Part shown: positions 1 to 64,000 of the stretch, one piece after another
Position numbering within the stretch: the first letter of the stretch is position 1
Layout: each line of letters begins with the position of its first letter
Origin: Dehalococcoidia bacterium
Lineage (GTDB): Bacteria; Chloroflexota; Dehalococcoidia; Bin125
Direction of reading: 5' to 3'
NCBI GenBank assembly: GCA_022825855.1
Contig: JAJDWB010000013.1
Span: forward strand, 1-64,000
DNA: 64,000 nt
Program-made: the position numbers and the translations under genes
The notes under the pieces: model-generated
Told to the model about the DNA's origin: nothing
The model's database searches: none
Seen by the model: only the letters and a program-made list of their open reading frames with translations

Positions 1-69
1 CGCGTTGCGCCCCATCCGCTGCGGGACCAGTGCCTCAATGAACGTCTCGCCGCCGCTCTCGCGATGCAT
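1..69 (-). CDS. Possible 5' end of a gene leaving the window on the left
   Basis: A minus-strand reading frame begins with ATG at 69 and stays open for 23 codons to the window edge. A strong purine-rich ribosome binding site (GGGGGAGG) lies just upstream on the minus strand, which is why this start is proposed. The fragment begins MHRESGGETF and is too short to assign to a family. It would be divergent from the complex I operon. The call rests only on the ribosome binding site and the open frame. Confidence 0.4.
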   Translation of the reverse strand, partial: MHRESGGETFIEALVPQRMGRNA

Positions 70-167
70 GGTCGTCCTCCCCCACTATGCTCTGCTGCTG
101 CCCATCCTCCCATACCGCCCGATTTACGCGCAGGTCTCCTCAGGGAGAGGGGATCGGAGGGGTGTGA

Positions 168-196
168 TTGAGCGAGTTGGGGCTGGTGCATATACT
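168..196 (+). promoter_or_regulatory. Predicted sigma-70-type promoter of the complex I operon
   Basis: TTGAGC (168-173) and TATACT (191-196) are separated by 17 bases, a good housekeeping promoter. Transcription would start near 203 and leave a leader of about 50 nt before nuoA. The leader has a short hairpin, CCGCC (210-214) with GGCGG (221-225). Because the -35 box coincides with a TTG that could extend nuoA upstream, the promoter favours the ATG at 255 as the real start. Confidence 0.6.
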
Positions 197-254
197 CCCT
201 CAGAGCCGTCCGCCGAGTTTGGCGGGGCTACAGGCCGGAGCGGGGTCGATCGCG

Positions 255-635
255 ATGGACAATGTCCTGGAGCAGTACGGGCACCTCGGCATCCTGTTGA
301 TCTTTGCGGCGGTGTTTCCGTCGATTCCGCTGGTGGCGTCGTGGGCGATGTTCAAGTTCGGGCTGCGGCCGCGTCTGCCCAACGCGGTCAAGTCGGACAC
401 GTACGAGTGCGGGGTGGAGACCGAGGGTCCGACCTGGGTCCAGTTCAACTTCCGCTACTACCTGGTCGCGCTGATCTTCGTGCTGTTCGACGTGGAAGTG
501 ATTTTCCTGTTCCCGCTGGCGGTGGCGCTGGACTCGGTGGTGGTGACCGGGATGGTCGCGGCGCTGATCTTCATCGGCGTGCTGTTCCTGGGCCTGGTCT
601 ACGAGTGGCGCCGGCAAGCGCTGGAGTGGCGCTGA
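255..635 (+). CDS. nuoA: NADH-quinone oxidoreductase subunit A
   Basis: NuoA is a small membrane subunit of respiratory complex I that helps form the quinone cavity at the joint between the membrane and peripheral arms. The 126-residue product has three hydrophobic segments and the family signature YECGVE followed by FNFRYYLVALIFVLFDVE, with the conserved acidic residues of the last stretch. Length is normal. The ATG at 255 was preferred over an in-frame TTG at 168 because the family begins here and the promoter overlaps the longer version. It is the first gene of the operon; nuoC starts one base after its stop, where nuoB would normally follow. Confidence 0.93.
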   Translation: MDNVLEQYGHLGILLIFAAVFPSIPLVASWAMFKFGLRPRLPNAVKSDTYECGVETEGPTWVQFNFRYYLVALIFVLFDVEVIFLFPLAVALDSVVVTGMVAALIFIGVLFLGLVYEWRRQALEWR

Positions 636-636
636 C

Positions 637-1239
637 GTGACGACTCGATACGACGCTACGGCGGCGATGGAGATCGTCAACGCGGGCACCCCGGGTGCTT
701 CTTGCGTCGACGGCGGCGTGCTGTTCCTTGAACCGGAGTCCGTGGCCGATTCGATCCGGACATTGCGCGACTCGGAGGAGAGCGACCTGGTCTTTCTCTC
801 GAACCTGACGGCAGTGGATCACGAGCGCCACTTCGAGGTGGTCTATCACCTGCAGTCGCTGGACCGGAATCACATCCTGCAGGTCAAGGCGCGGCTGACG
901 GATCGCGAAGATCCGGTCCTGCCTTCGCTGACCGGCGTGTATCACGGGGCGCACCTGCAGGAGCGCGAGGTGTACGACCTGTTCGGGATCCGTTTCGAGG
1001 GTCATCCCGATCTGCGGCGGATGTTCCTCTGGGACGGGTTCCCGGGCTATCCGCTGCGCAAGGACTTCCTGCAGATGCCGGGACAGATCCGGGCCGGATT
1101 GCCTGGCTTCCCACACGAGAGCGAAGAGAACGCCTGGCCGGTGCCGGGCAGCGTGCCGCAGCGTCCGATGCATCCGAACGATCCGCAGCCCGAGGGCGAC
1201 GTGGTCGTTGCGGAGGACGACGGGGAGGCTGAGGCATGA
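637..1239 (+). CDS. nuoC: NADH-quinone oxidoreductase subunit C
   Basis: NuoC is the 30-kDa peripheral-arm subunit of complex I and packs against NuoD and NuoB. The 200-residue product has the 30-kDa signature around residues 107-135: EREVYDLFGIRFEGHPDLRR, then the PLRKDF element. Residues after about 150 form a Pro- and acid-rich tail of low complexity. The start is GTG, one base after the nuoA stop, and the end overlaps nuoD by four bases (ATGA). No nuoB gene separates it from nuoA, an unusual omission since nuoB normally sits between A and C. Confidence 0.92.
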   Translation: MTTRYDATAAMEIVNAGTPGASCVDGGVLFLEPESVADSIRTLRDSEESDLVFLSNLTAVDHERHFEVVYHLQSLDRNHILQVKARLTDREDPVLPSLTGVYHGAHLQEREVYDLFGIRFEGHPDLRRMFLWDGFPGYPLRKDFLQMPGQIRAGLPGFPHESEENAWPVPGSVPQRPMHPNDPQPEGDVVVAEDDGEAEA

Positions 1240-2420
1240 CCACCGCAGACGACACCCGACTGGCGATGCAGGAGGATTCGCATCTTGCGATGCAGGGAAC
1301 GATCGAGGCGCTGACGACGGGCGACGGCTCGGAGCCGGTGGTGGTGAACCTGGGGCCGCAGCATCCGTCAACGCACGGCGTGTTCCGGCTGAAGGTGACG
1401 CTGGACGGGGAGATCGTGCAGGACGCGGAGATGCGGATCGGCTATCTGCATCGCTCGATGGAGAAGCTGGCCGAGGAACGCACGTACACGCAGAACATTC
1501 CGTTCACCGACCGGATCGACTACCTGGCCGCGATGTCGAACAACCTGGCCTATTGCCTGGCGGCGGAGGAGTTGCTGGGCGTTGAGGTTCCGCCGCGGGC
1601 GCAGGCGATCCGGGTGATGTTCGCGGAGTTGCAGCGGGTGGCGTCGCACGCGATGGCAAATGGCACGTTCATCAACGACTGCGGGGCCTGGCATACGCCG
1701 CTGTTCTACATGTTCCGCGACCGCGAGCGGGTGCTGGACATGTTCGAGATGACCTGCGGGGCTCGGCTGACGACGAACTACATGCGGATCGGCGGGGTCG
1801 CGTTCGACCTGCCGGACGAGCTGTTGCCGACGCTGGAGTCGTTCCTGGCGGATATGCCGGAGCGGATCGCCGACTACGAGGCGCTGCTGATGGAGAACGA
1901 GATTCTGCACGCTCGGGCGCGAGGCGTGGGCGTGATCTCTCCGGAGCTGGCGGTCAACTCGTCGCTGTCGGGTCCGGTGCTGCGCGCGACCGGCGTGCCC
2001 TGGGACCTGCGCAAGGCGAATCCCTACTGCGGCTACGAGGACTATGAATTCGACGTGCCGGTGGGCGAGCAGGGCGACTGCTTCGACCGCTTCCTGGTGC
2101 GGATGGCGGAGGTCAAGGAGAGCCTGAAGATTCTGCGCCAGGTGGTGGACACGCTGCCCGACGGTCCCTATCTGGCCGACGTGCCGCTGCACGCGCGGCC
2201 GGAACCGGGAGAGGCCTACGCGCGGGTGGAATCGCCGCGCGGCGAGCTGGGCTTCTACCTGGTCTCGGACGGCGGGCCGGCGCCGTACCGTTTCCACTGC
2301 CGTCCGCCCTCGTTGATCAACCTGACGGCGCTGAAGGAAATGTCGGTTGGCGGTACGCTGGCGGACGCGATCGTGACGCTGGGTTCGATTGACATCGTGG
2401 TGGGGGAGATCGATCGATGA
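1236..2420 (+). CDS. nuoD: NADH-quinone oxidoreductase subunit D
   Basis: NuoD is the 49-kDa subunit that, with NuoB, forms the quinone-reducing site of complex I. The 394-residue protein shows the family N-terminal motif NLGPQHPSTHG (His43 and His47), the GYLHRSMEKLAE signature, a conserved Tyr in the NNLAYC segment expected to contact the quinone head, and the C-terminal DIVVGEIDR ending. All quinone-site landmarks look intact, so the enzyme should be functional if NuoB is supplied from elsewhere. ATGA overlaps join it to nuoC and nuoH. Confidence 0.95.
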   Translation: MTTADDTRLAMQEDSHLAMQGTIEALTTGDGSEPVVVNLGPQHPSTHGVFRLKVTLDGEIVQDAEMRIGYLHRSMEKLAEERTYTQNIPFTDRIDYLAAMSNNLAYCLAAEELLGVEVPPRAQAIRVMFAELQRVASHAMANGTFINDCGAWHTPLFYMFRDRERVLDMFEMTCGARLTTNYMRIGGVAFDLPDELLPTLESFLADMPERIADYEALLMENEILHARARGVGVISPELAVNSSLSGPVLRATGVPWDLRKANPYCGYEDYEFDVPVGEQGDCFDRFLVRMAEVKESLKILRQVVDTLPDGPYLADVPLHARPEPGEAYARVESPRGELGFYLVSDGGPAPYRFHCRPPSLINLTALKEMSVGGTLADAIVTLGSIDIVVGEIDR

Positions 2421-3721
2421 CCGACCTCGCCGGCCTCAGCAGCGTCTTCGGCGCGTGGTACGACTTCCGCGACCTGAACAACCTGCAACGGTTGATCACC
2501 GAGTGGATCGCAGAGTGGGGTCCCGACTGGCTGGCCTCGATCGTGACCGGCGTGCTGGGCGCGCTGGGCATCCTGGCCGTGGTCGGTCCGACGCTGTTGA
2601 TCCTGATCTGGGTCGAGCGCAAGGTGATCTCGCGGTTCCAGCAGCGCTACGGCCCGAACCGGGTCGGTCCCAAGGGTCTGCTGCAGCCGGTGGCGGACGC
2701 GGTCAAGCTGATTCTCAAGGAACAGCTCGCGCCGCGGGCGGCTGACAAGCTGATTTTCTTCCTGCCGCCGGTGCTGATCTTCGTGCCGGGCATCCTGATC
2801 TGGGGCGTGCTGCCGTTCGGTCCGCGAATGTCGGTGGCCGACCTGAATGTCGGCGTGCTCTTCCTGCTGGCGGTGTCGGGCACGGCGGTGCTGGTGATCT
2901 TCATGGCGGGCTGGTCGTCGAACAACAAGTACGCGCTGTTCGGCGCGATGCGGGCCGTGGCGATGTCGATCTCCTACGAGGTGCCGATGGTGCTGGCGCT
3001 GCTGACGCTGGTGGTGTTCTCGGGCACGATGTCGATCAACGGGATCGTCGAGTGGCAGCAGCAGGAAGATGTGATCTTCATCCTGCTGTTCCCGCTGTCG
3101 GCGATTGCGTTCTTCTTTGCGGCGTCGGCGGAGTTGAACCGGACGCCGGCGGATATCTCGGAGGCGGAGTCGGAGATTGTCGCGGGCTATCACACCGAGT
3201 ATTCGGGCATGCGCTTTGGTCTGTTCTATGCGGTCGAGCTGGGCAACACGCTGGTGGTGTCGGGCTTCATCGCGACGTTCTTCCTCGGCGGCTGGTGGTT
3301 GTGGGGTCTGGATCAGTGGGTGCCGAGCTGGATCATCCTGCTGGCCAAGACGGCGGCGGTGTACTTCCTGCTGATCTGGACGCGGGGCACGCTGCCGCGG
3401 TTGCGGATCGACCAGTTGATGAGCTTCTGCTGGAAGGCGCTGGTGCCGGCGACGCTGTTGTTCGTGGTGGTGGCGTTCGTCGAGCGCACGCTGATCCTGT
3501 CTGAGGGTTGGGATACGACGGTGGCGCTGCCGATCATGGCGGTGTTCAACATCGCGCTGACGCTGGGCGCGATCATGCTGTTCGCGCGGGTGGCGCGACC
3601 GGCGCCGCTGCGGCGTCCGGCGCGGATCCGGATGGCGGGGGCGGACATCGGCGGTCTGCGGGCGGCGCGTGACGTGGCGTCGCGTCGGGAGGAGCCGCAG
3701 CTCCAGGTGGGCGGCGACTAA
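2417..3721 (+). CDS. nuoH: NADH-quinone oxidoreductase subunit H
   Basis: NuoH anchors the peripheral arm to the membrane arm and carries the quinone tunnel and the start of the proton path. The 434-residue protein has about eight membrane helices, the VERKVISRFQQRYGPNRVGP signature and the acidic loop ELNRTPADISEAESEIVAGY. A hydrophilic basic C-terminal tail of about 35 residues follows the last helix. nuoI normally follows nuoH, but here nuoJ begins two bases after the stop. Confidence 0.95.
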   Translation: MTDLAGLSSVFGAWYDFRDLNNLQRLITEWIAEWGPDWLASIVTGVLGALGILAVVGPTLLILIWVERKVISRFQQRYGPNRVGPKGLLQPVADAVKLILKEQLAPRAADKLIFFLPPVLIFVPGILIWGVLPFGPRMSVADLNVGVLFLLAVSGTAVLVIFMAGWSSNNKYALFGAMRAVAMSISYEVPMVLALLTLVVFSGTMSINGIVEWQQQEDVIFILLFPLSAIAFFFAASAELNRTPADISEAESEIVAGYHTEYSGMRFGLFYAVELGNTLVVSGFIATFFLGGWWLWGLDQWVPSWIILLAKTAAVYFLLIWTRGTLPRLRIDQLMSFCWKALVPATLLFVVVAFVERTLILSEGWDTTVALPIMAVFNIALTLGAIMLFARVARPAPLRRPARIRMAGADIGGLRAARDVASRREEPQLQVGGD

Positions 3722-3723
3722 CG

Positions 3724-4335
3724 ATGAGCGATTTCGGATTCCACCTGGCGTTCTGGTCGCTGGCGGCGATGACGATCGGCGGCGCGTCGATGATCATCAT
3801 CAGCCGCAACCTGGTCCACGCGGTGATCTGGCTGGTGATGTCGATGCTGGGCGTGGCGGGGTTGTACCTGACGCTGTCGGCGGAGTTCATCGCGGTGGTG
3901 CAGGTGCTGATCTACGTGGGCGCGATCTCGGTGTTGATGCTGTTCGCGATCATGCTGACGCCGCGGGCGGAGCGGGATAACTCGCAGAACATCAAGACGG
4001 CCGGTCCGGCGGGGCTGGTCGTGATCATGGTGATGATCGCGACGATGTGGGTGGCGATCGATACGGACTGGGGGGCGGTGCGTGAGGCGGCGCTGACGGA
4101 GCAGGCGCGGTTGATCGGGGAGAGCTTGATCAAGCACTACATCCTGCCGTTCGAGATCGGGGCGGTGCTGCTGACGGCGGCGCTGGTCGGGGCGATCGCG
4201 CTGGCGCGTCAGGACGACGAGGACGCCGCGGTGCACGCGGCGTCGCTGCAGGCCGAGCTGGAGGGCGACGGGTCGGTCGACCCGGTCGACGTGGTCGATC
4301 CGCCGCTGCCGTCCGACGGTGAGGCCGGCTCATGA
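3724..4335 (+). CDS. nuoJ: NADH-quinone oxidoreductase subunit J
   Basis: NuoJ is a five-helix membrane subunit of complex I whose third helix is thought to couple quinone reduction to proton pumping. The 203-residue product has the hydrophobic pattern of the family, including LSAEFIAVVQVLIYVGAISV and the following LMLFAIMLT. An acidic, Pro- and Val-rich tail of about 35 residues is extra. It sits between nuoH and nuoK and overlaps nuoK by four bases. nuoI is missing in front of it. Confidence 0.93.
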   Translation: MSDFGFHLAFWSLAAMTIGGASMIIISRNLVHAVIWLVMSMLGVAGLYLTLSAEFIAVVQVLIYVGAISVLMLFAIMLTPRAERDNSQNIKTAGPAGLVVIMVMIATMWVAIDTDWGAVREAALTEQARLIGESLIKHYILPFEIGAVLLTAALVGAIALARQDDEDAAVHAASLQAELEGDGSVDPVDVVDPPLPSDGEAGS

Positions 4336-4646
4336 TCATTGGACTCGAGCACTACCTGGTCCTGGGGGCGTTGCTGTTCTGCATCGGTTTCTTCATTGCG
4401 CTGTCGAAGAAGAATGCGGTGGGTGTGTTGATCGGCGTGGAGCTGATGCTGAACGCGGTGAATCTGACGCTGGTGGCGTTTTCGCGCTTCGGCACGGCCG
4501 AGGTGGCGCTGTCGACGCAGGTGTTCGTGGTCTTCATCATCGCCGTGGCGGCGGCGGAGGTCGCGGTGGGGCTGGCGCTGGCGCTGGTCGTGTACCGCAA
4601 CCGCCAAACCATCTCGGTCGACCGCACGACCTTGTTGAAGGGCTGA
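4332..4646 (+). CDS. nuoK: NADH-quinone oxidoreductase subunit K
   Basis: NuoK is a three-helix membrane subunit of complex I homologous to MrpC antiporter subunits. The 104-residue protein has the conserved membrane glutamates in GVLIGVELMLNAVNLTLVAF and in the third helix AAAEVAVGLALALVVYRN, both needed for proton transfer in the family. The length is exactly typical. It overlaps nuoJ by four bases and is followed seven bases later by a small non-nuo gene. Confidence 0.94.
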   Translation: MIIGLEHYLVLGALLFCIGFFIALSKKNAVGVLIGVELMLNAVNLTLVAFSRFGTAEVALSTQVFVVFIIAVAAAEVAVGLALALVVYRNRQTISVDRTTLLKG

Positions 4647-4653
4647 CATTGTC

Positions 4654-4848
4654 ATGTGGGCCCCGCTGATGACCGCGCCGAATCGCTACGTGGCCGAGAC
4701 GCTGCGCGAGTTGCTGTTTGCCGAGGGGGTGTCGGTGCGATTCGTGGTCGATCCGGAGCGCCAGGAGGAGGGCGACTTCGCGCCGGTGATGCTCTACGTG
4801 CCGGACTCGAAGACGCACGTGGCGCGGGAAATCCTGGGGAAGGTGTAA
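4654..4848 (+). CDS. Small DUF2007-like protein inside the nuo operon
   Basis: This 64-residue soluble protein lies between nuoK and nuoL with only a few bases on either side, so it is co-transcribed with complex I. Its pattern is: Asn-rich start, an amphipathic helix (VAETLRELLFAEGVSVRFVV), a variable loop, a beta strand with VMLYVP, then a helix ending AREILGKV. This matches the small ferredoxin-like fold of DUF2007, annotated as putative signal-transducing proteins. That family call is by eye. A second ATG at 4669 would shorten it by five residues. A role in regulating or assembling complex I would be an inference from position only. Confidence 0.6.
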   Translation: MWAPLMTAPNRYVAETLRELLFAEGVSVRFVVDPERQEEGDFAPVMLYVPDSKTHVAREILGKV

Positions 4849-4852
4849 CGGC

Positions 4853-6868
4853 GTGCCGGAGACGATCTTCTGGGTGATCCTGTTTCTGCCGCTGACCGCG
4901 TTTGCGTTGGCCGGGATTTCGGCGCTCAACCAGAATCTGCAGCGCCAGATTCCCGAGTGGGATCCGAGCTACCCGCGCTCGTGGAAGCCGATCGCGGACC
5001 AGTTCTGCGGGCCGCGGCTGGCCTCGACGCCGTTGATCATTGCGCTGGCGGTCGCGTTCGTGCTGGCGGTGATCAATCTGATCGACTCGATCGGTCTGCG
5101 CGGTCTGCCGCTGAACATCGGCACGCACGAGCTGTTCACGGCCGGTGAGCTGATTGTCAATGTGGGCGTGCGGATCGACGGGCTGACCTCAGTGATGCTG
5201 GTCGTGGTGACCGGCGTGTCGCTGCTGGTGCAGGTCTACTCGACCGGATACATGGACGGCGACCACGGCTACAGGCGCTACTTCGCTTTCATGGCGCTGT
5301 TCACGACCTCGATGCTGGGCCTGGTGCTGGCCGACAACCTGTTGATGCTGTTCGCGTTCTGGGAGCTGGTCGGCCTGACCTCGTACCTGCTGATCGGCTT
5401 CTGGTTCCACCGGCCGGCGGCAGCGGCGGCGGCGAAGAAGGCGTTCCTGGTCACCCGACTGGGCGACCTCGGCATGCTGGCCGCGATGATCCTGATTTAC
5501 AGCAAGACGGGGACGCTGGACATTGCCGCGATCAACGCGCTGGCGGACAGCGGGGCCGAGGCGGGGATGTTCGCGCTCAACGGGCTGATGATCGGTCAGA
5601 CGGCGATGACGCTGTTCGGGCTGGGCCTGATCGCGGGCGCGGTGGGCAAGTCGGCGCAGTTCCCGCTGCATATCTGGCTGCCCGACGCGATGGAGGGTCC
5701 GACGCCGGTCTCGGCGCTGGTCCACTCGGCGACGATGGTGGCGGCCGGGGTGTACCTCTTGGCCCGCTTCTTCCCGGTGATTCACGCGTCCTCGACGGCG
5801 TCCGACCTGATTGCCTGGATCGGCGCGGGGACCGCGCTGGGGGCAGCGATCCTGGCGCTGGTGCAGGTCGATATCAAGCGGGTGCTGGCCTACTCGACGA
5901 TTTCGCAGCTTGCCTACATGATGTTTGCGATCGGGATCGGCGGCTATGCGGCGGCGGTGTTCCACCTGATGACGCATGCCTTCTTCAAGGCGATGCTGTT
6001 CCTCGGCTCGGGCTCGGTGAACCACTCGACGAACACGTTCGACATGCGGCGGATGGGCGGCCTGCGCACGCTGATGCCGATTACGTTCCTGACCTTTGCC
6101 GTGGGCACGCTGTCGCTGGCGGGTATCTTCCCGCTCTCGGGATTCTGGTCCAAGGACGAGATCCTGATTTACGCCTGGGACGAGAACAAGGGCGTGTTCG
6201 TGCTCGGCCTGCTGGCTGCCGGATTGACGGCGGCGTACATGGTGCGGGCGGTCTACATGACGTTCTTCGGTGAGTACCAGGGCGGCGAAGAGGTCACTCC
6301 GGGCGAGCACGGCAACGAGGATCCGTCGCACCCGCACGAGTCGCCGCGCAGCATGACGGTTCCGCTGCTGATCCTGATGGTGATCTCGGTGGTCGCCGGG
6401 TTCCTGACGATCGGCGGCGAGTTCCAGACATGGGTCTACGGCGCATTGCCCGATCCGCACGCGGGCAAGTTCCACTGGAGCTGGGGCATCTTCCTCGGCT
6501 CGACGGCGCTGGCGCTGGCGGCCGGGTTCGCGGCGTTCGCCTTCATCCACCACCGCGACCGCATCCGCTCGCTGGGCATCGGCGGGATCTGGCCGATTCC
6601 CGAGGCGCAGCGGTTTGCGACTGAACTGTTCTACCTCGACTCGCTGGGCGAGAACCTGCTCGCGCGGCGGGTGTTCTACCAGGGCATTGCCCGCGCGTCG
6701 GCGTGGTTCGACGAGCGCGTCGTCGACGGCGTGGTCAACCGCGCCTGGCGCGAGGGTCTCACGGTCTCGTCCGCGTCCCGGTTCGTGCAGAACGGCTGGG
6801 TGCAGGCGGGCACATTGTCAATCGGACTCGGCGGCATGATCATCTGGATCGCCGTCGTGTTGTTCTAG
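4853..6868 (+). CDS. nuoL: NADH-quinone oxidoreductase subunit L
   Basis: NuoL is the distal proton-pumping, antiporter-like subunit of complex I, and its long lateral helix braces the membrane arm. The 671-residue product has the expected 14 or more membrane helices. It carries the conserved Glu in MLFAFWELVGLTSYLLIGFW, the Lys in GLIAGAVGKSAQFPLHIWLP followed by EGPTPVSALVHSATMV, and the Lys-rich DIKRVLAYSTISQLAYM. The C-terminal region contains the amphipathic segment and final anchor. Start codon is GTG, four bases after the small upstream gene. Confidence 0.95.
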   Translation: MPETIFWVILFLPLTAFALAGISALNQNLQRQIPEWDPSYPRSWKPIADQFCGPRLASTPLIIALAVAFVLAVINLIDSIGLRGLPLNIGTHELFTAGELIVNVGVRIDGLTSVMLVVVTGVSLLVQVYSTGYMDGDHGYRRYFAFMALFTTSMLGLVLADNLLMLFAFWELVGLTSYLLIGFWFHRPAAAAAAKKAFLVTRLGDLGMLAAMILIYSKTGTLDIAAINALADSGAEAGMFALNGLMIGQTAMTLFGLGLIAGAVGKSAQFPLHIWLPDAMEGPTPVSALVHSATMVAAGVYLLARFFPVIHASSTASDLIAWIGAGTALGAAILALVQVDIKRVLAYSTISQLAYMMFAIGIGGYAAAVFHLMTHAFFKAMLFLGSGSVNHSTNTFDMRRMGGLRTLMPITFLTFAVGTLSLAGIFPLSGFWSKDEILIYAWDENKGVFVLGLLAAGLTAAYMVRAVYMTFFGEYQGGEEVTPGEHGNEDPSHPHESPRSMTVPLLILMVISVVAGFLTIGGEFQTWVYGALPDPHAGKFHWSWGIFLGSTALALAAGFAAFAFIHHRDRIRSLGIGGIWPIPEAQRFATELFYLDSLGENLLARRVFYQGIARASAWFDERVVDGVVNRAWREGLTVSSASRFVQNGWVQAGTLSIGLGGMIIWIAVVLF

Positions 6869-6877
6869 GAGCGGGTG

Positions 6878-8443
6878 ATGGATCCGGGCTTCCCAGTCCT
6901 GTCGCTGCTGATCTTCCTGCCCCTCCTGGGAGCGTTGCTGATCGCGCTGCTGCCGGGCCGGCATACGCCGACGCAGTGGCTGGTGCAGAACACGCCGGGC
7001 GAGGCCAAGGACTACCCCAAGTGGATTGCCCTGGGCATTTCGCTGGGCGGATTGATCATCGCGCTGGTGATGTTCATCATCTTCGACCGCTCGGCCGCAG
7101 GTTTCCAGTTCGTAGACGAGTTCGACTGGATCTCGGCAGAGGCGGTCGGCTTCAACGTCAAGTACGCCTTCGGCGTCGACGGGCTGTCGATGCCGCTGGT
7201 CTTGCTGACCGCGTTCCTCAGCGTGGTCGCGGTACTGGTTTCCTGGCGCGTTGACCTGCGGACCAAGGAGTATTTCGCCTGGCTGCTCGTGCTCGAGACC
7301 TCGGTGCTGGGCGTGTTCACCTCGCTCGACCTGATCTTCTTCTTCCTCTTCTGGGAGCTCGAACTGATCCCGATGTTCCTGCTGATCTCGATCTGGGGCA
7401 GCGGCAACCGCAACTACTCGGCGCTCAAGTTCGTGCTCTACACGGTCTTCGGTTCGGCCTTCATGCTGGTCGGCTTCCTGGCGCTGGGCGTGGCCGCCGA
7501 CACCTTCGACTTCCGCGAGATTCGCGCCGATGCGATCGCGGCCGCCTTCCTGCCGGCGCCGGTGATCTTCGCCTTCATCCTGATTGCGTTCTCGATCAAG
7601 CTGCCGGTCGTGCCACTGCATACCTGGCTGCCCGACGCGCACACCGACGCGCCGACGGCGGTCTCGGTGATCCTCGCCGGCGTGCTGCTCAAGATGGGCG
7701 GCTACGGCATTCTCAGACTGCTGTTCACGCTGATGCCGGATGTGGGAGCCGACGCCGACCTGGCGCTGGCGATCATCGGCACGGTGTCGATCGTCTATGG
7801 CGCGATCGTGACGATGCGGCAGACCGACCTGAAACGGCTGATCGCGTACTCATCCGTGTCGCACATGGGCTTCGTGCTGCTGGGCGTGTCGGCGCTGGGC
7901 GTCACGGGAATGAGCGGCGCGGCGATGCAGTTGGTGACCCACGGTCTGATCACGGGCATGCTGTTCGTCATGTTCGGACTGGTCTACGACCGCACGCATA
8001 CGCGCCAGATCGCCGAGATGACGGGCCTGATGCACCACATCCCGCTGCTCGGCATCGGGATGGTGTTCGCCGGACTTGCGGGGCTGGGCTTGCCGGCGCT
8101 AGCCGGCTTCGTGGCCGAGATCACGATCTTCCTGGGCGCGTTCGGCTCACAAACGGCGGCCGTCTCGGTGGCCCTGCTCGGCGTACTGCTGGCGGCCGGT
8201 TACATTCTCTGGGCGCTGCAGCGGACCTTCTTCGGACCCAGGGACGAGAAGTGGTCGCATTTGCCCGACGCCAACCACTGGAGCGAGTTCACGATCATCG
8301 GCGCGCTGATGGCGCTGATCGTGCTGCTCGGCGTGTACCCGTCGATCGTGATGGACCTGTTGGAGATGGGCGTCGAGCCGATCGTGACCAACCTTGAGAC
8401 GGTCGTCTCGTCGGCTGGTTCCGTTGGGGCGGGAGGCGGCTGA
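6878..8443 (+). CDS. nuoM: NADH-quinone oxidoreductase subunit M
   Basis: NuoM is the middle antiporter-like proton-pumping subunit of complex I. The 521-residue protein has the family landmarks FFFLFWELELIPMFLLISIWG with its key Glu, the Lys in FSIKLPVVPLHTWLPDAHTDA, and the TDLKRLIAYSSVSHMGFVLLG motif. ATG at 6878 was preferred over GTG at 6875 because of the AGGAG ribosome binding site at 6867-6871. The stop codon overlaps the nuoN start (TGATG). Confidence 0.95.
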   Translation: MDPGFPVLSLLIFLPLLGALLIALLPGRHTPTQWLVQNTPGEAKDYPKWIALGISLGGLIIALVMFIIFDRSAAGFQFVDEFDWISAEAVGFNVKYAFGVDGLSMPLVLLTAFLSVVAVLVSWRVDLRTKEYFAWLLVLETSVLGVFTSLDLIFFFLFWELELIPMFLLISIWGSGNRNYSALKFVLYTVFGSAFMLVGFLALGVAADTFDFREIRADAIAAAFLPAPVIFAFILIAFSIKLPVVPLHTWLPDAHTDAPTAVSVILAGVLLKMGGYGILRLLFTLMPDVGADADLALAIIGTVSIVYGAIVTMRQTDLKRLIAYSSVSHMGFVLLGVSALGVTGMSGAAMQLVTHGLITGMLFVMFGLVYDRTHTRQIAEMTGLMHHIPLLGIGMVFAGLAGLGLPALAGFVAEITIFLGAFGSQTAAVSVALLGVLLAAGYILWALQRTFFGPRDEKWSHLPDANHWSEFTIIGALMALIVLLGVYPSIVMDLLEMGVEPIVTNLETVVSSAGSVGAGGG

Positions 8444-9915
8444 TGCTGAGCGACGTCAACCTGCTGGGCCCCGAGCTCGTCCTGCTGGTCGTGGGCGGCT
8501 TCCTGCTGATTGCCGACCTGTTCCTCAAGGACCGCCGCATCCTCATGGGCGCGACGCTGGCGGCGCTGCTCGGCTCGATCATCTACTCGGCTGTGCTGCT
8601 GACCGAGGGGCACGTCGGATCGCAGGGCTTCGGCGGCGCGCTGGTCGTCGACAAGTTCGCCATCTTCTTCCAGATCCTGCTGGCGGGCGCCGCCATGGCG
8701 GCTGTGCTGGTCTCGACCGAGACGCTGCAGCGCACGCCGTCGCGGCGCGGCGAATACCTGGCGCTGATCCTGTTCTCGACCGCCGGTCTGCAACTGCTGG
8801 CCGGATCGCGCGACCTGATCATGGTCTTCATCGCGCTGGAGCTGACCTCGATCTCGCAGTACATCCTGGTCGGTTTCCACAAGGACCGCTGGGGCTCCGA
8901 GGGCGGGCTCAAGTACCTGCTGACCGGCGCGGTCGCGTCGGCGGTGCTGCTCTACGGGATGGCGATCCTGCTGGGACTGACCGGCTCGACCAACCTCTCC
9001 GAGATCGCCAACTACATCGCCTGGCAGGGCGCGGGCAAGGAAGAGGCGCTGATGCTGGCGGCCGTCTTCCTGATCGCCGGATTCGGCTTCAAGGCGGCGG
9101 TCGCGCCCTTCCAGATGTGGGCGCCCGACGCCTACACCGGCGCGCCGACGCCGATTGCGGCCTACCTCTCCGTGGCATCAAAGGCAGCCGCCTTCGCGAT
9201 CCTGATCCGCGTCTTCTTCGAGGCGCTGGGCGACGACCTGCTGGCCGAGCACTGGAAGACGATCTTCGCGGTGCTGGCCACGCTGTCGATGTTCGTGGGC
9301 AACTTCTTCGCCATCCGCCAGAACAACATCAAGCGGATGCTGGCCTATTCTTCGGTCGCGCAGGCGGGCACGCTGATGATCGGCCTCGCGGCGATCTCCG
9401 CCGACCGTTCGGAGCTGCTCGGCGCGAGCGGCATTCTCTTCTACCTGGCCGGCTACACGGTGACCAACCTGGCCGCGTTCACGGTGATCATCCTGATCGC
9501 CAATCACAACGGCGGCAGCTACGACATCCGCTCCTACGCCGGTCTGGGCAAGCGGGCGCCCTGGCTCTCGTTCGTGCTCGCGTTCGCCCTGATCTCGCTG
9601 ATCGGCCTGCCGCCGACGGCGGTGTTCTTCGGCAAGATCTACCTGTTCGAGACGGCGGTCCAGAGCGGGCTGGCCTGGCTCGCAGTGGTCGGCGCGGTGA
9701 ACACGCTGATCTCCGCCGCTTACTACCTGCGTCCGGTCAAGGCGATGTTCATCGACACAGCCGAGGACGAGGAAGGCCAGCCGGACGTGGCGCGTCCCTC
9801 GAACAGCGTGCTCGCCACGATGGGCCTGGTCACGGCGGGCGTGCTGGTGATCGGCTTGCATCCCGGCCTGTTGATCAACGCCGCCGAAGCCGCCGTCGCC
9901 GCCATATTCTCCTGA
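8443..9915 (+). CDS. nuoN: NADH-quinone oxidoreductase subunit N
   Basis: NuoN is the proximal antiporter-like pump subunit of complex I. The 490-residue product has the conserved Glu of MVFIALELTSISQYILVGF, the Lys in GFGFKAAVAPFQMWAPDAY followed by GAPTPIAAYLSVASKAA, and NIKRMLAYSSVAQAGTLMIG. It ends the operon: ybeY starts two bases after its stop and may be read on the same transcript. Confidence 0.95.
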   Translation: MLSDVNLLGPELVLLVVGGFLLIADLFLKDRRILMGATLAALLGSIIYSAVLLTEGHVGSQGFGGALVVDKFAIFFQILLAGAAMAAVLVSTETLQRTPSRRGEYLALILFSTAGLQLLAGSRDLIMVFIALELTSISQYILVGFHKDRWGSEGGLKYLLTGAVASAVLLYGMAILLGLTGSTNLSEIANYIAWQGAGKEEALMLAAVFLIAGFGFKAAVAPFQMWAPDAYTGAPTPIAAYLSVASKAAAFAILIRVFFEALGDDLLAEHWKTIFAVLATLSMFVGNFFAIRQNNIKRMLAYSSVAQAGTLMIGLAAISADRSELLGASGILFYLAGYTVTNLAAFTVIILIANHNGGSYDIRSYAGLGKRAPWLSFVLAFALISLIGLPPTAVFFGKIYLFETAVQSGLAWLAVVGAVNTLISAAYYLRPVKAMFIDTAEDEEGQPDVARPSNSVLATMGLVTAGVLVIGLHPGLLINAAEAAVAAIFS

Positions 9916-9916
9916 T

Positions 9917-10393
9917 GTGAGCGCCGACCGACATCTCGTCGACATCTTCGTCGATCCACCGTTTCTCCACCGCGTAGATGTGGACGCTCTTGAGCGCTGC
10001 GTGCGCGAGACGCTGGCCTCGCGGAGACTGCGGATCGGCCGTGTCGTCTCCGTGCGAGTGACCGATTCGCGCGAGGTACGGCGGCTGAATCGGCGGTTTC
10101 GCGGCGAGGACTCGGCGACCGACGTGCTCTCGTTCAACACCGATTTCGACGGACTGCGCCGGCCGGACGGCGCGGCCGACCTGGGCGAGATCGTGATCGC
10201 ATTGCCGGTCGCGGCGCGCGGCGCTCGCCAGCGCGGCGTCGCGCTGGCGGACGAACTGGCCTTGCTCACCGCGCACGGCACGCTGCATTTGCTGGGCTAC
10301 GACCACGAGCAGCCGGCGGAGGAGCAGCGGATGAAGGAGCTGGAGCGGATCGCGCTGGAGCGGGCCGGATTCGCCGGCGCGGCGCGCGATTGA
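9917..10393 (+). CDS. ybeY: Endoribonuclease YbeY
   Basis: YbeY is a zinc-dependent endoribonuclease for 16S rRNA 3'-end maturation and ribosome quality control. The 158-residue protein has the metal site HGTLHLLGYDHEQPAEEQRM with the three histidines (H-x3-H-x5-H), and the upstream RFRGEDSATDVLSFN segment typical of the family. GTG at 9917 is the only well-placed start. It follows nuoN at once, so it may depend on nuo read-through. A promoter for the next gene overlaps its last codon. Confidence 0.92.
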   Translation: MSADRHLVDIFVDPPFLHRVDVDALERCVRETLASRRLRIGRVVSVRVTDSREVRRLNRRFRGEDSATDVLSFNTDFDGLRRPDGAADLGEIVIALPVAARGARQRGVALADELALLTAHGTLHLLGYDHEQPAEEQRMKELERIALERAGFAGAARD

Positions 10394-10419
10394 CAGGCAT
10401 AGATAACATGTTCTATTCT
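10390..10419 (+). promoter_or_regulatory. Predicted promoter of dnaX
   Basis: TTGACA (10390-10395) and TATTCT (10414-10419) are 18 bases apart. The spacer ends in TGTTC directly before the -10 box and overlaps the near-palindrome AACATGTT. The same TGTTC-TATnnT arrangement is found before comM and before the small gene at 58488. A GGAGG ribosome binding site follows at 10444-10448. Confidence 0.55.
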
Positions 10420-10454
10420 GTGCCTCACGAGACACGATTCGACGGAGGCGCGAC

Positions 10455-12188
10455 GTGAGCGGGACGGTGCTCTATCGCAAGTGGCGGCCAGCCGACTTCG
10501 ACCAGGTGGTCGGCCAGGAGCCGGTCGTGCGCACGCTGCAGAACGCGGTGGCGCAGGACAAGATTTCCCACGCGTACCTGTTCTGCGGACCTCGCGGCAC
10601 GGGCAAGACGACCACGGCGCGGATCCTGGCGCGGGCGATCAACGGGCGCACGGCCTCGACCGGCGCGACGGCGCTGGGCGAAACGGACGATCTGGGCTTC
10701 GACCTTGTGGAGATCGACGCGGCGTCGAACCGCGGGATCGACGACATTCGCGAGTTGCGCGAGCGGGCCAACTATCGGCCCGGTTCGGCCCGCTTCAAGG
10801 TCTATCTGATCGACGAGGTGCATCAGCTCACCGGTCCGGCCGCCGACGCGCTGCTGAAGACGCTCGAGGAGCCGCCGCCGCACGTGGTGTTCATCCTCGC
10901 CACGACGGATCCGGAGGCGCTGAAGCCGACGATTCTCAGCCGCTGTCAGCGCTTCGATTTCCGCCGCGTGAGCGTCGACGACATGGTGGCGCGGCTGCGG
11001 GCGATCGCCGAGTCCGAGCAAATCGAGATCCCGGACGAGGCGTTGCGGCTGATCGCGCGCGAGGCGACCGGCTCGCTGCGCGACGGGGTGAATCTGCTCG
11101 ACCAGGTCTGGGTGATGTGCGGGTCGTCGGTGTCGCTGGAGTCGGCGCAGGAGGCGCTGGGGCTGAGTCCGGACGCGCGGGCGATGGAGCTGGCGTCGGC
11201 GGCGCTGCGCGGCGAGTTGTCGGAGGGGTTGGCGGTGCTCTCGGCCGTGCAGGAGGACGCGATCGACTTCGGCCGCTTCAAGAAGCAGGTGGTGACGCAC
11301 CTGCGTCATGTGCTGCTCTCGCTGACCGGCGCGGCGGGAACGCTGTCGCTGTCCGCGCCGGAGATGGAGCGTCTGGAGGAGGTCAGCGCGGGTATCGAAG
11401 CGTCGGCGGCGGTGACGGCGCTGCGCGCGTTCTCGGAGGCCGACGTGCGGCGCGATCCGTATCAGCCGCTGCCGCTGGAGCTGGCGCTGGCGTCGATCGT
11501 CTACGGACCGCCGGTGGTCGAGGCTCCGGCCGCTCCGCCGGCGCAGACGCAGCAGGGACGACAGGGCGGTCAGCCGCGGCAGCAACGTCAGCAACGGCAA
11601 CAAGGGGGGGACGGCCAGCGGCGCCAGGGTCAACGGCGCGAGCAGCCGTCGACGCGCAGTCTGCCCAAGGTCCAGAACCAGCGCCCGCCGGCGGAGCAAC
11701 CGGCCAGGGCGCAGTCGGTGGCGGAGCCGGAGCGTCGTCCCCCGCCGCCTCAGCAGGGAGCGGCGTCAGGAGCATCACGTGCGTCGGGCGCGGGCTCGAG
11801 CGGGGAGGCGGAGGTCTTGGAGCAGATTCGCTCGGCGCTGCGGCGGCGCAACCAGGGTCTGATCGCGACGATGATGAACCAGTCCTGCCGCATCCTTGAG
11901 CAGACCGAGGACAGTTTGACGCTGGGATTCCTGCCCAACTACCAGCAGGTGCACATGAGGAAGGTCAGCGAGGCGGCGGCGCATGTCTCGGCGGCGGCGT
12001 CGGAGGTGCTGGGCCGGCAGGTGGCGGTTCGTTGCGTGCCGTCCGACGGGTCGGGTCAGGCGTCGAGCAACGGCAGCCCCGGCGGCGCGGGCCAGGCTCC
12101 GGCGAGGGAGGCGCCGCAGGTGCGTGAGAGCGTGATCGGACGGGAGGCGAAGTCGCGCTTCGGGGCGAGGCCGTATCGCGCCAACTGA
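10455..12188 (+). CDS. dnaX: DNA polymerase III subunits gamma/tau
   Basis: DnaX is the ATPase of the clamp loader of the replicative polymerase. The 577-residue product has Walker A GPRGTGKTT (45-53), Walker B VYLIDEVHQ, the LLKTLEEPP motif and the SRC sensor in ILSRCQRFDF. The four-cysteine zinc module that normally sits between Walker A and EIDAASN is absent: residues 61-84 are shorter than usual and contain no Cys. Residues about 355-455 form a Gln/Arg/Pro-rich linker, and a C-terminal domain follows. GTG start with a GGAGG ribosome binding site. It heads the likely replication-recombination group ybaB-recR-recO. Confidence 0.93.
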   Translation: MSGTVLYRKWRPADFDQVVGQEPVVRTLQNAVAQDKISHAYLFCGPRGTGKTTTARILARAINGRTASTGATALGETDDLGFDLVEIDAASNRGIDDIRELRERANYRPGSARFKVYLIDEVHQLTGPAADALLKTLEEPPPHVVFILATTDPEALKPTILSRCQRFDFRRVSVDDMVARLRAIAESEQIEIPDEALRLIAREATGSLRDGVNLLDQVWVMCGSSVSLESAQEALGLSPDARAMELASAALRGELSEGLAVLSAVQEDAIDFGRFKKQVVTHLRHVLLSLTGAAGTLSLSAPEMERLEEVSAGIEASAAVTALRAFSEADVRRDPYQPLPLELALASIVYGPPVVEAPAAPPAQTQQGRQGGQPRQQRQQRQQGGDGQRRQGQRREQPSTRSLPKVQNQRPPAEQPARAQSVAEPERRPPPPQQGAASGASRASGAGSSGEAEVLEQIRSALRRRNQGLIATMMNQSCRILEQTEDSLTLGFLPNYQQVHMRKVSEAAAHVSAAASEVLGRQVAVRCVPSDGSGQASSNGSPGGAGQAPAREAPQVRESVIGREAKSRFGARPYRAN

Positions 12189-12205
12189 TCGGGCGCCTGA
12201 GCGCG

Positions 12206-12211
12206 TAGACT
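12206..12211 (+). promoter_or_regulatory. Predicted -10 box (TAGACT) of the ybaB-recR-recO group
   Basis: TAGACT lies in the 63-base gap between dnaX and ybaB. The same hexamer precedes at least five other genes in this window, which suggests a real -10 element. No clear -35 box is visible. Read-through from dnaX is also likely. Confidence 0.4.
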
Positions 12212-12251
12212 GGATCGAGCGAACCCGCGCGACCGAGGGAAAGGGCCGACG

Positions 12252-12638
12252 ATGGCGAAGCGGAAGGGTGGCATGTTCCGTCCCGCGCGCTCGAACAAGG
12301 CGCGCGGACAGGGCGTCGCCGGCGCGGGCGGATTCTCTCCGGAGATGGTCAAGCGGGCGCAGGAACTGCAGAGCCAGCTCGCCGAGGCCCAGGACGAACT
12401 GAAGGACGCGACCGTCGAGGCGTCGGTGGGCGGCGGTGTGGTCTCGGTCACGCTGGGCGGCGATCACAAGCTGCGGGAGGTGGTGATCGACCCGGACGTC
12501 GTCGATCCGGACGACACGGAGATGTTGCAGGACCTGGTGCTGGCGGCCGTGAACGAGGCGCAGGATCGGCTGGAAGAGATGCAGCAGGAGCGGATGTCGG
12601 GCTTGACGGACGGGTTGTCGCTGCCGGGCCTGCAGTAA
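12252..12638 (+). CDS. ybaB: YbaB/EbfC family nucleoid-associated protein
   Basis: YbaB/EbfC proteins are small dimeric DNA-binding proteins found beside recR in most bacteria. The 128-residue product has a basic N-terminal extension, a long helix (KRAQELQSQLAEAQDELKDATVEA), the beta strands GGGVVSVTLGGDHKLREVVI and the DPDVVDPDDTEMLQDLVLAAVNEA pattern typical of the family. The stop codon overlaps the recR start (TAATG). Confidence 0.9.
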   Translation: MAKRKGGMFRPARSNKARGQGVAGAGGFSPEMVKRAQELQSQLAEAQDELKDATVEASVGGGVVSVTLGGDHKLREVVIDPDVVDPDDTEMLQDLVLAAVNEAQDRLEEMQQERMSGLTDGLSLPGLQ

Positions 12639-13267
12639 TGCAGCGCTCTCCCGCCACCGCGCCGACGATTGCGCGCCTGATCGAGGCGTTCCATCGACTG
12701 CCCGGGATCGGTCCCAAGAGCGCGCAGCGGCTGGCGTACCACGTGCTGCGCGCGCCCCGGGCCGAGGCGGAGGCGCTGGCCGAGGCGCTGCTGGAGGTCA
12801 AGGACTCGACCCGTCTGTGCGGCGGCTGTCAGAACATCACCGACGCCGATCCGTGCGCGATCTGTCTCGATCCGCAGCGCTCGGCCTCGTCGATCTGCGT
12901 GGTGGAAGAGCCGCTGGACGTGGCGGCGATCGAACGCTCCGGCGTCTACCGGGGCCAGTATCACGTGCTGCACGGCGCGATCTCGCCGATGGACGGGATC
13001 GGTCCCGAGGACCTGAAGGTGCGCGAGTTGCTGGCGAGGCTGGGCGACGCGTCGGTCGATGAGGTGATCCTGGCGATGAATCCGAATCTCGAAGGCGAGG
13101 CGACGGCTGGGTATCTGTCGCGAGTGATCGGCGCGATGGGCGTGCGCATCACGCGGATCGCGCACGGTCTGCCGGTCGGCGCGGATGTCGAGTACGCGGA
13201 CGAGCGCACGCTGCGCGCGGCGATGACGCATCGGGTCGAGGTCGAGCAGCGGGACGGAGGCGGCTGA
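12638..13267 (+). CDS. recR: Recombination protein RecR
   Basis: RecR forms a ring that, with RecO, loads RecA at single-strand gaps. The 209-residue product has a helix-hairpin-helix segment (FHRLPGIGPKSAQRLAYH), a four-cysteine zinc finger (CGGCQNITDADPCAIC) and a TOPRIM domain with CVVEEPLDVAAIE and the HVLHGAISPMDGIGPEDL element. Length and motifs are normal. TAATG and TGATG overlaps join it to ybaB and recO, so RecR and RecO are probably translationally coupled. Confidence 0.95.
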   Translation: MQRSPATAPTIARLIEAFHRLPGIGPKSAQRLAYHVLRAPRAEAEALAEALLEVKDSTRLCGGCQNITDADPCAICLDPQRSASSICVVEEPLDVAAIERSGVYRGQYHVLHGAISPMDGIGPEDLKVRELLARLGDASVDEVILAMNPNLEGEATAGYLSRVIGAMGVRITRIAHGLPVGADVEYADERTLRAAMTHRVEVEQRDGGG

Positions 13268-14094
13268 TGCCCCGGCAGCGGCCGATTCGCACGGAGGCGA
13301 TCGTGCTCAGGCAGCGTCCGCTGGGCGACGCCGACCGGATCTGCGTGCTCTTTTCGCCGACGCGGGGCCGGCTGGAGGCGGTGGCCAAGGGCGTGCGCCG
13401 TCCGCTGAGCAAGCTCTCGGGCCACGTCCAGCCCTTGACCTGCGGGCGTTTTGGGCTGGCGCAGGGCCGATCGCTGCACGTAATCACCGAGGCGGTGACG
13501 GTCGAGTCGTGGCCGTCGCTGCATGACGACGTGGACCGCCTGACCGAAGCGCTGGCGATGGCCGAGCTGGTCGACCGCTCGACCGATCTGGACGCGGCGT
13601 CGGGGCCGCTCTACCAGCTCTTGCGGCACTCGCTGGGCGAGCTTGCGGGCACGGCGTCGCCGCGCGCCGCGCGCTGGTGGTTCACGCTGCGATTCCTCGA
13701 CCAGCAGGGCTACCGGCCCGAGCTGGACGCCTGCGTGCGGTGCCGGGCGGAGGTCAAGCCGGAGGGCAACGGCTACTCGGCGGCGGACGGCGGCGTGGTC
13801 TGTCCGACCTGCCAGGGAGCGGGCGTCGGGCTGCGGCTGTCGTCGCCCGCGTTTCGATTGTTACGCTATATGAGACGTTCGTCGTGCGATGCGACGGCGC
13901 AGGTGCGGGTTGACGCCGATACGTCGGCGGAGTTGGACCGCCACCTGCGGTTGTCGATGGAGCAGGCGCTGGATGGACAGTTGCGTTCGGGCGGCTTCCT
14001 CAAGTCGCTGGAGCGCGCGGAGGCGATCGGTCGCAGCGCCGCGAGCGCGGCCGCCGAACGCGAGCGAGAGGAGCAGGACCGTGCCGTTGTATGA
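13267..14094 (+). CDS. recO: DNA repair protein RecO
   Basis: RecO binds single-stranded DNA and SSB and works with RecR in gap repair. The 275-residue product has the N-terminal OB fold (TEAIVLRQRPLGDADRICVL, then KGVRRPLSKLSGHVQPL), a helical middle and a four-Cys zinc motif (CVRC, CPTC). The end carries a charged Ala/Arg/Glu-rich tail. It overlaps recR at the start and the next gene by 14 bases at its end. Confidence 0.92.
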   Translation: MPRQRPIRTEAIVLRQRPLGDADRICVLFSPTRGRLEAVAKGVRRPLSKLSGHVQPLTCGRFGLAQGRSLHVITEAVTVESWPSLHDDVDRLTEALAMAELVDRSTDLDAASGPLYQLLRHSLGELAGTASPRAARWWFTLRFLDQQGYRPELDACVRCRAEVKPEGNGYSAADGGVVCPTCQGAGVGLRLSSPAFRLLRYMRRSSCDATAQVRVDADTSAELDRHLRLSMEQALDGQLRSGGFLKSLERAEAIGRSAASAAAEREREEQDRAVV

Positions 14095-14521
14095 GTATCT
14101 GTGCGAATCGTGCGCAGGCATCTTTGAAGTCGTCAGGCCAATCCGGGAAGCGCCGGAGCCGCAGCCTTGTCCCGAGTGCGACGACGACTGCGAGCGCGTG
14201 ATGCCGTCGTCGTTCTCGGCCTACATCATGCGCCAGGGCTATCCCCGTCGGATTCCCGACAAGGGCACCTACTGGCACCTGGGCCAGGAAGTGACGTACC
14301 TGCCCAAGCAGGCGCGGCCCTACGAGCACCCGCAGGTGACCAAGCGCCGCGAGAAGGAGCCGCTCTCGACGCAGGACTACACCGACCTCGTCGACCGCAA
14401 GATCGCCGAGCGCCGGCTGGCGCGGGAGGACCGGCGCAAGGAGCGCGAGCTGAAGCGGGACCGGATTGCGGCCAAAGGCCGCGAGTTCAAACCGCAACCC
14501 CAGCCGCAGAAGCGCGACTGA
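14081..14521 (+). CDS. FmdB-family zinc ribbon protein with a charged C-terminal extension
   Basis: The 146-residue protein begins MPLYEYLCESC and has a second knuckle CPEC, the FmdB/CxxC regulatory zinc ribbon, in residues 1-45. FmdB domains usually stand alone at 60-100 residues; here about 100 Lys/Arg/Glu-rich residues follow. Function is unknown for the family. GTG at 14081 is chosen because the zinc ribbon starts there, behind a GAGGAG ribosome binding site. It overlaps recO by 14 bases, so it belongs to the same operon. Confidence 0.85.
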   Translation: MPLYEYLCESCAGIFEVVRPIREAPEPQPCPECDDDCERVMPSSFSAYIMRQGYPRRIPDKGTYWHLGQEVTYLPKQARPYEHPQVTKRREKEPLSTQDYTDLVDRKIAERRLAREDRRKERELKRDRIAAKGREFKPQPQPQKRD

Positions 14522-14552
14522 GTACCCGGGACCCAGTCGGAATCGGAAGTGC

Positions 14553-15533
14553 TCAGAAGTCGCGCTGGGTGACGAATTCGGCGATGGCGGTGAGTTGGTC
14601 TCGCGGGCCCTGAGCCGGGGCGCCGTGCAGGGCGGCGATGCCGCGGTCCCGCCACTCAACGACGGTGTTCATGCAACGCTCGACGATCGAGTCCTGACGC
14701 GCCGCTTCGAGCGCCTCGTCAAGGAACTCCGTGCGTTCGACCTCTTCCCGCGCGTCGAGGAAGCGGTTGATCGGGTTGTCGTCGGGCGCGTCCTCCATCA
14801 GCACGATCGCGGGCAGCGTCAGCGTGCCGGCCGAGAGGTCGCCGCCGACCGGTTTGCCCAACTGCTCCTCGGTGCCGCAGAAGTCGAGGATGTCGTCGAC
14901 GATCTGGAAGGCCATGCCGATCGAGCGGCCGTACTCGCGCAGCGAGTCGATCGTGTCGGAGTCGCAGGCGGACATCATCGCGCCGCCCGCGCCGGCGGTC
15001 GCGAATAGCGACGCCGTCTTGCCGTGGATCCGGCGGTAGTAGTCGCGCATCGTGCCCGAGTCGGCGTCGAAGGCGGAGACGTCCTGGGCCAGCTCGCCCT
15101 TGGCCATCACCATCAGCGTGTCGGCGAAGAGGCGAATCACGCCGATGTGCCCGGTCCGCGCGACCAGCTCGGCGGCGTGGGCGAACATGTAATCGCCGAG
15201 CATGACCGAGGCGGGATTGCCGAAGGTCGCGTTGGCAGTGACGTGTCCGCGCCGCGTGTCGGCCGAGTCGATCACGTCGTCGTGGACGAGGGTCGCGGTG
15301 TGCAGCAGCTCAATCGAAGCCGCCAGGGGAATCTGCGTGTCGGCGTCGTAGTCGCCGAATCCGCCGCAGAGCAGCGATATCGCAGGCCGCAGCCGCTTGC
15401 CCCCGCGTGAGAGCACCTGGTTGAGCATCGCCTCCAGCGGCAGAAAGTCCGATTGCGCCACCAGCGAGAGCGTGTCCTCGACAATCGCCAGATCATCGGC
15501 AATCGGCTCGTAGAGTCGGTCAAGGGAGGTCAT
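14553..15533 (-). CDS. Long-chain polyprenyl diphosphate synthase
   Basis: This enzyme condenses isopentenyl diphosphate units into the polyprenyl chain of the respiratory quinone. The 326-residue product has the first Asp-rich motif HDDVIDSADTRRG, the GGKRLRPAISLL entry motif and the second Asp-rich motif FQIVDDILDFCG followed by GKPVGGDL. Chain length cannot be fixed from sequence. ATG at 15533 was chosen over an ATG 12 codons upstream because TACGCT lies seven bases before it, the arrangement seen at other probable leaderless genes here. Confidence 0.92.
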   Translation of the reverse strand: MTSLDRLYEPIADDLAIVEDTLSLVAQSDFLPLEAMLNQVLSRGGKRLRPAISLLCGGFGDYDADTQIPLAASIELLHTATLVHDDVIDSADTRRGHVTANATFGNPASVMLGDYMFAHAAELVARTGHIGVIRLFADTLMVMAKGELAQDVSAFDADSGTMRDYYRRIHGKTASLFATAGAGGAMMSACDSDTIDSLREYGRSIGMAFQIVDDILDFCGTEEQLGKPVGGDLSAGTLTLPAIVLMEDAPDDNPINRFLDAREEVERTEFLDEALEAARQDSIVERCMNTVVEWRDRGIAALHGAPAQGPRDQLTAIAEFVTQRDF

Positions 15534-15540
15534 CGGCACT

Positions 15541-15546
15541 AGCGTA
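15541..15546 (-). promoter_or_regulatory. Predicted -10 box for a leaderless polyprenyl synthase mRNA
   Basis: On the minus strand TACGCT ends seven bases before the ATG at 15533, and no ribosome binding site is present. Transcription would start at or next to the ATG. Confidence 0.45.
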
Positions 15547-15591
15547 CTCTGGGCATCGTCGTGAGGCATTGCTGAGGAGAGTGATCGGTTG

Positions 15592-16623
15592 ATGGCGAAT
15601 CAGGAACTCGGTCGACTTGAGGAGGTTGACCTCCGCTCAATCTGGAGTGACGAAGCGCGTGATTTCACGCCCTGGCTGGCTGAACACCTGGATCAACTGA
15701 GTGCGGCTTTGGGCTTGGATCTTGAGCTCATTGAACAGGAGGCAGGCGTCGGTCCGTTTGCCGTAGACATCCTCGCCGAATCAGACAATGCATCCGTGGT
15801 GATCGAGAACCAGTTGGAGCGCACTGACCACAGCCATCTAGGGCAATTGCTGACGTATGCGGCAGGCCGTGACGCTTGGACCCTGATCTGGATCACTCCC
15901 GAACTACGTGATGAACACAGAGCCGCTCTGGACTGGCTGAATCGATGGACGACGGACGAGATTGAGGCATACGGGGTCGAGGTTCGCGCAGTACGCATCG
16001 GTGACTCGGCACCTGCGCCTGAGTTCCGAGCGGTGGCATTTCCGAATGACTGGTCGCGACAGGCACGGTCAAGTAGTGGCCAAGGCTCAATGAGCAGCGA
16101 TGATCGGAAACGGAGAATCAGCTTCTTTGATGAGCTCGCCAAGCGTGCACTCGAACGAGACCTCACCGACTCCACCGGATTTGGCTCGGTCACTAAGTCC
16201 AAGGTGTTCCCGTGTCGCGTCAACGAACCCGGACTGAAGTACTGGGTTGACCTGCGCCCTTCGGGTTTGGCCGCCATACAGCTCGAGATCAGGACCGGCG
16301 AAATGGAGCGAAACGAAGCGATAGTCGCTGAGCTTGCCAACGATAGGGTCGAGATTGCACAGGAGCTGAGCTTCGAGCCTGAGTTCTTTCACCCGGACCC
16401 GAATGGCCGTCGTGGCCGGATCAAGGGCGCAGTTATGATGTTTCGCGAGGCTTCGATCGATGACCCTCCCGCCCAGGTCGAAGAGACGCTTGAATGGTGT
16501 TTGAAAGTACTTGCAGGGTTCCAGCGAGTGCTGGAACCGCGCCTCCATGCGATCATCGAGAAACTAGATTCTGAAGAGCCCGAGTGCGTTGAAGGCACTC
16601 TGCTCGGCGACGACATCGACTGA
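15592..16623 (+). CDS. DUF4268-type protein with PD-(D/E)XK-like nuclease core
   Basis: The 343-residue product has an N-terminal domain with the pattern Asp59-IL, then Glu72-Asn-Gln74 in VVIENQLERTDHSHLGQLLTY, resembling PD-(D/E)XK nuclease folds with Gln in place of the usual Lys. The C-terminal half (about 165-330) resembles DUF4268. No function is established; nucleases of this group often occur as orphans or near defence genes. The gene has visibly lower GC and mixed codon use compared with its neighbours, and no partner, suggesting transfer. ATG 15592 and TTG 15589 share one ribosome binding site (GAGGAGA). Its last 60 bases overlap tatD in antisense. Confidence 0.75.
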   Translation: MANQELGRLEEVDLRSIWSDEARDFTPWLAEHLDQLSAALGLDLELIEQEAGVGPFAVDILAESDNASVVIENQLERTDHSHLGQLLTYAAGRDAWTLIWITPELRDEHRAALDWLNRWTTDEIEAYGVEVRAVRIGDSAPAPEFRAVAFPNDWSRQARSSSGQGSMSSDDRKRRISFFDELAKRALERDLTDSTGFGSVTKSKVFPCRVNEPGLKYWVDLRPSGLAAIQLEIRTGEMERNEAIVAELANDRVEIAQELSFEPEFFHPDPNGRRGRIKGAVMMFREASIDDPPAQVEETLEWCLKVLAGFQRVLEPRLHAIIEKLDSEEPECVEGTLLGDDID

Positions 16624-17355
16624 CTCCCCTCGTACCTCAGCAATCTGCTCAGCCGTAAATCTCACATTCGCCGGCTCATTCCGCTTGCCCCGACGCGGCT
16701 GCGGGCTGAGGTAGGGGCAGTCGGTCTCGACCACAATGGCGTCCAGTGGAAGCGACTTGGCGGCTTCGCGGAGGGCGTGGTTCTTCGGATACGTGACCGG
16801 CCCGGCGAAGGAGATCAGGAAGCCGAGATCGTGGTATCGGTGGGCGAGGTCGGCGTCGCCGGAGAAGCAGTGGATCACGCCGATCGGCGCTTCGCGCCGT
16901 CGGCGGGCGGCCCACTCCGACAGCACGCCGTAGCACTCCTCGTGGGCGTCTCGCGAGTGGATCACGACGGGGAGGTTGAGTTCGTCTGCGAGGGCGAGCT
17001 GGGCCGTGAAGGCGGCGTACTGGTCGTCGTGCGGGGAGAGATTGCGGTAGAAGTCGAGGCCGATCTCTCCGATGGCGACGACCTTCGGGTGAGCGGCCAG
17101 GCGCTGGAACTCGGACTCGATCTCTGCGTTCCAGTCCTTCGCGTCGTGGGGATGCACGCCGAGCGTGGCCCAGACGTGGTCGTACTGCTCGGCGACGGCG
17201 AGGGCGTTGCGGCTGTCTTCGAGCGAACAGCCGATCGTGACGATGCGCTCGACGCCGGCCTCGCGGGCGCGAGCCATGACCTCGGGCAGGTCGTCGCCGA
17301 TCCAGGGGTCGTGCAGGTGAGCGTGGGTGTCGAAGAGCCCAGGTGACGCGCTCAC
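16564..17355 (-). CDS. tatD: TatD family metal-dependent deoxyribonuclease
   Basis: TatD proteins are TIM-barrel metal-dependent hydrolases acting on DNA ends. The 263-residue product shows the full metal set: FDTHAHLHD, GVHPHD, the Glu of AIGEIGLDFYR, VIHSRDA, HCFSGD and the Asp of VETDCPYLSPQP. GTG at 17355 is the start because it overlaps the metG stop (GTGA) and the family begins there. The 3' end overlaps the convergent DUF4268 gene by 60 bases. metG-tatD is a common bacterial gene pair. Confidence 0.92.
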   Translation of the reverse strand: MSASPGLFDTHAHLHDPWIGDDLPEVMARAREAGVERIVTIGCSLEDSRNALAVAEQYDHVWATLGVHPHDAKDWNAEIESEFQRLAAHPKVVAIGEIGLDFYRNLSPHDDQYAAFTAQLALADELNLPVVIHSRDAHEECYGVLSEWAARRRREAPIGVIHCFSGDADLAHRYHDLGFLISFAGPVTYPKNHALREAAKSLPLDAIVVETDCPYLSPQPRRGKRNEPANVRFTAEQIAEVRGESVDVVAEQSAFNALGLFRI

Positions 17356-19019
17356 GTGCCCAGCCTGGCCTCTTCTTCCTCGACGATCGAGGGGTCGAGC
17401 TTCTTGAACAGCGGCGTCGGTTTCTGCAACTGGTCGCCGGGACGCAGCGCGTGCATCTGCCAGCCGAGGTCGTCGATGCTGCCCTCGGTGTTGAGCATCT
17501 CGTGCAGCCGCTGGCAACTGAAGGGCAGGTAGGGCGCGAGCGCGGTGCGCAGCGCGGCGATCACGTTGAGCGCCGTGTAGAGGCTGCGCGCGGCGGCCTG
17601 CTTGTCCGTCTTGACGGCCTGCCAGGGCGCGGTCTGGTCGAGGTAGCGGTTGGCTTCCTGCGCGAGCGCGAAGGCCTGCTGAATGCCCTGGCGCAGGTGG
17701 ACCGCCTCGATCGACTGTCCGACCTGCTCCAGTCCCGATTGCGCCCGGTCCAGCATCCGCGTGGCGTCGCGGTCGAGTGGGCCCGGGTCGGGGACTTGCG
17801 CGTCGAAGTGGCGGTTGATCAGCGAAAGCACGCGGTTGACCAGGTTGCCCCAGGTGGCGACCAGCTCGTCGTTGTTGCGGCGCAGGAACTCCGACCAGGA
17901 GAAGTCGGAATCGGCGGTCTCGGGCATCTGCGCGGCGAGCGCGTAGCGCAGCGGGTCGGGGTCGTAGCGGGTCAGGTAGTCGTTGACCCAGACCGCCCAG
18001 CGCTGCGAGGTGCTGGCCTTGGAGCCGCTCATCGTGATGTACTGGTTGGCCGGCACGTCGTAGGGCAGGTGGAAGCCGCCGGCGCCGAGCAGGATCGCGG
18101 GCCAGATGATCGTGTGGAAGGGGACGTTGTCCTTGCCGATGAAGTTGTAGATGCGCGCGTCGTCCGACTGCCAGAAATCGCGCCAGGACTCAGGGTCGCC
18201 GTTGGTATTGGCCCACTCGACGGTGGCCGAGAGATAGCCGATCACGGCCTCGAACCAGACGTAGATGCGCTTGTTCTCCCAGCCCTCCAGCGGCACCGGC
18301 ACGCCCCAGTCGATGTCGCGGGTGATGGCGCGATCCTGCAGACCCTCGCGCAGCATCCCGCGCGAGAAGTTGAGCACGTGGGTGCGCCAGAAGTCCTTGT
18401 CCCGGTCGAGCCACTCCGCCAGCGGCTCCTCAAACGCGGTCAGGCGCAGGAAGTAGTGCTCGGAGCTGCGCAGCTCGGGCGTCGCGCCGGTATTGCGCGA
18501 GCGCGGGTTGATCAGGTCGATGGCGTCGAGCTGGCGGCCGCAGGTGTCGCACTGGTCGCCGCGGGCGCTCTGGTCGTCGCAGTGCGGGCACTCGCCCTCG
18601 ATGTAGCGGTCGGGCAGGAAGCGCCGCGCTTCGGGGTCGTAGAACAGGTCCTGGGTCTGCTTGTAGAGGTAGTCGTGCTCGAGCAGCGCGTTGAACAGGC
18701 CGTGGACGACTTCCTCGTGGTTGTCGGTCATCGTCGTGGTGAAGGTGTCGAACGAGATGCCCATCCCGTTCCAGGTGTCGAGGATCGACTGGTGGTACTC
18801 GGCCACGACCTCGCCCGGCGTGCGGCCCTCGTCGTCGGCGCGGACGGTGATCGGCGTGCCGTGCGCGTCGGAGCCGGAGACCATCGCCACGCGGTTGCCG
18901 CGGATGCGGTGGTAGCGCGCGAAGATGTCGGCGGGCAGGTATGCGCCGCCGAGCTGTCCGTGGTGAATCGGGCCGTTGGCGTAGGGCCAGGCCACGCAGA
19001 CGAGGATGTTGTCGCTCAT
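17352..19019 (-). CDS. metG: Methionine-tRNA ligase
   Basis: MetG charges tRNA-Met. The 555-residue class I synthetase has the N-terminal PYANGPI segment, but its HIGH signature reads HHGQ. GSDAHGTP follows, then a zinc knuckle (CPHC and CDTC), and a KMSKS-type loop reading SKASTS. The anticodon-binding region contains NLVNRVLSLINRHF. Both signatures still fit the loose patterns (HxGx and KxSxS). There is no C-terminal tRNA-binding (EMAP) domain. TACCCT lies six bases before the ATG, suggesting its own leaderless transcript. Confidence 0.94.
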   Translation of the reverse strand: MSDNILVCVAWPYANGPIHHGQLGGAYLPADIFARYHRIRGNRVAMVSGSDAHGTPITVRADDEGRTPGEVVAEYHQSILDTWNGMGISFDTFTTTMTDNHEEVVHGLFNALLEHDYLYKQTQDLFYDPEARRFLPDRYIEGECPHCDDQSARGDQCDTCGRQLDAIDLINPRSRNTGATPELRSSEHYFLRLTAFEEPLAEWLDRDKDFWRTHVLNFSRGMLREGLQDRAITRDIDWGVPVPLEGWENKRIYVWFEAVIGYLSATVEWANTNGDPESWRDFWQSDDARIYNFIGKDNVPFHTIIWPAILLGAGGFHLPYDVPANQYITMSGSKASTSQRWAVWVNDYLTRYDPDPLRYALAAQMPETADSDFSWSEFLRRNNDELVATWGNLVNRVLSLINRHFDAQVPDPGPLDRDATRMLDRAQSGLEQVGQSIEAVHLRQGIQQAFALAQEANRYLDQTAPWQAVKTDKQAAARSLYTALNVIAALRTALAPYLPFSCQRLHEMLNTEGSIDDLGWQMHALRPGDQLQKPTPLFKKLDPSIVEEEEARLGT

Positions 19020-19025
19020 GGCTCT

Positions 19026-19031
19026 AGGGTA
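19026..19031 (-). promoter_or_regulatory. Predicted -10 box for leaderless metG
   Basis: TACCCT on the minus strand ends six bases before the metG ATG, with no purine-rich ribosome binding site between. The position would place the mRNA 5' end at the start codon. Confidence 0.4.
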
Positions 19032-19064
19032 GGCGCTGATTCCGTTTGGCAGGCCGCAGACACG

Positions 19065-19895
19065 TCAACGATCCTGAGCGAACGGCCAGAGGCCATAGAC
19101 GTCGCGTCGCGGGCGGCCCGACTGCTGGGCGACGTGGCGGGCGGCCTGCGAGCGCGACGCGCCCTGCGCGGCGGCCTCCGCCAGCGCGTCGGCGATCTCG
19201 GCGTCGGTCCATTGCGGCTCTGCGCCGGCGGGCGGGACGATCAGCAGGGTGAACTCGCCGCGCGGCTCGGGGAACTCGTCCAGCGCCTCGGCCGGCGAAC
19301 CAGACCAGATTTGTTCGTGCAGCTTGGTCAGCTCGCGGCCGACGGTGAGCTGCGCGCCGGGCATGATCCGCGCGAGCTGTTCGAGCGTGGCCCGCAGCCG
19401 CCGGGGCGCCTCGAACACGATTGTGGGCCGGCCCTGCTCGGACAGCTCGACCAGCGTGCGGCGCACGGCGGCGGGCTTGCGCGGCAGGAAGCCGTAGTGG
19501 CGCAGGTCCGACCCGGCGAGGCCGGCGGCGCTCCAGAGGGTCGCGCCGGCCGACGCGCCGGGGATCGGCGCGACGGTCAGGCCGGCCTCGCGGGCGGCGG
19601 CGACGACGGCGTGCGCCGGGTCGCTGAGTCCGGGCGTGCCGGCGTCGGAGACGATCGCGATGGACTCGCCGGCGCGCAGCCGCTCGACCAGTTGCCGCGG
19701 CTCGGGCCCGCGGTCGTGGTAGGCGGCAACCGGCGTGTCAATCTCGAAGTGGCGCAGCAGCGTCAGCGCGACGGGAACATGCTCGGCGGCAATCAGGTCG
19801 ACCTCGCGCAGGGCGCGGAGGGCGCGCAGCGTGATGTCCTCGAGGTTGCCGATCGGGGTGGCGACGACATAGAGGGTCCCAGGGTCGGAGGGCAT
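19065..19895 (-). CDS. rsmI: 16S rRNA (cytidine-2'-O)-methyltransferase RsmI
   Basis: RsmI methylates C1402 of 16S rRNA using S-adenosylmethionine. The 276-residue product has the TP-methylase fold with LYVVATPIGNLEDITLRA, the SDAGTPGLSDPA loop, PIPGASA and FEAPRRL. The usual AAEDTR segment reads AAEHVPVAL, so one conserved loop is altered. ATG at 19895 is chosen because the family starts at LYVVATPIGN and TACAGT lies six bases upstream. A longer frame into the repeat region upstream is not supported. It precedes metG by 45 bases. Confidence 0.92.
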   Translation of the reverse strand: MPSDPGTLYVVATPIGNLEDITLRALRALREVDLIAAEHVPVALTLLRHFEIDTPVAAYHDRGPEPRQLVERLRAGESIAIVSDAGTPGLSDPAHAVVAAAREAGLTVAPIPGASAGATLWSAAGLAGSDLRHYGFLPRKPAAVRRTLVELSEQGRPTIVFEAPRRLRATLEQLARIMPGAQLTVGRELTKLHEQIWSGSPAEALDEFPEPRGEFTLLIVPPAGAEPQWTDAEIADALAEAAAQGASRSQAARHVAQQSGRPRRDVYGLWPFAQDR

Positions 19896-19901
19896 GCGGT
19901 C

Positions 19902-19907
19902 ACTGTA
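19902..19907 (-). promoter_or_regulatory. Predicted -10 box for leaderless rsmI
   Basis: TACAGT on the minus strand ends six bases before the rsmI ATG, and there is no ribosome binding site. This is one of several TAnnnT boxes at the same distance from a start codon in this window. Confidence 0.45.
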
Positions 19908-19928
19908 GGGGTCGGCGGTGACGCCGCC

Positions 19929-19948
19929 CCCTCTCCCGAGGGAGAGGG
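19929..19948. repeat. Palindromic repeat, copy 1
   Basis: CCCTCTCCC and GGGAGAGGG form a perfect 9-bp stem around a 2-base loop. This is the first of four copies that bracket the orphan HTH gene. A degenerate GC-rich stretch with GGGTGAGGG-like sequence links it to copy 2. Confidence 0.85.
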
Positions 19949-20066
19949 TTAGAGCCTGCCCCCGCGAAGACGGGGGGTGAGGGCCCTCCTTCGCGCCACC
20001 GCGGGTCCTACTCTCTCCCCCCTTCCAGGGGGGAGATGTCACGGAGTGACAGAGGGGGTTCCGTTC

Positions 20067-20087
20067 CCCTCTCCCCGAGGGAGAGGG
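20067..20087. repeat. Palindromic repeat, copy 2
   Basis: The same 9-bp stem as copy 1 with loop CGA, followed by CTAGGGTGAGGG. Copies 2 and 3 share this tail, so they are in the same orientation on either side of the HTH gene. Confidence 0.85.
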
Positions 20088-20186
20088 CTAGGGTGAGGGC
20101 CCCTCCGCAAACCACGACACAACACCGAACACACATTCATGTACAGTGACAAGAACATCTGTCTGACCAAGAAGGAGGCCCCAACC

Positions 20187-20873
20187 ATGCACATCACCCC
20201 CAAGCGCCGACGCCGAGCCATGCGCGTCCACTACCTCACCCAGCGCGCCAAGTCCCAGAAGGACATCGCCGAGCAGCTCAACGTCTCCAAGGCTACCGTC
20301 CGCGCAGACTTACAACTGGTCGAGACCCACTGGGCCAGCATCGCCTCAGCCGCAGCCGACGACCTGCTCCTGGAATCCCTCTCCCTGCTCCAAATCCGGC
20401 TCTCCCTCGCGATCAAGAGCGACGACGTCGCCAACCAGATCAGCCGCCTCACCTCGGTCGAGTTCCTCCGCGCCCGCGACGCCCAGGAGAGCCAGCTCAA
20501 CACTCTCGCCCGAGAAATCCGCCGCACCGCCCAGGAAGTCCAGCGCCGCGCCGCGCAGCGACCCGACCAGCCCGAGCTCTACCAGGAGGATGCGCAAGAC
20601 TTGTCAGAAACCACGCCGGAATCAGCACAAATTGATCCCCCCGATCTCACGATCTCCAGTCCAGAGCAGGAAATCGCGGTGGATCAGCCCGAAACAGAAA
20701 AAATCCCCGCCGACCCCGACCTCGACGCCCTGATCGAGGAAGCCGTCCAGCATTTCCCCCACCTCAAGGGCAAATCCCCCGACCAGATCGTCCTGTTCCT
20801 CGACCGGATCACCAACCCCGAAGCTCCGGAATCGGAGTATCCAGCCGAAATCTACGCCGAAGCCGCCGGCTGA
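20187..20873 (+). CDS. Orphan helix-turn-helix DNA-binding protein
   Basis: The 228-residue soluble protein starts with a basic patch (KRRRRAMRVHYL), then a helix-turn-helix, QKDIAEQLNVSKATVRADLQ, of the DeoR or small-terminase kind. A long charged helical region with coiled-coil character follows, and an acidic, Pro-rich C-terminal half ends with a helix containing EEAVQHFPHLKGKSPDQIV. No enzymatic domain is visible. ATG at 20187 is preferred to an ATG 16 codons upstream because AAGGAGG lies nine bases before it. Codons favour C at the third position, unlike the G-ending neighbours, and two palindromic repeats flank each side. It may be a regulator or a remnant of a mobile element; no partner gene is present. 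Confidence 0.7.
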   Translation: MHITPKRRRRAMRVHYLTQRAKSQKDIAEQLNVSKATVRADLQLVETHWASIASAAADDLLLESLSLLQIRLSLAIKSDDVANQISRLTSVEFLRARDAQESQLNTLAREIRRTAQEVQRRAAQRPDQPELYQEDAQDLSETTPESAQIDPPDLTISSPEQEIAVDQPETEKIPADPDLDALIEEAVQHFPHLKGKSPDQIVLFLDRITNPEAPESEYPAEIYAEAAG

Positions 20874-20922
20874 CAGGAATCCCCGTCCCCGATTCATTCG
20901 GAGACCTGCTCGGGTTCCGGCT

Positions 20923-20943
20923 CCCTCTCCCTTTGGGAGAGGG
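20923..20943. repeat. Palindromic repeat, copy 3
   Basis: CCCTCTCCC and GGGAGAGGG around the loop TTT, followed by CTGGGGTGAGGG. It lies about 50 bases after the HTH gene stop. Confidence 0.85.
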
Positions 20944-21003
20944 CTGGGGTGAGGGTTCCGGGGCGGAGGGGGGTCCGCCGCCTCCGGAGCGCCCTCACCC
21001 TCT

Positions 21004-21024
21004 CCCTCTCCCTCGGGGAGAGGG
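21004..21024. repeat. Palindromic repeat, copy 4 (inverted orientation)
   Basis: The same stem with loop TCG. Here the CCCTCACCC tail is on the left, so this copy is inverted relative to copies 2 and 3. Copies 3 and 4 form a head-to-head pair downstream of the HTH gene. Confidence 0.85.
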
Positions 21025-21163
21025 GACCGGAGCGAGATTGCCGGGCCTGTTCGGTTGTTTACGAAGGGTTGGCGGCGGGTCGGTTATCTTATGCCTACCG
21101 GTGAAGCAGGACAGGCGGCTGTCAACGTGCTTGTTTGCACGGGACACTGGGATCAGACGAACC

Positions 21164-21186
21164 GAGCGCGGCCTTGTGCCGCGCTC
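21164..21186 (+). promoter_or_regulatory. Hairpin in the long guaB3 leader
   Basis: GAGCGCGGC and GCCGCGCTC make a perfect 9-bp stem with a 5-base loop, 75 bases before the guaB3 start. There is no T run after it, so it is not a standard terminator. The gap from 21025 to 21260 holds no gene. It contains this hairpin and a further GC-rich self-complementary stretch (about 21188-21225). No known riboswitch class was recognised. The leader could be a transcript structure or another repeat remnant. Confidence 0.4.
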
Positions 21187-21260
21187 ATGCGTTTAACGCC
21201 GGAACGCCGGTCTGGCGCCACGGCCGCTCGCAGCCGCACGCAGCTCAAAGGGGGAGCCAG

Positions 21261-22481
21261 ATGACCACATTGACGCATCACGAACCACTCACCCCGGGAC
21301 AGGAGCTGGTGCAGGGCGCGTACGAGTCGGGCCTGCCACCGATGGGGCAGCCGCGGCGCAAGACGCTGCAAGAGGCCTACGGGTTCGACGACGTGGCGAT
21401 CGTGCCCGGCGCGCTGACGATCAATCCGGAGTTGACCGACGTCTCGACCGAACTGGCGGGGCAACGGCTGGAGATTCCGATCCTGGCGGCGGCGATGGAC
21501 GCGGTGGTTGACCCGAACTTCGCGATCGAGGTCGGACGCCGGGGCGGTATGGCGGTGCTCAACCTGGAAGGGCTGCAGTGCCGCTTCGAGGATCCGGTCG
21601 AGGTGCTGGAGGAGGTCGCGGCGAGCGACACGGAGACGGCGACCGAGATTTTGCAGCGCGCCTACACGACCCCGATTCGCGAGGAGCTGGTCGGCCGGCG
21701 GGTGCAGGAGATCAAGGACGGCGGGGCGCTGGCGGCGGTCTCGGTGACGCCGCCCAACGCGAAGCGGCTGGCGCCGGTGGTCAAGGAGGCGGACGCGGAC
21801 GTGTTCGTGGTCCAGTCGACGGTGACCACGGCGCGGCACTACTCGCGCTCGCAGCGCGGGCTGATCCTGCGCGAGCTGATCGCCGAAGTCGGGATTCCCA
21901 CGCTGGTCGGCAACACGGTCGGCTTCGAGGCATCGCTGGAGCTGATGGACGAGGGCATCGCCGGCCTGCTGGTCGGCGTCGGGCCGGGCGCGGCCTGCAC
22001 CTCGCGCGAGGTGCTGGGCATCGGCGTGCCGCAGGTCTCGGCGACGATCGAGTGCGCCTACGCGCGCGACGTCTACTACGAGCGCACGGGGCGCTACGTG
22101 CCGATCATCACCGACGGCGGGATACGCACGGGCGGCGATTTCTGCAAGTCGCTGGTTTCGGGCGCGGACGCCGTGATGATCGGCTCGCCGTTCGCAGGCG
22201 CGCTGGAGGCGCCCGGCCGCGGCTTCCACTGGGGCATGGCGACGCCGCACGCTGAGTTGCCGCGCGGCGTGCGCGTGCATGTCGGTCAGCACACGACGCT
22301 CGACCGTTTGCTCTTCGGTCCGACCTCGCGCACCGATGGGACGGAAAATCTGATCGGCGCGCTGCGAACCTGCATGGGCAGCGTCGGCGCGGAGACGATC
22401 CGCGAGTTGCAGCAGACGGAGATGGTGATCGCTCCGGCGATCAAGACCGAGGGCAAGCGCTACCAGATGATGCGGGACTAG
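21261..22481 (+). CDS. guaB3: GuaB3 family IMP dehydrogenase-related protein
   Basis: The 406-residue TIM-barrel protein lacks the CBS domains of ordinary GuaB and matches the GuaB3 group: LPPMGQPRRKTLQEAYGFDDVAIVPG at the start, AAAMDAVVDPNFAIEVGRRGGMAVLNLEGL, then GPGAACTSREVLGIGVPQ with the catalytic-type Cys loop, TDGGIRTGGDFCKSLVSGADAVMIGSP and GRGFHWGMATPH. GuaB3 proteins are widespread in actinobacteria and relatives; a reaction on GMP or IMP is likely but the exact role here is inferred. The ATG at 21261 has a GGGGGA ribosome binding site. Confidence 0.88.
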   Translation: MTTLTHHEPLTPGQELVQGAYESGLPPMGQPRRKTLQEAYGFDDVAIVPGALTINPELTDVSTELAGQRLEIPILAAAMDAVVDPNFAIEVGRRGGMAVLNLEGLQCRFEDPVEVLEEVAASDTETATEILQRAYTTPIREELVGRRVQEIKDGGALAAVSVTPPNAKRLAPVVKEADADVFVVQSTVTTARHYSRSQRGLILRELIAEVGIPTLVGNTVGFEASLELMDEGIAGLLVGVGPGAACTSREVLGIGVPQVSATIECAYARDVYYERTGRYVPIITDGGIRTGGDFCKSLVSGADAVMIGSPFAGALEAPGRGFHWGMATPHAELPRGVRVHVGQHTTLDRLLFGPTSRTDGTENLIGALRTCMGSVGAETIRELQQTEMVIAPAIKTEGKRYQMMRD

Positions 22482-22500
22482 AGCCCGATCTGCCTCCGTC

Positions 22501-22524
22501 ATTGCCGCGCTCCGTCGCGGCAAT
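22501..22524. terminator. Inverted repeat between convergent genes
   Basis: ATTGCCGCG and CGCGGCAAT form a perfect 9-bp stem with a 6-base loop, 20 bases after the guaB3 stop. A second stem follows at 22564-22580. It lies between two convergent genes and could end transcription from both sides, but there is no T run, so it may instead be a repetitive extragenic palindrome. Confidence 0.45.
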
Positions 22525-22563
22525 CTCGCTGAGCGCGAGCAGAGCAGCGAGCGCGTCGAGATA

Positions 22564-22580
22564 CCCGCGGCAAGCGCGGG
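22564..22580. repeat. Short palindrome CCCGCG-N5-CGCGGG
   Basis: A 6-bp stem with loop GCAAG, followed by CATGACGGG. It lies 16 bases after the stop of the convergent serine hydrolase gene. It may act together with the hairpin at 22501 as a bidirectional stop or be a member of a dispersed repeat family. Confidence 0.4.
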
Positions 22581-22595
22581 CATGACGGGAAGACA

Positions 22596-23768
22596 TCACA
22601 GCGCCTCGTAGAACAGATCCAGCAGCTTTCGGGTGTGGCGGTGCTGCCAGCCGCCGCGGCCCTGGTTCATGACATAACCCCAGCCGACTCGGGCGTCGGG
22701 GTCGGCGAAGGCGAGCGAGCCGCCGCCGCCGAAGTGGCCGAAGGTGCGCGGGTTGGGTCCGAGCGGGCGCTCGCTCATGGTCATCTGGAAGCCGGAGGCG
22801 AAGCGCGTGGGCCGGCCGAGGATGCGGTCGACGCCGTAGACTTGCTCGGCCGACATGCGCTCGATGGTGTCGGGATCGAGCACGTGGACGCCGTCGAGCC
22901 GGCCGTCGCGGGCCAGCGCGCCGAAGAGCCGGGCGACGCCCCTGGCGGCGCCGTGACCGGTGGTTGAGGGGAACTCGGCGGCGCGGTACTCGCGGGTGTT
23001 CTGCGAGCCGGGTCCGCTCTGGATGTGGGGCGGATTGCGTCCGCCGAGCGTCTGCAGGGCGCTGGGCGGGGCGCGGCGCAAGTCGGGCGGCTGCTGGATC
23101 GGCAGCATGTCGGCGGTGCGGGCGTCGTGTTCGGGCCTGGTGCCGAAGTGGAAGTCGAGGTCGATCGGCTCGCTCAGGTCGGCCTGCAGATGGCGGCCGA
23201 TCGAGCGTCCGGTGATCCGGCGGATGACCTCGCCGATCAGGAAGCCCTGCGTGTTCGAGTGATAGCCGTGGGCCGTGCCGGGCGGCCACCAGGGCTCCTG
23301 CTCGGCGAGCGCCGAGGTCATCACGTCCCAATCGAGCATGGCTCCGCGCGGCAGCGGCTTGCGGATCGCAGCGAGCCCGCTCTGGTGGGTGAGGATCCAG
23401 CGGACGGGGATGTCGGCCTTGCCGTTCTGAGCGAACTCGGGCCAGTAGTCGGCGACGCGGCGGTCGATGTCGAGTTCGCCGCGCTCGGCGAGCCGCCAGG
23501 AGAGGATGGCGCAGATCGCCTTCCCCACGGAGTAGCAGCAGACAATCGTGTCCTCGGCCCAGGGCCTGGAGTGCGCGGCGTCGGTCCAGCCGCCGTAGAG
23601 GTCGATGACGAGTTCGCCGTCCAGCGTGACGGCGAGGGCGGCGCCGGTCTCGGAGCGGTCGACGAAGTTCTGCCGAAACTGCTCGCGGACGGCGTTGAAG
23701 CGGGGATCGCAGTAGCCCTGCACCGGCGCGTCGGCGGGCGAGGCGAGGGGTTGGTCGGAGTCGGTCAT
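22596..23768 (-). CDS. Serine hydrolase of the class C beta-lactamase fold
   Basis: The 390-residue product belongs to the penicillin-binding-protein/beta-lactamase-like esterases. The catalytic SxxK is in CCYSVGKAICAIL, and the Tyr motif is YHSNTQGFLIGEVI. A late HFGGGGSLAFADPDARVGWGYVMNQ matches the third motif region (HxG type). No signal peptide is seen, so it is probably cytoplasmic; an esterase is more likely than an antibiotic resistance enzyme. It overlaps prmC by four bases and ends the hisS-prfA-prmC operon. Confidence 0.87.
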   Translation of the reverse strand: MTDSDQPLASPADAPVQGYCDPRFNAVREQFRQNFVDRSETGAALAVTLDGELVIDLYGGWTDAAHSRPWAEDTIVCCYSVGKAICAILSWRLAERGELDIDRRVADYWPEFAQNGKADIPVRWILTHQSGLAAIRKPLPRGAMLDWDVMTSALAEQEPWWPPGTAHGYHSNTQGFLIGEVIRRITGRSIGRHLQADLSEPIDLDFHFGTRPEHDARTADMLPIQQPPDLRRAPPSALQTLGGRNPPHIQSGPGSQNTREYRAAEFPSTTGHGAARGVARLFGALARDGRLDGVHVLDPDTIERMSAEQVYGVDRILGRPTRFASGFQMTMSERPLGPNPRTFGHFGGGGSLAFADPDARVGWGYVMNQGRGGWQHRHTRKLLDLFYEAL

Positions 23769-24627
23769 CCGGCGATGATCCGGACGGCGCGGGGGCGCTG
23801 GCTGACGTCGTCGAGGACGGCGATGTCGGCGTTGGGCAGCATCTGGTGGGCGGCGTCGGCGATGGCCGACTCCTGGCCCGGGTCGACCTCGAGCACGGCG
23901 ATGCCGTTGGGGTGCAGCCTGGATGGCAACTGGGTGATCAGGCGGAGGATCAGCTCGGTGCCGCGGGTGCCGGGCGTGAGGGCGACGCGAGGTTCGTGCT
24001 CGGCGACTTCGGGTTCCAGCTCGTCCAGCCGCTCCTCGGGGATGTAGGGGAGGTTGGCGACGACGCAGTGGAAGGGTCCCGGCAGGGGCGTGAGCAGGTC
24101 GCCCTGGACGAAGGCGGCGTTGGGCCGGCGCAGCAGGCGGTTGGCGTTGTCGCGGGCGACGCGCAGGGCTTCGCGGGAGACGTCGCTGCAGATCAGGTTG
24201 ACGCCGCGGCGGTGCCGGGCGAGGGCGATGCCGACCGCGCCGGAGCCTGCGCCGACATCGGCGACGAGGGCGGAGCGGATGCGCGCCTGGCGCATGTGGT
24301 CGAGCGCCGCGTCAACGAGCAGTTCGGACTCGGGCCGGGGAATCAGCACGTCGGGCGTGACGTGGAATTCGAGGCGGTAGAACTCGCGGGTGCCGGTGAT
24401 GTAGGCGAGCGGCTTGCGGGTGGTGCGCTCGGCGAGCGCGGTCTGGAAGCGGTCCTGGGCGGCGGGGTCAACCTCGTCGGTCAGCGAGGCGTAGAGCTGG
24501 GCCCTGGTCAGGCCGGTGGCGTGGCGGAGCAGGACTTCGGCCTCGAAGCGGGCGTCGTCGATGCCGACGGATTCGAGTTCCGCGGCAGCGGCCAGCCAGA
24601 CGTCGCGGAGGATGGCCGGCGTGGTCA

Positions 24628-24628
<1 letters not shown>
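23765..24628 (-). CDS. prmC: Peptide chain release factor N5-glutamine methyltransferase
   Basis: PrmC methylates the GGQ glutamine of release factors. The 287-residue product has the helical N-terminal domain, the SAM-binding VADVGAGSGAVGIALA, and the substrate motif that is normally NPPY but here reads NLPYIPEERL. The location straight after prfA (stop and start overlap by one base) supports the call. Confidence 0.92.
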
Positions 24629-25728
<1,100 letters not shown>

Positions 25729-25736
25729 CTCGCTCC

Positions 25737-27035
25737 TCAGTCCTGCGGCTGAGTATATGCAAGGTCCGTCAGCTTGCCGACGACGTCGTCGAGTCCGACC
25801 GGCCATTGTTCGGAGGAGGCGAGGTCGCGGATCGTGACGCGGCCCTCGGCCAGGTCGCGGGCGCCGGCGATGACGGCGTAGCGAGCGCCGATGCGGTTGG
25901 CCTGTCGAAGCTGGGCCTTGAGCGAGCGTCCGCCGAAGGCGAGGGTGGCGGCGAAGCCGTGGCGGCGCAGCGCGCCGGCGATGCCGGAGGCAGCGATCTC
26001 CGCGCCCTCGCCGAGCGAGGCGATCAGCACCTCGACCGCGGGCTCAGGATCGTCGACGAGGCCCTGCTCGCGCAGATGGTGGGCCATGCGCTCGATTCCC
26101 ATGCCGAAGCCGATGCCCGGCGTGGGCGGTCCGCCGATCTGTTCGATCAGGCCGTCGTAGCGGCCTCCGGCGAGGACGGTGACCTGGGAGCCGTCGGCGT
26201 CGGCGGGGACGATCTCGAAGACCGTGTGCGTGTAGTAGTCGAGGCCGCGGACGAGCGTGGGGCGTTCCTCGTAGGGGATGTCGAGCGCTTCGAGGTGGGA
26301 CTTGACGGCGTAGTAGTAGGCGGCCGACTCGGGCCGGAGGTGATCGGTGATGATCGGCGCGCCCTGCTGGAGCGGCCGGGTGCGGTCGTCCTTGCTGTCG
26401 AGCAGGCGCATGGGCGCGCGATCCCAGCGAGCGCGGTCGTCGGGCGCGATGCGCTCGAGATGCGGCTCGAAGTGGGCCTTGAGCAGCGGGACGTAGCTGC
26501 GCCGGTCCTCGACGTCGCCGATGCTGTTGAGCAGGATCTTGAGGTCGCGCAGGCCGAGCGACTGGGCGATGCGCCAGCCGAGGTCGATGATCTCGGCGTC
26601 GAGCCCCGGGTCGCGCACGCCGATCGCCTCGACACCGAACTGGGTGTGCTGGCGGAAGCGTCCGGCCTGGGGGCGTTCGTAGCGGAAGATGGGCAGGTGA
26701 TAGGCGAGTTTGACCGGCTGGCTGAGGTTGGCCATGCCGTGTTGCAGGTAAGCGCGGCAGACGGAGGCGGTGCCTTCGGGCCGCAGCGCGAGCCGGTCGC
26801 CGCCGCGGTCGTCGAAGATGTACATCTCCTTCTCGACGATGTCGGTGCCTTCGCCGACGCCGCGGGCGAAGAGCTCGGCATGCTCGAAGGTGGGCGGCTC
26901 GATGAATCCGAATCCGGCGAGCCGCGCCTGTTCGCGGGCATGGCCGAGGATGTGCGCGTGCACGTCGTAGTCCTGAGGCAACAGGTCGCGTGTGCCGCGA
27001 GGGGTCTGAAACTGTCGAACGTTACTGTCGGCCAT
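25737..27035 (-). CDS. hisS: Histidine-tRNA ligase
   Basis: HisS is a class II synthetase. The 432-residue product has the start [15 protein letters not shown], motif 2 ([16 protein letters not shown], then [23 protein letters not shown]), the histidine loops [16 protein letters not shown] and [13 protein letters not shown], motif 3 in [11 protein letters not shown], and the anticodon-binding domain at the end. ATG at 27035 has a GAGGA ribosome binding site. It is divergent from relA across 98 bases. Confidence 0.95.
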
Positions 27036-27121
27036 GGGCAGTCCTCGCCGATCATCGTACAGACGCCGTCCGGCTAGACGCTGTCGATCTATTGGGCGTG
27101 CGGGTAAACGTTTTGGCTTTG

Positions 27122-27127
27122 TATGAT
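27122..27127 (+). promoter_or_regulatory. Predicted -10 box for leaderless relA
   Basis: TATGAT, one mismatch from the consensus, ends six bases before the relA ATG, and no ribosome binding site fits. The transcript would begin at the start codon. Confidence 0.5.
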
Positions 27128-27133
27128 CGACCC

Positions 27134-29359
27134 ATGGCAACGCAGAGGGTTGCGGCCGAGGTCGTCGATCTGAAGAAGCATCCGACGTTGGACGTGCTGG
27201 TCGATGCGTTGGAGCAATATCTGCCGGCGGATGATCGCGATCGGGTGCTGGGCGCGTATGAGTTCGCGCGGGAGAAGCACGAGGGCCATCTGCGGCGGTC
27301 GGGCCATCCCTACATCGAGCATCCGCTGGCGGCCGCGGTGACCTGCGCCGAGTTACAACTGGACGTGCCGGCGCTGCAGGCGGCGCTGCTGCACGATGTG
27401 ATGGAAGACTGCGGGGTCTCGCGGTCGCAGTTGGTCAGCGAGTTCGGGGTCGACGTGGCCAAGCTGGTCGACGGCGCGACCAAACTCTCGGCGCTGCAAC
27501 TGCCGCGGGTGACCGGCACGATCGATCGCGAGGTCCAGGCGGAGAATCTGCGCAAGATGTTCGTCGCCATGGCGGACGACGTGCGGGTCGTGATCGTCAA
27601 GCTGGCGGACCGGCTGCACAACATGCGCACGCTGGACGTGATGCGGCCGGACAAGCAGGTGCGCATCTCGCGGGAGACGATGGACATCTACGCGCCGCTG
27701 GCGGCGCGGCTGGGCATCTGGCAGATCCGGGCGCAACTGGAGGATCTGTCGTTCAAGTACCTGGAGCCGGAGGACTACCGGAGGATCTCGGACCTGGTCG
27801 CGTCGCGGCGTCAGACGCGGGAGCGATACCTGGATCAGATCCGGGTGCAGCTCGAGAACGCGCTGACGGCGGAGGGGTTGACCGCGCAGGTCCGGGGGCG
27901 GGTGAAGCACCTGTACTCGATCCACGAGAAGATCAACAAGTATTCGGCGCAGGGCAAGTCGTTCGACGACATCTACGACCTGCTCGCGCTGCGCGTACTG
28001 ACCGAGTCAACGAGCGACTGTTACGCAGTGCTGGGCGTGGTGCACGGACTCTGGCGGCCGCTGGCGGGCGAGTTCGACGACTACATCGCCAGCCCGCGGC
28101 CGAGCGGGTATCAATCGCTGCACACGACGGCGTTCTGGTCGCCGTCGCATGCGGTCGAGGTGCAGATCCGCACGCAGCAGATGGATCGGGAGGCGGAGTA
28201 CGGGGTCGCGGTGCACTGGGCCTACAAAGAAGACCGGCACAATGCGATGAACGACCGCGAGCGGCTCTCGTGGCTGCGTCAGCTCGTGGACTGGCAGGGC
28301 GAGCTGGCCGGCGCGGAGGATTTCCTCGAGACGCTGCGCTCGGACGTCTTCCAGGACCAGGTATTCGTGCACACGCCGAAGGGCGAAATCATGGCGCTGC
28401 GCTCGGGCGCGACGCCGTTGGACTTCGCCTTCCGGATTCATACCGATGTCGGCTATCAGTGCGTTGGAGCCAAGGTGAACGGTCGGCTGGCGCGTCTCTC
28501 GACGCCGCTGGAGAACGGCGACGTGGTGGAGATCGTGACCAGCCGCACGGCGCGGGGGCCGAGCCGCGACTGGCTCAATCCGGCGCTAGGCTACGTGACG
28601 ACGCAACACGCGCGGACCAAGATTCGCCAGTGGTTCAACCGCCAGGCGCGGACCGAGAACATCGCGCGGGGGCGCGACGAGCTGGATCGGGAGTTGCGCC
28701 GGCTGAGCCTGAGACTGCCCGGGGTCGAGGCGGAAGTGCTGGAGGCGACGCGGTCGAAGTCGATGGAGGACGCGCTGGCGGCGATCGGCGCGGGCGACGT
28801 GACGGCTCACGCGGTGGCGCTCAAGGTGGCGGCTGCGGGCGACGAGGAGACCGAGAGCGAACCGACGGTCGAGGTGGTCGAGCGGTCGGCGCCGTCGAGC
28901 GTGGAGGCGGTCTCGGTCCTGGGCGGGTCGAACATGCTGACCCGGCTGGCGCCGTGCTGTTCGCCGCTGGTGGGGGAAGCGATCACCGGATTCATCACAC
29001 GCAGCCGGGGCGTGACGATTCACCGCGAGGATTGCCCCAATATCGTCTCGCTGGCCGACGACGAGCGGATCGTGCCCGTGCGCTGGAATACGTTCCGCGG
29101 GCTGACCGAAGCGCGCCTGCGGGTGACGGGCTGGGACCGCGTGGGTCTGGCTCGCGATGTGGCCGGGGTCTGCGCCGACGAGAACGTGAACATGGTCTCG
29201 TTCGTGACCGGCGAGCCGGATCGCGGCGCGGTGACGCTGACGTTCACGGTCGAGGCGAGCGGGCTGCGTCAGTTGCAGCGGGTGATGTCGAAGCTGGACG
29301 GGGTGCACGGGGTGATGAGCGTCGAGCGCGATCACCAGGGCCCAGCGGTCAACGGGTAG
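27134..29359 (+). CDS. relA: RelA/SpoT family (p)ppGpp synthetase/hydrolase
   Basis: The 741-residue product has all Rel domains: the HD hydrolase domain (GHPYIEHP with His63, LLHDVMED with His87-Asp88, KLADRLHNMRT), the synthetase domain (FDDIYDLLALRVL, then YQSLHTT and VEVQIRTQQMDREAEYGVAVHWAYKE), TGS (about 390-450) and a C-terminal ACT domain. Residues 313-316 read EFDD, the EXDD form known from synthetase-only RelA, whereas bifunctional Rel proteins have RXKD. The hydrolase residues are present, so the combination is mixed. ATG 27134 is preferred because TATGAT lies six bases upstream. Confidence 0.93.
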   Translation: MATQRVAAEVVDLKKHPTLDVLVDALEQYLPADDRDRVLGAYEFAREKHEGHLRRSGHPYIEHPLAAAVTCAELQLDVPALQAALLHDVMEDCGVSRSQLVSEFGVDVAKLVDGATKLSALQLPRVTGTIDREVQAENLRKMFVAMADDVRVVIVKLADRLHNMRTLDVMRPDKQVRISRETMDIYAPLAARLGIWQIRAQLEDLSFKYLEPEDYRRISDLVASRRQTRERYLDQIRVQLENALTAEGLTAQVRGRVKHLYSIHEKINKYSAQGKSFDDIYDLLALRVLTESTSDCYAVLGVVHGLWRPLAGEFDDYIASPRPSGYQSLHTTAFWSPSHAVEVQIRTQQMDREAEYGVAVHWAYKEDRHNAMNDRERLSWLRQLVDWQGELAGAEDFLETLRSDVFQDQVFVHTPKGEIMALRSGATPLDFAFRIHTDVGYQCVGAKVNGRLARLSTPLENGDVVEIVTSRTARGPSRDWLNPALGYVTTQHARTKIRQWFNRQARTENIARGRDELDRELRRLSLRLPGVEAEVLEATRSKSMEDALAAIGAGDVTAHAVALKVAAAGDEETESEPTVEVVERSAPSSVEAVSVLGGSNMLTRLAPCCSPLVGEAITGFITRSRGVTIHREDCPNIVSLADDERIVPVRWNTFRGLTEARLRVTGWDRVGLARDVAGVCADENVNMVSFVTGEPDRGAVTLTFTVEASGLRQLQRVMSKLDGVHGVMSVERDHQGPAVNG

Positions 29360-29360
29360 C

Positions 29361-30494
29361 TCAGGGGCGGAGCGCGCCGGCGAGCCGGTCGATGTCGGAC
29401 TCGGGCGTGTAGAAGTGGGGCGAGGCGCGCAGGCGGCCGAAGCGGACGGCGGTAATGATGCCCTCCTCCTGCAGGCGTTCCCAGGTCTCGTCGACGGTCT
29501 CGCGGGCGGCGAGTTCCTCGGGCGGATCGAATATGACGATGCCGCTGCGCTCGGATGCGCCGCGGGGCGAGAAGACGCGGCAGCCCGCGTCGGTCAAGGC
29601 GTCGCAGAGGTAGGCGGTGACCGACTCGAGCTGGGCCCAGACGTTGTCAATGCCGATGTTGAGCAGGTGGCGAATGGCGGCTCTCATGCCCAGCATGGTC
29701 GCGGTCGGCGTCGCCCCCGGCTCGAAGCGAGAGGCGGTCGGCGAGAGGATCAGCGCGTCGTTGCCGGCCCCGAGGCCGCCGTCCATGCTGTTGGCGCCGA
29801 GTACGGGCGGGATCAGGTCGCCAATCAACTCCTCGCGCACGTAGAGCATGCCCGAGCCGGTGGGACCGAGCATCCACTTGTGTCCGCCGGCGGCGAGGAT
29901 GTCGATGTCGTCCTCGGCGACGTTGACCGGCAGCGCGCCGGCCGACTGGATCGCGTCGACGGAGAGCAGGCCGCCAACGGCGTGGACGGCGTCGGCGATG
30001 GGCCGCAGGTTGGAGCGGAAACCGCTGCCCCACTGCACGTGGGAGATGCCGACCAGGCGGGTGCGCTCGCTGACGGCGGAGAGGATGTCCTCGGTCGGAA
30101 TGCGTCCGTCGTCCTGCTGGCGAACGACGTCGAGCTCGACGCCGCGCTGCTGGAGCGCGTTGTAGAAGTGGCGGTTGGAGGGGTACTCGGCGTCGGTGAC
30201 GAGGATGCGGTCGCCGCTCTGCAGGTTGAGCGCGCCGGCGGAGACGGAGACGCCGGTGGCGGTGTTGGGCACGAAGGCGATCTCGTCGGGGCTGCGAGCG
30301 CCGATCAGTTCGGCTGAGACCCGGCGGAAGTCGTCCATGTCGTCCATCCAGGTGGAGCCGAAGTATCCGGAACGGCCGGCCTGGTCGGCGTAGTCGTGGA
30401 CGGCCTGCGCGACATCGGCGGGCAGGGGCGAGACGCCTGCGTGATTGAAGAAGGCCAGGCCGCTGTCGAGGACGGGATAGGGGTTGCTGCTCAT
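29361..30494 (-). CDS. PLP-dependent class V aminotransferase
   Basis: The 377-residue product has the fold of cysteine desulfurase-like enzymes: N-terminal FFNHAGVSPLP, FVPNTATGVSVSAGAL, DAEYPSN, SHVQWGSGF, SVDAIQSAGALPV and the PLP lysine in AAGGHKWMLGPTGSGMLYV. No Cys in a sulfur-accepting loop is obvious, so the substrate is not known; isopenicillin-epimerase-like or desulfurase activity would be guesses. ATG at 30494 has a GGAG ribosome binding site. It ends one base from the relA stop (convergent). Confidence 0.85.
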   Translation of the reverse strand: MSSNPYPVLDSGLAFFNHAGVSPLPADVAQAVHDYADQAGRSGYFGSTWMDDMDDFRRVSAELIGARSPDEIAFVPNTATGVSVSAGALNLQSGDRILVTDAEYPSNRHFYNALQQRGVELDVVRQQDDGRIPTEDILSAVSERTRLVGISHVQWGSGFRSNLRPIADAVHAVGGLLSVDAIQSAGALPVNVAEDDIDILAAGGHKWMLGPTGSGMLYVREELIGDLIPPVLGANSMDGGLGAGNDALILSPTASRFEPGATPTATMLGMRAAIRHLLNIGIDNVWAQLESVTAYLCDALTDAGCRVFSPRGASERSGIVIFDPPEELAARETVDETWERLQEEGIITAVRFGRLRASPHFYTPESDIDRLAGALRP

Positions 30495-30515
30495 GGTTTG
30501 CACTCCGTTCGTGAG

Positions 30516-30521
30516 AGTCTA
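30516..30521 (-). promoter_or_regulatory. Predicted -10 box (TAGACT) of the aminotransferase gene
   Basis: TAGACT on the minus strand is 21 bases before the ATG at 30494, with a GGAG ribosome binding site between. It is the same hexamer seen before ybaB, crp, the second MFS gene and two CoA-transferase genes. Confidence 0.45.
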
Positions 30522-30554
30522 GGCAGCTTTCGAGCTTGGAGTCACAGACGGGAC

Positions 30555-30584
30555 TTGCGTGCAGGAGAATTGCTGTTCTATGAT
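30555..30584 (+). promoter_or_regulatory. Predicted promoter of comM
   Basis: TTGCGT (30555-30560) and TATGAT (30579-30584) are separated by 18 bases; TGTTC directly precedes the -10 box. The promoter before 58488 has the same TTGCGT, spacing and TGTTC. Confidence 0.5.
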
Positions 30585-30595
30585 GTGCAGGTCGG

Positions 30596-30624
30596 GAGAA
30601 CATGTGTATCGGTCAGATGTTCTC
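30596..30624 (+). promoter_or_regulatory. Perfect inverted repeat downstream of the comM promoter
   Basis: GAGAACAT (30596-30603) and ATGTTCTC (30617-30624) form an 8-bp perfect inverted repeat with a 13-base spacer. It starts 11 bases after the -10 box, at the expected transcription start, and ends 23 bases before the comM ATG. It could be an operator for a dimeric repressor or a leader hairpin. Confidence 0.45.
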
Positions 30625-30647
30625 GGCACAACACGAGGGAGTCCGGG

Positions 30648-32201
30648 ATGCACACTCGAATCAACGGCGGAGCAGTGATCGGACTGGACGGCGCGCCGAT
30701 CTGCGTGGAGGTCGATATCTCGGCCGGGATGCCGAACACGACGATTGTCGGATTGCCGGATGCAGCGGTGGCGGAGGCGCGCGAGCGGGTGCGCTCGGCG
30801 ATCCGCAACGCGGGCGCCGGGTTTCCGACCAAGCGGGTGACGGTCAATCTCGCTCCGGCGCACATCCGCAAGGAGGGCGCGGGGTACGATCTGCCGATTG
30901 CGGTGGGGATGCTGGTCGCGACGGGTCAGATCTGCGAGTCGGCGGTGCAGGACACGCTGTTCCTGGGCGAGCTGGCGCTGGACGGCGAGTTGCGACACGT
31001 GCGCGGCGTGCTTTCGGTCGCGGCGGCGGCGCGGGATGCGTCGGTGCGCCGGATCGTGGTGCCCAAGGTCGATGCCGAGGAGGCGTCGTTGATCGACGGG
31101 ATTGAAGTGGTGGCGGTCGATTCGCTGCGCGACTGGATCGAGATCGCGACGGAGGAGCGGCCGCTGTCGGATGCGATCTGGCCGGCTGCGGCGCCGGTCG
31201 AGGAGGATGCGGGCTCGGCCTTCGAGGGGCACGACTTCTCGGACGTGCGCGGCCAGGAGCACGTGAAGCGGGCGCTGGAGGTCGCGGCGGCGGGCGGACA
31301 CAACCTGTTGATGTGCGGTCCGCCGGGCGCGGGCAAGACGCTGCTGGCGTCGTGTCTGCCGGGGATTCTGCCGCCGCTGACCAACCAGGAGGCGCTGGAG
31401 GTGACCAAGATTGCCTCGGTGGCGGGGATGACCGGCGGCAACACGCTGATCCGCGAGCGGCCGTTCCGCTCGCCGCACCACACGATCTCGAACGCGGGCC
31501 TGGTCGGGGGCGGGCAGAAGCTGCGTCCCGGCGAGGTGACGATGGCGCATCGCGGCGTGTTGTTCCTGGACGAGTTGCCGGAGTTCTCGGTGCGAGCGCT
31601 GGAGACGATGCGCCAACCGCTCGAGGATCGGCAGATCACGATTTCTCGGGCGCACGGCACGGTGACCTATCCGGCCGATATCTGCCTGGTCGCGGCGATG
31701 AATCCGTGTCCTTGCGGCAACTTCGGCACCGAGCAGCACTGCACCTGCACCGACGGCGCGGTCTACCGCTACCAGCGGCGGATCTCCGGTCCGGTGCTGG
31801 ACCGGATCGACCTGTTCGTCGATGTACCGCGGGTCGAGGTGCAGAAGCTGATGGAGTCGTCGAGCTCGGCGCCGCCGCCGAGCACGGAGCCCTCAGCCGA
31901 GGTGCGCCGGCGAGTCGTCGGAGCGCGCCGGGTGCAGCGCGAGCGCTACGGAGACTGCGGACCGAATGCCAACGCGACGTTGTCGGCGCGGGAGGTCAAC
32001 GCGCACTGCTACGACGCGCTGGACGATCGGGCGCGCACGCTGGTCCAGGAGGCGGTCGACCGGCTGAGCCTGTCGGCGCGCGGATTCCACCGCGTGCTCA
32101 AAGTGGCGCGGACGATCTCGGATCTGGCTGGTTCGGACGTGATCTCGGCGCAGCACGTCGCCGAGGCGGTGCAGTATCGACGGCGGAGCAAGCTGGTCTG
32201 A
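30648..32201 (+). CDS. comM: ComM/YifB family Mg-chelatase-like AAA ATPase
   Basis: ComM is a hexameric helicase that promotes branch migration during integration of incoming DNA. The 517-residue product has the N-terminal ChlI-like domain (GLPDAAVAEARERVRSAI, then RVTVNLAPAHIRKEG), Walker A CGPPGAGKTLL, Walker B VLFLDELPEF, AAMNPCPCGNFG, and the sensor region YRYQRRISGPVLDRIDLFVD with a C-terminal helical lid. ATG at 30648 follows a GAGGGAG ribosome binding site. It stands alone on its transcript. Confidence 0.93.
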   Translation: MHTRINGGAVIGLDGAPICVEVDISAGMPNTTIVGLPDAAVAEARERVRSAIRNAGAGFPTKRVTVNLAPAHIRKEGAGYDLPIAVGMLVATGQICESAVQDTLFLGELALDGELRHVRGVLSVAAAARDASVRRIVVPKVDAEEASLIDGIEVVAVDSLRDWIEIATEERPLSDAIWPAAAPVEEDAGSAFEGHDFSDVRGQEHVKRALEVAAAGGHNLLMCGPPGAGKTLLASCLPGILPPLTNQEALEVTKIASVAGMTGGNTLIRERPFRSPHHTISNAGLVGGGQKLRPGEVTMAHRGVLFLDELPEFSVRALETMRQPLEDRQITISRAHGTVTYPADICLVAAMNPCPCGNFGTEQHCTCTDGAVYRYQRRISGPVLDRIDLFVDVPRVEVQKLMESSSSAPPPSTEPSAEVRRRVVGARRVQRERYGDCGPNANATLSAREVNAHCYDALDDRARTLVQEAVDRLSLSARGFHRVLKVARTISDLAGSDVISAQHVAEAVQYRRRSKLV

Positions 32202-32231
32202 CGAGCGCTGTGTCCTCGGCGGTGTGGACCG

Positions 32232-32322
32232 GCGTTTGCCGTTTGCTCACGGGGCGTTCCACAAAGCGTTACGAGGCGTCGTCGAGGCGTTAATCATCGA
32301 GTCCGGTTCTCCTTCGTAGGCT
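32232..32322 (+). promoter_or_regulatory. Phased GCGT repeats and -10 box before phoX (possible Pho box)
   Basis: GCGT, mostly followed by T, recurs at 32232, 32254, 32266, 32276 and 32287. The spacings are 22, 12, 10 and 11 bases, that is about one or two DNA turns. TAGGCT at 32317-32322 could be the -10 box. Direct half-sites spaced about 11 bases apart are the layout bound by PhoB/PhoP response regulators, and the gene downstream is a PhoX phosphatase. The consensus itself has not been matched to a known one. Confidence 0.5.
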
Positions 32323-32357
32323 GCCTTGAGCAACTGGTGAGAGCGCCAGGTACCGCC

Positions 32358-34355
32358 ATGGAAGTGAGACCACTGAGCATGACCACCGACAGACCATCAC
32401 GAGGCTTCTCGCCGTTGAACTGGGTCGCGCGGCGGGCCAGATCGGCGTATCACTGCGAGATCTCGTGCGACGACGACTGCTTCAAGCCCGTGCCCAACCG
32501 GAGCGGCAACGAACCGTTTGCGGCGATTCTCAACCGCCGCATTTCGCGCCGATCGCTGGTCAAGGCGACGATCGCCGGCGCGCCGTTGCTGGCGCTGAGC
32601 ACGTCGCCGCTGGGTTCGCAGATCTTCGGCTCGGCGCCTCTGACCACGTCGGTCGGCGCCGCGTCGAGCACGGTGGGATTGCAGAGCATCCCGCACGACA
32701 ACGAGGACACGATCAACGTGTCCGAGGGCTACAGCTCGAACGTGATCATCCGCTGGGGCGACGGCGTTCTGCCGGGCGCGCCGTCGTTTGACCTGAACGC
32801 TCAGACGGCGGAGGCGGCGGCCAAGCAGTTCGGTTTCAACTGCGACTACAACGGCTTCTTCACGATGCTGCCCGGACAGAGCCATCGCGGACTGCTGGCT
32901 GTCAATCACGAGTACACCAGCGGTCTCGAGATGTTCCCGGGCTACGACTCCGACGCCGTGACCGAGGAGCAGGTCGCGATCGAGATCGCCTCGCACGGCA
33001 TGTCGATCGTGGAGGTCTCGCGAGCGGCCGACGGGTCGTGGTCGTATGACCCCACTTCGCGGCTCAACCGCCGGATCACCGGCGACACGCCGATGACCCT
33101 GACCGGTCCCGGCGCGGACAGCATCTACACGATTACCGATGCCGATCCGACCGGCCGGACGGTGCTGGGCATGCTCAACAACTGCTCGGGCGGGCAGACG
33201 CCCTGGGGCACGATCCTGACGGCGGAGGAGAACTTCCACCAGTACTTCGGCAACGCCGAGGGCGTGCGCGGCGCGGAGCGCTACGGCGTCCCGACGGGCG
33301 CGTCGCGCCGGCACTGGGAGGACTTCGTCGATCGCTTTGATCTGAGCACCGACTCGAACGAGATCAACCGCTTCGGCTACCTGGTCGAGATCGACCCCTA
33401 CGACCCGAGTTTCACGCCGCGCAAGCACACGGCCATGGGCCGGTTCAAGCACGAGGCGGCGACGGTGACGACGTCGGACGACGGCCGGGTCGTGGTCTAC
33501 TCAGGCGACGACCAGCGCTTCGATTACATCTACAAGTTCGTCAGCAGCGACCGTTACAACATCTTCAACCGCTCGGCGAATCTGGACCTGCTCTCGCACG
33601 GCACGCTGTTCGTGGGCAAGTTCAACGACGACGGCAGCGGCGAGTGGCTGCCGCTGACCGCCGGCAGCGGGCCGCTGGCGACCTGGACCAATGCCGGCGT
33701 GGCGACGTTTACGCGCGAAGCGGCCGACGCCGTCGGCGCGACGCCGATGGACCGGCCCGAGGACATCGAAGTCAACCCGGTCAACCACCGCGTCTACATC
33801 GCGCTGACCAACAACACGCGGCGGACGGCGGAGCAGGTCGACAGCGCCAATCCGCGCGGGCCGAACGCGCACGGCCACATTCTCGAGCTGACCGAGAACG
33901 GCGGCGACGCGGCCTCGCGCCACTTCACCTGGGACATCTTCATCCTTTGCGGCGACCCGGCCAACGAGGACGATCAGACGTACTTCGCCGGCTTCGACCG
34001 GAGCGAACTGGACTCGATCTCCTCGCCCGACAACCTGGCGATCGACGACAACGGCAATCTCTGGATCGCGACCGACGGTCAGCCGAGCAAGCTGGGGCAG
34101 GCGGACTCGGTCTACGTGGTGCCGACTGCGGGGCCGGAGCGCGGGCGCATTCGCCGGTTCATGACCGGCGTGCCCGAGGGCGAGCTGGCCGGTCACGTCT
34201 TCACGCCCGACTTCAAGACACTCTTCGTCAGCGTTCAGCACCCGGGCGAGGGGGACGGGCTGGAGCAGCCGAGCAGCACCTGGCCGGACGGCGACTTCCC
34301 GCGGCCCAGCGTGATCGCAGCGTTCAAGGACGACGGCGGCGTACTGGGGACCTAA
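32358..34355 (+). CDS. phoX: PhoX family alkaline phosphatase, Tat-exported
   Basis: PhoX enzymes are Ca/Fe-dependent phosphomonoesterases exported by the Tat pathway under phosphate limitation. The 665-residue product has a twin-arginine signal (NRRISRRSLVKATIAGAPLL, RR at 64-65) behind a 60-residue N-region. The family core includes HDNEDTINVSEGYSSNVIIRW, LLAVNHEYTS, NCSGGQTPWGTILTAEENF with the conserved Cys, and FKHEAATV. The start is uncertain: ATG at 32358 or 32379 and GTG at 32337 are all possible. Phased repeats upstream suggest phosphate control. Confidence 0.88.
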   Translation: MEVRPLSMTTDRPSRGFSPLNWVARRARSAYHCEISCDDDCFKPVPNRSGNEPFAAILNRRISRRSLVKATIAGAPLLALSTSPLGSQIFGSAPLTTSVGAASSTVGLQSIPHDNEDTINVSEGYSSNVIIRWGDGVLPGAPSFDLNAQTAEAAAKQFGFNCDYNGFFTMLPGQSHRGLLAVNHEYTSGLEMFPGYDSDAVTEEQVAIEIASHGMSIVEVSRAADGSWSYDPTSRLNRRITGDTPMTLTGPGADSIYTITDADPTGRTVLGMLNNCSGGQTPWGTILTAEENFHQYFGNAEGVRGAERYGVPTGASRRHWEDFVDRFDLSTDSNEINRFGYLVEIDPYDPSFTPRKHTAMGRFKHEAATVTTSDDGRVVVYSGDDQRFDYIYKFVSSDRYNIFNRSANLDLLSHGTLFVGKFNDDGSGEWLPLTAGSGPLATWTNAGVATFTREAADAVGATPMDRPEDIEVNPVNHRVYIALTNNTRRTAEQVDSANPRGPNAHGHILELTENGGDAASRHFTWDIFILCGDPANEDDQTYFAGFDRSELDSISSPDNLAIDDNGNLWIATDGQPSKLGQADSVYVVPTAGPERGRIRRFMTGVPEGELAGHVFTPDFKTLFVSVQHPGEGDGLEQPSSTWPDGDFPRPSVIAAFKDDGGVLGT

Positions 34356-34384
34356 CCTCCGCCGACCTGTCTCTCGAAAACCGA

Positions 34385-34413
34385 GACGCCGCTCCGCAAT
34401 GGGCGGCGTCTTT
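34385..34413 (+). terminator. Predicted rho-independent terminator of phoX
   Basis: GACGCCGC (34385-34392) pairs perfectly with GCGGCGTC (34403-34410) around a 10-base loop and is followed by TTTG. The T run is short. Confidence 0.55.
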
Positions 34414-34467
34414 GCGTCGGAACCGGCGGGCGGATCGGGCCTGGCCGGTGATATCGTGACGTTTCCA

Positions 34468-34542
34468 GCCCCCGTAGCTCAGGGGATAGAGCACCGGCCT
34501 CCGGAGCCGGGAGCGTAGGTTCGAATCCTACCGGGGGTACCA
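34468..34542 (+). tRNA. tRNA-Arg (anticodon CCG)
   Basis: A complete cloverleaf of 75 nt including the encoded CCA: acceptor GCCCCCG pairs with CGGGGGT (one G-U pair), D arm around GTAGCTCAGGGGATAGAGC, anticodon stem CCGGC/GCCGG with loop CTCCGGA, and T arm TAGGTTCGAATCCTA. The anticodon CCG reads the Arg codon CGG. TATCGT at 34452-34457 may be its -10 box. Confidence 0.95.
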
Positions 34543-34565
34543 CCCACAGACTCGTCAGAGACTGG

Positions 34566-35399
34566 TCACAGCCTGGGGGATTCGGTCTCCCAGGTGATGA
34601 GCATCGCGCGCGACGGCGTGCGCCAGGTTGGGGCGTAGGCGTCGTCGCGCATGAACAGCTCGCCGATCAACGGCCGCAGACGCTCGGCGACCGCGTCCCG
34701 GTCGCGAGGGCTGAGCTCGTTGTAGACGAACTCCAGGGCCTCGTCGTCGTCGGTTGGTCTGAGCTCCGGCCAGGTGAACGGTTCGTCGTTGATCACCAGC
34801 ACATCGGGCACGATGTCCATCTCCCAGAGGACCGGCAGCAGGTCCCGAAAGCTCGGCCACGGCGCTTGCGGCTCGCTGAAGGCGAGCCGGAACAGTTCGG
34901 CGTTGACGTTGGGCGGCGGGACCGTCCAGGTGAGGATGGCGGCGCGCCGGCGGGCCGCTTCGTGCATGGCGCGCAGGAAGGGCTCAATGTCGGAGATGAA
35001 GTAGGTCACATCGGAGGTGACGACGAGGTCGGCGCTGATCGGCTCGCTCAGCGGCCAGGGGGAGGCGATGGCTTCGGCCTGCGTGATGCCGTGTTGCCGG
35101 ATTGCGAGCCGGAACTGTTCGCGCATCGCCGCCGACGGCTCGACGTTGCGCAGCGACTTGCCGCGCAGCCGCAGCGGCAGGCCGACGCGTCCGGCGCCGC
35201 CGCCGACCTCGATGATCTCGTCCTCCATCTGCATCCGGCGGATGACTTCCCGGATCTGCATCTCGGGCAGCCGCTCGGGGTCGAAGCGATAGGTGTGGGC
35301 GAAGCGGTCCCAGTAGGACGGGCCGAACGGCTCGGCCAGGCGCGCCTGCTGGTCCTCGGTCGCTCTGACCATCGCGTTGTAGCGCTCAGCGGCGTTCAT
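34566..35399 (-). CDS. Class I SAM-dependent methyltransferase
   Basis: The 277-residue product has the Rossmann-fold SAM motif IIEVGGGAGRVGLPL (about residues 62-76), then VEPSAAM and a motif IV-like SADLVVTSDVTYFISDIEPFL. The C-terminal part is family specific and not recognised, so the substrate is unknown. Its neighbours (tRNA-Arg and cyclophilins) give no hint. ATG at 35399 is the most upstream reasonable start; the divergent cyclophilin gene starts 93 bases away. Confidence 0.75.
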   Translation of the reverse strand: MNAAERYNAMVRATEDQQARLAEPFGPSYWDRFAHTYRFDPERLPEMQIREVIRRMQMEDEIIEVGGGAGRVGLPLRLRGKSLRNVEPSAAMREQFRLAIRQHGITQAEAIASPWPLSEPISADLVVTSDVTYFISDIEPFLRAMHEAARRRAAILTWTVPPPNVNAELFRLAFSEPQAPWPSFRDLLPVLWEMDIVPDVLVINDEPFTWPELRPTDDDEALEFVYNELSPRDRDAVAERLRPLIGELFMRDDAYAPTWRTPSRAMLITWETESPRL

Positions 35400-35492
35400 T
35401 GCTTGTCTCCCCGGTCGTCGTCATAACGTTGAGCGGTGATAGCGTAGGGCCTTGAGCGCGCCCCGGAGGGCGAGCCGCGGGAGGGAAGCCGG

Positions 35493-36863
35493 GTGTCTCA
35501 ACGGGGCCGCAGCGCGAGGACGCGTCCGCAGAGGCTCGCTCGCCGTCGCGCGTCGTCTCGGGGCTTTGATCGAGGCGGCAGCCGCCGCTCGTGGCTGCGT
35601 TCGCGCTGGGTGCTGGGCACCTTTGGCATCGTGGCCGCGGCGGCGTTGATCGCGGGCTTGGTGGCGACCGGCTTCAACGATCCGGCGCCGTCGCCGACGG
35701 CCGATCCGCCGCCGGTCCGGCGGACGGGCGCGGAGGTGCTGACCGGCGCGGTGGAAGGTAAGCCGAGCTGGGCCGCGCCGCCCGCGTTCTCGTTGAGCGA
35801 GGGCGTCGATTACGCCGCTGAGATCGAGCTGGAGAGCGGCGAGGTGATCCGCATCGACCTGTTCGAGCAACAGGCGCCGGAGCACGTGAACAACTTCGTC
35901 TTTCTGGCCAGGCAGGGCTTCTACGACGAGTTGACCTTCCACGAGGTCTTGCCGGGCGTGAGGGTACGGGCCGGCGATCCGGTCACCGACGGCAGCGGCG
36001 GCGCGGGCTATGTCCTGCCCGACGAACCGGAGACGGAAGAGAACGCGACGGCCCTGGCTGCGGCCGGCGTGGGCGTCGTCTCGATGTGGCGCGACGAGAC
36101 CGGGGCGTCGTCATCGCAGTTCGTGATCTCGCTCTCGGAGGAGTCGGCACCGGGCGAAGGCGTGACGGCGTTCGGACAGGTGACCGGCGGCATCGAACAG
36201 CTCCATGCGTTTTCGTCGCGCGATCCGGCGGCGATCCCGCTGCCGGTCACGGGTCCGAAGATCGTGGCGGTGCGGATCACTGAGAACGGCGTGGTCGCCC
36301 AGGCGGAACAGCCACAAGAGGCGGTCCCGCTGCTTCCGGATCTGTCGCTGAGTTGGGACAACCCGCCCGAGTTTGCGCTGGAGGACGGCGTTGATTACCG
36401 CGCGACGATCGAAATGGTCGGCGGGGGGACGGTGGAGATCGATCTCTACGAGGAGCTTGCTCCGCAGCACGTGAACAACTTCGTCTTCCTTGCCCGCGAG
36501 GGGTACTACGACGCGGTCACGTTCCACCGCATCATCCACGGGTTCATGGCCCAGGGCGGCGACCCGACGGGCAGCGGTTCGGGAGGTCCCGGATACACGA
36601 TCGCGGCCGAGTTCAACGACACGCCGCACGTGCGCGGGGTGCTCTCGATGGCGCGCACGGCGGACCCCAACTCGGCCGGCAGCCAGTTCTTCATCGTCTA
36701 CGAGGCGGCGCCGCACCTGGACGGTCAGTACACGGCGTTTGGCGAGGTGATCTCGGGGATGGATATCGTCGACACCTTCCCCGAGCGGGATCCGGCCGAC
36801 CCGAGCGCGCCTCCGGGTCCGCAGATTGCCTCGATCACGATCAGCGAAATCGCCCCGGAGTAA
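35493..36863 (+). CDS. Membrane-anchored tandem cyclophilin (one degenerate, one intact domain)
   Basis: The 456-residue protein has a basic cytoplasmic N-terminus, one membrane helix (about 39-61), and two cyclophilin domains outside. Domain 2 (about 290-455) is intact, with VTFHRIIHGFMAQGGDPTG, DPNSAGSQFF and the FGEV end. Domain 1 (about 100-265) keeps the fold pattern (APEHVNNFVFLAR, SSSQFVISLS) but the catalytic FHRI becomes FHEV and the MAQGGD becomes VRAGD, so it has lost the catalytic Arg. Domain 1 probably binds or spaces rather than isomerises prolines. GTG start behind a GGAGGG site. Confidence 0.87.
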   Translation: MSQRGRSARTRPQRLARRRASSRGFDRGGSRRSWLRSRWVLGTFGIVAAAALIAGLVATGFNDPAPSPTADPPPVRRTGAEVLTGAVEGKPSWAAPPAFSLSEGVDYAAEIELESGEVIRIDLFEQQAPEHVNNFVFLARQGFYDELTFHEVLPGVRVRAGDPVTDGSGGAGYVLPDEPETEENATALAAAGVGVVSMWRDETGASSSQFVISLSEESAPGEGVTAFGQVTGGIEQLHAFSSRDPAAIPLPVTGPKIVAVRITENGVVAQAEQPQEAVPLLPDLSLSWDNPPEFALEDGVDYRATIEMVGGGTVEIDLYEELAPQHVNNFVFLAREGYYDAVTFHRIIHGFMAQGGDPTGSGSGGPGYTIAAEFNDTPHVRGVLSMARTADPNSAGSQFFIVYEAAPHLDGQYTAFGEVISGMDIVDTFPERDPADPSAPPGPQIASITISEIAPE

Positions 36864-36903
36864 TCCGCGGGCCCAGCACAGCCGCATGGCGGCGGAGGAT
36901 TCC

Positions 36904-37410
36904 ATGGCCAGCTACACCAAGCGTCCGGAGATGGCGCTCACGGAGGGCGCGTCCTACAGCGCCACGATCGAGATGGAGGACGGCGGCAAGATCGAGCTCG
37001 AGCTGTGGCCCGAGCTCGCGCCGGAACACGTCAACTCGTTCGTCTTCTTGGCGCGCGACGGCTTCTATGACGGGGTCACCTTCCACCGCATCATCAACGG
37101 GTTCATGGCCCAGGGCGGCGACCCGACCGGCACAGGCACGGGCGGACCGGGCTACAACGTGCCGGCCGAGTTCAACGACACTGCCCACGTCGAGGGCGTG
37201 CTCTCCATGGCGCGCGCGCAGGACCCGAATTCAGCGGGCAGCCAGTTCTTCATCTGCAACGCCGACGCGACATTCCTTGACCGCCAGTACACGGCATTTG
37301 GCAAGGTGACCTCGGGCATCGAGGTTGTCAAGGCGTTCCCCGAGCGCGACCCTCAGCGTGCGCGGGAGCCCGGCCCCAAGATGAAGAGCGTTACGATCAC
37401 GGAGTCGTAG
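36904..37410 (+). CDS. Peptidyl-prolyl cis-trans isomerase, cyclophilin type
   Basis: The 168-residue single-domain cyclophilin has the catalytic VTFHRIINGFMAQGGDPTG, DPNSAGSQFFIC and YTAFGKV. It is very similar, also at the DNA level, to domain 2 of the gene just upstream, indicating a recent tandem duplication. It has no signal peptide, so it is the cytoplasmic counterpart. ATG at 36904 is chosen for its GGAGG site at 36893-36898. It is 40 bases from the upstream gene and probably in the same operon. Confidence 0.92.
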   Translation: MASYTKRPEMALTEGASYSATIEMEDGGKIELELWPELAPEHVNSFVFLARDGFYDGVTFHRIINGFMAQGGDPTGTGTGGPGYNVPAEFNDTAHVEGVLSMARAQDPNSAGSQFFICNADATFLDRQYTAFGKVTSGIEVVKAFPERDPQRAREPGPKMKSVTITES

Positions 37411-37439
37411 CCGCTCGCAGACACCGGAGCCCGGACGGC

Positions 37440-37691
37440 ATGTCGTCGCAGCCTCCCCAGATCCCGCCGATCCCGCCGCTCGCGGTGGTGTTGCGCGTGG
37501 TCTCGATCCTGGGAATGGGCCTGACCTTCTCCGGCTGCGTGCTGGCGCTGGTCGCGGCCGAGTGGTGGTGGGCGCTGGGCACCGGCGTCGCATTTGTGCC
37601 GTTCATGCTGATGATGGGCATCGTCGACCGGCTGATCCCCGACGTGTCGGAGTGGGCCGCCGAGAACTCGCCGCCCAGCGAACGGGACTAG
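37440..37691 (+). CDS. Small two-helix membrane protein
   Basis: The 83-residue product has a Pro-rich start and two hydrophobic segments (about 14-42 and 46-62), with a Trp-rich turn AEWWWALGTG between them and an acidic tail. No family was recognised. It lies 29 bases after the cyclophilin gene and may be its operon partner. Its stop overlaps the convergent MaoC gene by four bases. Confidence 0.65.
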   Translation: MSSQPPQIPPIPPLAVVLRVVSILGMGLTFSGCVLALVAAEWWWALGTGVAFVPFMLMMGIVDRLIPDVSEWAAENSPPSERD

Positions 37692-38110
37692 CCGTCGACG
37701 CGGGCGGTGGCGGAGCCCTTGACGACTTCGGTGCCGTCCTGGTTCACGGTGGAGACGGCGAGATCGACGAGGCTGACGCCGTCTTCCTCGCGGATGGCTT
37801 CGACCGTCGCGGTCGAGGTGAGCGAGTCGCCGGGCCAGACCTGCGCGACGAAGCGGACGCCGTACTTGGTCAGGCGGCCGTCGCCGACGTAGTTAGTCAG
37901 CATCTTGCCGGTCATACCCATGGTCAGCATGCCGTGGGCGAAGACGGTCGGATAGCCGGCGATCTCGGTGGTGAAGATCTCGTCGGTGTGGAGCGGGTTG
38001 TAGTCGCCCGAGGCGCCGGCGTACTGGATGATCTGGGTGCGGGTCAGGTTGTCGACGATCTGCTCGCTGTGCTGGTCGCCCACGTTGAGGTCGGACTTGT
38101 TGAGAGCCAT
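37688..38110 (-). CDS. MaoC-like dehydratase, catalytic subunit (HadB-like)
   Basis: The 140-residue hot-dog fold protein has the hydratase-2 motif AGASGDYNPLHTDE with the catalytic Asp36 and His41, then FAHGMLTMGMTGKML. These are the same residues and positions as in mycobacterial HadB. It would hydrate or dehydrate enoyl/3-hydroxyacyl-CoA or a similar thioester. It is downstream of, and 33 bases from, a second hot-dog gene whose catalytic His is missing, so the two probably form a heterodimer. Confidence 0.88.
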   Translation of the reverse strand: MALNKSDLNVGDQHSEQIVDNLTRTQIIQYAGASGDYNPLHTDEIFTTEIAGYPTVFAHGMLTMGMTGKMLTNYVGDGRLTKYGVRFVAQVWPGDSLTSTATVEAIREEDGVSLVDLAVSTVNQDGTEVVKGSATARVDG

Positions 38111-38143
38111 GGTGGTTGCCTGTTCCTGTTCCGGTGGCGGGCG

Positions 38144-38629
38144 CTACTCGACGACGCGCGACGTCTGCACGCCGACCGAGCGGGCGGTGACAACGAGCAC
38201 GCCGTCCTGGTTGTAGTACTCGGTGATCGACTCGTTGAACTTGAGCGTGCCGCCTCGGCGGCCTTCGCGCTCCCAAGAGTTGCCCGGCTTATCGACTGCC
38301 TTGAGCACGTCGCCCGGCTGGATCGGCGCGTGGTACTCGTAGTGCTGCTCGGCGTGAAAGCCGGTGCCGCCTCCGCCGCCCGAAGACTCACGCTGGATGC
38401 CGGTCGGCTCCTTGCCCGAGCCGAACCAGGGCTCGCCGATCACGGGACGGAGGTTATAGCCCTCGGTGAATTGCGCCGAAGACTGGACAAAGGTGGGCGG
38501 GGGAATGATGTGGCCGGGCTCGGTGTCGGCCGCGGCTCCGGCGTCGTAGTAGATCGGGTTGGTGTCGCCGACGGAGCGGGCGAAGAGCATGATGTGCCCG
38601 GCCTCGATCGGGAAGTGTTCGGTGGCCAC
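38144..38629 (-). CDS. MaoC-like dehydratase, non-catalytic subunit (HadA-like)
   Basis: The 161-residue product has the N-terminal MaoC-like domain: FARSVGDTNPIYYDA, PPPTF, and the C-terminal strands ending TARSVGVQTSR. At the active-site position Asp22 is kept but the His is a Tyr (Tyr27), as expected for the partner subunit of a HadAB-type heterodimer that shapes the acyl pocket. A Gly-rich loop (ESSGGGGGTG) is unusual. It precedes the catalytic subunit on the same transcript and is divergent from the fused CoA-transferase. Confidence 0.83.
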   Translation of the reverse strand: MATEHFPIEAGHIMLFARSVGDTNPIYYDAGAAADTEPGHIIPPPTFVQSSAQFTEGYNLRPVIGEPWFGSGKEPTGIQRESSGGGGGTGFHAEQHYEYHAPIQPGDVLKAVDKPGNSWEREGRRGGTLKFNESITEYYNQDGVLVVTARSVGVQTSRVVE

Positions 38630-38714
38630 GTGTGGTCCTTCCAGCGCTGAATTGATGGTTCGGGCGATAGCTTAACGGAGACCTGAGAGACGTTCGAACG
38701 AAACGGCAGAGCCG

Positions 38715-41150
38715 ATGACCAAGCCCTTCGCCGACTTGCGAGTCGTGGAGTTGGCCGGATCGCACGCCGGCGCGTTCGCCGCGAAGATGTTTGCCGATTA
38801 CGGCGCGCGGGTGGTCAAGGTGGTGCCTGCCGACGGCGATCCGCTGCTGCACCACGGCGAGCTGCTACCCCAGCATGCCCTGGGCGCTCGCGAGGTCGGA
38901 TCGATCTGGGCGTTTGCCAACACGTCGAAGCTGATTCTGGCTGGTGAAGCAGAGTCGGAGGAAGTTGGGGCGCTGATCGCGGGAGCGGATGTCGTGATCG
39001 AGAGCTCGGCGCCCGATCCGTTGGTTCCGGTGACGAATGCGCTCGATGCGCCCGGACTGGTTCGGGTGCTGATCTCGCCCTTCGGCCTGAGCGGACCCTG
39101 GGCCGAGCGGCGCTCGAACGTCTTCACCGACGACGCGGCCAGCGGTCATATGTATCTGAACGGCGAACCGGGCCGGCAACCGTTCCGGCGGCATGGACGG
39201 CACACGGAGTACTCCGGCGGGATGTACGGGTTCATCGGCGCGATGGCGGCGTTGATCGCGCGGGAGTCGAGCGGCCGCGGCCAGACGGTCGAGGTGGCGC
39301 AGCTCGAGGCGATGGTCGCGATGCACCAGCACACGACGACGATGTGGACCCATGCCGGCCACGTGTTGAAGCGCGAGGGCAACTCGCAGCCCGGGATCTG
39401 GCATCCCGCCGGCGTCTACGAGTGCGGAGACGGCTTCGTCTTCCTCAGCCACGCGACCGGGGCGAAGCTGGAGCCGTTTCTGCAGGCGGCGGGTCTGGGG
39501 CACCTGTTGGAGGATCCGCGGTTCGCGACCAACGAGTCGCGGGGCGTGAACAAGCGGGCGTTCGACGAGGCGCTGCGGCCCTGGTTGATGTCGCACACGT
39601 CGGCCGAAATCTGCGACCTGGGAGAGGCGACGTTCTCGCCGCTGGGTCCGGTCTGGGATACGCACGAGTTTCTGGCCGACCCGCACATGGCGGCGCGGGA
39701 GTTCTTCGTGCCGCTGGACGAGTCGCGGGGCAGCGAGCTGATCCCGCGCGGTCCGTTCCGGCTGGGCGCGGACTACTCGGGAGGTAATCCACGGCCACCG
39801 AGCATGGTTGAGCCGGAGGAACTGGCCGGCTGGGGAGCGTCGGCGCCTGCCGGTTCGGGAGAATCGGACCTGGCGGACGGGCCGTTGAGCGGGTTGCGGG
39901 TGCTCGATCTGACGCGCGTCTGGGCGGGACCGATCGCGGGGCGGCTGCTGGGCGATCTGGGCGCGGACGTGGTTCACATCGAATCTCCCTGGAATCGGGG
40001 CCCGTTGGAAGCGCCGGAGGGACTGGCGGAGCTGACGCATCTCTATCCGGACAACGAATTGGGAGACCGGCACTGGAATCGCAACGGCGGATTCAACAAG
40101 CTGGCCTGCAACAAGCGCGGGGTCTCGATTGACCTGTCCGGCGAGCCGGGACAGCAGCTCTTCCGCGAGCTGCTGGCGGCCTCCGATGTGGTGCTGGAGA
40201 ACTACTCGCCGCGAGTGTTTCCCCAGTGGGGTCTGGATTGGGAATCGCTGCAGGGAATCAATCCAAGCATCATTCACACCTCGATGCCCGGCTACGGAGC
40301 GCATGGTCCCGGCGCCAACCGGGTGGCGCTGGGACCGGTGATCGAGGCGGCGACGGGCATGACGATGATGTCGGGCTATGCCGACAGCATTCCCTATCGC
40401 TCGGGTGTGGCCTGGCCCGATCCGGTCTCGGGCATGAGCGCGGTGGCCGGGACGCTGGTGGCGCTGTGGCAGCGGTTGGCGTCGGGCGGGGAGGGACAGC
40501 GAGTCGAGACGGCGATGATCGAGTCGATGGGCACGTTCGCGGGCGACGAATTGTTGTCGGCGCAAGTGGTGGGCCAGCCGCCGCCACGACGCGGGAATCG
40601 AGAGCAGGGCGTCGCGCCTCAGGGCGTCTATCGATGCCTGGGCGACGATCGCTGGCTGGCGATCTCGATCACGTCGGACAACGAGTGGCAAGCGCTCTGT
40701 GAGATTGTGGAGCTGCCCGGCGAGTGGTCGAGCTGGGAGCTGTGGGAGCGAGAGGCGCGGCACGACCAGATTGACGCGCTACTCAGCATCTGGAGCCGTG
40801 CGATTGCGCCGTCGCACGCGGCCTCGCGCTTGCAGGCAGGGGGCGTGTTGGCCGCTGCGCTGGCCGACGCGCGCGACTTGCTGGAGTCGGAGCACCTGGC
40901 GTCGAGAGAGTTCTGGGCCGAAGTGTCGAGCAGCGACGTGGGTGCGTTGCGCTATCCCGGTTGTCCGGTGCGTCTGAGCGAGACGCCGGGGACCTATCGC
41001 CGCGGCGCGCCCGGTCTGGGTGAGCACAACCGTGAGGTGTTGGCCGAGTACGTGGGCAAGAGCGAGGCGGAGGTGTCGGCGCTGGCCGAGGCCGGGGTGA
41101 TCGCCGATCGACCGCCGAGCATGGAGGAGTTGCTCAAGCCTCGGATCTGA
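38715..41150 (+). CDS. Fused double-domain class III CoA-transferase
   Basis: The 811-residue protein is two CaiB/BaiF (family III) CoA-transferase domains in one chain, about 1-375 and 390-800, joined by an Ala/Gly-rich linker. Both start with the nucleotide-loop pattern (LRVVELAGSHAGAFAAKMFADYGA and LRVLDLTRVWAGPIAGRLLGDLGA). In the D-x3-G motif that carries the catalytic Asp, domain 2 has Asp569 (DPVSG) while domain 1 has Glu165 (EYSGG). Class III enzymes are normally homodimers of about 400 residues; this looks like a fused heterodimer. Acceptor and donor acids are unknown. A divergent dehydratase pair lies next to it. Confidence 0.9.
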   Translation: MTKPFADLRVVELAGSHAGAFAAKMFADYGARVVKVVPADGDPLLHHGELLPQHALGAREVGSIWAFANTSKLILAGEAESEEVGALIAGADVVIESSAPDPLVPVTNALDAPGLVRVLISPFGLSGPWAERRSNVFTDDAASGHMYLNGEPGRQPFRRHGRHTEYSGGMYGFIGAMAALIARESSGRGQTVEVAQLEAMVAMHQHTTTMWTHAGHVLKREGNSQPGIWHPAGVYECGDGFVFLSHATGAKLEPFLQAAGLGHLLEDPRFATNESRGVNKRAFDEALRPWLMSHTSAEICDLGEATFSPLGPVWDTHEFLADPHMAAREFFVPLDESRGSELIPRGPFRLGADYSGGNPRPPSMVEPEELAGWGASAPAGSGESDLADGPLSGLRVLDLTRVWAGPIAGRLLGDLGADVVHIESPWNRGPLEAPEGLAELTHLYPDNELGDRHWNRNGGFNKLACNKRGVSIDLSGEPGQQLFRELLAASDVVLENYSPRVFPQWGLDWESLQGINPSIIHTSMPGYGAHGPGANRVALGPVIEAATGMTMMSGYADSIPYRSGVAWPDPVSGMSAVAGTLVALWQRLASGGEGQRVETAMIESMGTFAGDELLSAQVVGQPPPRRGNREQGVAPQGVYRCLGDDRWLAISITSDNEWQALCEIVELPGEWSSWELWEREARHDQIDALLSIWSRAIAPSHAASRLQAGGVLAAALADARDLLESEHLASREFWAEVSSSDVGALRYPGCPVRLSETPGTYRRGAPGLGEHNREVLAEYVGKSEAEVSALAEAGVIADRPPSMEELLKPRI

Positions 41151-41169
41151 GATTGGAAGCCTGGAGCAG

Positions 41170-41246
41170 TGGTCGGGGTGGGCGGATTTGAACCGCCGGC
41201 CTCACGGCCCCAAACCGTGCGCTCTGCCAAGCTGAGCTACACCCCG
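41170..41246 (-). tRNA. tRNA-Pro (anticodon TGG)
   Basis: A 77-nt cloverleaf on the minus strand with acceptor CGGGGTG/CACCCCG, discriminator A, encoded CCA, anticodon stem CACGG/CCGTG with loop TTTGGGG, and T arm GGCGGTTCAAATCCGCC. The anticodon TGG reads proline CCA/CCG codons. It begins 19 bases after the fused CoA-transferase stop, in opposite orientation. Confidence 0.95.
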
Positions 41247-41299
41247 GTACCGACCTCGCTCATGTTCACTCTATGGGGTCGGGCCGGTTAGTCGACCTG

Positions 41300-42280
41300 T
41301 CAATCAACCTGCAACGCGCCGATCAGGTCGTTGACGTCGGTGACGCCGTTGTCCCGGCAGTACTGAACCAGTTCTTCCAGCACCTGGATCGCGGCGAACG
41401 GGTCGCGGAATGAGGCGGTGCCGACCTGGACGGCGCTCGCGCCGGCGAGCAAGAACTCGACGGCGTCGCGGCCGTCGACGATGCCGCCGCAGCCAATCAC
41501 GGGGATATCGACGGCGTTGGCCGTCTCCCAGACCAATCGCAGCGCGAGCGGCTTGATTGCCGGTCCAGTCAGTCCGGCCACGGGACGGTTCGTTCGCGGG
41601 CGCCGCGCATTGACGTCAATGCTCATGCCGACGAAGGAATTGGCGACGCAGAGCGCGTCGGCTCCGGCGTCCTGGCAGGCCCGCGCAACGACCGTGATAT
41701 CGGTCACGTCGGGTGTGAGCTTGGCGATCACCGGGAGCGTGGTCGAGGTCACGACCGCCTCGACGACGCGGGCGGCGGCGGCGGGATCGCGGCCGAAGGC
41801 GACGCCGCCGACATCAAGGTTGGGACAGGAGATGTTGACCTCAAGTCCGGCGACGCCCGGCGCGCCGTCGAGCACCTGGGCCAGACGGGCGAACTCGTCC
41901 ACCGTGTCGCCCAGCATGTTGACGACGACGGGCACGTCCCAGGTCTCCCAGACGGTGGCAACATCGCTGAGCAGTTTGCGTACGCCGACGTTCTGGAAGC
42001 CGATGCTGTTCAGCATCCCGGCCGGCGTCTCGACGATTCTCGGGGTCGGATTGCCCCGCCGCGGCTTGAGCGTGACACCCTTGGAGAGCAGACCGCCGAG
42101 CCGGTTGATGTCGAACAGCCGGGCCAGCTCGAGTCCGTTGCTCGAGGTGCCCGAGGCGGTCATCACCGGATTGCGGAGGATCAGCTCACGTTTGGCGTTG
42201 GGAGCGAGATCGACCGAGAGATTCGGCATCTGCGCACGCTCTGCCGACGACGTCAGCTTGGCGGCTGCGGTCGTAGACAT
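41300..42280 (-). CDS. pyrD: Dihydroorotate dehydrogenase, class 1B type
   Basis: PyrD oxidises dihydroorotate to orotate in pyrimidine synthesis. The 326-residue TIM-barrel product has PVMTASGTSSNG, the Asn of NSIGFQN, the active-site Cys in EVNISCPNLDVGG, IAKLTPDVTDI and the FMN-phosphate loop IPVIGCGGIVDGRDA followed by AGASAVQVGTASF. The Cys base indicates class 1; the 1B form would need the PyrK partner, which is not in the window. ATG at 42280 has a GGAGG site. Confidence 0.9.
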   Translation of the reverse strand: MSTTAAAKLTSSAERAQMPNLSVDLAPNAKRELILRNPVMTASGTSSNGLELARLFDINRLGGLLSKGVTLKPRRGNPTPRIVETPAGMLNSIGFQNVGVRKLLSDVATVWETWDVPVVVNMLGDTVDEFARLAQVLDGAPGVAGLEVNISCPNLDVGGVAFGRDPAAAARVVEAVVTSTTLPVIAKLTPDVTDITVVARACQDAGADALCVANSFVGMSIDVNARRPRTNRPVAGLTGPAIKPLALRLVWETANAVDIPVIGCGGIVDGRDAVEFLLAGASAVQVGTASFRDPFAAIQVLEELVQYCRDNGVTDVNDLIGALQVD

Positions 42281-42355
42281 GGCGCCTCCTGCCGCGCATG
42301 GTAGGGCGCGGCGATTAGGCGAAGCACGGACGAGGTTGGGGGCGGGTGGAACGAG

Positions 42356-42580
42356 CTAGTTGTCGTTCTCGGAGGCGCGGCGGCGCTTGGAGATGCCCAT
42401 GTCGTTCCAGCGCGAGCGGCCTTCCTGGCGGTCCCAGATCGAGTCCTCGGACGAGTTGCGGAACTCCTTGGTCTCGCCGCAACTGCACACACCCATGGAC
42501 ATCGGCCCGTTCGGGGCGTCGATCACCCAGTGGTGGATGTGCGAAGGCGCTTCGGTCTTCAGACGAGTCTTGGCGGGCAT
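42356..42580 (-). CDS. Small CxCG zinc-ribbon-like protein
   Basis: The 74-residue product has HIHHWVIDAPNG, then GVCSCGETKEFRNS and a charged tail RWNDMGISKRRRASE. One CxC-G pair plus the histidines could bind a metal, but only half a zinc ribbon is present. Function is unknown; short proteins of this look seem typical of Chloroflexota genomes, from memory. ATG at 42580 follows an AGGAAGG site, so a longer version is not needed. Confidence 0.75.
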   Translation of the reverse strand: MPAKTRLKTEAPSHIHHWVIDAPNGPMSMGVCSCGETKEFRNSSEDSIWDRQEGRSRWNDMGISKRRRASENDN

Positions 42581-43109
42581 TCGCTGAACCTTCCTGGGGC
42601 TGTGTAGCCGCGCTGTCGACGCAGCGCGCACTCTTGCAGACCCATGTGAGCAGGACGCTACGTATCACCCTGTCGCTGGGCAATACACCGGGAAACAGTC
42701 CCGATGCGCGGTTGTAAAGTGCGACACGCACTCGTAACTACTTGACGAATCGGCGGTCGATTCTGTTCCGATCCATGAGTATCCGGTAACTGTACGGGCT
42801 GTTTCGGAGGGCGACGGCCCGTCGGGCGCACGGAGTTCGGCGGAGTGCTCTACGGTGTTGGGGTACGATGAGTTCAACGCGGACCGGCGCCGTTGAGTAT
42901 GCGGGACCGGATCCAAGCGCATTGACTGACCTTGAATCGCCATCACACCGACTCCACCGATCGCACCGGGACCTGCCGAATGATCGCGGCCCGGCGTGCG
43001 CTCACCGTGCCCGCGGCCTCTATTCACGGTACCCCGATTCCATGGGAACTGGGCTGAGCGGGCTGTGGTCTGGCGGCGGCTGACGGGTCGAGGCGGGAAA
43101 GGGAACGGC
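42581..43109. other. Intergenic stretch between the CxCG gene and mrp
   Basis: About 530 bases with no convincing gene. Base composition is mixed, and short hairpins such as CGACGG/CGTCG near 42821 occur. Weak promoter-like pieces (TTGACG at 42742, TTGACT at 42922, TACGAT at 42864) lack matching partners. It may hold the divergent promoters of the two flanking genes and possibly a small RNA; no known RNA family was recognised. Confidence 0.4.
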
Positions 43110-44180
43110 ATGGCCCTGACCGACGAGGCGGTACGAGACGCGTTGCGGACCGTGCGCGATCCGCAACTCGGGCGCGACTTAGTCGCGCTGCGGATGTACG
43201 ACGGCGCCGTGATCGACGGCGACGCCGTGACGCTCCACCTAACCTTGCCGATGCACGGATATCCCGCTCGCGAGGAGCTGGAGCAGCGCGTGCAGACCGC
43301 GCTGACCGGAGCCGGGGCGTCCAGTGTTGTGATCGAGGTTCGCGTCGACGTGCCGGCCTGGCAGGGCAGCGGAGAGCAGGCCGCGATCGGCGGCGTCAAG
43401 AACATCATCGCCGTCGCCTCGAACAAGGGCGGCGTCGGCAAATCGACGATTGCCACCAATCTCGCGGTCGCGCTGGCCGAGAGCGGCGCGGCAGTCGGCC
43501 TGGTCGACGCGGACGCCACCGGACCCAACCTCCCAACCATGTTCGGTCTGCCCAACGGCTTCCAGGCTCAGAGCGAGCGGGGACTGCACCCGGTCGAGCG
43601 GTTCGGCGTCAAGGTCATCTCGCTGGGATTCCTGCTGCCGCCCGGCGCGCCGGTGGTCTGGCGCGGTCCGATGATCGGCTCTGCGATCCGTCAGCTGCTG
43701 CACGACGTGGAGTGGGGCGAGATCGACTACCTGTTGATCGACCTGCCGCCGGGCACGAGCGACGCGTCGATGTCGATGGCGCAGGAGGCTCCGATTGCCG
43801 GTGCGGTGGTGGTCTCGACACCGCAGCAGGTGGCCCTGGAGGACGCCAGCAAGGCGGTGACGATGTTCGAGAAGCTCGATGTGCCGGTCTTCGGCATCGT
43901 CGAGAACATGTCCTACTTCATCACGCCGGACACGGGTCAGCGCGTGGAGATTTTCGGACACGGCGGCGCTCGAGACGCCGCCGACGACCTGGAGATTGAT
44001 TTTCTGGGCGAGGTCCCGTTGGCGACCGAGGTCCGCGCAGGCGGCGACGACGGTCAACCGATTGTGGCGTTCGACGCCGAGAACCCGGCCGCGGAGGCGT
44101 TTGTCGGCATCGCCGAGCGCGTCGCGGTCAAGGCTGCCGCGTCGGCCCTGATGCAAGCGCCAACGATTCCCGTCCTATGA
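43110..44180 (+). CDS. mrp: Mrp/ApbC family iron-sulfur cluster carrier ATPase
   Basis: Mrp/ApbC proteins carry Fe-S clusters and bind ATP. The 356-residue product has an N-terminal DUF59/MIP18 domain (LRTVRDPQLGRDLVALRMYD), the deviant Walker A SNKGGVGKST, LIDLPPGTSDASMSMAQ, STPQQVALEDASKAVTMF, and the NMSYF segment. The usual CxxC after NMSYF is replaced by ITPD, so the classic cluster-binding Cys pair is not visible. ATG at 43110 follows a GAAAGGGAA-type site. Confidence 0.9.
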   Translation: MALTDEAVRDALRTVRDPQLGRDLVALRMYDGAVIDGDAVTLHLTLPMHGYPAREELEQRVQTALTGAGASSVVIEVRVDVPAWQGSGEQAAIGGVKNIIAVASNKGGVGKSTIATNLAVALAESGAAVGLVDADATGPNLPTMFGLPNGFQAQSERGLHPVERFGVKVISLGFLLPPGAPVVWRGPMIGSAIRQLLHDVEWGEIDYLLIDLPPGTSDASMSMAQEAPIAGAVVVSTPQQVALEDASKAVTMFEKLDVPVFGIVENMSYFITPDTGQRVEIFGHGGARDAADDLEIDFLGEVPLATEVRAGGDDGQPIVAFDAENPAAEAFVGIAERVAVKAAASALMQAPTIPVL

Positions 44181-44195
44181 ACGGAAAGCTAGGTA

Positions 44196-45167
44196 ATGGC
44201 AAGATTCTTGAGGCGGACTACGACGACTGAGACGCCCGCCGACGAACCACAGACCGAGAAGGCGGCGCCGCTGGTCACAGCGGAACCGCCGGCACGAACA
44301 CGATCGAACACGCCGGCTCCGGCCGAAGCCGCTACGACCACGCCGTCACGCCGCGGCGGGCGTCGACGAGGCGGGGCGAATGGATCGCCCGCCTCGAAAG
44401 CGTCGAATGCGCCCGCGGCGAAGACGTCGAGCGGCACGGCAACCAAGACGTCGAACGCGCCAGCGGCCAAGCCGACTCCGAGACGGGCCACGCGGCGCTC
44501 GACGCAGGACAAACCGTCGGATCCGAACGAACAGATGCTGTCGCTGCTCGAGCGCCAGACGACCCTGCTCGAACAGCAGGGCAAGACGATTGAGCGGTTG
44601 GCCGAATCTCAGGCGCTGCTGACGGACACACTGCTCGGCCGGCGCGGGGAGGATCACCCTCCGGGGCGGATCGAGGTCCTGCCGCGACTGGCGATCTTCG
44701 TCGATGTGCCCAACATCCTCTACGGAGCGGAATCGTCCGGCGTCCGGCTGAACTGGGGCAAGGTCGCCGACTTTCTCTCGCACGGCCGCACGCTGGTGCG
44801 CGCAATCGCCTATGCGCCGATCTCGGACGATCCGACGCAACGCACGGAGAACGAGCGTTTCGTCGTGCCCTTCCTCGATCACGGCTATCGCATCGCGACC
44901 AAGCCGCTGAAGCGATTCACGGGCGGCTCGGTCAAGGCCAACTTCGACGTGGAGCTGGCGATCGACGTGCTGACCATGTCAGACCGCGTGGACGTGATCG
45001 TGTTGGTCTCGGGCGACGGCGACTTCCGCCGGCTGGTCGAGATCGTCGGCGCGCGCGGCGTCCGGGTCGAGGTGATGGCGTTCGGCAAGAGCACATCGTC
45101 CGACCTGCGTCAGGTCGCGGATCGCTACATCGACATCGCCCAGTACGCCGATCAGCTACGAGACTGA
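44196..45167 (+). CDS. NYN domain protein (LabA/DUF88-like) with disordered N-terminus
   Basis: The 323-residue product begins with about 110 residues of Ala/Thr/Pro/Arg-rich low complexity, a short coiled-coil (MLSLLERQTTLLEQQGKTIERL), then a NYN/PIN-like domain from about 160: IFVDVPNILYG, KANFDVELAIDVL, LVSGDGDFRRLVEIVGARGVRVEVMAF and SSDLRQVADRYIDI. The three acidic positions of the family are kept, so an RNase is likely. It follows mrp by 15 bases. Partners and target RNA are unknown. Confidence 0.85.
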   Translation: MARFLRRTTTTETPADEPQTEKAAPLVTAEPPARTRSNTPAPAEAATTTPSRRGGRRRGGANGSPASKASNAPAAKTSSGTATKTSNAPAAKPTPRRATRRSTQDKPSDPNEQMLSLLERQTTLLEQQGKTIERLAESQALLTDTLLGRRGEDHPPGRIEVLPRLAIFVDVPNILYGAESSGVRLNWGKVADFLSHGRTLVRAIAYAPISDDPTQRTENERFVVPFLDHGYRIATKPLKRFTGGSVKANFDVELAIDVLTMSDRVDVIVLVSGDGDFRRLVEIVGARGVRVEVMAFGKSTSSDLRQVADRYIDIAQYADQLRD

Positions 45168-45177
45168 GCCGCACCGA

Positions 45178-46017
45178 TCACTCGGCGGCGAAGTAGCGGG
45201 TGCCGTTGCGACGGGCGGCGCGTCCCAGGCCGGGGAAGTTGAAATGTCCTGAGGCGATCAGGGCGTTCTCGGACTCGATCCGGTCGAAGAGCCTGTGCCG
45301 GCTGGCGGTCGAGTCGGTCGTGTCGACGTCGGCGCCGGGGCACCAGTCGGTCTCGCTGAGCTGGACCATGTGATGCGCCGCGTCTCCGAGGACGTACGCC
45401 TTCTCACCGCCGCTGGATACGGCGAAGGAGACGTGGCCCGGTGTGTGTCCCGGGGTCGGCACGGTGACGACCTCCTCGGTCAGGACATGCTCGCCCTCGA
45501 CAAAATCGACCAGGCCGGCGTCGACGATCGGGCTGAGCACGTGGTCGTACTGCGCGCCTTGCTTGAGTTCGTCGCTGCCGGTCCAGTAGTCCCATTCGGC
45601 CTGCTGAATCACGTGCCGCGCGTTGGGAAACTGCGGCACCGGCGTGCCGTCGTTGTCCCAGGTGTTCCAACCGGTGTGGTCGAAGTGCAGGTGCGAGAAG
45701 GCGACGACGTCGATGTCGTTGGGCGAGACGCCCGCTTCCTGCATCACGGTGGGCATGGCCGGCGGTTCCTTTAGCGGCATGAACGTCGGCCGTCCGCCGA
45801 TGCCGGAGTCGACGAGGATCGTCGTGCCGGCGGAGATCACCAGCCAGGCGCCGAGATTGAGCGTGATGTTGCCGTCCTCGTCGAGCAGGTCCCGGTAGTT
45901 GTCCCAGTCGGAGTCCTCGGTCTGGTCGAAGAACGCCGTGGGAGGTATCGATGCCCAGGAGTCCTGAACGGCGATCAGGGTCGCGCCGCCAACTTCAACC
46001 TTGTGGAACAGTCCCAT
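45178..46017 (-). CDS. Metallo-beta-lactamase fold hydrolase, lactonase-like
   Basis: The 279-residue product has the HxHxDH motif SHLHFDHTGWNTW, the next metal ligands in TPGHTPGHVSF and DAAHH, and an N-terminal TTILVDSGIGG segment. Layout resembles the N-acyl homoserine lactonase group, but substrates in this group vary (lactones, organophosphates, glyoxalase substrates). It ends 10 bases from the convergent NYN gene. Confidence 0.85.
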   Translation of the reverse strand: MGLFHKVEVGGATLIAVQDSWASIPPTAFFDQTEDSDWDNYRDLLDEDGNITLNLGAWLVISAGTTILVDSGIGGRPTFMPLKEPPAMPTVMQEAGVSPNDIDVVAFSHLHFDHTGWNTWDNDGTPVPQFPNARHVIQQAEWDYWTGSDELKQGAQYDHVLSPIVDAGLVDFVEGEHVLTEEVVTVPTPGHTPGHVSFAVSSGGEKAYVLGDAAHHMVQLSETDWCPGADVDTTDSTASRHRLFDRIESENALIASGHFNFPGLGRAARRNGTRYFAAE

Positions 46018-46087
46018 GATCGCCGCCTTTCCAGTCGTTGCTCGCGTGTCATGAGCAGGTGTACGCGACTGGGAGGCTAACCGATTG

Positions 46088-47443
46088 TCAGGCGTCTACC
46101 TCGTCGCCGAGGCGGTAGGACTCGTCCAGCAGCTCGATCGCATGGGTCGAACGGGGCATCATCCGGCCTTGCCGGTCGTACTGCGCGATGCCGGCGTCGA
46201 GTTGAAGCATGCAGCCCGGATTAGCGGTGCAAATCTGTTCGGCGGATGTCGAGAGCACGTCGTCCATTTTCTCGGCCAGGACGCGCTGGGAGATTTCGCT
46301 CTGCACGACCGAGTACAGGCCGGCCGAGCCGCAGCAGCGGTCCGGCGTGCGCATCTCACTGAGGGTCAGGCCGGGAATGCTGCGCAGGACCTCGCGCGGC
46401 GGTTTGCGGATGCCCTGCGCGTGTGAGAGGTGGCAGGAGTCCTGGTAGGTCACGGTTCGTTCGATCCGGCCGGCCGGCGGACTGAAGCCGACCTCGACCA
46501 GGTACTCGTGGACATCGCGCACGCGAGCGGCGAAGGCGGCGGCTCGCTGGGCGTACTCCGGGTCGTTGCGCAGCAGGTGGCCGTACTCCTTGAGATGCGA
46601 ACCGCATCCGGCGGCGTTGATCAGGATGGCGTCGGGCAGGTCGTCGGATTCGGGCGTGAAGGCGTCGATGTTGCTTCGAGCCAGTAGTCGGGCGGCCTCA
46701 ACGTCGCCGCCGTGGGCGTGGAGCGCTCCGCAGCAGACCTGCGCCCCTGGAGCGCTGACGGCGACGCCGTTGCGGGCAAAGACGCGGACGGTGGCGCGGT
46801 GCGTCTCGGGGAAAGCGAGCGGCATCATGCAGCCCGTGACGAGCGCGGCGCGGGCGCGAACCGCTCCCCGGAGCGGCTCCCTCGCGGTGTCCCGATTGGC
46901 AAAGAATGGACGCCGGGCGGACGGCGACAGCGCGTCGATCTCGGCGAGCCTGGGCGCCAGGCGCTTCAGCAGTCCGGATCGCCGCACGAGGAACTGGAGG
47001 CCGCTGCGCTGGTACAGCTTGAGGCCGTAGCCGGCCAGTCTCAGCCGTCGGGGATAAGGGAAAACACCGCGCATGACCAGGCGCCAGATCAGGCGTTGAC
47101 GGCGCGGCCACTTCTGCTGCGCGAAGGCCTCCGCACGGGTCGCCTCCATCAGGCGGCCGTAGGGCACCTTGGATGGGCAGGCGGTCTCACAGGCGCGGCA
47201 CTGGAGACATTGATCGAAATGCCGCTGGACTCGCGGCGACCACGCGATGCGGCCGTCGTCGAGGCCGCGCATCAGCGCGATGCGCCCGCGCGGCGAGTCG
47301 GTCTCGACGCCGAGGTCGTGATAGGTCGGACAGGCATTGAGGCAGAAGCCGCAGTGGACGCAGAGTCCGAGTTCGCCCGCGTCGGGCCGATCTTCGGTCA
47401 GCCAGAGCGGCTCGGTCGTTGGAGGAGGCGCGCTGATGCTCAT
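46088..47443 (-). CDS. glcF: Glycolate oxidase iron-sulfur subunit
   Basis: GlcF accepts electrons from GlcD/GlcE. The 451-residue product has two 4Fe-4S motifs (CVHCGFCLNACP and CLQCRACETACP) near the N-terminus, and two cysteine-rich CCG domains: VCCGALHAHGG, and RCCGSAGLYSV near the end. It is the last gene of glcD-glcE-glcF, nine bases after glcE. Confidence 0.9.
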   Translation of the reverse strand: MSISAPPPTTEPLWLTEDRPDAGELGLCVHCGFCLNACPTYHDLGVETDSPRGRIALMRGLDDGRIAWSPRVQRHFDQCLQCRACETACPSKVPYGRLMEATRAEAFAQQKWPRRQRLIWRLVMRGVFPYPRRLRLAGYGLKLYQRSGLQFLVRRSGLLKRLAPRLAEIDALSPSARRPFFANRDTAREPLRGAVRARAALVTGCMMPLAFPETHRATVRVFARNGVAVSAPGAQVCCGALHAHGGDVEAARLLARSNIDAFTPESDDLPDAILINAAGCGSHLKEYGHLLRNDPEYAQRAAAFAARVRDVHEYLVEVGFSPPAGRIERTVTYQDSCHLSHAQGIRKPPREVLRSIPGLTLSEMRTPDRCCGSAGLYSVVQSEISQRVLAEKMDDVLSTSAEQICTANPGCMLQLDAGIAQYDRQGRMMPRSTHAIELLDESYRLGDEVDA

Positions 47444-47452
47444 GGATGCAGC

Positions 47453-48766
47453 TTAGATTCCGTCCACGTAGCGTCCGGGATTGAGAATGCCCTGGGGGTC
47501 GAACTGTTCCTTGACTCGGTGCATCAAGCGCACTCCCGGACCGGGCGGTCCCCAGACATCCGCCGAGCGCTTGAGTTCCTGCGGCGCAGACTCAATGGTC
47601 AGGCGGCCCTGGAGCGGTCCTAGCTGATTACGAAGCGTGCGAACGGTGTCGGCATCGACCGACGGCGTCTCCAGCAACAGCAATCCCGAATCGCCGGCTG
47701 CCACCCAGGAACCGATCTCCGGTACGAGTTCGGCGATCAGCGAGCGAGCGCGCTCCAGGTTGCCCGGCGGCAGACCGATACGCAGCCTGGTGTGACCTGC
47801 GGGCGTTCCGAGTTCGAGGTCGGCGATGGCCTGCCAGGTTTCGACGATGGCTGGACTCCGCGATTCCTCGCCTTCCAGTCCTGCGCTGCGAGCCGCAGCG
47901 AGCGCCGAAGCCAGCGCCTCGTCGGCTGCCGACTCGAGGCCGCTGGCGCGCAGCACCAGGGCCGGCCGATCGTTGAGGATGTCCGCGCCCTGCGACGCGG
48001 CACGGGCGGCGGCCTGGCCGGAGAGCGCGACGCAACCGTTGAGGAAGGGTGCGGCCGCGGCTGCGGCGCGCGCGGCCGCGAGCGCCTGCGTGAACGAATC
48101 GGTGTGCAGCGCCACGACCTGGTCGCTCGCCGGTTGCGGGCGCAGCTTGAAGGTGACCTCGGCGATCACGCCCAGGGTGCCGAGCGAGCCCGCGAACAGC
48201 TTGGGCAGGTCGTATCCGCTGACGTTCTTGACAACTTTGCCGCCGCCCTTGATCGCAGTGCCGTCGGCCTTGACCATGCGCATCCCGATCAGCCAGTCGC
48301 GCGGGCCGCCCAGGGCGTTGCGTCGCAGCCCGCCGCGTCCGACTGCGCAGATGCCGCCGACCGTGGCCTGCTCGAATCGCGGGTGATCGAGTGGGAGAAA
48401 CTGACCGTTGGCCGCCAGCGTCCGTTGTAGCGCCGCCAGAGTCATGCCTGCCTGCACACTGATCGTGAAGTCGTTGGGCTCGTATTCAACCACCTGGTTG
48501 AGCCCGGACAAGTCGAGCGCCAGGTCGTACCGGCGCGGGGGCATCCCCAGTTCCAGCGTGGTCCGCCCGCCGATCGAGATGACGGCGAACTCCTGGCTCG
48601 TGGCTACCGACTGCACCCGTTCGACATCGGCGATGGTCTCGACCCTCGCCGCGGCACGCGGAAGATGCCCGTCAATCTCGTACGGCTGCAGCCGAGCGGA
48701 ATCGGTGTCGACGTGGTCGAAGAGGCGTTCAAGCTCTGTGACGCCGGTGGTGTCAGCGTCCGCCAT
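47453..48766 (-). CDS. glcE: Glycolate oxidase FAD-binding subunit
   Basis: GlcE is the smaller FAD-binding subunit. The 437-residue product has the FAD_binding_4 fold with ISIGGRTTLELG, QAGMTLAALQRTLAANGQFLPLDHP, the ATVGGICA loop and KNVSGYDLPKLFAGSLGTLGVI, and a longer C-terminal half than most GlcE proteins (usually about 350 residues). It lies 27 bases after glcD and nine before glcF. Confidence 0.87.
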   Translation of the reverse strand: MADADTTGVTELERLFDHVDTDSARLQPYEIDGHLPRAAARVETIADVERVQSVATSQEFAVISIGGRTTLELGMPPRRYDLALDLSGLNQVVEYEPNDFTISVQAGMTLAALQRTLAANGQFLPLDHPRFEQATVGGICAVGRGGLRRNALGGPRDWLIGMRMVKADGTAIKGGGKVVKNVSGYDLPKLFAGSLGTLGVIAEVTFKLRPQPASDQVVALHTDSFTQALAAARAAAAAAPFLNGCVALSGQAAARAASQGADILNDRPALVLRASGLESAADEALASALAAARSAGLEGEESRSPAIVETWQAIADLELGTPAGHTRLRIGLPPGNLERARSLIAELVPEIGSWVAAGDSGLLLLETPSVDADTVRTLRNQLGPLQGRLTIESAPQELKRSADVWGPPGPGVRLMHRVKEQFDPQGILNPGRYVDGI

Positions 48767-48793
48767 CGCGCCTTCCCGGCTTCCAGCGCCGGC

Positions 48794-50248
48794 TCATACA
48801 AACGCCTTGGGGCCGAACTTGGCGATCTGATGCTGGGCGTGCTGGTGACCGGCCTCTCCGCAGCCGTGGCCTTTGGGGAAAATCTTGCAGGGATTGAAGT
48901 TCTCGGTTGGACCGAAGGCGGCGCGCAGCGACTTCATCGTGTCCATGTCGTCCTCGGTGAAGATCCAGGGCAGGTAGTCGCGCTTCTCGAGGCCGACGCC
49001 GTGCTCGCCCGTGATTGCCCCGCCGGCATCGACGCAGAGGCGCATGATCTCGCCGCCGGCGTCGAGCACGCGCTCGGTTGCGCCCGGCTCGCGCTCGTCG
49101 AAGAGCAGGCAAGGATGGAGGTTGCCGTCTCCGGCGTGGAACATGTTGGCGACCGGCAGCCGATACCGTTCCGCGATCTCATACACGCCATCAAGCACGT
49201 CGGGCAGCGTTGTCCGAGGCACCACGCCGTCGAGCAGGTAGTAGTTGGGCATGATCTGGCCCAGCGCGCCAATTGCGCCCTTGCGGCCCGCCCAGAGCGT
49301 TTCGCGTTCCTCGGGATCCGTCGCCGAGCGCACTTCTCGAGGCTCAAAGCGGTTGAGGATGCCCTCGACGCGCGCGCCTTCGGCCTCGACCTGCGATTCC
49401 GGTCCGTCGACCTCGACCAGCAGCACGGCTTCGGCGTCGAGCGGGAAGCCGGTGTTGAGCACCGGCTCGACGGCGGCGATCGTCATCTTGTCGATCATCT
49501 CGAGCGCGGCCGGGACGATGCCGGAAGCGACGACCGCCGAAACGGCGTCGGATGCCTGGCGCACGCTGTCGTAGACCGCCAGCATGGTCCGCACGGCGGT
49601 GGGCCTGGGCACCAGGCGGACCAGCACCTGGGTGACGATGCCGACCGTGCCTTCCGAGCCGACGACGCAGCCGACCAGGTCGTAGCCGGGTTCGTCGCGG
49701 GTCTCGTGGCCGATCCACTGGACCTCGCCATCGGCGGTGACCAGTTCCAATGCCAGCACGTGATTAGTGGTGGTGCCCCAGGCGAGGGTGTGCGGACCGC
49801 CGGCGTTCTCGGCGACGTTGCCGCCGATCGTGCAGGCCCGCTGCGAGCTGGGGTCGGGCGCGTAGGCGAGGCCGTGCCGCTCGGCTTCGGCGCCCAGGTC
49901 CAGGTTGACGACGCCCGGCTGCACCAGCGCCGTCTTGTTCTCGACATCGAGGTCAAGAATCGTGCTCATTCGGTTCATGCCGATGATCACGCCGCCTTTG
50001 GCCGCGAGCGCGCCGCCGCTGAGGCCGGTGCCGGCGCCGCGCGGCGTCACGGGCGCGTCGTACCTGTTGGCGATGCGGATCAGATTGACCACATCATCGG
50101 TCGTCTTCGGCAGTGCGATGACGTCGGGATTGCCGCGATCGATCGTGCCGTCGTACTCGTAGACGAGCAGGTCTTCGTCGTGCCAGACGACCGCCTGCTC
50201 GCCGATCGCCTCGATCAGTTCGCGGACCATGGGTGTGGGAGACTTCAT
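48794..50248 (-). CDS. glcD: Glycolate oxidase subunit GlcD
   Basis: GlcD is the catalytic FAD-linked oxidase of glycolate or D-lactate. The 484-residue product has TPRGAGTGLSGGALA, QPGVVNLDL, the CTIGGNVAENAGG loop, GYDLVGCVVGSEGTVGI, and the C-terminal FAD-linked oxidase domain with ANMFHAGDGNLHP and GAITGEHGVGLEKR. ATG at 50248 is chosen because TATCAT lies six bases upstream, matching the leaderless pattern. It heads glcDEF. Confidence 0.91.
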   Translation of the reverse strand: MKSPTPMVRELIEAIGEQAVVWHDEDLLVYEYDGTIDRGNPDVIALPKTTDDVVNLIRIANRYDAPVTPRGAGTGLSGGALAAKGGVIIGMNRMSTILDLDVENKTALVQPGVVNLDLGAEAERHGLAYAPDPSSQRACTIGGNVAENAGGPHTLAWGTTTNHVLALELVTADGEVQWIGHETRDEPGYDLVGCVVGSEGTVGIVTQVLVRLVPRPTAVRTMLAVYDSVRQASDAVSAVVASGIVPAALEMIDKMTIAAVEPVLNTGFPLDAEAVLLVEVDGPESQVEAEGARVEGILNRFEPREVRSATDPEERETLWAGRKGAIGALGQIMPNYYLLDGVVPRTTLPDVLDGVYEIAERYRLPVANMFHAGDGNLHPCLLFDEREPGATERVLDAGGEIMRLCVDAGGAITGEHGVGLEKRDYLPWIFTEDDMDTMKSLRAAFGPTENFNPCKIFPKGHGCGEAGHQHAQHQIAKFGPKAFV

Positions 50249-50254
50249 GGTTCG

Positions 50255-50260
50255 ATGATA
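50255..50260 (-). promoter_or_regulatory. Predicted -10 box for leaderless glcD
   Basis: TATCAT on the minus strand ends six bases before the glcD ATG with no ribosome binding site between. It lies in the 29-base gap after the hydrolase gene. Confidence 0.45.
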
Positions 50261-50277
50261 GAGCCGCAACGGATGGT

Positions 50278-51081
50278 TCAGGAGTCTCGGCGTTGCCAGC
50301 GGCGATCCAGGAAGTCGAGCACGGCGCTGTTGAAGCGCTCGGCCTGCTCCATGTAGACCGAATGGCCGGCTTCAGGCACGACGACGAGTTCGGAGCCCTC
50401 CATCGCGCGATGCGAGGCCTGCATCGCCTGCCAGGGCACGATCCGGTCGTGCTCGCCGATGATGTACAGCATCGGCATGCCAAACTGTCTCAGCAGCGGC
50501 ATGGACGACCCTCGCCAGGTCGCCAGCCCCGGGGTCGGCGCGAGGAAGGTCGAGGGCCGGCGCGGATTCCAGCCGTTCATGCGTCGGTAGAGCCAGGCGA
50601 GTTGCGGATTTCGCTCCTCGGTCGACGGCGCCAGCGCCCGCTGGCGCAGGGTCATGCCCTCAACCTTCCGGTAGTGCGCCGCCTGGATCTCCCGCACCTC
50701 GTCATTGACCGCGCCGGCCAGCGTGCCGGAGAGGATCAATGCCTCGATCCGCCCGGGGAAGAGCAGGGCGAACGGAGTCGCGGTGCGACCGCCCATGGAG
50801 TGGGCGACCATCGCAAAGCGCTCGATGCCCAGATGTTCGAGCAGGGCGTGCAGGTCGTGCGGAAAGGCGCGACGTCCGGGTCCGCCCGGCACGTCGCGGC
50901 TGAGTCCGAAGGCGCGGTGGTCGAACGTGATCGTGTAGTAGTGCTCGCGCAGCACCGGGACGTTGCGCCACCAGACGAGGTGGTTGCCGCCCGCGCCGTG
51001 GGCGAGGATCAGCGGCGGCGCATCGGGATCCCCGTGCGCCTCGTGGTAGAGATCGATCTCGTTGCAGCGAAGGAAGGGCAC
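50278..51081 (-). CDS. Alpha/beta hydrolase
   Basis: The 267-residue product has the oxyanion segment LILAHGAGGNHLVW, the nucleophile elbow AHSMGG, the acid in IIGEHDRIVPW and the base in PEAGHSVYMEQ. All three catalytic residues are present. Substrate is unknown; similar enzymes hydrolyse esters, lactones or C-C bonds. GTG at 51081 follows the pncC-like gene by 14 bases, so the two are co-transcribed. Confidence 0.85.
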   Translation of the reverse strand: MPFLRCNEIDLYHEAHGDPDAPPLILAHGAGGNHLVWWRNVPVLREHYYTITFDHRAFGLSRDVPGGPGRRAFPHDLHALLEHLGIERFAMVAHSMGGRTATPFALLFPGRIEALILSGTLAGAVNDEVREIQAAHYRKVEGMTLRQRALAPSTEERNPQLAWLYRRMNGWNPRRPSTFLAPTPGLATWRGSSMPLLRQFGMPMLYIIGEHDRIVPWQAMQASHRAMEGSELVVVPEAGHSVYMEQAERFNSAVLDFLDRRWQRRDS

Positions 51082-51095
51082 GATGGATTGACGAC

Positions 51096-51575
51096 TCAGG
51101 AAGCGGCGGCTTCAAGCACGAGTTCGATGCAGCGGACCGCGGTCAGGCGCTTGTTGCCCTCGCGGTCGGAGTCCCAGACGCGGCGTTCGGCGTGTACGCG
51201 ATCTCCTGGACCGACGCAGGCGATCCAGACCGTGCCGACGGGTCGAGATTGCGAGCCGCCGCTCGGACCGGTAATCCCGGTCTCGGCGACGCCGATGTCG
51301 GCGTTCAGCGTGTCGCGGACTCCACGGGCCATTGCGACGGCTGCCTCTTCCGAGACCGAGCCGTGCTCCCGCAGCAGATCACGGGACACTCCGATCAGGT
51401 CAATCTTGGGATAGTTGTGATACGGCGAGGCGCCGCCGATCCAGACTTTCGAGCAGCCGGGAATGTCGGTGATCCAGTGGCCGATCAGGCCGCCGGTGTC
51501 GGTTTCGGCAGTGGCCAGCGTGAGTCCGCGTTCGGAGAGCTCGTCGATCAGCTGCTGGGCGATGGCCTCGGCCAT
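51096..51575 (-). CDS. CinA C-terminal (PncC-like) amidohydrolase family protein
   Basis: The 159-residue product matches the single-domain CinA_C/PncC family: LATAETDTGGLIGHWITDIPG, GGASPYHNYPK, GSVSEEAAVAMARGV, GITGPSGG and KPVGTVW-like RPVGTVWIAC. The conserved active-site ESCTGG is ETDTGG here, so the Ser has become Thr25, while the later Tyr and Lys remain. Nicotinamide-nucleotide deamidation is therefore uncertain. ATG at 51575. Confidence 0.8.
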   Translation of the reverse strand: MAEAIAQQLIDELSERGLTLATAETDTGGLIGHWITDIPGCSKVWIGGASPYHNYPKIDLIGVSRDLLREHGSVSEEAAVAMARGVRDTLNADIGVAETGITGPSGGSQSRPVGTVWIACVGPGDRVHAERRVWDSDREGNKRLTAVRCIELVLEAAAS

Positions 51576-51589
51576 GTGAAACGGCCCGC

Positions 51590-51910
51590 CTAGTCCTCGT
51601 TGTTGGTGAACTTGTCCCAGCCGAACATCAGGATCAGCAGGAAGGTAACCAACACCAGGAAGGGCGCAAGCAGGATCGAGAACTCGTACCACTCTTCGCG
51701 GTCGAAGTTGTTGACGCCGGTGCCGCCCTCGTCCGGTTCGGCCTGCTGCGGCATCGAGAGTTCGGCCTGAGCCGGCGCGCCTTCGGCGGCGTAGAGTTGG
51801 CCGCCGTCCGTAAACAGGGGCTGAATCGCAGAGATCGCAAGCAACGCCAGCGCGGCGGCCAGTGAGAGACGCGCCATCGGCTTGATGATTGCTGTCAAGA
51901 GCTGTCGCAT
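51590..51910 (-). CDS. Small membrane protein with signal anchor and C-terminal helix
   Basis: The 106-residue product has an N-terminal hydrophobic segment (about 12-30, possible signal peptide), a soluble outer stretch rich in Ala, Gln, Pro and Glu, and a strong C-terminal membrane helix (EFSILLAPFLVLVTFLLILMF). The end is short and charged. No family was recognised. It lies 14 bases before the PncC-like gene and begins the three-gene group with the hydrolase. Confidence 0.7.
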   Translation of the reverse strand: MRQLLTAIIKPMARLSLAAALALLAISAIQPLFTDGGQLYAAEGAPAQAELSMPQQAEPDEGGTGVNNFDREEWYEFSILLAPFLVLVTFLLILMFGWDKFTNNED

Positions 51911-51961
51911 GCTCGTCCTCTCCGCTGACTTCCGGCTGATGCCCGGCTGTGCTTGCGTAGC

Positions 51962-53302
51962 CTATTCCAGCGCGCCATCTTGCGCGAGTTGGTCGATTCG
52001 TTCCTGCTCGTAGCCCAGCATGCGGCTGAGAACGAATTCGGTGTCTTCGCCCAGGCGGGGCGCAGGCGAGACGACTTCGGCCGGCGTCTCGGACAGCTTC
52101 CAGGGCGGCGGCAACACTTCGCGCAGGTGTGTCTCGGGCGGTCGCACGGCTACCGCGCCGCCGCGCGCCTGGAAGTTCTCGGAGTGATGGATGTCGCTGC
52201 CCCAGACCGAGGCGGCGGCGGGCACACTCGCAGCGCGGAGCGTCTCGGCTGTCTCGACCGCCGCCTGCTCCGAGGTCCAGGCCTCGATCATCGGCTTCAG
52301 TTCTTCGCGGTGCTTCCAGCGCTTGAGTCCGGTGCGGAAGCGGGGATCATCGCGCAGATGATCGAGCCCGCTGCACTCGCACAGCGCCTGCCATTCGGCG
52401 TCCGACCGGCAGGCGATCGCCAGCCAACCGCTCTTCGCGCCCTTGTGATCCTCGCCATAGGCTTCGGGGGAGCGCATTGAGGCGCAGCGGAAGACGTCAT
52501 GCGGCGCATACGCGCGGTGACCGTTGCCCAGCCGGTCGCCGTCGCGGCCGAGCAGGTCGACGTGCAGGAACTCTTCGGGGATGTGCATCCCGATCGCCTC
52601 AGAAGACGAAGCGTCAATGAACTGACCGCGGCCGGTGCGCTCGCGGTAGTGCAGTCCGGCGACCATCGCCATCGCCGCGGCGGTACCGGCACGCAGGTCG
52701 ATTGAGCCGCCCATCATGACCGGCGGCTCGTCGGGCTCGCCGGAGAGGTACGAGAGGCCGCTGAGCGCGGCGAAGGTCGGCGCGTAACCCGTGTAGTTAC
52801 GCTCCGGCCCGGTCGCGCCCAGCGCGGAGGCGGAGACCATCACGATCTCGGGGTTGACCTGGCGCAGGTCGTCGTAGCCCAGCCCGAGCTTGTCCAACGT
52901 CCCGGGGCGGAAATTGTCGATGGCGCCGTCGGCGGTTCGGGCGAGGTCGCGGATGATCTGCTTCGCGCCTTCGGTCTTGAGGTTGAGCTGGATCGAGTAC
53001 TTGTTGAGGTTGACTTCGTTGAACATCGGCGCCTGGTTGACGCCGCCCTTGAACGATCCCATCGCCAGCGAGCGCTGGCGTGAGTGATCGATTCGGGTGG
53101 CCGATTCCACTTTGATCGTCTCCGCGCCCAGCAGCGCGACCTGCATCGCGCCGTAGGGGCCGGCCCAGGCCCAGGTGAAATCGATGATCCGCGTGCCGGC
53201 CAGCGGGCCTCGCCGGGGGCCGGCACGGAGCAGGCTGTGGTGGCCGACGTGATGCGGCAGGTAGCCGTCCGAGCCGTTTGTTCGTTCCGTCGTGGCAGTC
53301 AT
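51962..53302 (-). CDS. Class III CoA-transferase, catalytic-type subunit (pair 1)
   Basis: The 446-residue CaiB/BaiF protein has the N-terminal GTRIIDFTWAWAGPYGAMQVALLGA, the NKYSIQLNL and IDNFRPGTLDKLGLGYDDL motifs, and the conserved D-x3-G as Asp202 in SIDLRAG before RTGRGQFIDAS. Substrate acids are unknown. ATG overlaps the stop of the preceding CoA-transferase gene (ATGA), so the two are translated together and probably form a heteromer. Confidence 0.9.
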   Translation of the reverse strand: MTATTERTNGSDGYLPHHVGHHSLLRAGPRRGPLAGTRIIDFTWAWAGPYGAMQVALLGAETIKVESATRIDHSRQRSLAMGSFKGGVNQAPMFNEVNLNKYSIQLNLKTEGAKQIIRDLARTADGAIDNFRPGTLDKLGLGYDDLRQVNPEIVMVSASALGATGPERNYTGYAPTFAALSGLSYLSGEPDEPPVMMGGSIDLRAGTAAAMAMVAGLHYRERTGRGQFIDASSSEAIGMHIPEEFLHVDLLGRDGDRLGNGHRAYAPHDVFRCASMRSPEAYGEDHKGAKSGWLAIACRSDAEWQALCECSGLDHLRDDPRFRTGLKRWKHREELKPMIEAWTSEQAAVETAETLRAASVPAAASVWGSDIHHSENFQARGGAVAVRPPETHLREVLPPPWKLSETPAEVVSPAPRLGEDTEFVLSRMLGYEQERIDQLAQDGALE

Positions 53303-54555
53303 CCGATCACTCCAGCTCGTCGGGCCTGGACCGGAGTCCAGGGATGGAGGTGGTCGCGCATGGCGTCCGTGGATGCGGATCCCAGCAGCGGCGCCGCCTT
53401 GCGATTCGACCGACGGGCGCGATTCCAGCGAGCAGCGAACTGCGGGTAACGCGCTGGGTCGGCGATCGGATGCTCGAGCACGTCGAAGAACTCGCGCACC
53501 TGCATCTGCTCGGAGTTCATGACTTCCGACGGGCGCAGCACCGGACCGGCCGGGGCGCTGTTGACCTGGAGCGCGCGAAAGACCTCGTCGCGAGTCCGGG
53601 CGCCGGCCCACTGCTCGATCGCCTCGGCCGCTTCGTCGCCTAGCTGCAGCCGATCGATCAGACGGCCGTCGGCGTCGTACGCCCATTCCGGATCGCCCAT
53701 GGCCTTGATCAGTCCCGCCCACTGGTGATTCTGTGGTGTCACAGCGATCAGGTGTCCGTCGGCGCATTCGAGTCGTCCGCCGAAGGCGCTGCCGCCCTTG
53801 CGCGGCGGCATCGGCGGTGGGCCGCCGTCGTTGTGCGCGATTGAGATGTCGACCCGGTCCATGTTCATCATCGCCTCGACCGAGGAGACGTCGACGATTT
53901 GTCCGTGGCCGTCGCGGTCGCGGACGATCAGCGCCGCCCAGGTGGCCAGGGCCAGCGCCGTGCCGCCGTCCGCCTCGTGGACGTTGGCGCCGGCCATCAG
54001 CGGCGCGGCCGCGCTCGCGCCCAGATTGCGACGTACCCCGGCGGCCGATCCGGAGGCGTGCGCCCTCGTGAGCGGCGTCGAGGGCCACTCGCTGGCGCTG
54101 CCGACCAGTCCGAACGGCGTCACGGCAGCGATGATCAGTTGCGGTAGCCGATCGTGCAGCTCGTGCGGACTCAGACCCAGCTCCCCCAGTTGTTCCGGCG
54201 TGCGGTCGGTGACGAACACGTCGGCATTCGAAATCAACTCCAGCAACAGGCGGCGTCCGGCAGCGGATTCCAGGTCCAGAACGACGCTGCGTTTGGAGGT
54301 GTTGTAGGCCAGCCAGGTGATCGACGTTTCGCGGTGCGGAGCCGGCTCGGCGAAGGGCGCGGTACGACGCGCGCGATCGCCGCCGGTCGGTTCAATCTTG
54401 ATCGTCTCCGCGCCTGCGTCGGCGAGCAGTTTCGCCGCGAATGGGCCGGCGATGTCCTCCGCCAGTTCGATCACGCGAACGCCGTCCAGCAGCGGCGGAC
54501 CGCTGGCTTGCTCCGTTCTCGATGGCTGCGTGGCTTGCGGAGACGGCGTGGTCAT
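53299..54555 (-). CDS. Class III CoA-transferase, partner subunit lacking the usual Asp (pair 1)
   Basis: The 418-residue CaiB/BaiF protein has GVRVIELAEDIAGPFAAKLLADAGA, NTSKRSVVLDL and the DGHGQIVDVSS segment. With the fixed D-x3-G spacing, the catalytic position is Glu194 (HEADGG), not Asp; Asp196 is two residues off. It is the first gene of the minus-strand pair. TAGACT on the minus strand lies eight bases before the ATG, so the mRNA may be near-leaderless. Confidence 0.87.
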   Translation of the reverse strand: MTTPSPQATQPSRTEQASGPPLLDGVRVIELAEDIAGPFAAKLLADAGAETIKIEPTGGDRARRTAPFAEPAPHRETSITWLAYNTSKRSVVLDLESAAGRRLLLELISNADVFVTDRTPEQLGELGLSPHELHDRLPQLIIAAVTPFGLVGSASEWPSTPLTRAHASGSAAGVRRNLGASAAAPLMAGANVHEADGGTALALATWAALIVRDRDGHGQIVDVSSVEAMMNMDRVDISIAHNDGGPPPMPPRKGGSAFGGRLECADGHLIAVTPQNHQWAGLIKAMGDPEWAYDADGRLIDRLQLGDEAAEAIEQWAGARTRDEVFRALQVNSAPAGPVLRPSEVMNSEQMQVREFFDVLEHPIADPARYPQFAARWNRARRSNRKAAPLLGSASTDAMRDHLHPWTPVQARRAGVIG

Positions 54556-54563
54556 GCCCGCAC

Positions 54564-54596
54564 AGTCTAGAACGCAGTCGGGTCTGCTCATAGACT
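54564..54596. promoter_or_regulatory. Divergent TAGACT boxes between two CoA-transferase pairs
   Basis: TAGACT occurs on the minus strand (54564-54569) eight bases before the ATG at 54555, and on the plus strand (54591-54596) seven bases before the ATG at 54604. Both are followed by a GGGC-containing stretch. The two divergent operons therefore have mirror-image, near-leaderless promoters only about 20 bases apart, and would be expected to respond together. Confidence 0.55.
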
Positions 54597-54603
54597 GCGG
54601 GCG

Positions 54604-55827
54604 ATGAGCGACCAACCGCAAGGCCGGGACTCCCGAGACGAGGCCGGACGCCCCTTTGACGGGGTCAAGGTGCTTGAACTCGCCGAAGGCATTTCCGGAC
54701 CTTACGCCGGACGCTGGCTGGCGGCGCTGGGCGCCAACGTCGTCAAGCTGGAGCGCACGACCGGCGATCCGTCGCGGGCCTTCGGTCCCTGGCCCGACGA
54801 TCTGCCCGACAACGAGACCAGCGGCTTGTTTCTCTATCTGAACGGCGACAAGCGCTCCGTCACGCTCAACCTCGAAACCTCGGACGGCCGTGAGATTCTG
54901 CGCGAGCTGGCGGAGAACGCCGAGATCGTGATCGAGTCGTTCGAGCCGGGCTACTTGCAGCAGCACGGCCTGGACTACGCCGAGTTGTCCAAAGGCAACG
55001 AAGCCCTGGTCATGATCTCGATCACGCCGTTCGGTCAGAGCGGTCCCAACGCGAGCCTGCCGGCGACCGAGCTGACGCTGTACGCAGCTTCGGGTCAGAT
55101 GTGGTTGACCGGCCATCCCGAGCGCCACCCGCTCAAGAACGGCGGCTCGCAACCCTCCTATCAGGCCGGACTGAATGCGTTCGCGGCGATCACGGGCGCC
55201 TACTACGGGGCTGTCATGCACGGTCAGGGGTCGTACATCGATCTCTCGGTGCAAGAGACCTACGCCGGCATGGCCGAGGCCTTCCACACCCGAGCGTCGC
55301 AGCTCGGAATCGAGTCGCAACGCTCGGGCAACAACCTGAATGCGCTCTGGGGCGTGTACGAAGTCGCCGACGGCTACGGCGGCATCTGCGCGCTGCCGCG
55401 CAACTACCCCGCGTTCGCGCGAGCGGTCGGGCTGGAGGAACTGCAGGACGAACGCTTCTCAGATCCCGGTCAGCGACTGCTCAACAACGACGAGCTGATG
55501 GCGATCATGTACGGCTGGTTTGCCGGCCAAACGCGCCAGGATCTGCTCGAACTGGGCATTGAGCATCGCGTGCCCTTCGGCTTTGTCGCCAGTTTCGAGG
55601 ACCTGAGCGAGTCCGAACATCTGCAGAGCCGCGACTTCTTCGCCGCGATCGATGACGACGACGCCGGTTCGCTGACCTATCCCGGCCGGCTCTGGCTGAG
55701 CAACGGACACGACTGGAAGATGGGCCGGGCGCCCAGTTTGGGAGAGCACAACGTGGAGATCATTCACGGAGAGCTGGGCTATGAACGCGAGGACCTGGTC
55801 CGCCTGCGGGAACTGGACGCGATCTGA
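54604..55827 (+). CDS. Class III CoA-transferase, partner subunit lacking the usual Asp (pair 2)
   Basis: The 407-residue CaiB/BaiF protein has GVKVLELAEGISGPYAGRWLAALGA, NGDKRSVTLNL, and the FEPGYLQQHGLDY and GQGSYIDLSVQE segments. At the D-x3-G position it has Ser185 (SYQAG), so it should not form the usual aspartyl anhydride. It starts the plus-strand pair and overlaps the next gene by one base (TGATG). TAGACT lies seven bases before its ATG. Confidence 0.87.
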   Translation: MSDQPQGRDSRDEAGRPFDGVKVLELAEGISGPYAGRWLAALGANVVKLERTTGDPSRAFGPWPDDLPDNETSGLFLYLNGDKRSVTLNLETSDGREILRELAENAEIVIESFEPGYLQQHGLDYAELSKGNEALVMISITPFGQSGPNASLPATELTLYAASGQMWLTGHPERHPLKNGGSQPSYQAGLNAFAAITGAYYGAVMHGQGSYIDLSVQETYAGMAEAFHTRASQLGIESQRSGNNLNALWGVYEVADGYGGICALPRNYPAFARAVGLEELQDERFSDPGQRLLNNDELMAIMYGWFAGQTRQDLLELGIEHRVPFGFVASFEDLSESEHLQSRDFFAAIDDDDAGSLTYPGRLWLSNGHDWKMGRAPSLGEHNVEIIHGELGYEREDLVRLRELDAI

Positions 55828-57113
55828 TGTTTGATCCCGGCCGTCCGCTGAGCCGCGTGCGCGTCGCCGACCTGACCATGATCTGGGCCGGACCCTATGC
55901 CGCAAAGATCCTTGCTGATCAAGGCGCGGAGGTGATCAAGATTGAGTCGCCGCGCGCCTGGGACAACATCCGTACCTTGCTGCCGCCGCCGGTCGCGCCG
56001 GGCGAGCACTGGTGGAACACCAACTTCTACCTGCACGAGTACAGCCGTAACAAGAAGTCGCTGTCGCTCGATCTGGCCGCCGACGAGGGCAAGGCCGTGT
56101 TTGCCAGGCTGCTGGCGCACTGCGATGTCGTGCTCGAGAACTACCGTACCGACGTGATGGACAACCTGGGGCTGACCTACGACTGGCTGCGCGAGCAGAA
56201 GGAAGACATCGTCGTCGTCGGCATGGCCGGATTCGGCAAGACGGGTCCCGAGAAAGACGCGGTTGGCTACGGACCGATCATCGAGATGATGAGCGGCATG
56301 ACCTCGACCTCGGGCTACGGCGACGACGGCGTGCCGTACAAGAGCGGTATCTCCTACGGAGACCCGATCGCCGGCATCTGCGCCGCGGCGGCCGTGGCGA
56401 CGGCGCTGATCCAGCGGCAACGCACGGGCCGGGGTCAGTACATCGATCTCGCCCAACGCGAAGTGATGTCGACGCTGCTGGGCGAGTTCTACATGGACTG
56501 GTCGATGAACCGAAGGCTGCCCGAGCACATTGGCGCCGGCCACGACTGGATGGCGCCGCACCACGTCTATCCCTGCGCCGGCGACGACGACTGGATCGCC
56601 ATCTGCGTGCGCAGCGACTCGGAGTGGGACGGTCTGAAGCGCGCGATGGGTTCGCCCGAGTGGGCCGAGCGGGCTGAGTTCTCCGATCAGATCCTGCGCT
56701 GGGAACACCGAGCCGAGCTGGACGAACTGGTCGCAGCCTGGACCGCGGGACGAACGAAGACCGACGCCTTTGCCGCGCTCCACGCCGAGCGGGTGCCGTC
56801 CTCGCCGGTCTGGAAGATGCTCGAAGTGCTGCGCGATCCGCACCTCCAGGCGCGCGGTTACTACGAGCCCCTGCGCCATCCCGAGGTCGGCATCTGGATG
56901 GCCCACGGTTGGCTCTGGCGCACCGACGGCGCCGGACCGTGCATTGTCGGTCCCGCGCCCGACTTCGGCCAGCACAACGCGGAGATCCTCGGCGGCCTGC
57001 TGGGGATTCCCCGGTCGGAGCAGGCGGCGCTTGAGGCGGCGGGCGTGATCGCGACGAGCCCCGACGGGGTGCTGCCGGCCTCGGAGATGCCGGCTACGCC
57101 TTCGCTGATCTGA
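55827..57113 (+). CDS. Class III CoA-transferase, catalytic-type subunit (pair 2)
   Basis: The 428-residue CaiB/BaiF protein has RVADLTMIWAGPYAAKILADQGA, NKKSLSLDL, LENYRTDVMDNLGLTYDWL, and the catalytic D-x3-G as Asp179 (GDPIAG) before RTGRGQYIDLAQ. It follows the Ser185 partner with an overlapping start. Its 3' end overlaps the convergent hypothetical gene by 20 bases. Confidence 0.9.
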   Translation: MFDPGRPLSRVRVADLTMIWAGPYAAKILADQGAEVIKIESPRAWDNIRTLLPPPVAPGEHWWNTNFYLHEYSRNKKSLSLDLAADEGKAVFARLLAHCDVVLENYRTDVMDNLGLTYDWLREQKEDIVVVGMAGFGKTGPEKDAVGYGPIIEMMSGMTSTSGYGDDGVPYKSGISYGDPIAGICAAAAVATALIQRQRTGRGQYIDLAQREVMSTLLGEFYMDWSMNRRLPEHIGAGHDWMAPHHVYPCAGDDDWIAICVRSDSEWDGLKRAMGSPEWAERAEFSDQILRWEHRAELDELVAAWTAGRTKTDAFAALHAERVPSSPVWKMLEVLRDPHLQARGYYEPLRHPEVGIWMAHGWLWRTDGAGPCIVGPAPDFGQHNAEILGGLLGIPRSEQAALEAAGVIATSPDGVLPASEMPATPSLI

Positions 57114-57585
57114 CGATCTCTGCCGTCTGTAGCGATTCCGCGAATCGAGCGACGTAGTCGTCCACGCTCTCGCCCACGGCCTGCGCCCAGCCTTCGGACT
57201 GCTCGAAACGCTTGCTGATCTCGACAATGTCGTCGTGCCAGTGCCACGACTTGCCGATCGGGGCGGGCAGGGCGATTCGCATGGGACGCTCGTCTTGCGG
57301 CAGCCAGAAGTGCGCGTACCAGCCGTGTCGGCGGATGATCCCGGCCTGCATCAGCAGGGCGTACGTGTCCCGGTCGTCGGGCGAGGGAACTTCTTCGTCG
57401 GGCGCGCATCGGATCAGGAAGTTGAAGATCGAGAACTGGCCTGCTCTTGTTCCGGTGCGCATCTGTCCGATCCGGCAGAGCCCGTCGGCGACGGCGAACA
57501 GCCGAGCCGCGTGTTCAAGCGGCAAGTTGGCCTGCTCGAGCGTGATCGGCTCTTCGTTGCCGTCATCCCTGGCGGTGGAAGTCAT
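57094..57585 (-). CDS. Unrecognised soluble protein co-transcribed with a crotonase
   Basis: The 163-residue product has an acidic N-terminus, an all-alpha-beta mixed pattern with FSIFNFLIRCAPDEEVPS, HGWYAHFWLPQDERPMRIALP, and a helical end with HDDIVEISKRFEQSEGW. Trp, His and Phe are frequent. I recognise no family. It overlaps the crotonase gene by 23 bases and lies downstream of it, so it is translationally coupled and probably works with it. Confidence 0.65.
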   Translation of the reverse strand: MTSTARDDGNEEPITLEQANLPLEHAARLFAVADGLCRIGQMRTGTRAGQFSIFNFLIRCAPDEEVPSPDDRDTYALLMQAGIIRRHGWYAHFWLPQDERPMRIALPAPIGKSWHWHDDIVEISKRFEQSEGWAQAVGESVDDYVARFAESLQTAEIVRSAKA

Positions 57586-58369
57586 CGAGCGTCGCGCGCA
57601 GTCCGCGCTCCTTGAGCGAGCGGTTCATCTCCAGCACCGGATTGGTGAAGTGGGCAATCGAGTCGATCTCGACGCCGCCCATCAGCGCCTCGCGGAAACC
57701 CTGGACCTCCTGCGTCCGATTGATCGCCTTCTTCTGCAGCACCAGGATTTCCTTCGGAGTCTTGGCCACCAGTTCGACATAATCGTCCACGTACCGATCG
57801 AGCTGGTCGGCCGGCAGAGCGCGGTTGAACAGTCCAATCTCAGCCGCCTCGCTGCCCGAGATCATGCTGCCGACGGGGAAGAAGAACTCCTTGGCGCGTT
57901 TCGCGCCGACCTGCCAGGCCCAGAACGAGGCGACAAATCCCGCGCCCAGGGGAAGCTGCGGCGCGCCCACCCGCGCATCCTCGGCGACGAACGTGACGTC
58001 GCAGATCGTCGCCAGTTGCGTGCCCCCGGCCAGGCAGTGACCGTGCACCTTTGCAATCACCGGCAGGCGCAGGTCCCAGATCCGCAGCCAGTTGCGCAGC
58101 AGTTCCTCCAGGCCGTCGCGATCCCGTGATATGGCCGACGCCTGCTCGGCCGCGACTCCTGAACCGCCGGCCAGGTCGTAGCCGGCGCTGAACGCGCGTC
58201 CGGCGCCCGACACCAGCGCCACGTGAACGGCGTCGTCACGTTCCGCTTCCGACAGCGCCTCGACCAGCTCCCGCTGGAGCTGGCGCGAGATGGCATTCAG
58301 CTTCTCGGGTCGATTGAGCGTGACGCGCGCCACGCGCCCGACTCGCTCGATTGAGATGGTCTCGGCCAT
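57563..58369 (-). CDS. Crotonase-superfamily protein with Gln at both catalytic Glu positions
   Basis: The 268-residue product is an enoyl-CoA hydratase/isomerase family member: VARVTLNRPEKLNAIS, SGAGRAFSAGYDL (CoA loop), and KVHGHCLAGGTQLATICD. In true hydratases the two catalytic Glu are in GGGCEL and FGQPE; here they are Gln118 (AGGTQL) and Gln138 (GAPQLPLG). Hydration is unlikely; isomerase, hydrolase or decarboxylase chemistry, or no catalysis, is possible. ATG at 58369 has a GGGAGAG site. Confidence 0.87.
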   Translation of the reverse strand: MAETISIERVGRVARVTLNRPEKLNAISRQLQRELVEALSEAERDDAVHVALVSGAGRAFSAGYDLAGGSGVAAEQASAISRDRDGLEELLRNWLRIWDLRLPVIAKVHGHCLAGGTQLATICDVTFVAEDARVGAPQLPLGAGFVASFWAWQVGAKRAKEFFFPVGSMISGSEAAEIGLFNRALPADQLDRYVDDYVELVAKTPKEILVLQKKAINRTQEVQGFREALMGGVEIDSIAHFTNPVLEMNRSLKERGLRATLDDFHRQG

Positions 58370-58417
58370 GCGCAACTCTCCCGCTGGACATCAGATAACT
58401 CGACATAGCGTATTGGG

Positions 58418-58447
58418 TTGCGTTCCAGTGTACGTATGTTCTATCGT
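58418..58447 (+). promoter_or_regulatory. Predicted promoter for the small gene at 58488
   Basis: TTGCGT (58418-58423) and TATCGT (58442-58447) are 18 bases apart, and TGTTC directly precedes the -10 box, as at dnaX and comM. A five-base inverted repeat GTTCT/AGAAC spans 58438-58459. Confidence 0.45.
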
Positions 58448-58487
58448 GGGTGTCAGAACGAACGTGCATTGTAAAGGTGGAACCGAA

Positions 58488-58682
58488 ATGTTGATGTTTG
58501 CGATGATCATCCTGATCGCCGTCGCCTGGTTGGTCTGGGAGTGGAAGTCGGCCGCCCTGGCGCCGCAGGCAGGGAGCGCCGGAAGGAAGACTGGCTCGAC
58601 CTCCGGCGCGGGAGCATCCCGGCTGCCGACCGCCGCCGCCCTGCTGGTGGACGCCGATGTGACCGCTCGTCTCGACCGCTAG
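58488..58682 (+). CDS. Small single-helix membrane protein
   Basis: The 64-residue product starts with a membrane helix (MLMFAMIILIAVAWLVWEW) and continues with a flexible Ala/Gly/Ser-rich tail of about 45 residues. No family was recognised. ATG at 58488 has an AAAGGTGG site and a promoter upstream, which supports a real gene. It is divergent from the crotonase and precedes crp by 80 bases. Confidence 0.6.
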   Translation: MLMFAMIILIAVAWLVWEWKSAALAPQAGSAGRKTGSTSGAGASRLPTAAALLVDADVTARLDR

Positions 58683-58739
58683 CGCGCGGCTTGATCGTCA
58701 CCGCCAATCGTCCACAATTGCGGTCTATGCATTAGCACC

Positions 58740-58745
58740 TAGACT
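58740..58745 (+). promoter_or_regulatory. Predicted -10 box (TAGACT) of the Crp/Fnr gene
   Basis: TAGACT is 17 bases before the ATG at 58763, with CGGAG between. The following sequence CGGGC resembles that after the TAGACT box of the CoA-transferase genes. Confidence 0.45.
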
Positions 58746-58762
58746 GCGGGCGGAGACATGCG

Positions 58763-59488
58763 ATGACCACAAGACGTTCGTCAACGAGCGATAGAACCAA
58801 TGAAGCCCTTGACCTGCTCAGCAACGTCGTCCTGTTTCGCAACATGCCGCGGACGATGCTGCTCGAACTCGCACAGAAGCTCCGCCCGGTTCGCTACCGC
58901 GCCCACACGGACATCTTTCACGAGGGCGACGAGGGCGCGACGCTCTACATCGTCCTCAAGGGAGCCGTGAAGATCTTCATCCCCTCGCTGGATGGACGCG
59001 AGGTCGTCCTGGCGGTGCATCGCAAGTACGACCTGCTCGGCGAGATGTCGCTGCTCGACGATGAGCCGCGCTCGGCCTCGGCGACCACGATCGAGGACAC
59101 CGAAGCGGTCAGTCTCAATCGACACGATTTTCTCTCGGTCCTGGACCGCCACCCGGAAGCCCAGCGCGCAATCATCGACGTGCTTGTCGCGCGGCTTCGC
59201 GCGACCAATCAGTCGATCCAGGACGCCTACCTGTTGGACGTCCCCGGCCGGTTGGCCAGGCGTCTGTTGACCATCGCCAACGAGCACGGGGAGTCAACCG
59301 ACGACGGCATCGACATCGGTCTGCGCGTCTCCCAGCAGGAGCTGGCGAACATGATCGGCGCCTCGCGCGTCGCCGTGAACAAGCAGCTTCAACAGTGGCG
59401 CAAGCAGCGGATCGTTGACGTCAACCGGCAGCGCGTCACAATCGTCAACCGCTCCGCGTTGGAGCGCGAGTATTCGCTGTCGCCGTAG
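58763..59488 (+). CDS. Crp/Fnr family transcription regulator
   Basis: The 241-residue product has an N-terminal cyclic-nucleotide-binding domain (about 20-130: FRNMPRTMLLELAQKLRPVRY, DIFHEGDEGATLYIVLKGAVKIF, LLGEMSLLDDEPRSASATT) and a C-terminal HTH (VSQQELANMIGASRVAVNKQ). The GEMSLLDDEPRSAS loop resembles the phosphate-binding cassette, so a cyclic nucleotide or similar ligand is plausible; there is no Fe-S Cys cluster of the Fnr type. Its targets may include the neighbouring acyl-CoA genes, but that is inference. Confidence 0.88.
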   Translation: MTTRRSSTSDRTNEALDLLSNVVLFRNMPRTMLLELAQKLRPVRYRAHTDIFHEGDEGATLYIVLKGAVKIFIPSLDGREVVLAVHRKYDLLGEMSLLDDEPRSASATTIEDTEAVSLNRHDFLSVLDRHPEAQRAIIDVLVARLRATNQSIQDAYLLDVPGRLARRLLTIANEHGESTDDGIDIGLRVSQQELANMIGASRVAVNKQLQQWRKQRIVDVNRQRVTIVNRSALEREYSLSP

Positions 59489-59546
59489 CCGATCCGCACG
59501 TCACTTCTCATCGGGGATGAGGCAAGCCATCAGTAAAGGGTGCCCA

Positions 59547-60254
59547 ATGACTGAACCACTGAGCGAGGCGCAACTGGCCGAGTTGCGCGCCTGGCCGTCG
59601 CCGGCAATCGCCAACGCGATCGAGACCTTCGACATTCGCAGCCGGGCGACCGGATTCATGACGCCGGACATCGTCTGCCGCTTTCCCGAGATGGAACCGA
59701 TCGTCGGCTACGCGGCGACCTGCAAGATCCGCGCCTCGATCCCGCCCGGAGACGATCCGCAGACCAAGGCTGCGCCCGACTGGTGGGCGCACATCGAGTC
59801 GATTCCCGAGCCGCGCATCATCGTGATCCAGGATCTCGACCAGCCGCCGATCGGCTCCTTCTGGGGCGAGGTCAACGGCAACATCCACAAAGCGCTCGGC
59901 GCCGTCGGACTGGTCACCGACGGCGGCGTCCGCGACCTTGACGAGGTGCGCGAGCTCGGCTTCCAGTTCCTGTCCAAGGAGATCCTTGTCTCCCATGCTT
60001 ACGTGCACATCGTGGAGATCGGCCAGCCCGTTACGGTCGGCGGGGTGACCGTCCATCCGGGCGATCTGCTGCATGCCGACCAGCACGGTGTCTGCGAGAT
60101 TCCGCATGAGATCGCGCCCCAGGTCGCGGCGGCGGCTCAGGCCGTGGAGGACCGCGAGCGCGTGATCATCAACTTCGCCAAATCGGACGGGTTCTCCAGC
60201 CAGGGGCTGCTCAACGTGATGCAGGGCCGCGCGCCGTACGCCGACGAGGAGTAA
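59547..60254 (+). CDS. RraA-like protein / HMG aldolase family
   Basis: The 235-residue product has the RraA/HMG-aldolase fold with SPAIANAIETFDIR, GYAATCKI, the GEVNGNIHKALGAVGLVTDGGVRDLDEV metal/pyruvate site, and VHPGDLLHADQHGVCEIP. In the family the Gly-x-x-Arg-Asp and Asp-Gly residues bind Mg and substrate, so an aldolase or decarboxylase on a 2-oxo acid is likely; RNase E inhibition is less so. ATG at 59547 is chosen as start. Confidence 0.85.
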   Translation: MTEPLSEAQLAELRAWPSPAIANAIETFDIRSRATGFMTPDIVCRFPEMEPIVGYAATCKIRASIPPGDDPQTKAAPDWWAHIESIPEPRIIVIQDLDQPPIGSFWGEVNGNIHKALGAVGLVTDGGVRDLDEVRELGFQFLSKEILVSHAYVHIVEIGQPVTVGGVTVHPGDLLHADQHGVCEIPHEIAPQVAAAAQAVEDRERVIINFAKSDGFSSQGLLNVMQGRAPYADEE

Positions 60255-60332
60255 GCCTCGATTTCGGACCGATCGCCCCAGTCAGCACCCGGCGCCGAGC
60301 GGCATGCCGCGCTGCGGCGCCGCGAAGCGGGG

Positions 60333-61556
60333 ATGTTCTCTCCCTTCGCGTCGCGCGACTACCGCGTGCTCTGGATGGCGATCTTCCTGCGCTCGGCCGC
60401 GCTCTGGCTGGACCAGGTTGCACGCCCGGTATTGATCTACGAGCTGACCGGCTCTGCCGTGCTGCTGGGCACGGTGCTCGCCGCGCGGATGGCGCCCAAC
60501 CTGGTCCTCGGCCTGTTCGCCGGCGCAATCGTCGATCGCTATTCCCGCCGGACCATTCTCGTGCTCTCGCAGGCGGGCAACGTCGCGGCCGCCGGAGCGC
60601 TGTTCCTGCTGCTCCTGGTCGACCTCGCGGAAGCCTGGCACGTGATCGCGCTGGCGGCGGCAGCCGGAGTCAACATCGCCTTCTTCCAGCCCGCCCGCCA
60701 GGCAATCCTGCCCTCGATGGTGCCAGAGGCGTCGCTGCGGCCGGCGGTAGCGCTGTCCCAGACGGCCAATACGGTCATGCGCATCGGCGGCGCGCTGCTG
60801 GCCGGCGTCCTGCTGGCGTTCGCCGACTTCGTCTGGATCTACGGGGCGATGACCGGCATCTACGTGGGCGCGGTGGTCTGCAGTGCCATGATCCGGACGC
60901 GCGGCGAGGCCGGCGCCGCCGCCAGCCGGGCGGGCGGATCGCTCCTGCGCCAGACGCTGAGCGGCGTCCGCTGGGCGTTCGAGACGCGCTGGCCGCTGGC
61001 CGTGCTCGCGATCTCGGTGGTCATGTTCATCTTCCTCGTGCCCTATCAGAGCGTGTTTGTGCCGCTCATGGTGATCGATGTCCTCGGCGAGCAACGTTCC
61101 TGGGTCGGCTACCTGATCGCGGTGGGCGGCGCCGGCGCGGCTTCCGGTTCCTTGCTTCTCGCGGGCTGGCGCACAATTCCGACGCCCGGACGGCTGATGG
61201 CGGTGCTGCTGATCGCGGCCGGCATCGGGCTCGCCGGCATGTCGGGCGCGCCGCATCTGGCGGTCGTCGCCATCTGCGTCTTCGTCGCCGCGGCCTGCTC
61301 GACCAACGTGATGTCGTTGGCCAACCTGACCCTGCTCGCCCAGACGACCGAGGGCATGGCCGGCCGCGCGCTGAGCCTGATGAACATCGCGCGCGGCATG
61401 ATCCTCGTCGGTGCGCTCGTCACCGGCGCGCTGGCCGACGTCCTCGGCCCGCGCACCGGCCTGCTGACCACTGGCGTCACGCTGGTGATCGTCGCCGCGT
61501 TGATGCTGGCGACGCCGCTCGCCGGACGCGTCTCCGCCAGCGATGCCCATGACTAG
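60333..61556 (+). CDS. MFS transporter (first of a tandem pair)
   Basis: The 407-residue membrane protein has about 12 hydrophobic segments and belongs to the MFS_3/enterobactin-exporter-like group. The signature GAIVDRYSRRTILVLSQ after helix 2 is the MFS A motif. Pumping of small molecules outward is probable, but no substrate can be named. It is a close paralogue of the next gene (shared start pattern YRVLWM-IFLRSAALWL and FQPARQA). Its C-terminus follows the 12th helix at once. Confidence 0.85.
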   Translation: MFSPFASRDYRVLWMAIFLRSAALWLDQVARPVLIYELTGSAVLLGTVLAARMAPNLVLGLFAGAIVDRYSRRTILVLSQAGNVAAAGALFLLLLVDLAEAWHVIALAAAAGVNIAFFQPARQAILPSMVPEASLRPAVALSQTANTVMRIGGALLAGVLLAFADFVWIYGAMTGIYVGAVVCSAMIRTRGEAGAAASRAGGSLLRQTLSGVRWAFETRWPLAVLAISVVMFIFLVPYQSVFVPLMVIDVLGEQRSWVGYLIAVGGAGAASGSLLLAGWRTIPTPGRLMAVLLIAAGIGLAGMSGAPHLAVVAICVFVAAACSTNVMSLANLTLLAQTTEGMAGRALSLMNIARGMILVGALVTGALADVLGPRTGLLTTGVTLVIVAALMLATPLAGRVSASDAHD

Positions 61557-61573
61557 CGGTCGCAGGAGATTCC

Positions 61574-61579
61574 TAGACT
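61574..61579 (+). promoter_or_regulatory. Predicted -10 box (TAGACT) of the second MFS gene
   Basis: TAGACT lies in the 84-base gap between the two MFS genes, about 60 bases before the ATG at 61641. No matching -35 box stands out. Confidence 0.35.
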
Positions 61580-61640
61580 GTGATCGCCCGCGGCGTCGTG
61601 GGACGATCTCTGCAACTCGTTTGCCGCCAAGCGGATCCGC

Positions 61641-62981
61641 ATGACATCGGAACAGCCGGATCACGAAGAGCAGGCTCCGCAGCCTCGACGCTTCGGCGTC
61701 TGGAACCCCGAGGCCTTCGCGCCGTTCGGCTATCGCGACTTCCGCGTGCTCTGGCTGATGGTTTTCGTCCGCTCGGCCGCCCTCTGGCTGGAGACCGTCG
61801 CTCGGCCGGTGTTGATCGTCGAACTCACCGGTTCCGCCTTCCTGCTCGGCGCCGTCCTGGCCGCCTACATGTCGCCGACGCTCGTGCTGGCGCCGATCGC
61901 CGGGATCATCATCGACCGCTTCCCTCACCGCAGGGTGCTGATCGGCGCGCTGACCGCCAATATCACCTCCTCGGGCCTGCTCTTCATCCTCTTGCTCCTG
62001 GACTGGGCCGAGGGTTGGCAGGTCATCGTCCTGGCCGTCGTCTCCGGATCAAGCACCGGGTTCTTCCACCCCGCGCGCCGCGCCATGCTGCCCGGCATGG
62101 TCGACCAGCCGCACCTCCGATCCGCGGTGGCGCTCTCCCAGACCGGTCAGACCTCCATGAGGATCGGCGGCGCGCTCATGGCCGGACTCCTGCTGATGTT
62201 CGCCGACTTCACCTGGATCTTCGGTGTCATGACCGTCCTCAACGTGTCGGCCGCGATCCTCGTGATCTTGATCCAAACCCGCGAGGAGCCCCACCAGCCC
62301 GATCCCGATGCCGCCCGCTCGCTGCTGCGCCAGGTCACGGCCGGAGCGAGATGGGCAATCGAGTCCCGCTGGCCGCTCGCCGTCGTCGGCATCTCCGCCG
62401 TGCTGTTCATTTTCCTGCAGCCCTACGAGGGCGTGATGATCCCGCTGATCGTGATCGAGGAGCTGGGCGAACACAAAGCCTGGGTCGGCTATCTCGTCGC
62501 CGTTGGAGGAGTCGGCGCGACCCTCGGCTCGGTGCTGATCGCCTCGATGACCGAGATCCGCTCGCCCAACGCGATCATGGTCGGCATCATCGTGATCGCC
62601 GGGACGGCGCTCACAGTGTTGTCCCAGGCGCCCCATCTCGCGGTCGTCGCGATCTGCGTCTTCTTCGGCAGCGCCTGCGTCAACAACATGGTCTCGGTGG
62701 CCAATCTCGCCCTACTGGCCCACGCGCCCCAGCACATGCGCGGTCAGGCTCTGACCTTGATGAATCTCGTCCTGGGCACCAGCCTGATCGGCGCGCTGAT
62801 CGCCGGCACGCTCGCCGACTCGATCGGAGCGCGCTGGGGTTTGCTGACCATGGGCGCCTGCCTGCTCGGCTGCGCCCTGCTCGCGCTCTCGACGCCGCGC
62901 GTGCGCTGGTGGCTCTGGCGCCGCGCGATGTACGCCGACGTCTCCCGAGAAGACTGGCTGCAAAGCGGACGCAACGAGTGA
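61641..62981 (+). CDS. MFS transporter (second of a tandem pair)
   Basis: The 446-residue paralogue of the upstream gene has a hydrophilic N-terminal extension of about 30 residues, 12 membrane segments, the A motif AGIIIDRFPHRRVLIG, and FFHPARRAMLPGMVD as in the partner. A charged C-terminal tail follows the last helix. It may pump a different compound or form a heterodimer with the first; sequence cannot tell. It converges on the HtrA gene with nine bases between. Confidence 0.85.
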   Translation: MTSEQPDHEEQAPQPRRFGVWNPEAFAPFGYRDFRVLWLMVFVRSAALWLETVARPVLIVELTGSAFLLGAVLAAYMSPTLVLAPIAGIIIDRFPHRRVLIGALTANITSSGLLFILLLLDWAEGWQVIVLAVVSGSSTGFFHPARRAMLPGMVDQPHLRSAVALSQTGQTSMRIGGALMAGLLLMFADFTWIFGVMTVLNVSAAILVILIQTREEPHQPDPDAARSLLRQVTAGARWAIESRWPLAVVGISAVLFIFLQPYEGVMIPLIVIEELGEHKAWVGYLVAVGGVGATLGSVLIASMTEIRSPNAIMVGIIVIAGTALTVLSQAPHLAVVAICVFFGSACVNNMVSVANLALLAHAPQHMRGQALTLMNLVLGTSLIGALIAGTLADSIGARWGLLTMGACLLGCALLALSTPRVRWWLWRRAMYADVSREDWLQSGRNE

Positions 62982-62990
62982 CGCTCCCCG

Positions 62991-64000
62991 CTAGCCGCAT
63001 CCGCTCTCGGGGATCTGAGCTGGCCAGCTCCCGGCGGTCGTCTCCAGCGTGAGCCGGCCGGCTCCGCGACGCACCGTGATCGTGATCGCATCCCCCGGCA
63101 ACACCGACGCCAGAGCCTGCACAAGCTGATCGAACGTCTCTGCCTGCTCGCCGTTGATTGCGAGAATCACGTCCCCGTCGCGCATGTCCGCCTCGTCCGC
63201 CGCCGAGCCGCAGGTCACATCGACCACTTCCAGCCGTCCCTCGCGGTGATCGAGCGAGACGCCGAGGTAACTGCGCTCGACATCCTCGCCGCTCATCAGC
63301 GTCGGCAGCGAGCTCAGCATTGCGTCGGCGCTGACCGCAAACCCGATCCCGCTGGACACCCGATCCGGACTCTGGATCTGCGTGGGAATGCCGATCACCC
63401 GTCCCTGGTCGTCCACCAGCATGCCGCCCGAGTTGCCGGGGTTGAGCGCGGCGTCGGTCTGGATCATGTTGCGCAGCGGCTCGATGGTCTGGTTGCCGCT
63501 GGGGCGCAGCCGACCCAGCCCCGAGACGATGCCCACCGTCAACGTGTTCGACAGCCCAAATGGCGCGCCCAGCGCACCCACGGGATCGCCGATCTGCAGC
63601 TCCTCCAACGACCCGAAGGAGGGCACCACGATCTTGATCTCGCCCGCATCCACCTTGAGCAGCGCGAGGTCGTTGCCGGCGTCCCGCGCGATCAATTCGG
63701 CATCCAGGCGGTCGCCGCCCTGGGTCAGGACCACGATCCGCTCACTCCGCGCCACGACGTGCAGGTTCGTGATCACGTGACCCTGCTCGCTGACGAAGAA
63801 CCCCGACCCCGCGCCCTGGTCGACACGTACGGACACCAGCGAGGGCACGGCGACCGCGTACACGTTCGCCCAGTCGACCACGGCCGGTATCGGCTCCAAC
63901 ACCGGATCCCCAGGCTCGATCGGCGCGGCGGGCGCGGCTTGGCGGGTCACCATGCTCGATTCCGCCGCGAGAATGGCCTGAGGCTCGCTCGAAGGTTGTT
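62991..64000 (-). CDS. HtrA/DegP-type serine protease (5' end outside the window)
   Basis: The minus-strand frame stays open to the window edge past the first ATG at 63953, so the N-terminus, probably with a membrane anchor, is cut off. The visible 335 residues have the trypsin-like triad: His in TNLHVVARS, Asp in DAGNDLALLKVD and Ser in AALNPGNSGGML. A C-terminal PDZ domain (SYLGVSLDHREGRLEVVDV, then DGDVILAINGE) is present. It would degrade or refold misfolded envelope proteins. Confidence 0.9.
   Translation of the reverse strand, partial: QPSSEPQAILAAESSMVTRQAAPAAPIEPGDPVLEPIPAVVDWANVYAVAVPSLVSVRVDQGAGSGFFVSEQGHVITNLHVVARSERIVVLTQGGDRLDAELIARDAGNDLALLKVDAGEIKIVVPSFGSLEELQIGDPVGALGAPFGLSNTLTVGIVSGLGRLRPSGNQTIEPLRNMIQTDAALNPGNSGGMLVDDQGRVIGIPTQIQSPDRVSSGIGFAVSADAMLSSLPTLMSGEDVERSYLGVSLDHREGRLEVVDVTCGSAADEADMRDGDVILAINGEQAETFDQLVQALASVLPGDAITITVRRGAGRLTLETTAGSWPAQIPESGCG

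Follow-up and report, generated by a model that had tools for sequence, protein, structure and literature searches.

The locus described here raises the question of why a gene for an HTH protein lies between four copies of one short palindrome in the genome of a Dehalococcoidia bacterium (G000). The stretch of DNA analyzed, referred to here as the window, comprises 64,000 nucleotides. A first-pass annotation of the window had read the layout as a small mobile cassette or as a palindrome-dense hot spot into which the gene moved.

The palindromes are dispersed REP-like repeats

The following repeats flank the gene.

19929..19948, + strand: REP-like palindrome copy 1, loop GA (pattern search); left edge of the DNA missing in relatives (gap comparison)
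20010..20062, no strand assigned: further dispersed palindromic repeat, CTCTCCCCCC...GGGGGGAGATGTCACGGAGTGACAGAGGGGG (read by eye)
20067..20087, + strand: REP-like palindrome copy 2, loop CGA, with GGGTGAGGG tail (pattern search)
20923..20943, + strand: REP-like palindrome copy 3, loop TTT, with GGGTGAGGG tail; opens an inverted doublet with copy 4 (pattern search)
21004..21024, - strand: REP-like palindrome copy 4, loop TCG; inverted partner of copy 3 and right edge of the DNA missing in relatives (pattern search and gap comparison)

The pattern CCCTCTCCC-N2-3-GGGAGAGGG has exactly four matches in the 64-kb window, against none in 100 shuffles, which bears out the annotated two copies on each side of one gene. 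The copies had been called two pairs of identical palindromes; their arms are indeed identical, but their loops differ (GA, CGA, TTT, and TCG), so they do not form two identical pairs. The annotated orientations hold, with copies 2 and 3 co-oriented and sharing the GGGTGAGGG tail on the same side, and copy 4 inverted. Judged by eye, copy 1 is oriented like copies 2 and 3, and a further palindromic insert displaces its tail. Copies 3 and 4 lie 81 bp apart as an inverted doublet, a spacing which recurs at C13:89410-89491 adjoining another HTH copy (L006), and further palindrome pairs in the genome are 79-96 bp apart.

The whole genome (2.82 Mb) contains 96 palindrome sites, compared to 0 for the backward control, and 40 of the 61 genomes searched, across the class and including other families, contain matches. 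We therefore conclude, in agreement with the annotation, that the palindromes are ordinary dispersed REP-like repeats: a short palindrome in many dispersed copies is what characterizes REP/BIME elements, and this is what we found. REP/BIME elements are described as short dispersed palindromes with doublets in alternating orientation (PMC2817692); the family here differs in being GGGTGAGGG-tailed. Repeats like the one at 20010..20062 adjoin other HTH copies and, by eye, also stand alone in gaps of relatives. Between 19800 and 21300 no Rfam match reached a family's own score, and the weak matches, to a short sRNA family and to miRNAs, coincide with the palindromes. Elsewhere in G000, seven palindromes lie within 2.6 kb (C13:290711-293342, L017) without an HTH copy.

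The HTH gene belongs to a dispersed, genus-level family

20172..20178, + strand: ribosome-binding site AAGGAGG (read in the sequence)
20187..20873, + strand: HTH gene, 228 amino acids; N-terminal HTH, two long helices, disordered stretch at residues 130-176, short C-terminal helices

Judged by eye, the gene likely starts at the ATG at 20187, behind AAGGAGG, rather than at the ATG at 20139. The AlphaFold2 model of its product consists of an HTH and two long helices, with predicted disorder at residues 130-176. The gene had been annotated as an orphan, a description contradicted by a protein search that returned 11 homologous places in the same genome, the window's included (seven at 76-100% identity and four at 36-47%). 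The annotated difference in codon use is a weak claim: GC3 of the HTH gene (0.80) is below that of guaB (0.92) and metG (0.95), but rsmI (0.78) and hisS (0.75) are equally low.

Protein matches were found in 11 of 61 genomes, namely 10 of the 15 genomes of the genus and one of a sister genus (G017). Four genomes contain 8 or 9 matches each, while G014 contains 20, contig-end fragments counted. No match was found in G003, G004, G007, G008, or G013; the genomes are drafts (G003 is 89% complete in 470 contigs), so the absence in G003 is soft. A scan of named genomes with a single HTH sequence gave no match; the HTH alignment recovered 43 loci, every one in a record titled as a Dehalococcoidia, Chloroflexota, or Chloroflexi MAG, and from the isolate names we take these to be sponge associated. 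Within the genomes searched, the family is thus confined to this genus and to distant copies in one sister genus.

A protein tree (69 rows, with long branches flagged) contains species-specific bursts: ten G014 copies form one clade (100/97), and seven G000 copies together with one from G011 form another (100/99). The other subtypes mostly number one per genome, although G002, for example, has three. Overall, the HTH family is dispersed and amplifies within species. The counts of loci below refer to 73 HTH loci, 10 of them cut short by contig ends, with five matches lacking a usable start left out (L072, L098, L100, L102, and L110). In some subtypes a SEC-C-like cysteine motif closes the protein (4 of the 21 members scanned; L015, L107, L108, L124, and others).

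Gene and palindromes are separable

We compared the gaps occupied by HTH genes with their counterparts in relatives; the names rsmI, guaB, glnA, ilvC, uvrB, and LLM and FAD oxidoreductase used for genes of relatives are presumptive, read from translations. guaB was found in all 15 genomes of the genus, and in the upstream stretch compared an HTH gene is present in two, on the + strand in G000 and on the opposite strand in G014. These two genes are 65% identical, and that of G014 belongs to the G014 clade. Two HTH clades have entered this gap, each in a different species and on a different strand. Nine genomes of the genus retain metG-rsmI-guaB synteny without an HTH gene; in this comparison contig ends interrupt G003 and G010, and rsmI is unmatched in G005 and G012. 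The rsmI-guaB distance is about 220 bp in G011 versus about 1,360 bp in G000; inspected by eye, the additional DNA of G000 spans palindrome 1 to palindrome 4. The window's HTH DNA is thus missing from this gap in relatives, which therefore offer the empty sites that the annotation had proposed to look for; in G004, a different palindromic repeat occupies the same spot.

Two further places have a similar history. At the L006 site, two of the 13 orthologous loci (G000 and G005) have an HTH gene, and several others contain other repeats or a short gap. At the L009 site, behind a response regulator, 6 of 14 genomes continue straight into glnA, and others contain different inserts, some with the leader; since glnA of G000 is found on the opposite side of the regulator, a rearrangement has taken place here as well. 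These comparisons indicate that some gaps are repeatedly used by HTH units and repeats. The annotated hot spot or mobile cassette thus survives in part, in the extra DNA and the repeat-collecting gaps, but the palindromes are not cassette ends.

That the HTH family might always be enclosed by palindromes is contradicted by the counts: an exact palindrome lies within 600 bp of 17 of the 73 HTH loci, on both sides in seven (all in G000, G001, and G005), and 56 have none, including all 32 in G002, G006, and G014, although the contig-end cuts at 10 loci may hide some. Nor do the numbers of palindrome sites and HTH matches per genome run together (27 versus 0 in G008, 58 versus 1 in G009, and 3 versus 6 in G011). 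Thus palindromes dense elsewhere, and HTH relatives without them, are largely what we found, but in G000, G001, G005, and G010 palindromes do adjoin HTH copies. Eight loci of these four genomes have a palindrome some 120-127 bp ahead of the start codon, perhaps through shared gaps or joint duplication. The HTH copies become homologous on the gene side of palindrome 2, at the CTCCG of a leader.

A shared leader precedes HTH genes, RAL genes, and non-coding elements

20103..20164, + strand: conserved leader with CCGCAAACCACGACACA block, where homology between HTH copies begins
20127-20138, + strand: putative operator-like GAACACACATTC
20142-20147, + strand: putative -10-like TACAGT
20153-20164, + strand: second GAACATCTGTCT

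In most HTH copies the leader consists of CTCCG..AAC, CGACACA, a GAACN4RTTC box, and a -10-like TAYANT, with a second GAAC box in HTH genes of the window's type. When at most two substitutions are allowed, its first block precedes 57 of 73 HTH loci, including 31 of 31 of the window's type, compared to 0 of 63 control flanks. Six more HTH loci have it with three or four substitutions, and it is missing even with four from the remaining 10, four of them in G017. A 29-mer of the leader occurs in G000 eight times exactly and twice with one mismatch, and is kept even where the proteins are 45% identical.

A sequence-only model of the leader, R1, matched the window at 20105-20162 (E 3.2e-14). R1 sites number 25 in G000, 27 in G014, 22 in G002, 14 in G005, 9 in G012, 8 in G001, 7 in G006, 5 in G011, 2 in G010, and 1 each in G004 and G017; the remaining 20 of the 31 genomes have none. 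Among these 20 are G003, G007, G008, G009, and G013, of which G009 has one HTH match and the other four have none. In G000 the sites comprise 10 HTH genes, 8 non-coding elements, one site at a contig end, and 6 members of a second gene set, here called RAL, two of which precede a terminase large subunit (TerL) gene. RAL genes are small acidic genes whose products carry the motif A..NGP.YVR..AL..LAR..GL and an acidic tail often ending in DEDEPP. Since R1 was trained on HTH, RAL, and one non-coding leader, the other non-coding matches are the independent ones. Across genomes there are 59 leader loci other than those of HTH genes, of which 54 were classed by eye as 23 non-coding and 31 RAL loci (L159, L166, L213, L227, and L233 were omitted). 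Our data indicate that a promoter-like leader is common to most HTH genes, to RAL genes, some of which precede TerL, and to non-coding elements.

Some non-coding leader elements precede the same downstream gene in two species (G001 and G002; G000 and G006). They lie upstream of ilvC-like genes (L199 and L223, in G000 and G006), alcohol-dehydrogenase-like genes (L211 and L217, in G001 and G002), and a uvrB-like gene (L235, in G002), and may also regulate these genes.

Solitary terminases adjoin RAL genes

RAL-TerL units in G000, strand not given: L306:3295-5089 and L310:4219-6415
Other loci: L301, L302, and L311-L314

Each of the eight TerL genes found in the loci examined, two each in G000 and G002 and one each in G004, G005, G006, and G011, lies directly behind a RAL gene or is overlapped by it. 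The TerL of L201 matches Pfam Terminase_3 with 33.8 bits (cut-off 23.2) and PHROG phrog_2 with E 7e-24, and all three TerL proteins scanned matched Terminase_3 and Terminase_6N above cut-off, with PHROGs also confirming all three. Read by eye, the Walker and nuclease motifs are intact in all eight. With matches to the ATPase and nuclease domains and these motifs, the genes have what identifies a large terminase. In the variable loop of two TerL ORFs (L165 and L302) the sequence RGEMSRRDRGG apparently represents an in-frame repeat insertion.

Although encoded immediately ahead of TerL, as a small terminase would be, the RAL proteins lack a convincing profile match; none of four scanned matched a Pfam or PHROG small-terminase (TerS) family, and hhalign gave a very weak probability of 6% against one phage TerS. 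The neighbors of RAL-TerL units look metabolic by eye, and no portal or capsid gene was seen by eye in the ORFs beside the eight TerL copies. G004 contains a leader-RAL-TerL unit and no HTH match, which indicates that HTH genes are not obligatory partners. Against annotated phages the best TerL identity was 26%; three viral contigs reached 38-47%, where ORFs that read by eye as TerS and portal genes adjoin TerL. Judged from these identities, the phage relatives of RAL-linked TerL are distant.

A DNA element lies inside the HTH gene

20649..20677, + strand: in-gene inverted repeat ACGATCTCCAGT-N5-GCAGGAAATCGC, common to non-coding elements and kept with unusual codons

HTH genes and non-coding elements share a consensus inverted repeat, ACGATCTCCAGT-N5-ACTGGARATCGT, or ACGATCTCCAGT-N5-RCWGGARATC with a degenerate right arm. 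All 31 HTH genes of the window's type (type A) that reach the element scored at least 21/22; a score of at least 18 was reached by 11 of 23 non-coding loci and by none of 31 RAL loci, which served as the control, with the consensus drawn from some of the sequences that were afterwards scored. Across 43 distinct sequences, pairing of the arms was 0.75 in register versus 0.25-0.38 when slid. Direct repeats phased at 10 bp often precede the inverted repeat: lag-10 repeats of at least 0.7 occur in 19 of the 23 non-coding loci and, among non-A HTH genes, in 16 of 36, compared to 0 of 62 flanks and 0 of 31 RAL loci. In the window's own gene type the arrays are weak (0 of 29 strong). The shuffle z-scores for element and 10-bp repeats ignore the relatedness of the sequences.

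Within the element, 28 type-A genes use ACG for Thr (28/28), AGT for Ser (24/28), and CCA for Pro (27/28), whereas elsewhere they use mostly ACC, TCC/TCG, and CCC. The element falls within the disorder predicted by AlphaFold2 at residues 130-176. Given the unusual codons and the predicted disorder, we conclude that the element is kept for its DNA (or RNA) rather than for the peptide.

Comparison with small terminases

The predicted architecture of the HTH protein fits an HTH, a helical hairpin, and a variable C-terminus, the plan given for small terminases (PMC9611059). Homology was not detected. No TerS profile matched above cut-off; one of 21 members matched PF10668 at 21.1 bits, below the cut-off of 22, and PHROG TerS families gave only E 0.09-0.21. 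A profile comparison of the HTH alignment with one phage TerS gave no match, and the HTH profile against solved structures gave six matches, none a terminase. Fold matches were generic, comprising DeoR-type HTH and helical hairpins and no small terminase, and no small terminase was among the best 50 matches listed in the VIA fold list. NCBIfam returned mostly generic HTH names, none above cut-off for the window's protein. We rejected a phage origin by way of homology of the HTH protein itself, for which viral contigs contained no relative.

Phage small terminases such as P22 gp3 and SPP1 gp1 would resemble the HTH family, as predicted here, in their N-terminal HTH, hairpin, and variable tail, and in (putative) recognition DNA inside or at the gene, with direct repeats in pac; P22 pac is placed within the TerS gene (PMC9611059) and direct repeats in SPP1 pac (PMC4737164). 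The same sources describe TerS-pac binding as weak or hard to detect in vitro (PMC9611059) and the SF6 HTH as having little preference for pac repeats (PMC4737164). In contrast to P22 gp3 and SPP1 gp1, the HTH genes here have no sequence or fold match above cut-off, are multi-copy and dispersed, and do not lie beside TerL, and no capsid genes were seen beside the TerL units. RcGTA gp1-gp2, as described in PMC6854486, has a small TerS without an HTH beside TerL in the host chromosome, a layout like that of RAL; here there are several scattered copies, no structural cluster seen, and dedicated repeat elements. PICI and PICMI phage satellites are chromosomal units that depend on packaging functions (PMC10803314, PMC6092414), whereas the units here comprise one or two genes, with no integrase noticed in those read, and number 14-27 leader sites in the four richest genomes.

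A proposed packaging-like regulon and its alternatives

Our data give good support to a genus-level dispersed regulon that includes solitary terminases; its function we can only infer. We tentatively favor a phage-derived, DNA-packaging-type regulon dispersed over the chromosome, with the HTH proteins as small-terminase-like subunits, a reading that most simply connects leader, TerL, and in-gene element and to which we give somewhat less than an even chance. The HTH protein would be a recognition subunit binding the element in its own gene, as P22 pac sits in its own gene, with RAL-TerL as motor and nuclease and the non-coding elements as further recognition sites. One repressor, possibly LexA-like, would switch HTH, RAL-TerL, and non-coding units through the GAACN4RTTC box beside the -10 sequence. 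The HTH copies would have spread, or been swapped, between intergenic gaps that also collect unrelated REP-like palindromes. The absence of the in-gene element from all 31 RAL loci, and hence from RAL-TerL units, runs counter to this reading. So do the missing TerS match of the HTH protein, the very weak one of RAL, the lack of portal or capsid genes seen beside TerL, the G004 unit in a genome with no HTH match, the weak 10-bp arrays in the window's own gene type, the 10 HTH loci devoid of the leader block, and the published difficulty of showing TerS-pac binding and repeat preference. LexA control of the leader is only suggested: the region upstream of lexA contains only GTACTGATGTTC, a poor match to the box.

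If the packaging-type regulon is correct, a symbiont lineage would maintain terminases and scattered recognition sites in the form of a chromosomal regulon, not of a prophage, and the exact start points of DNA transfer could be predicted. An unlikely extension of it is a chromosome-wide packaging program, capsid-independent or with capsids supplied remotely, in which 20-odd pac-like sites and recognition genes, a few terminase motors, and one shared inducible promoter would let the host cut and export or exchange its own chromosome from many defined points. The literature searched on orphan terminases, and on sponge Dehalococcoidia with terminases, contained no description of a regulon of this kind as gene-transfer machinery. 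Even if the packaging reading is wrong, a DNA element both inside a disordered protein segment and free-standing would be an unusual case, a gene with its own putative binding site.

A somewhat unlikely alternative is an expanded family of ordinary autoregulated transcription factors with a LexA-like operator, the terminase pairs being phage remnants under the same regulator and the in-gene repeat an operator of the gene itself or an mRNA element. The HTH domain is closest to DeoR/sigma-r4 types, GAACN4RTTC boxes overlie the leader promoter, and non-coding elements lie at conserved places upstream of metabolic genes, all of which fit such factors. However, bursts of up to 10 copies within a species would be unusual for plain regulators and intact motifs in all eight TerL for phage debris, and the HTH copies are solitary with no common target gene seen alongside, although five (L006, L011, L052, L060, and L070) adjoin paralogues of an LLM-type flavin oxidoreductase gene, perhaps by chance.

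Rather improbable, in our estimate, is a transposon-like family in which the unit from leader to stop codon is a non-autonomous element mobilized in trans, the RNase H-like TerL nuclease perhaps serving as recombinase. Empty sites in relatives suit it, as do the different HTH clades on opposite strands of one gap (G000 versus G014), homology beginning at CTCCG in 10 leader-bearing copies of G000, and several HTH matches that stop at contig ends, as repeats do. Yet inspection of the 11 own-genome copies by eye showed neither terminal inverted repeats nor target duplications, nor a right end that is consistent between copies; we noticed no transposase gene among the units read, and terminases are not known to act as transposases. 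The annotated cassette bounded by palindromes is highly improbable: the seven loci with palindromes on both sides, and the two 3' palindromes that L005 and L006 have in common, are outweighed by counts over the 73 loci and over genomes, where the palindrome abounds even with few or no HTH copies, and we rejected it on these counts.

Upstream region of guaB

No Rfam match reached a family's own score upstream of guaB at 21063-21260 of the window. Similar hairpin-like blocks in this region (e.g., GTGCTTGTTTGCACG and GAGCGCGGCCATGTGCCGCGCTC) are kept across the genus genomes compared, and they possibly represent a regulatory leader RNA.
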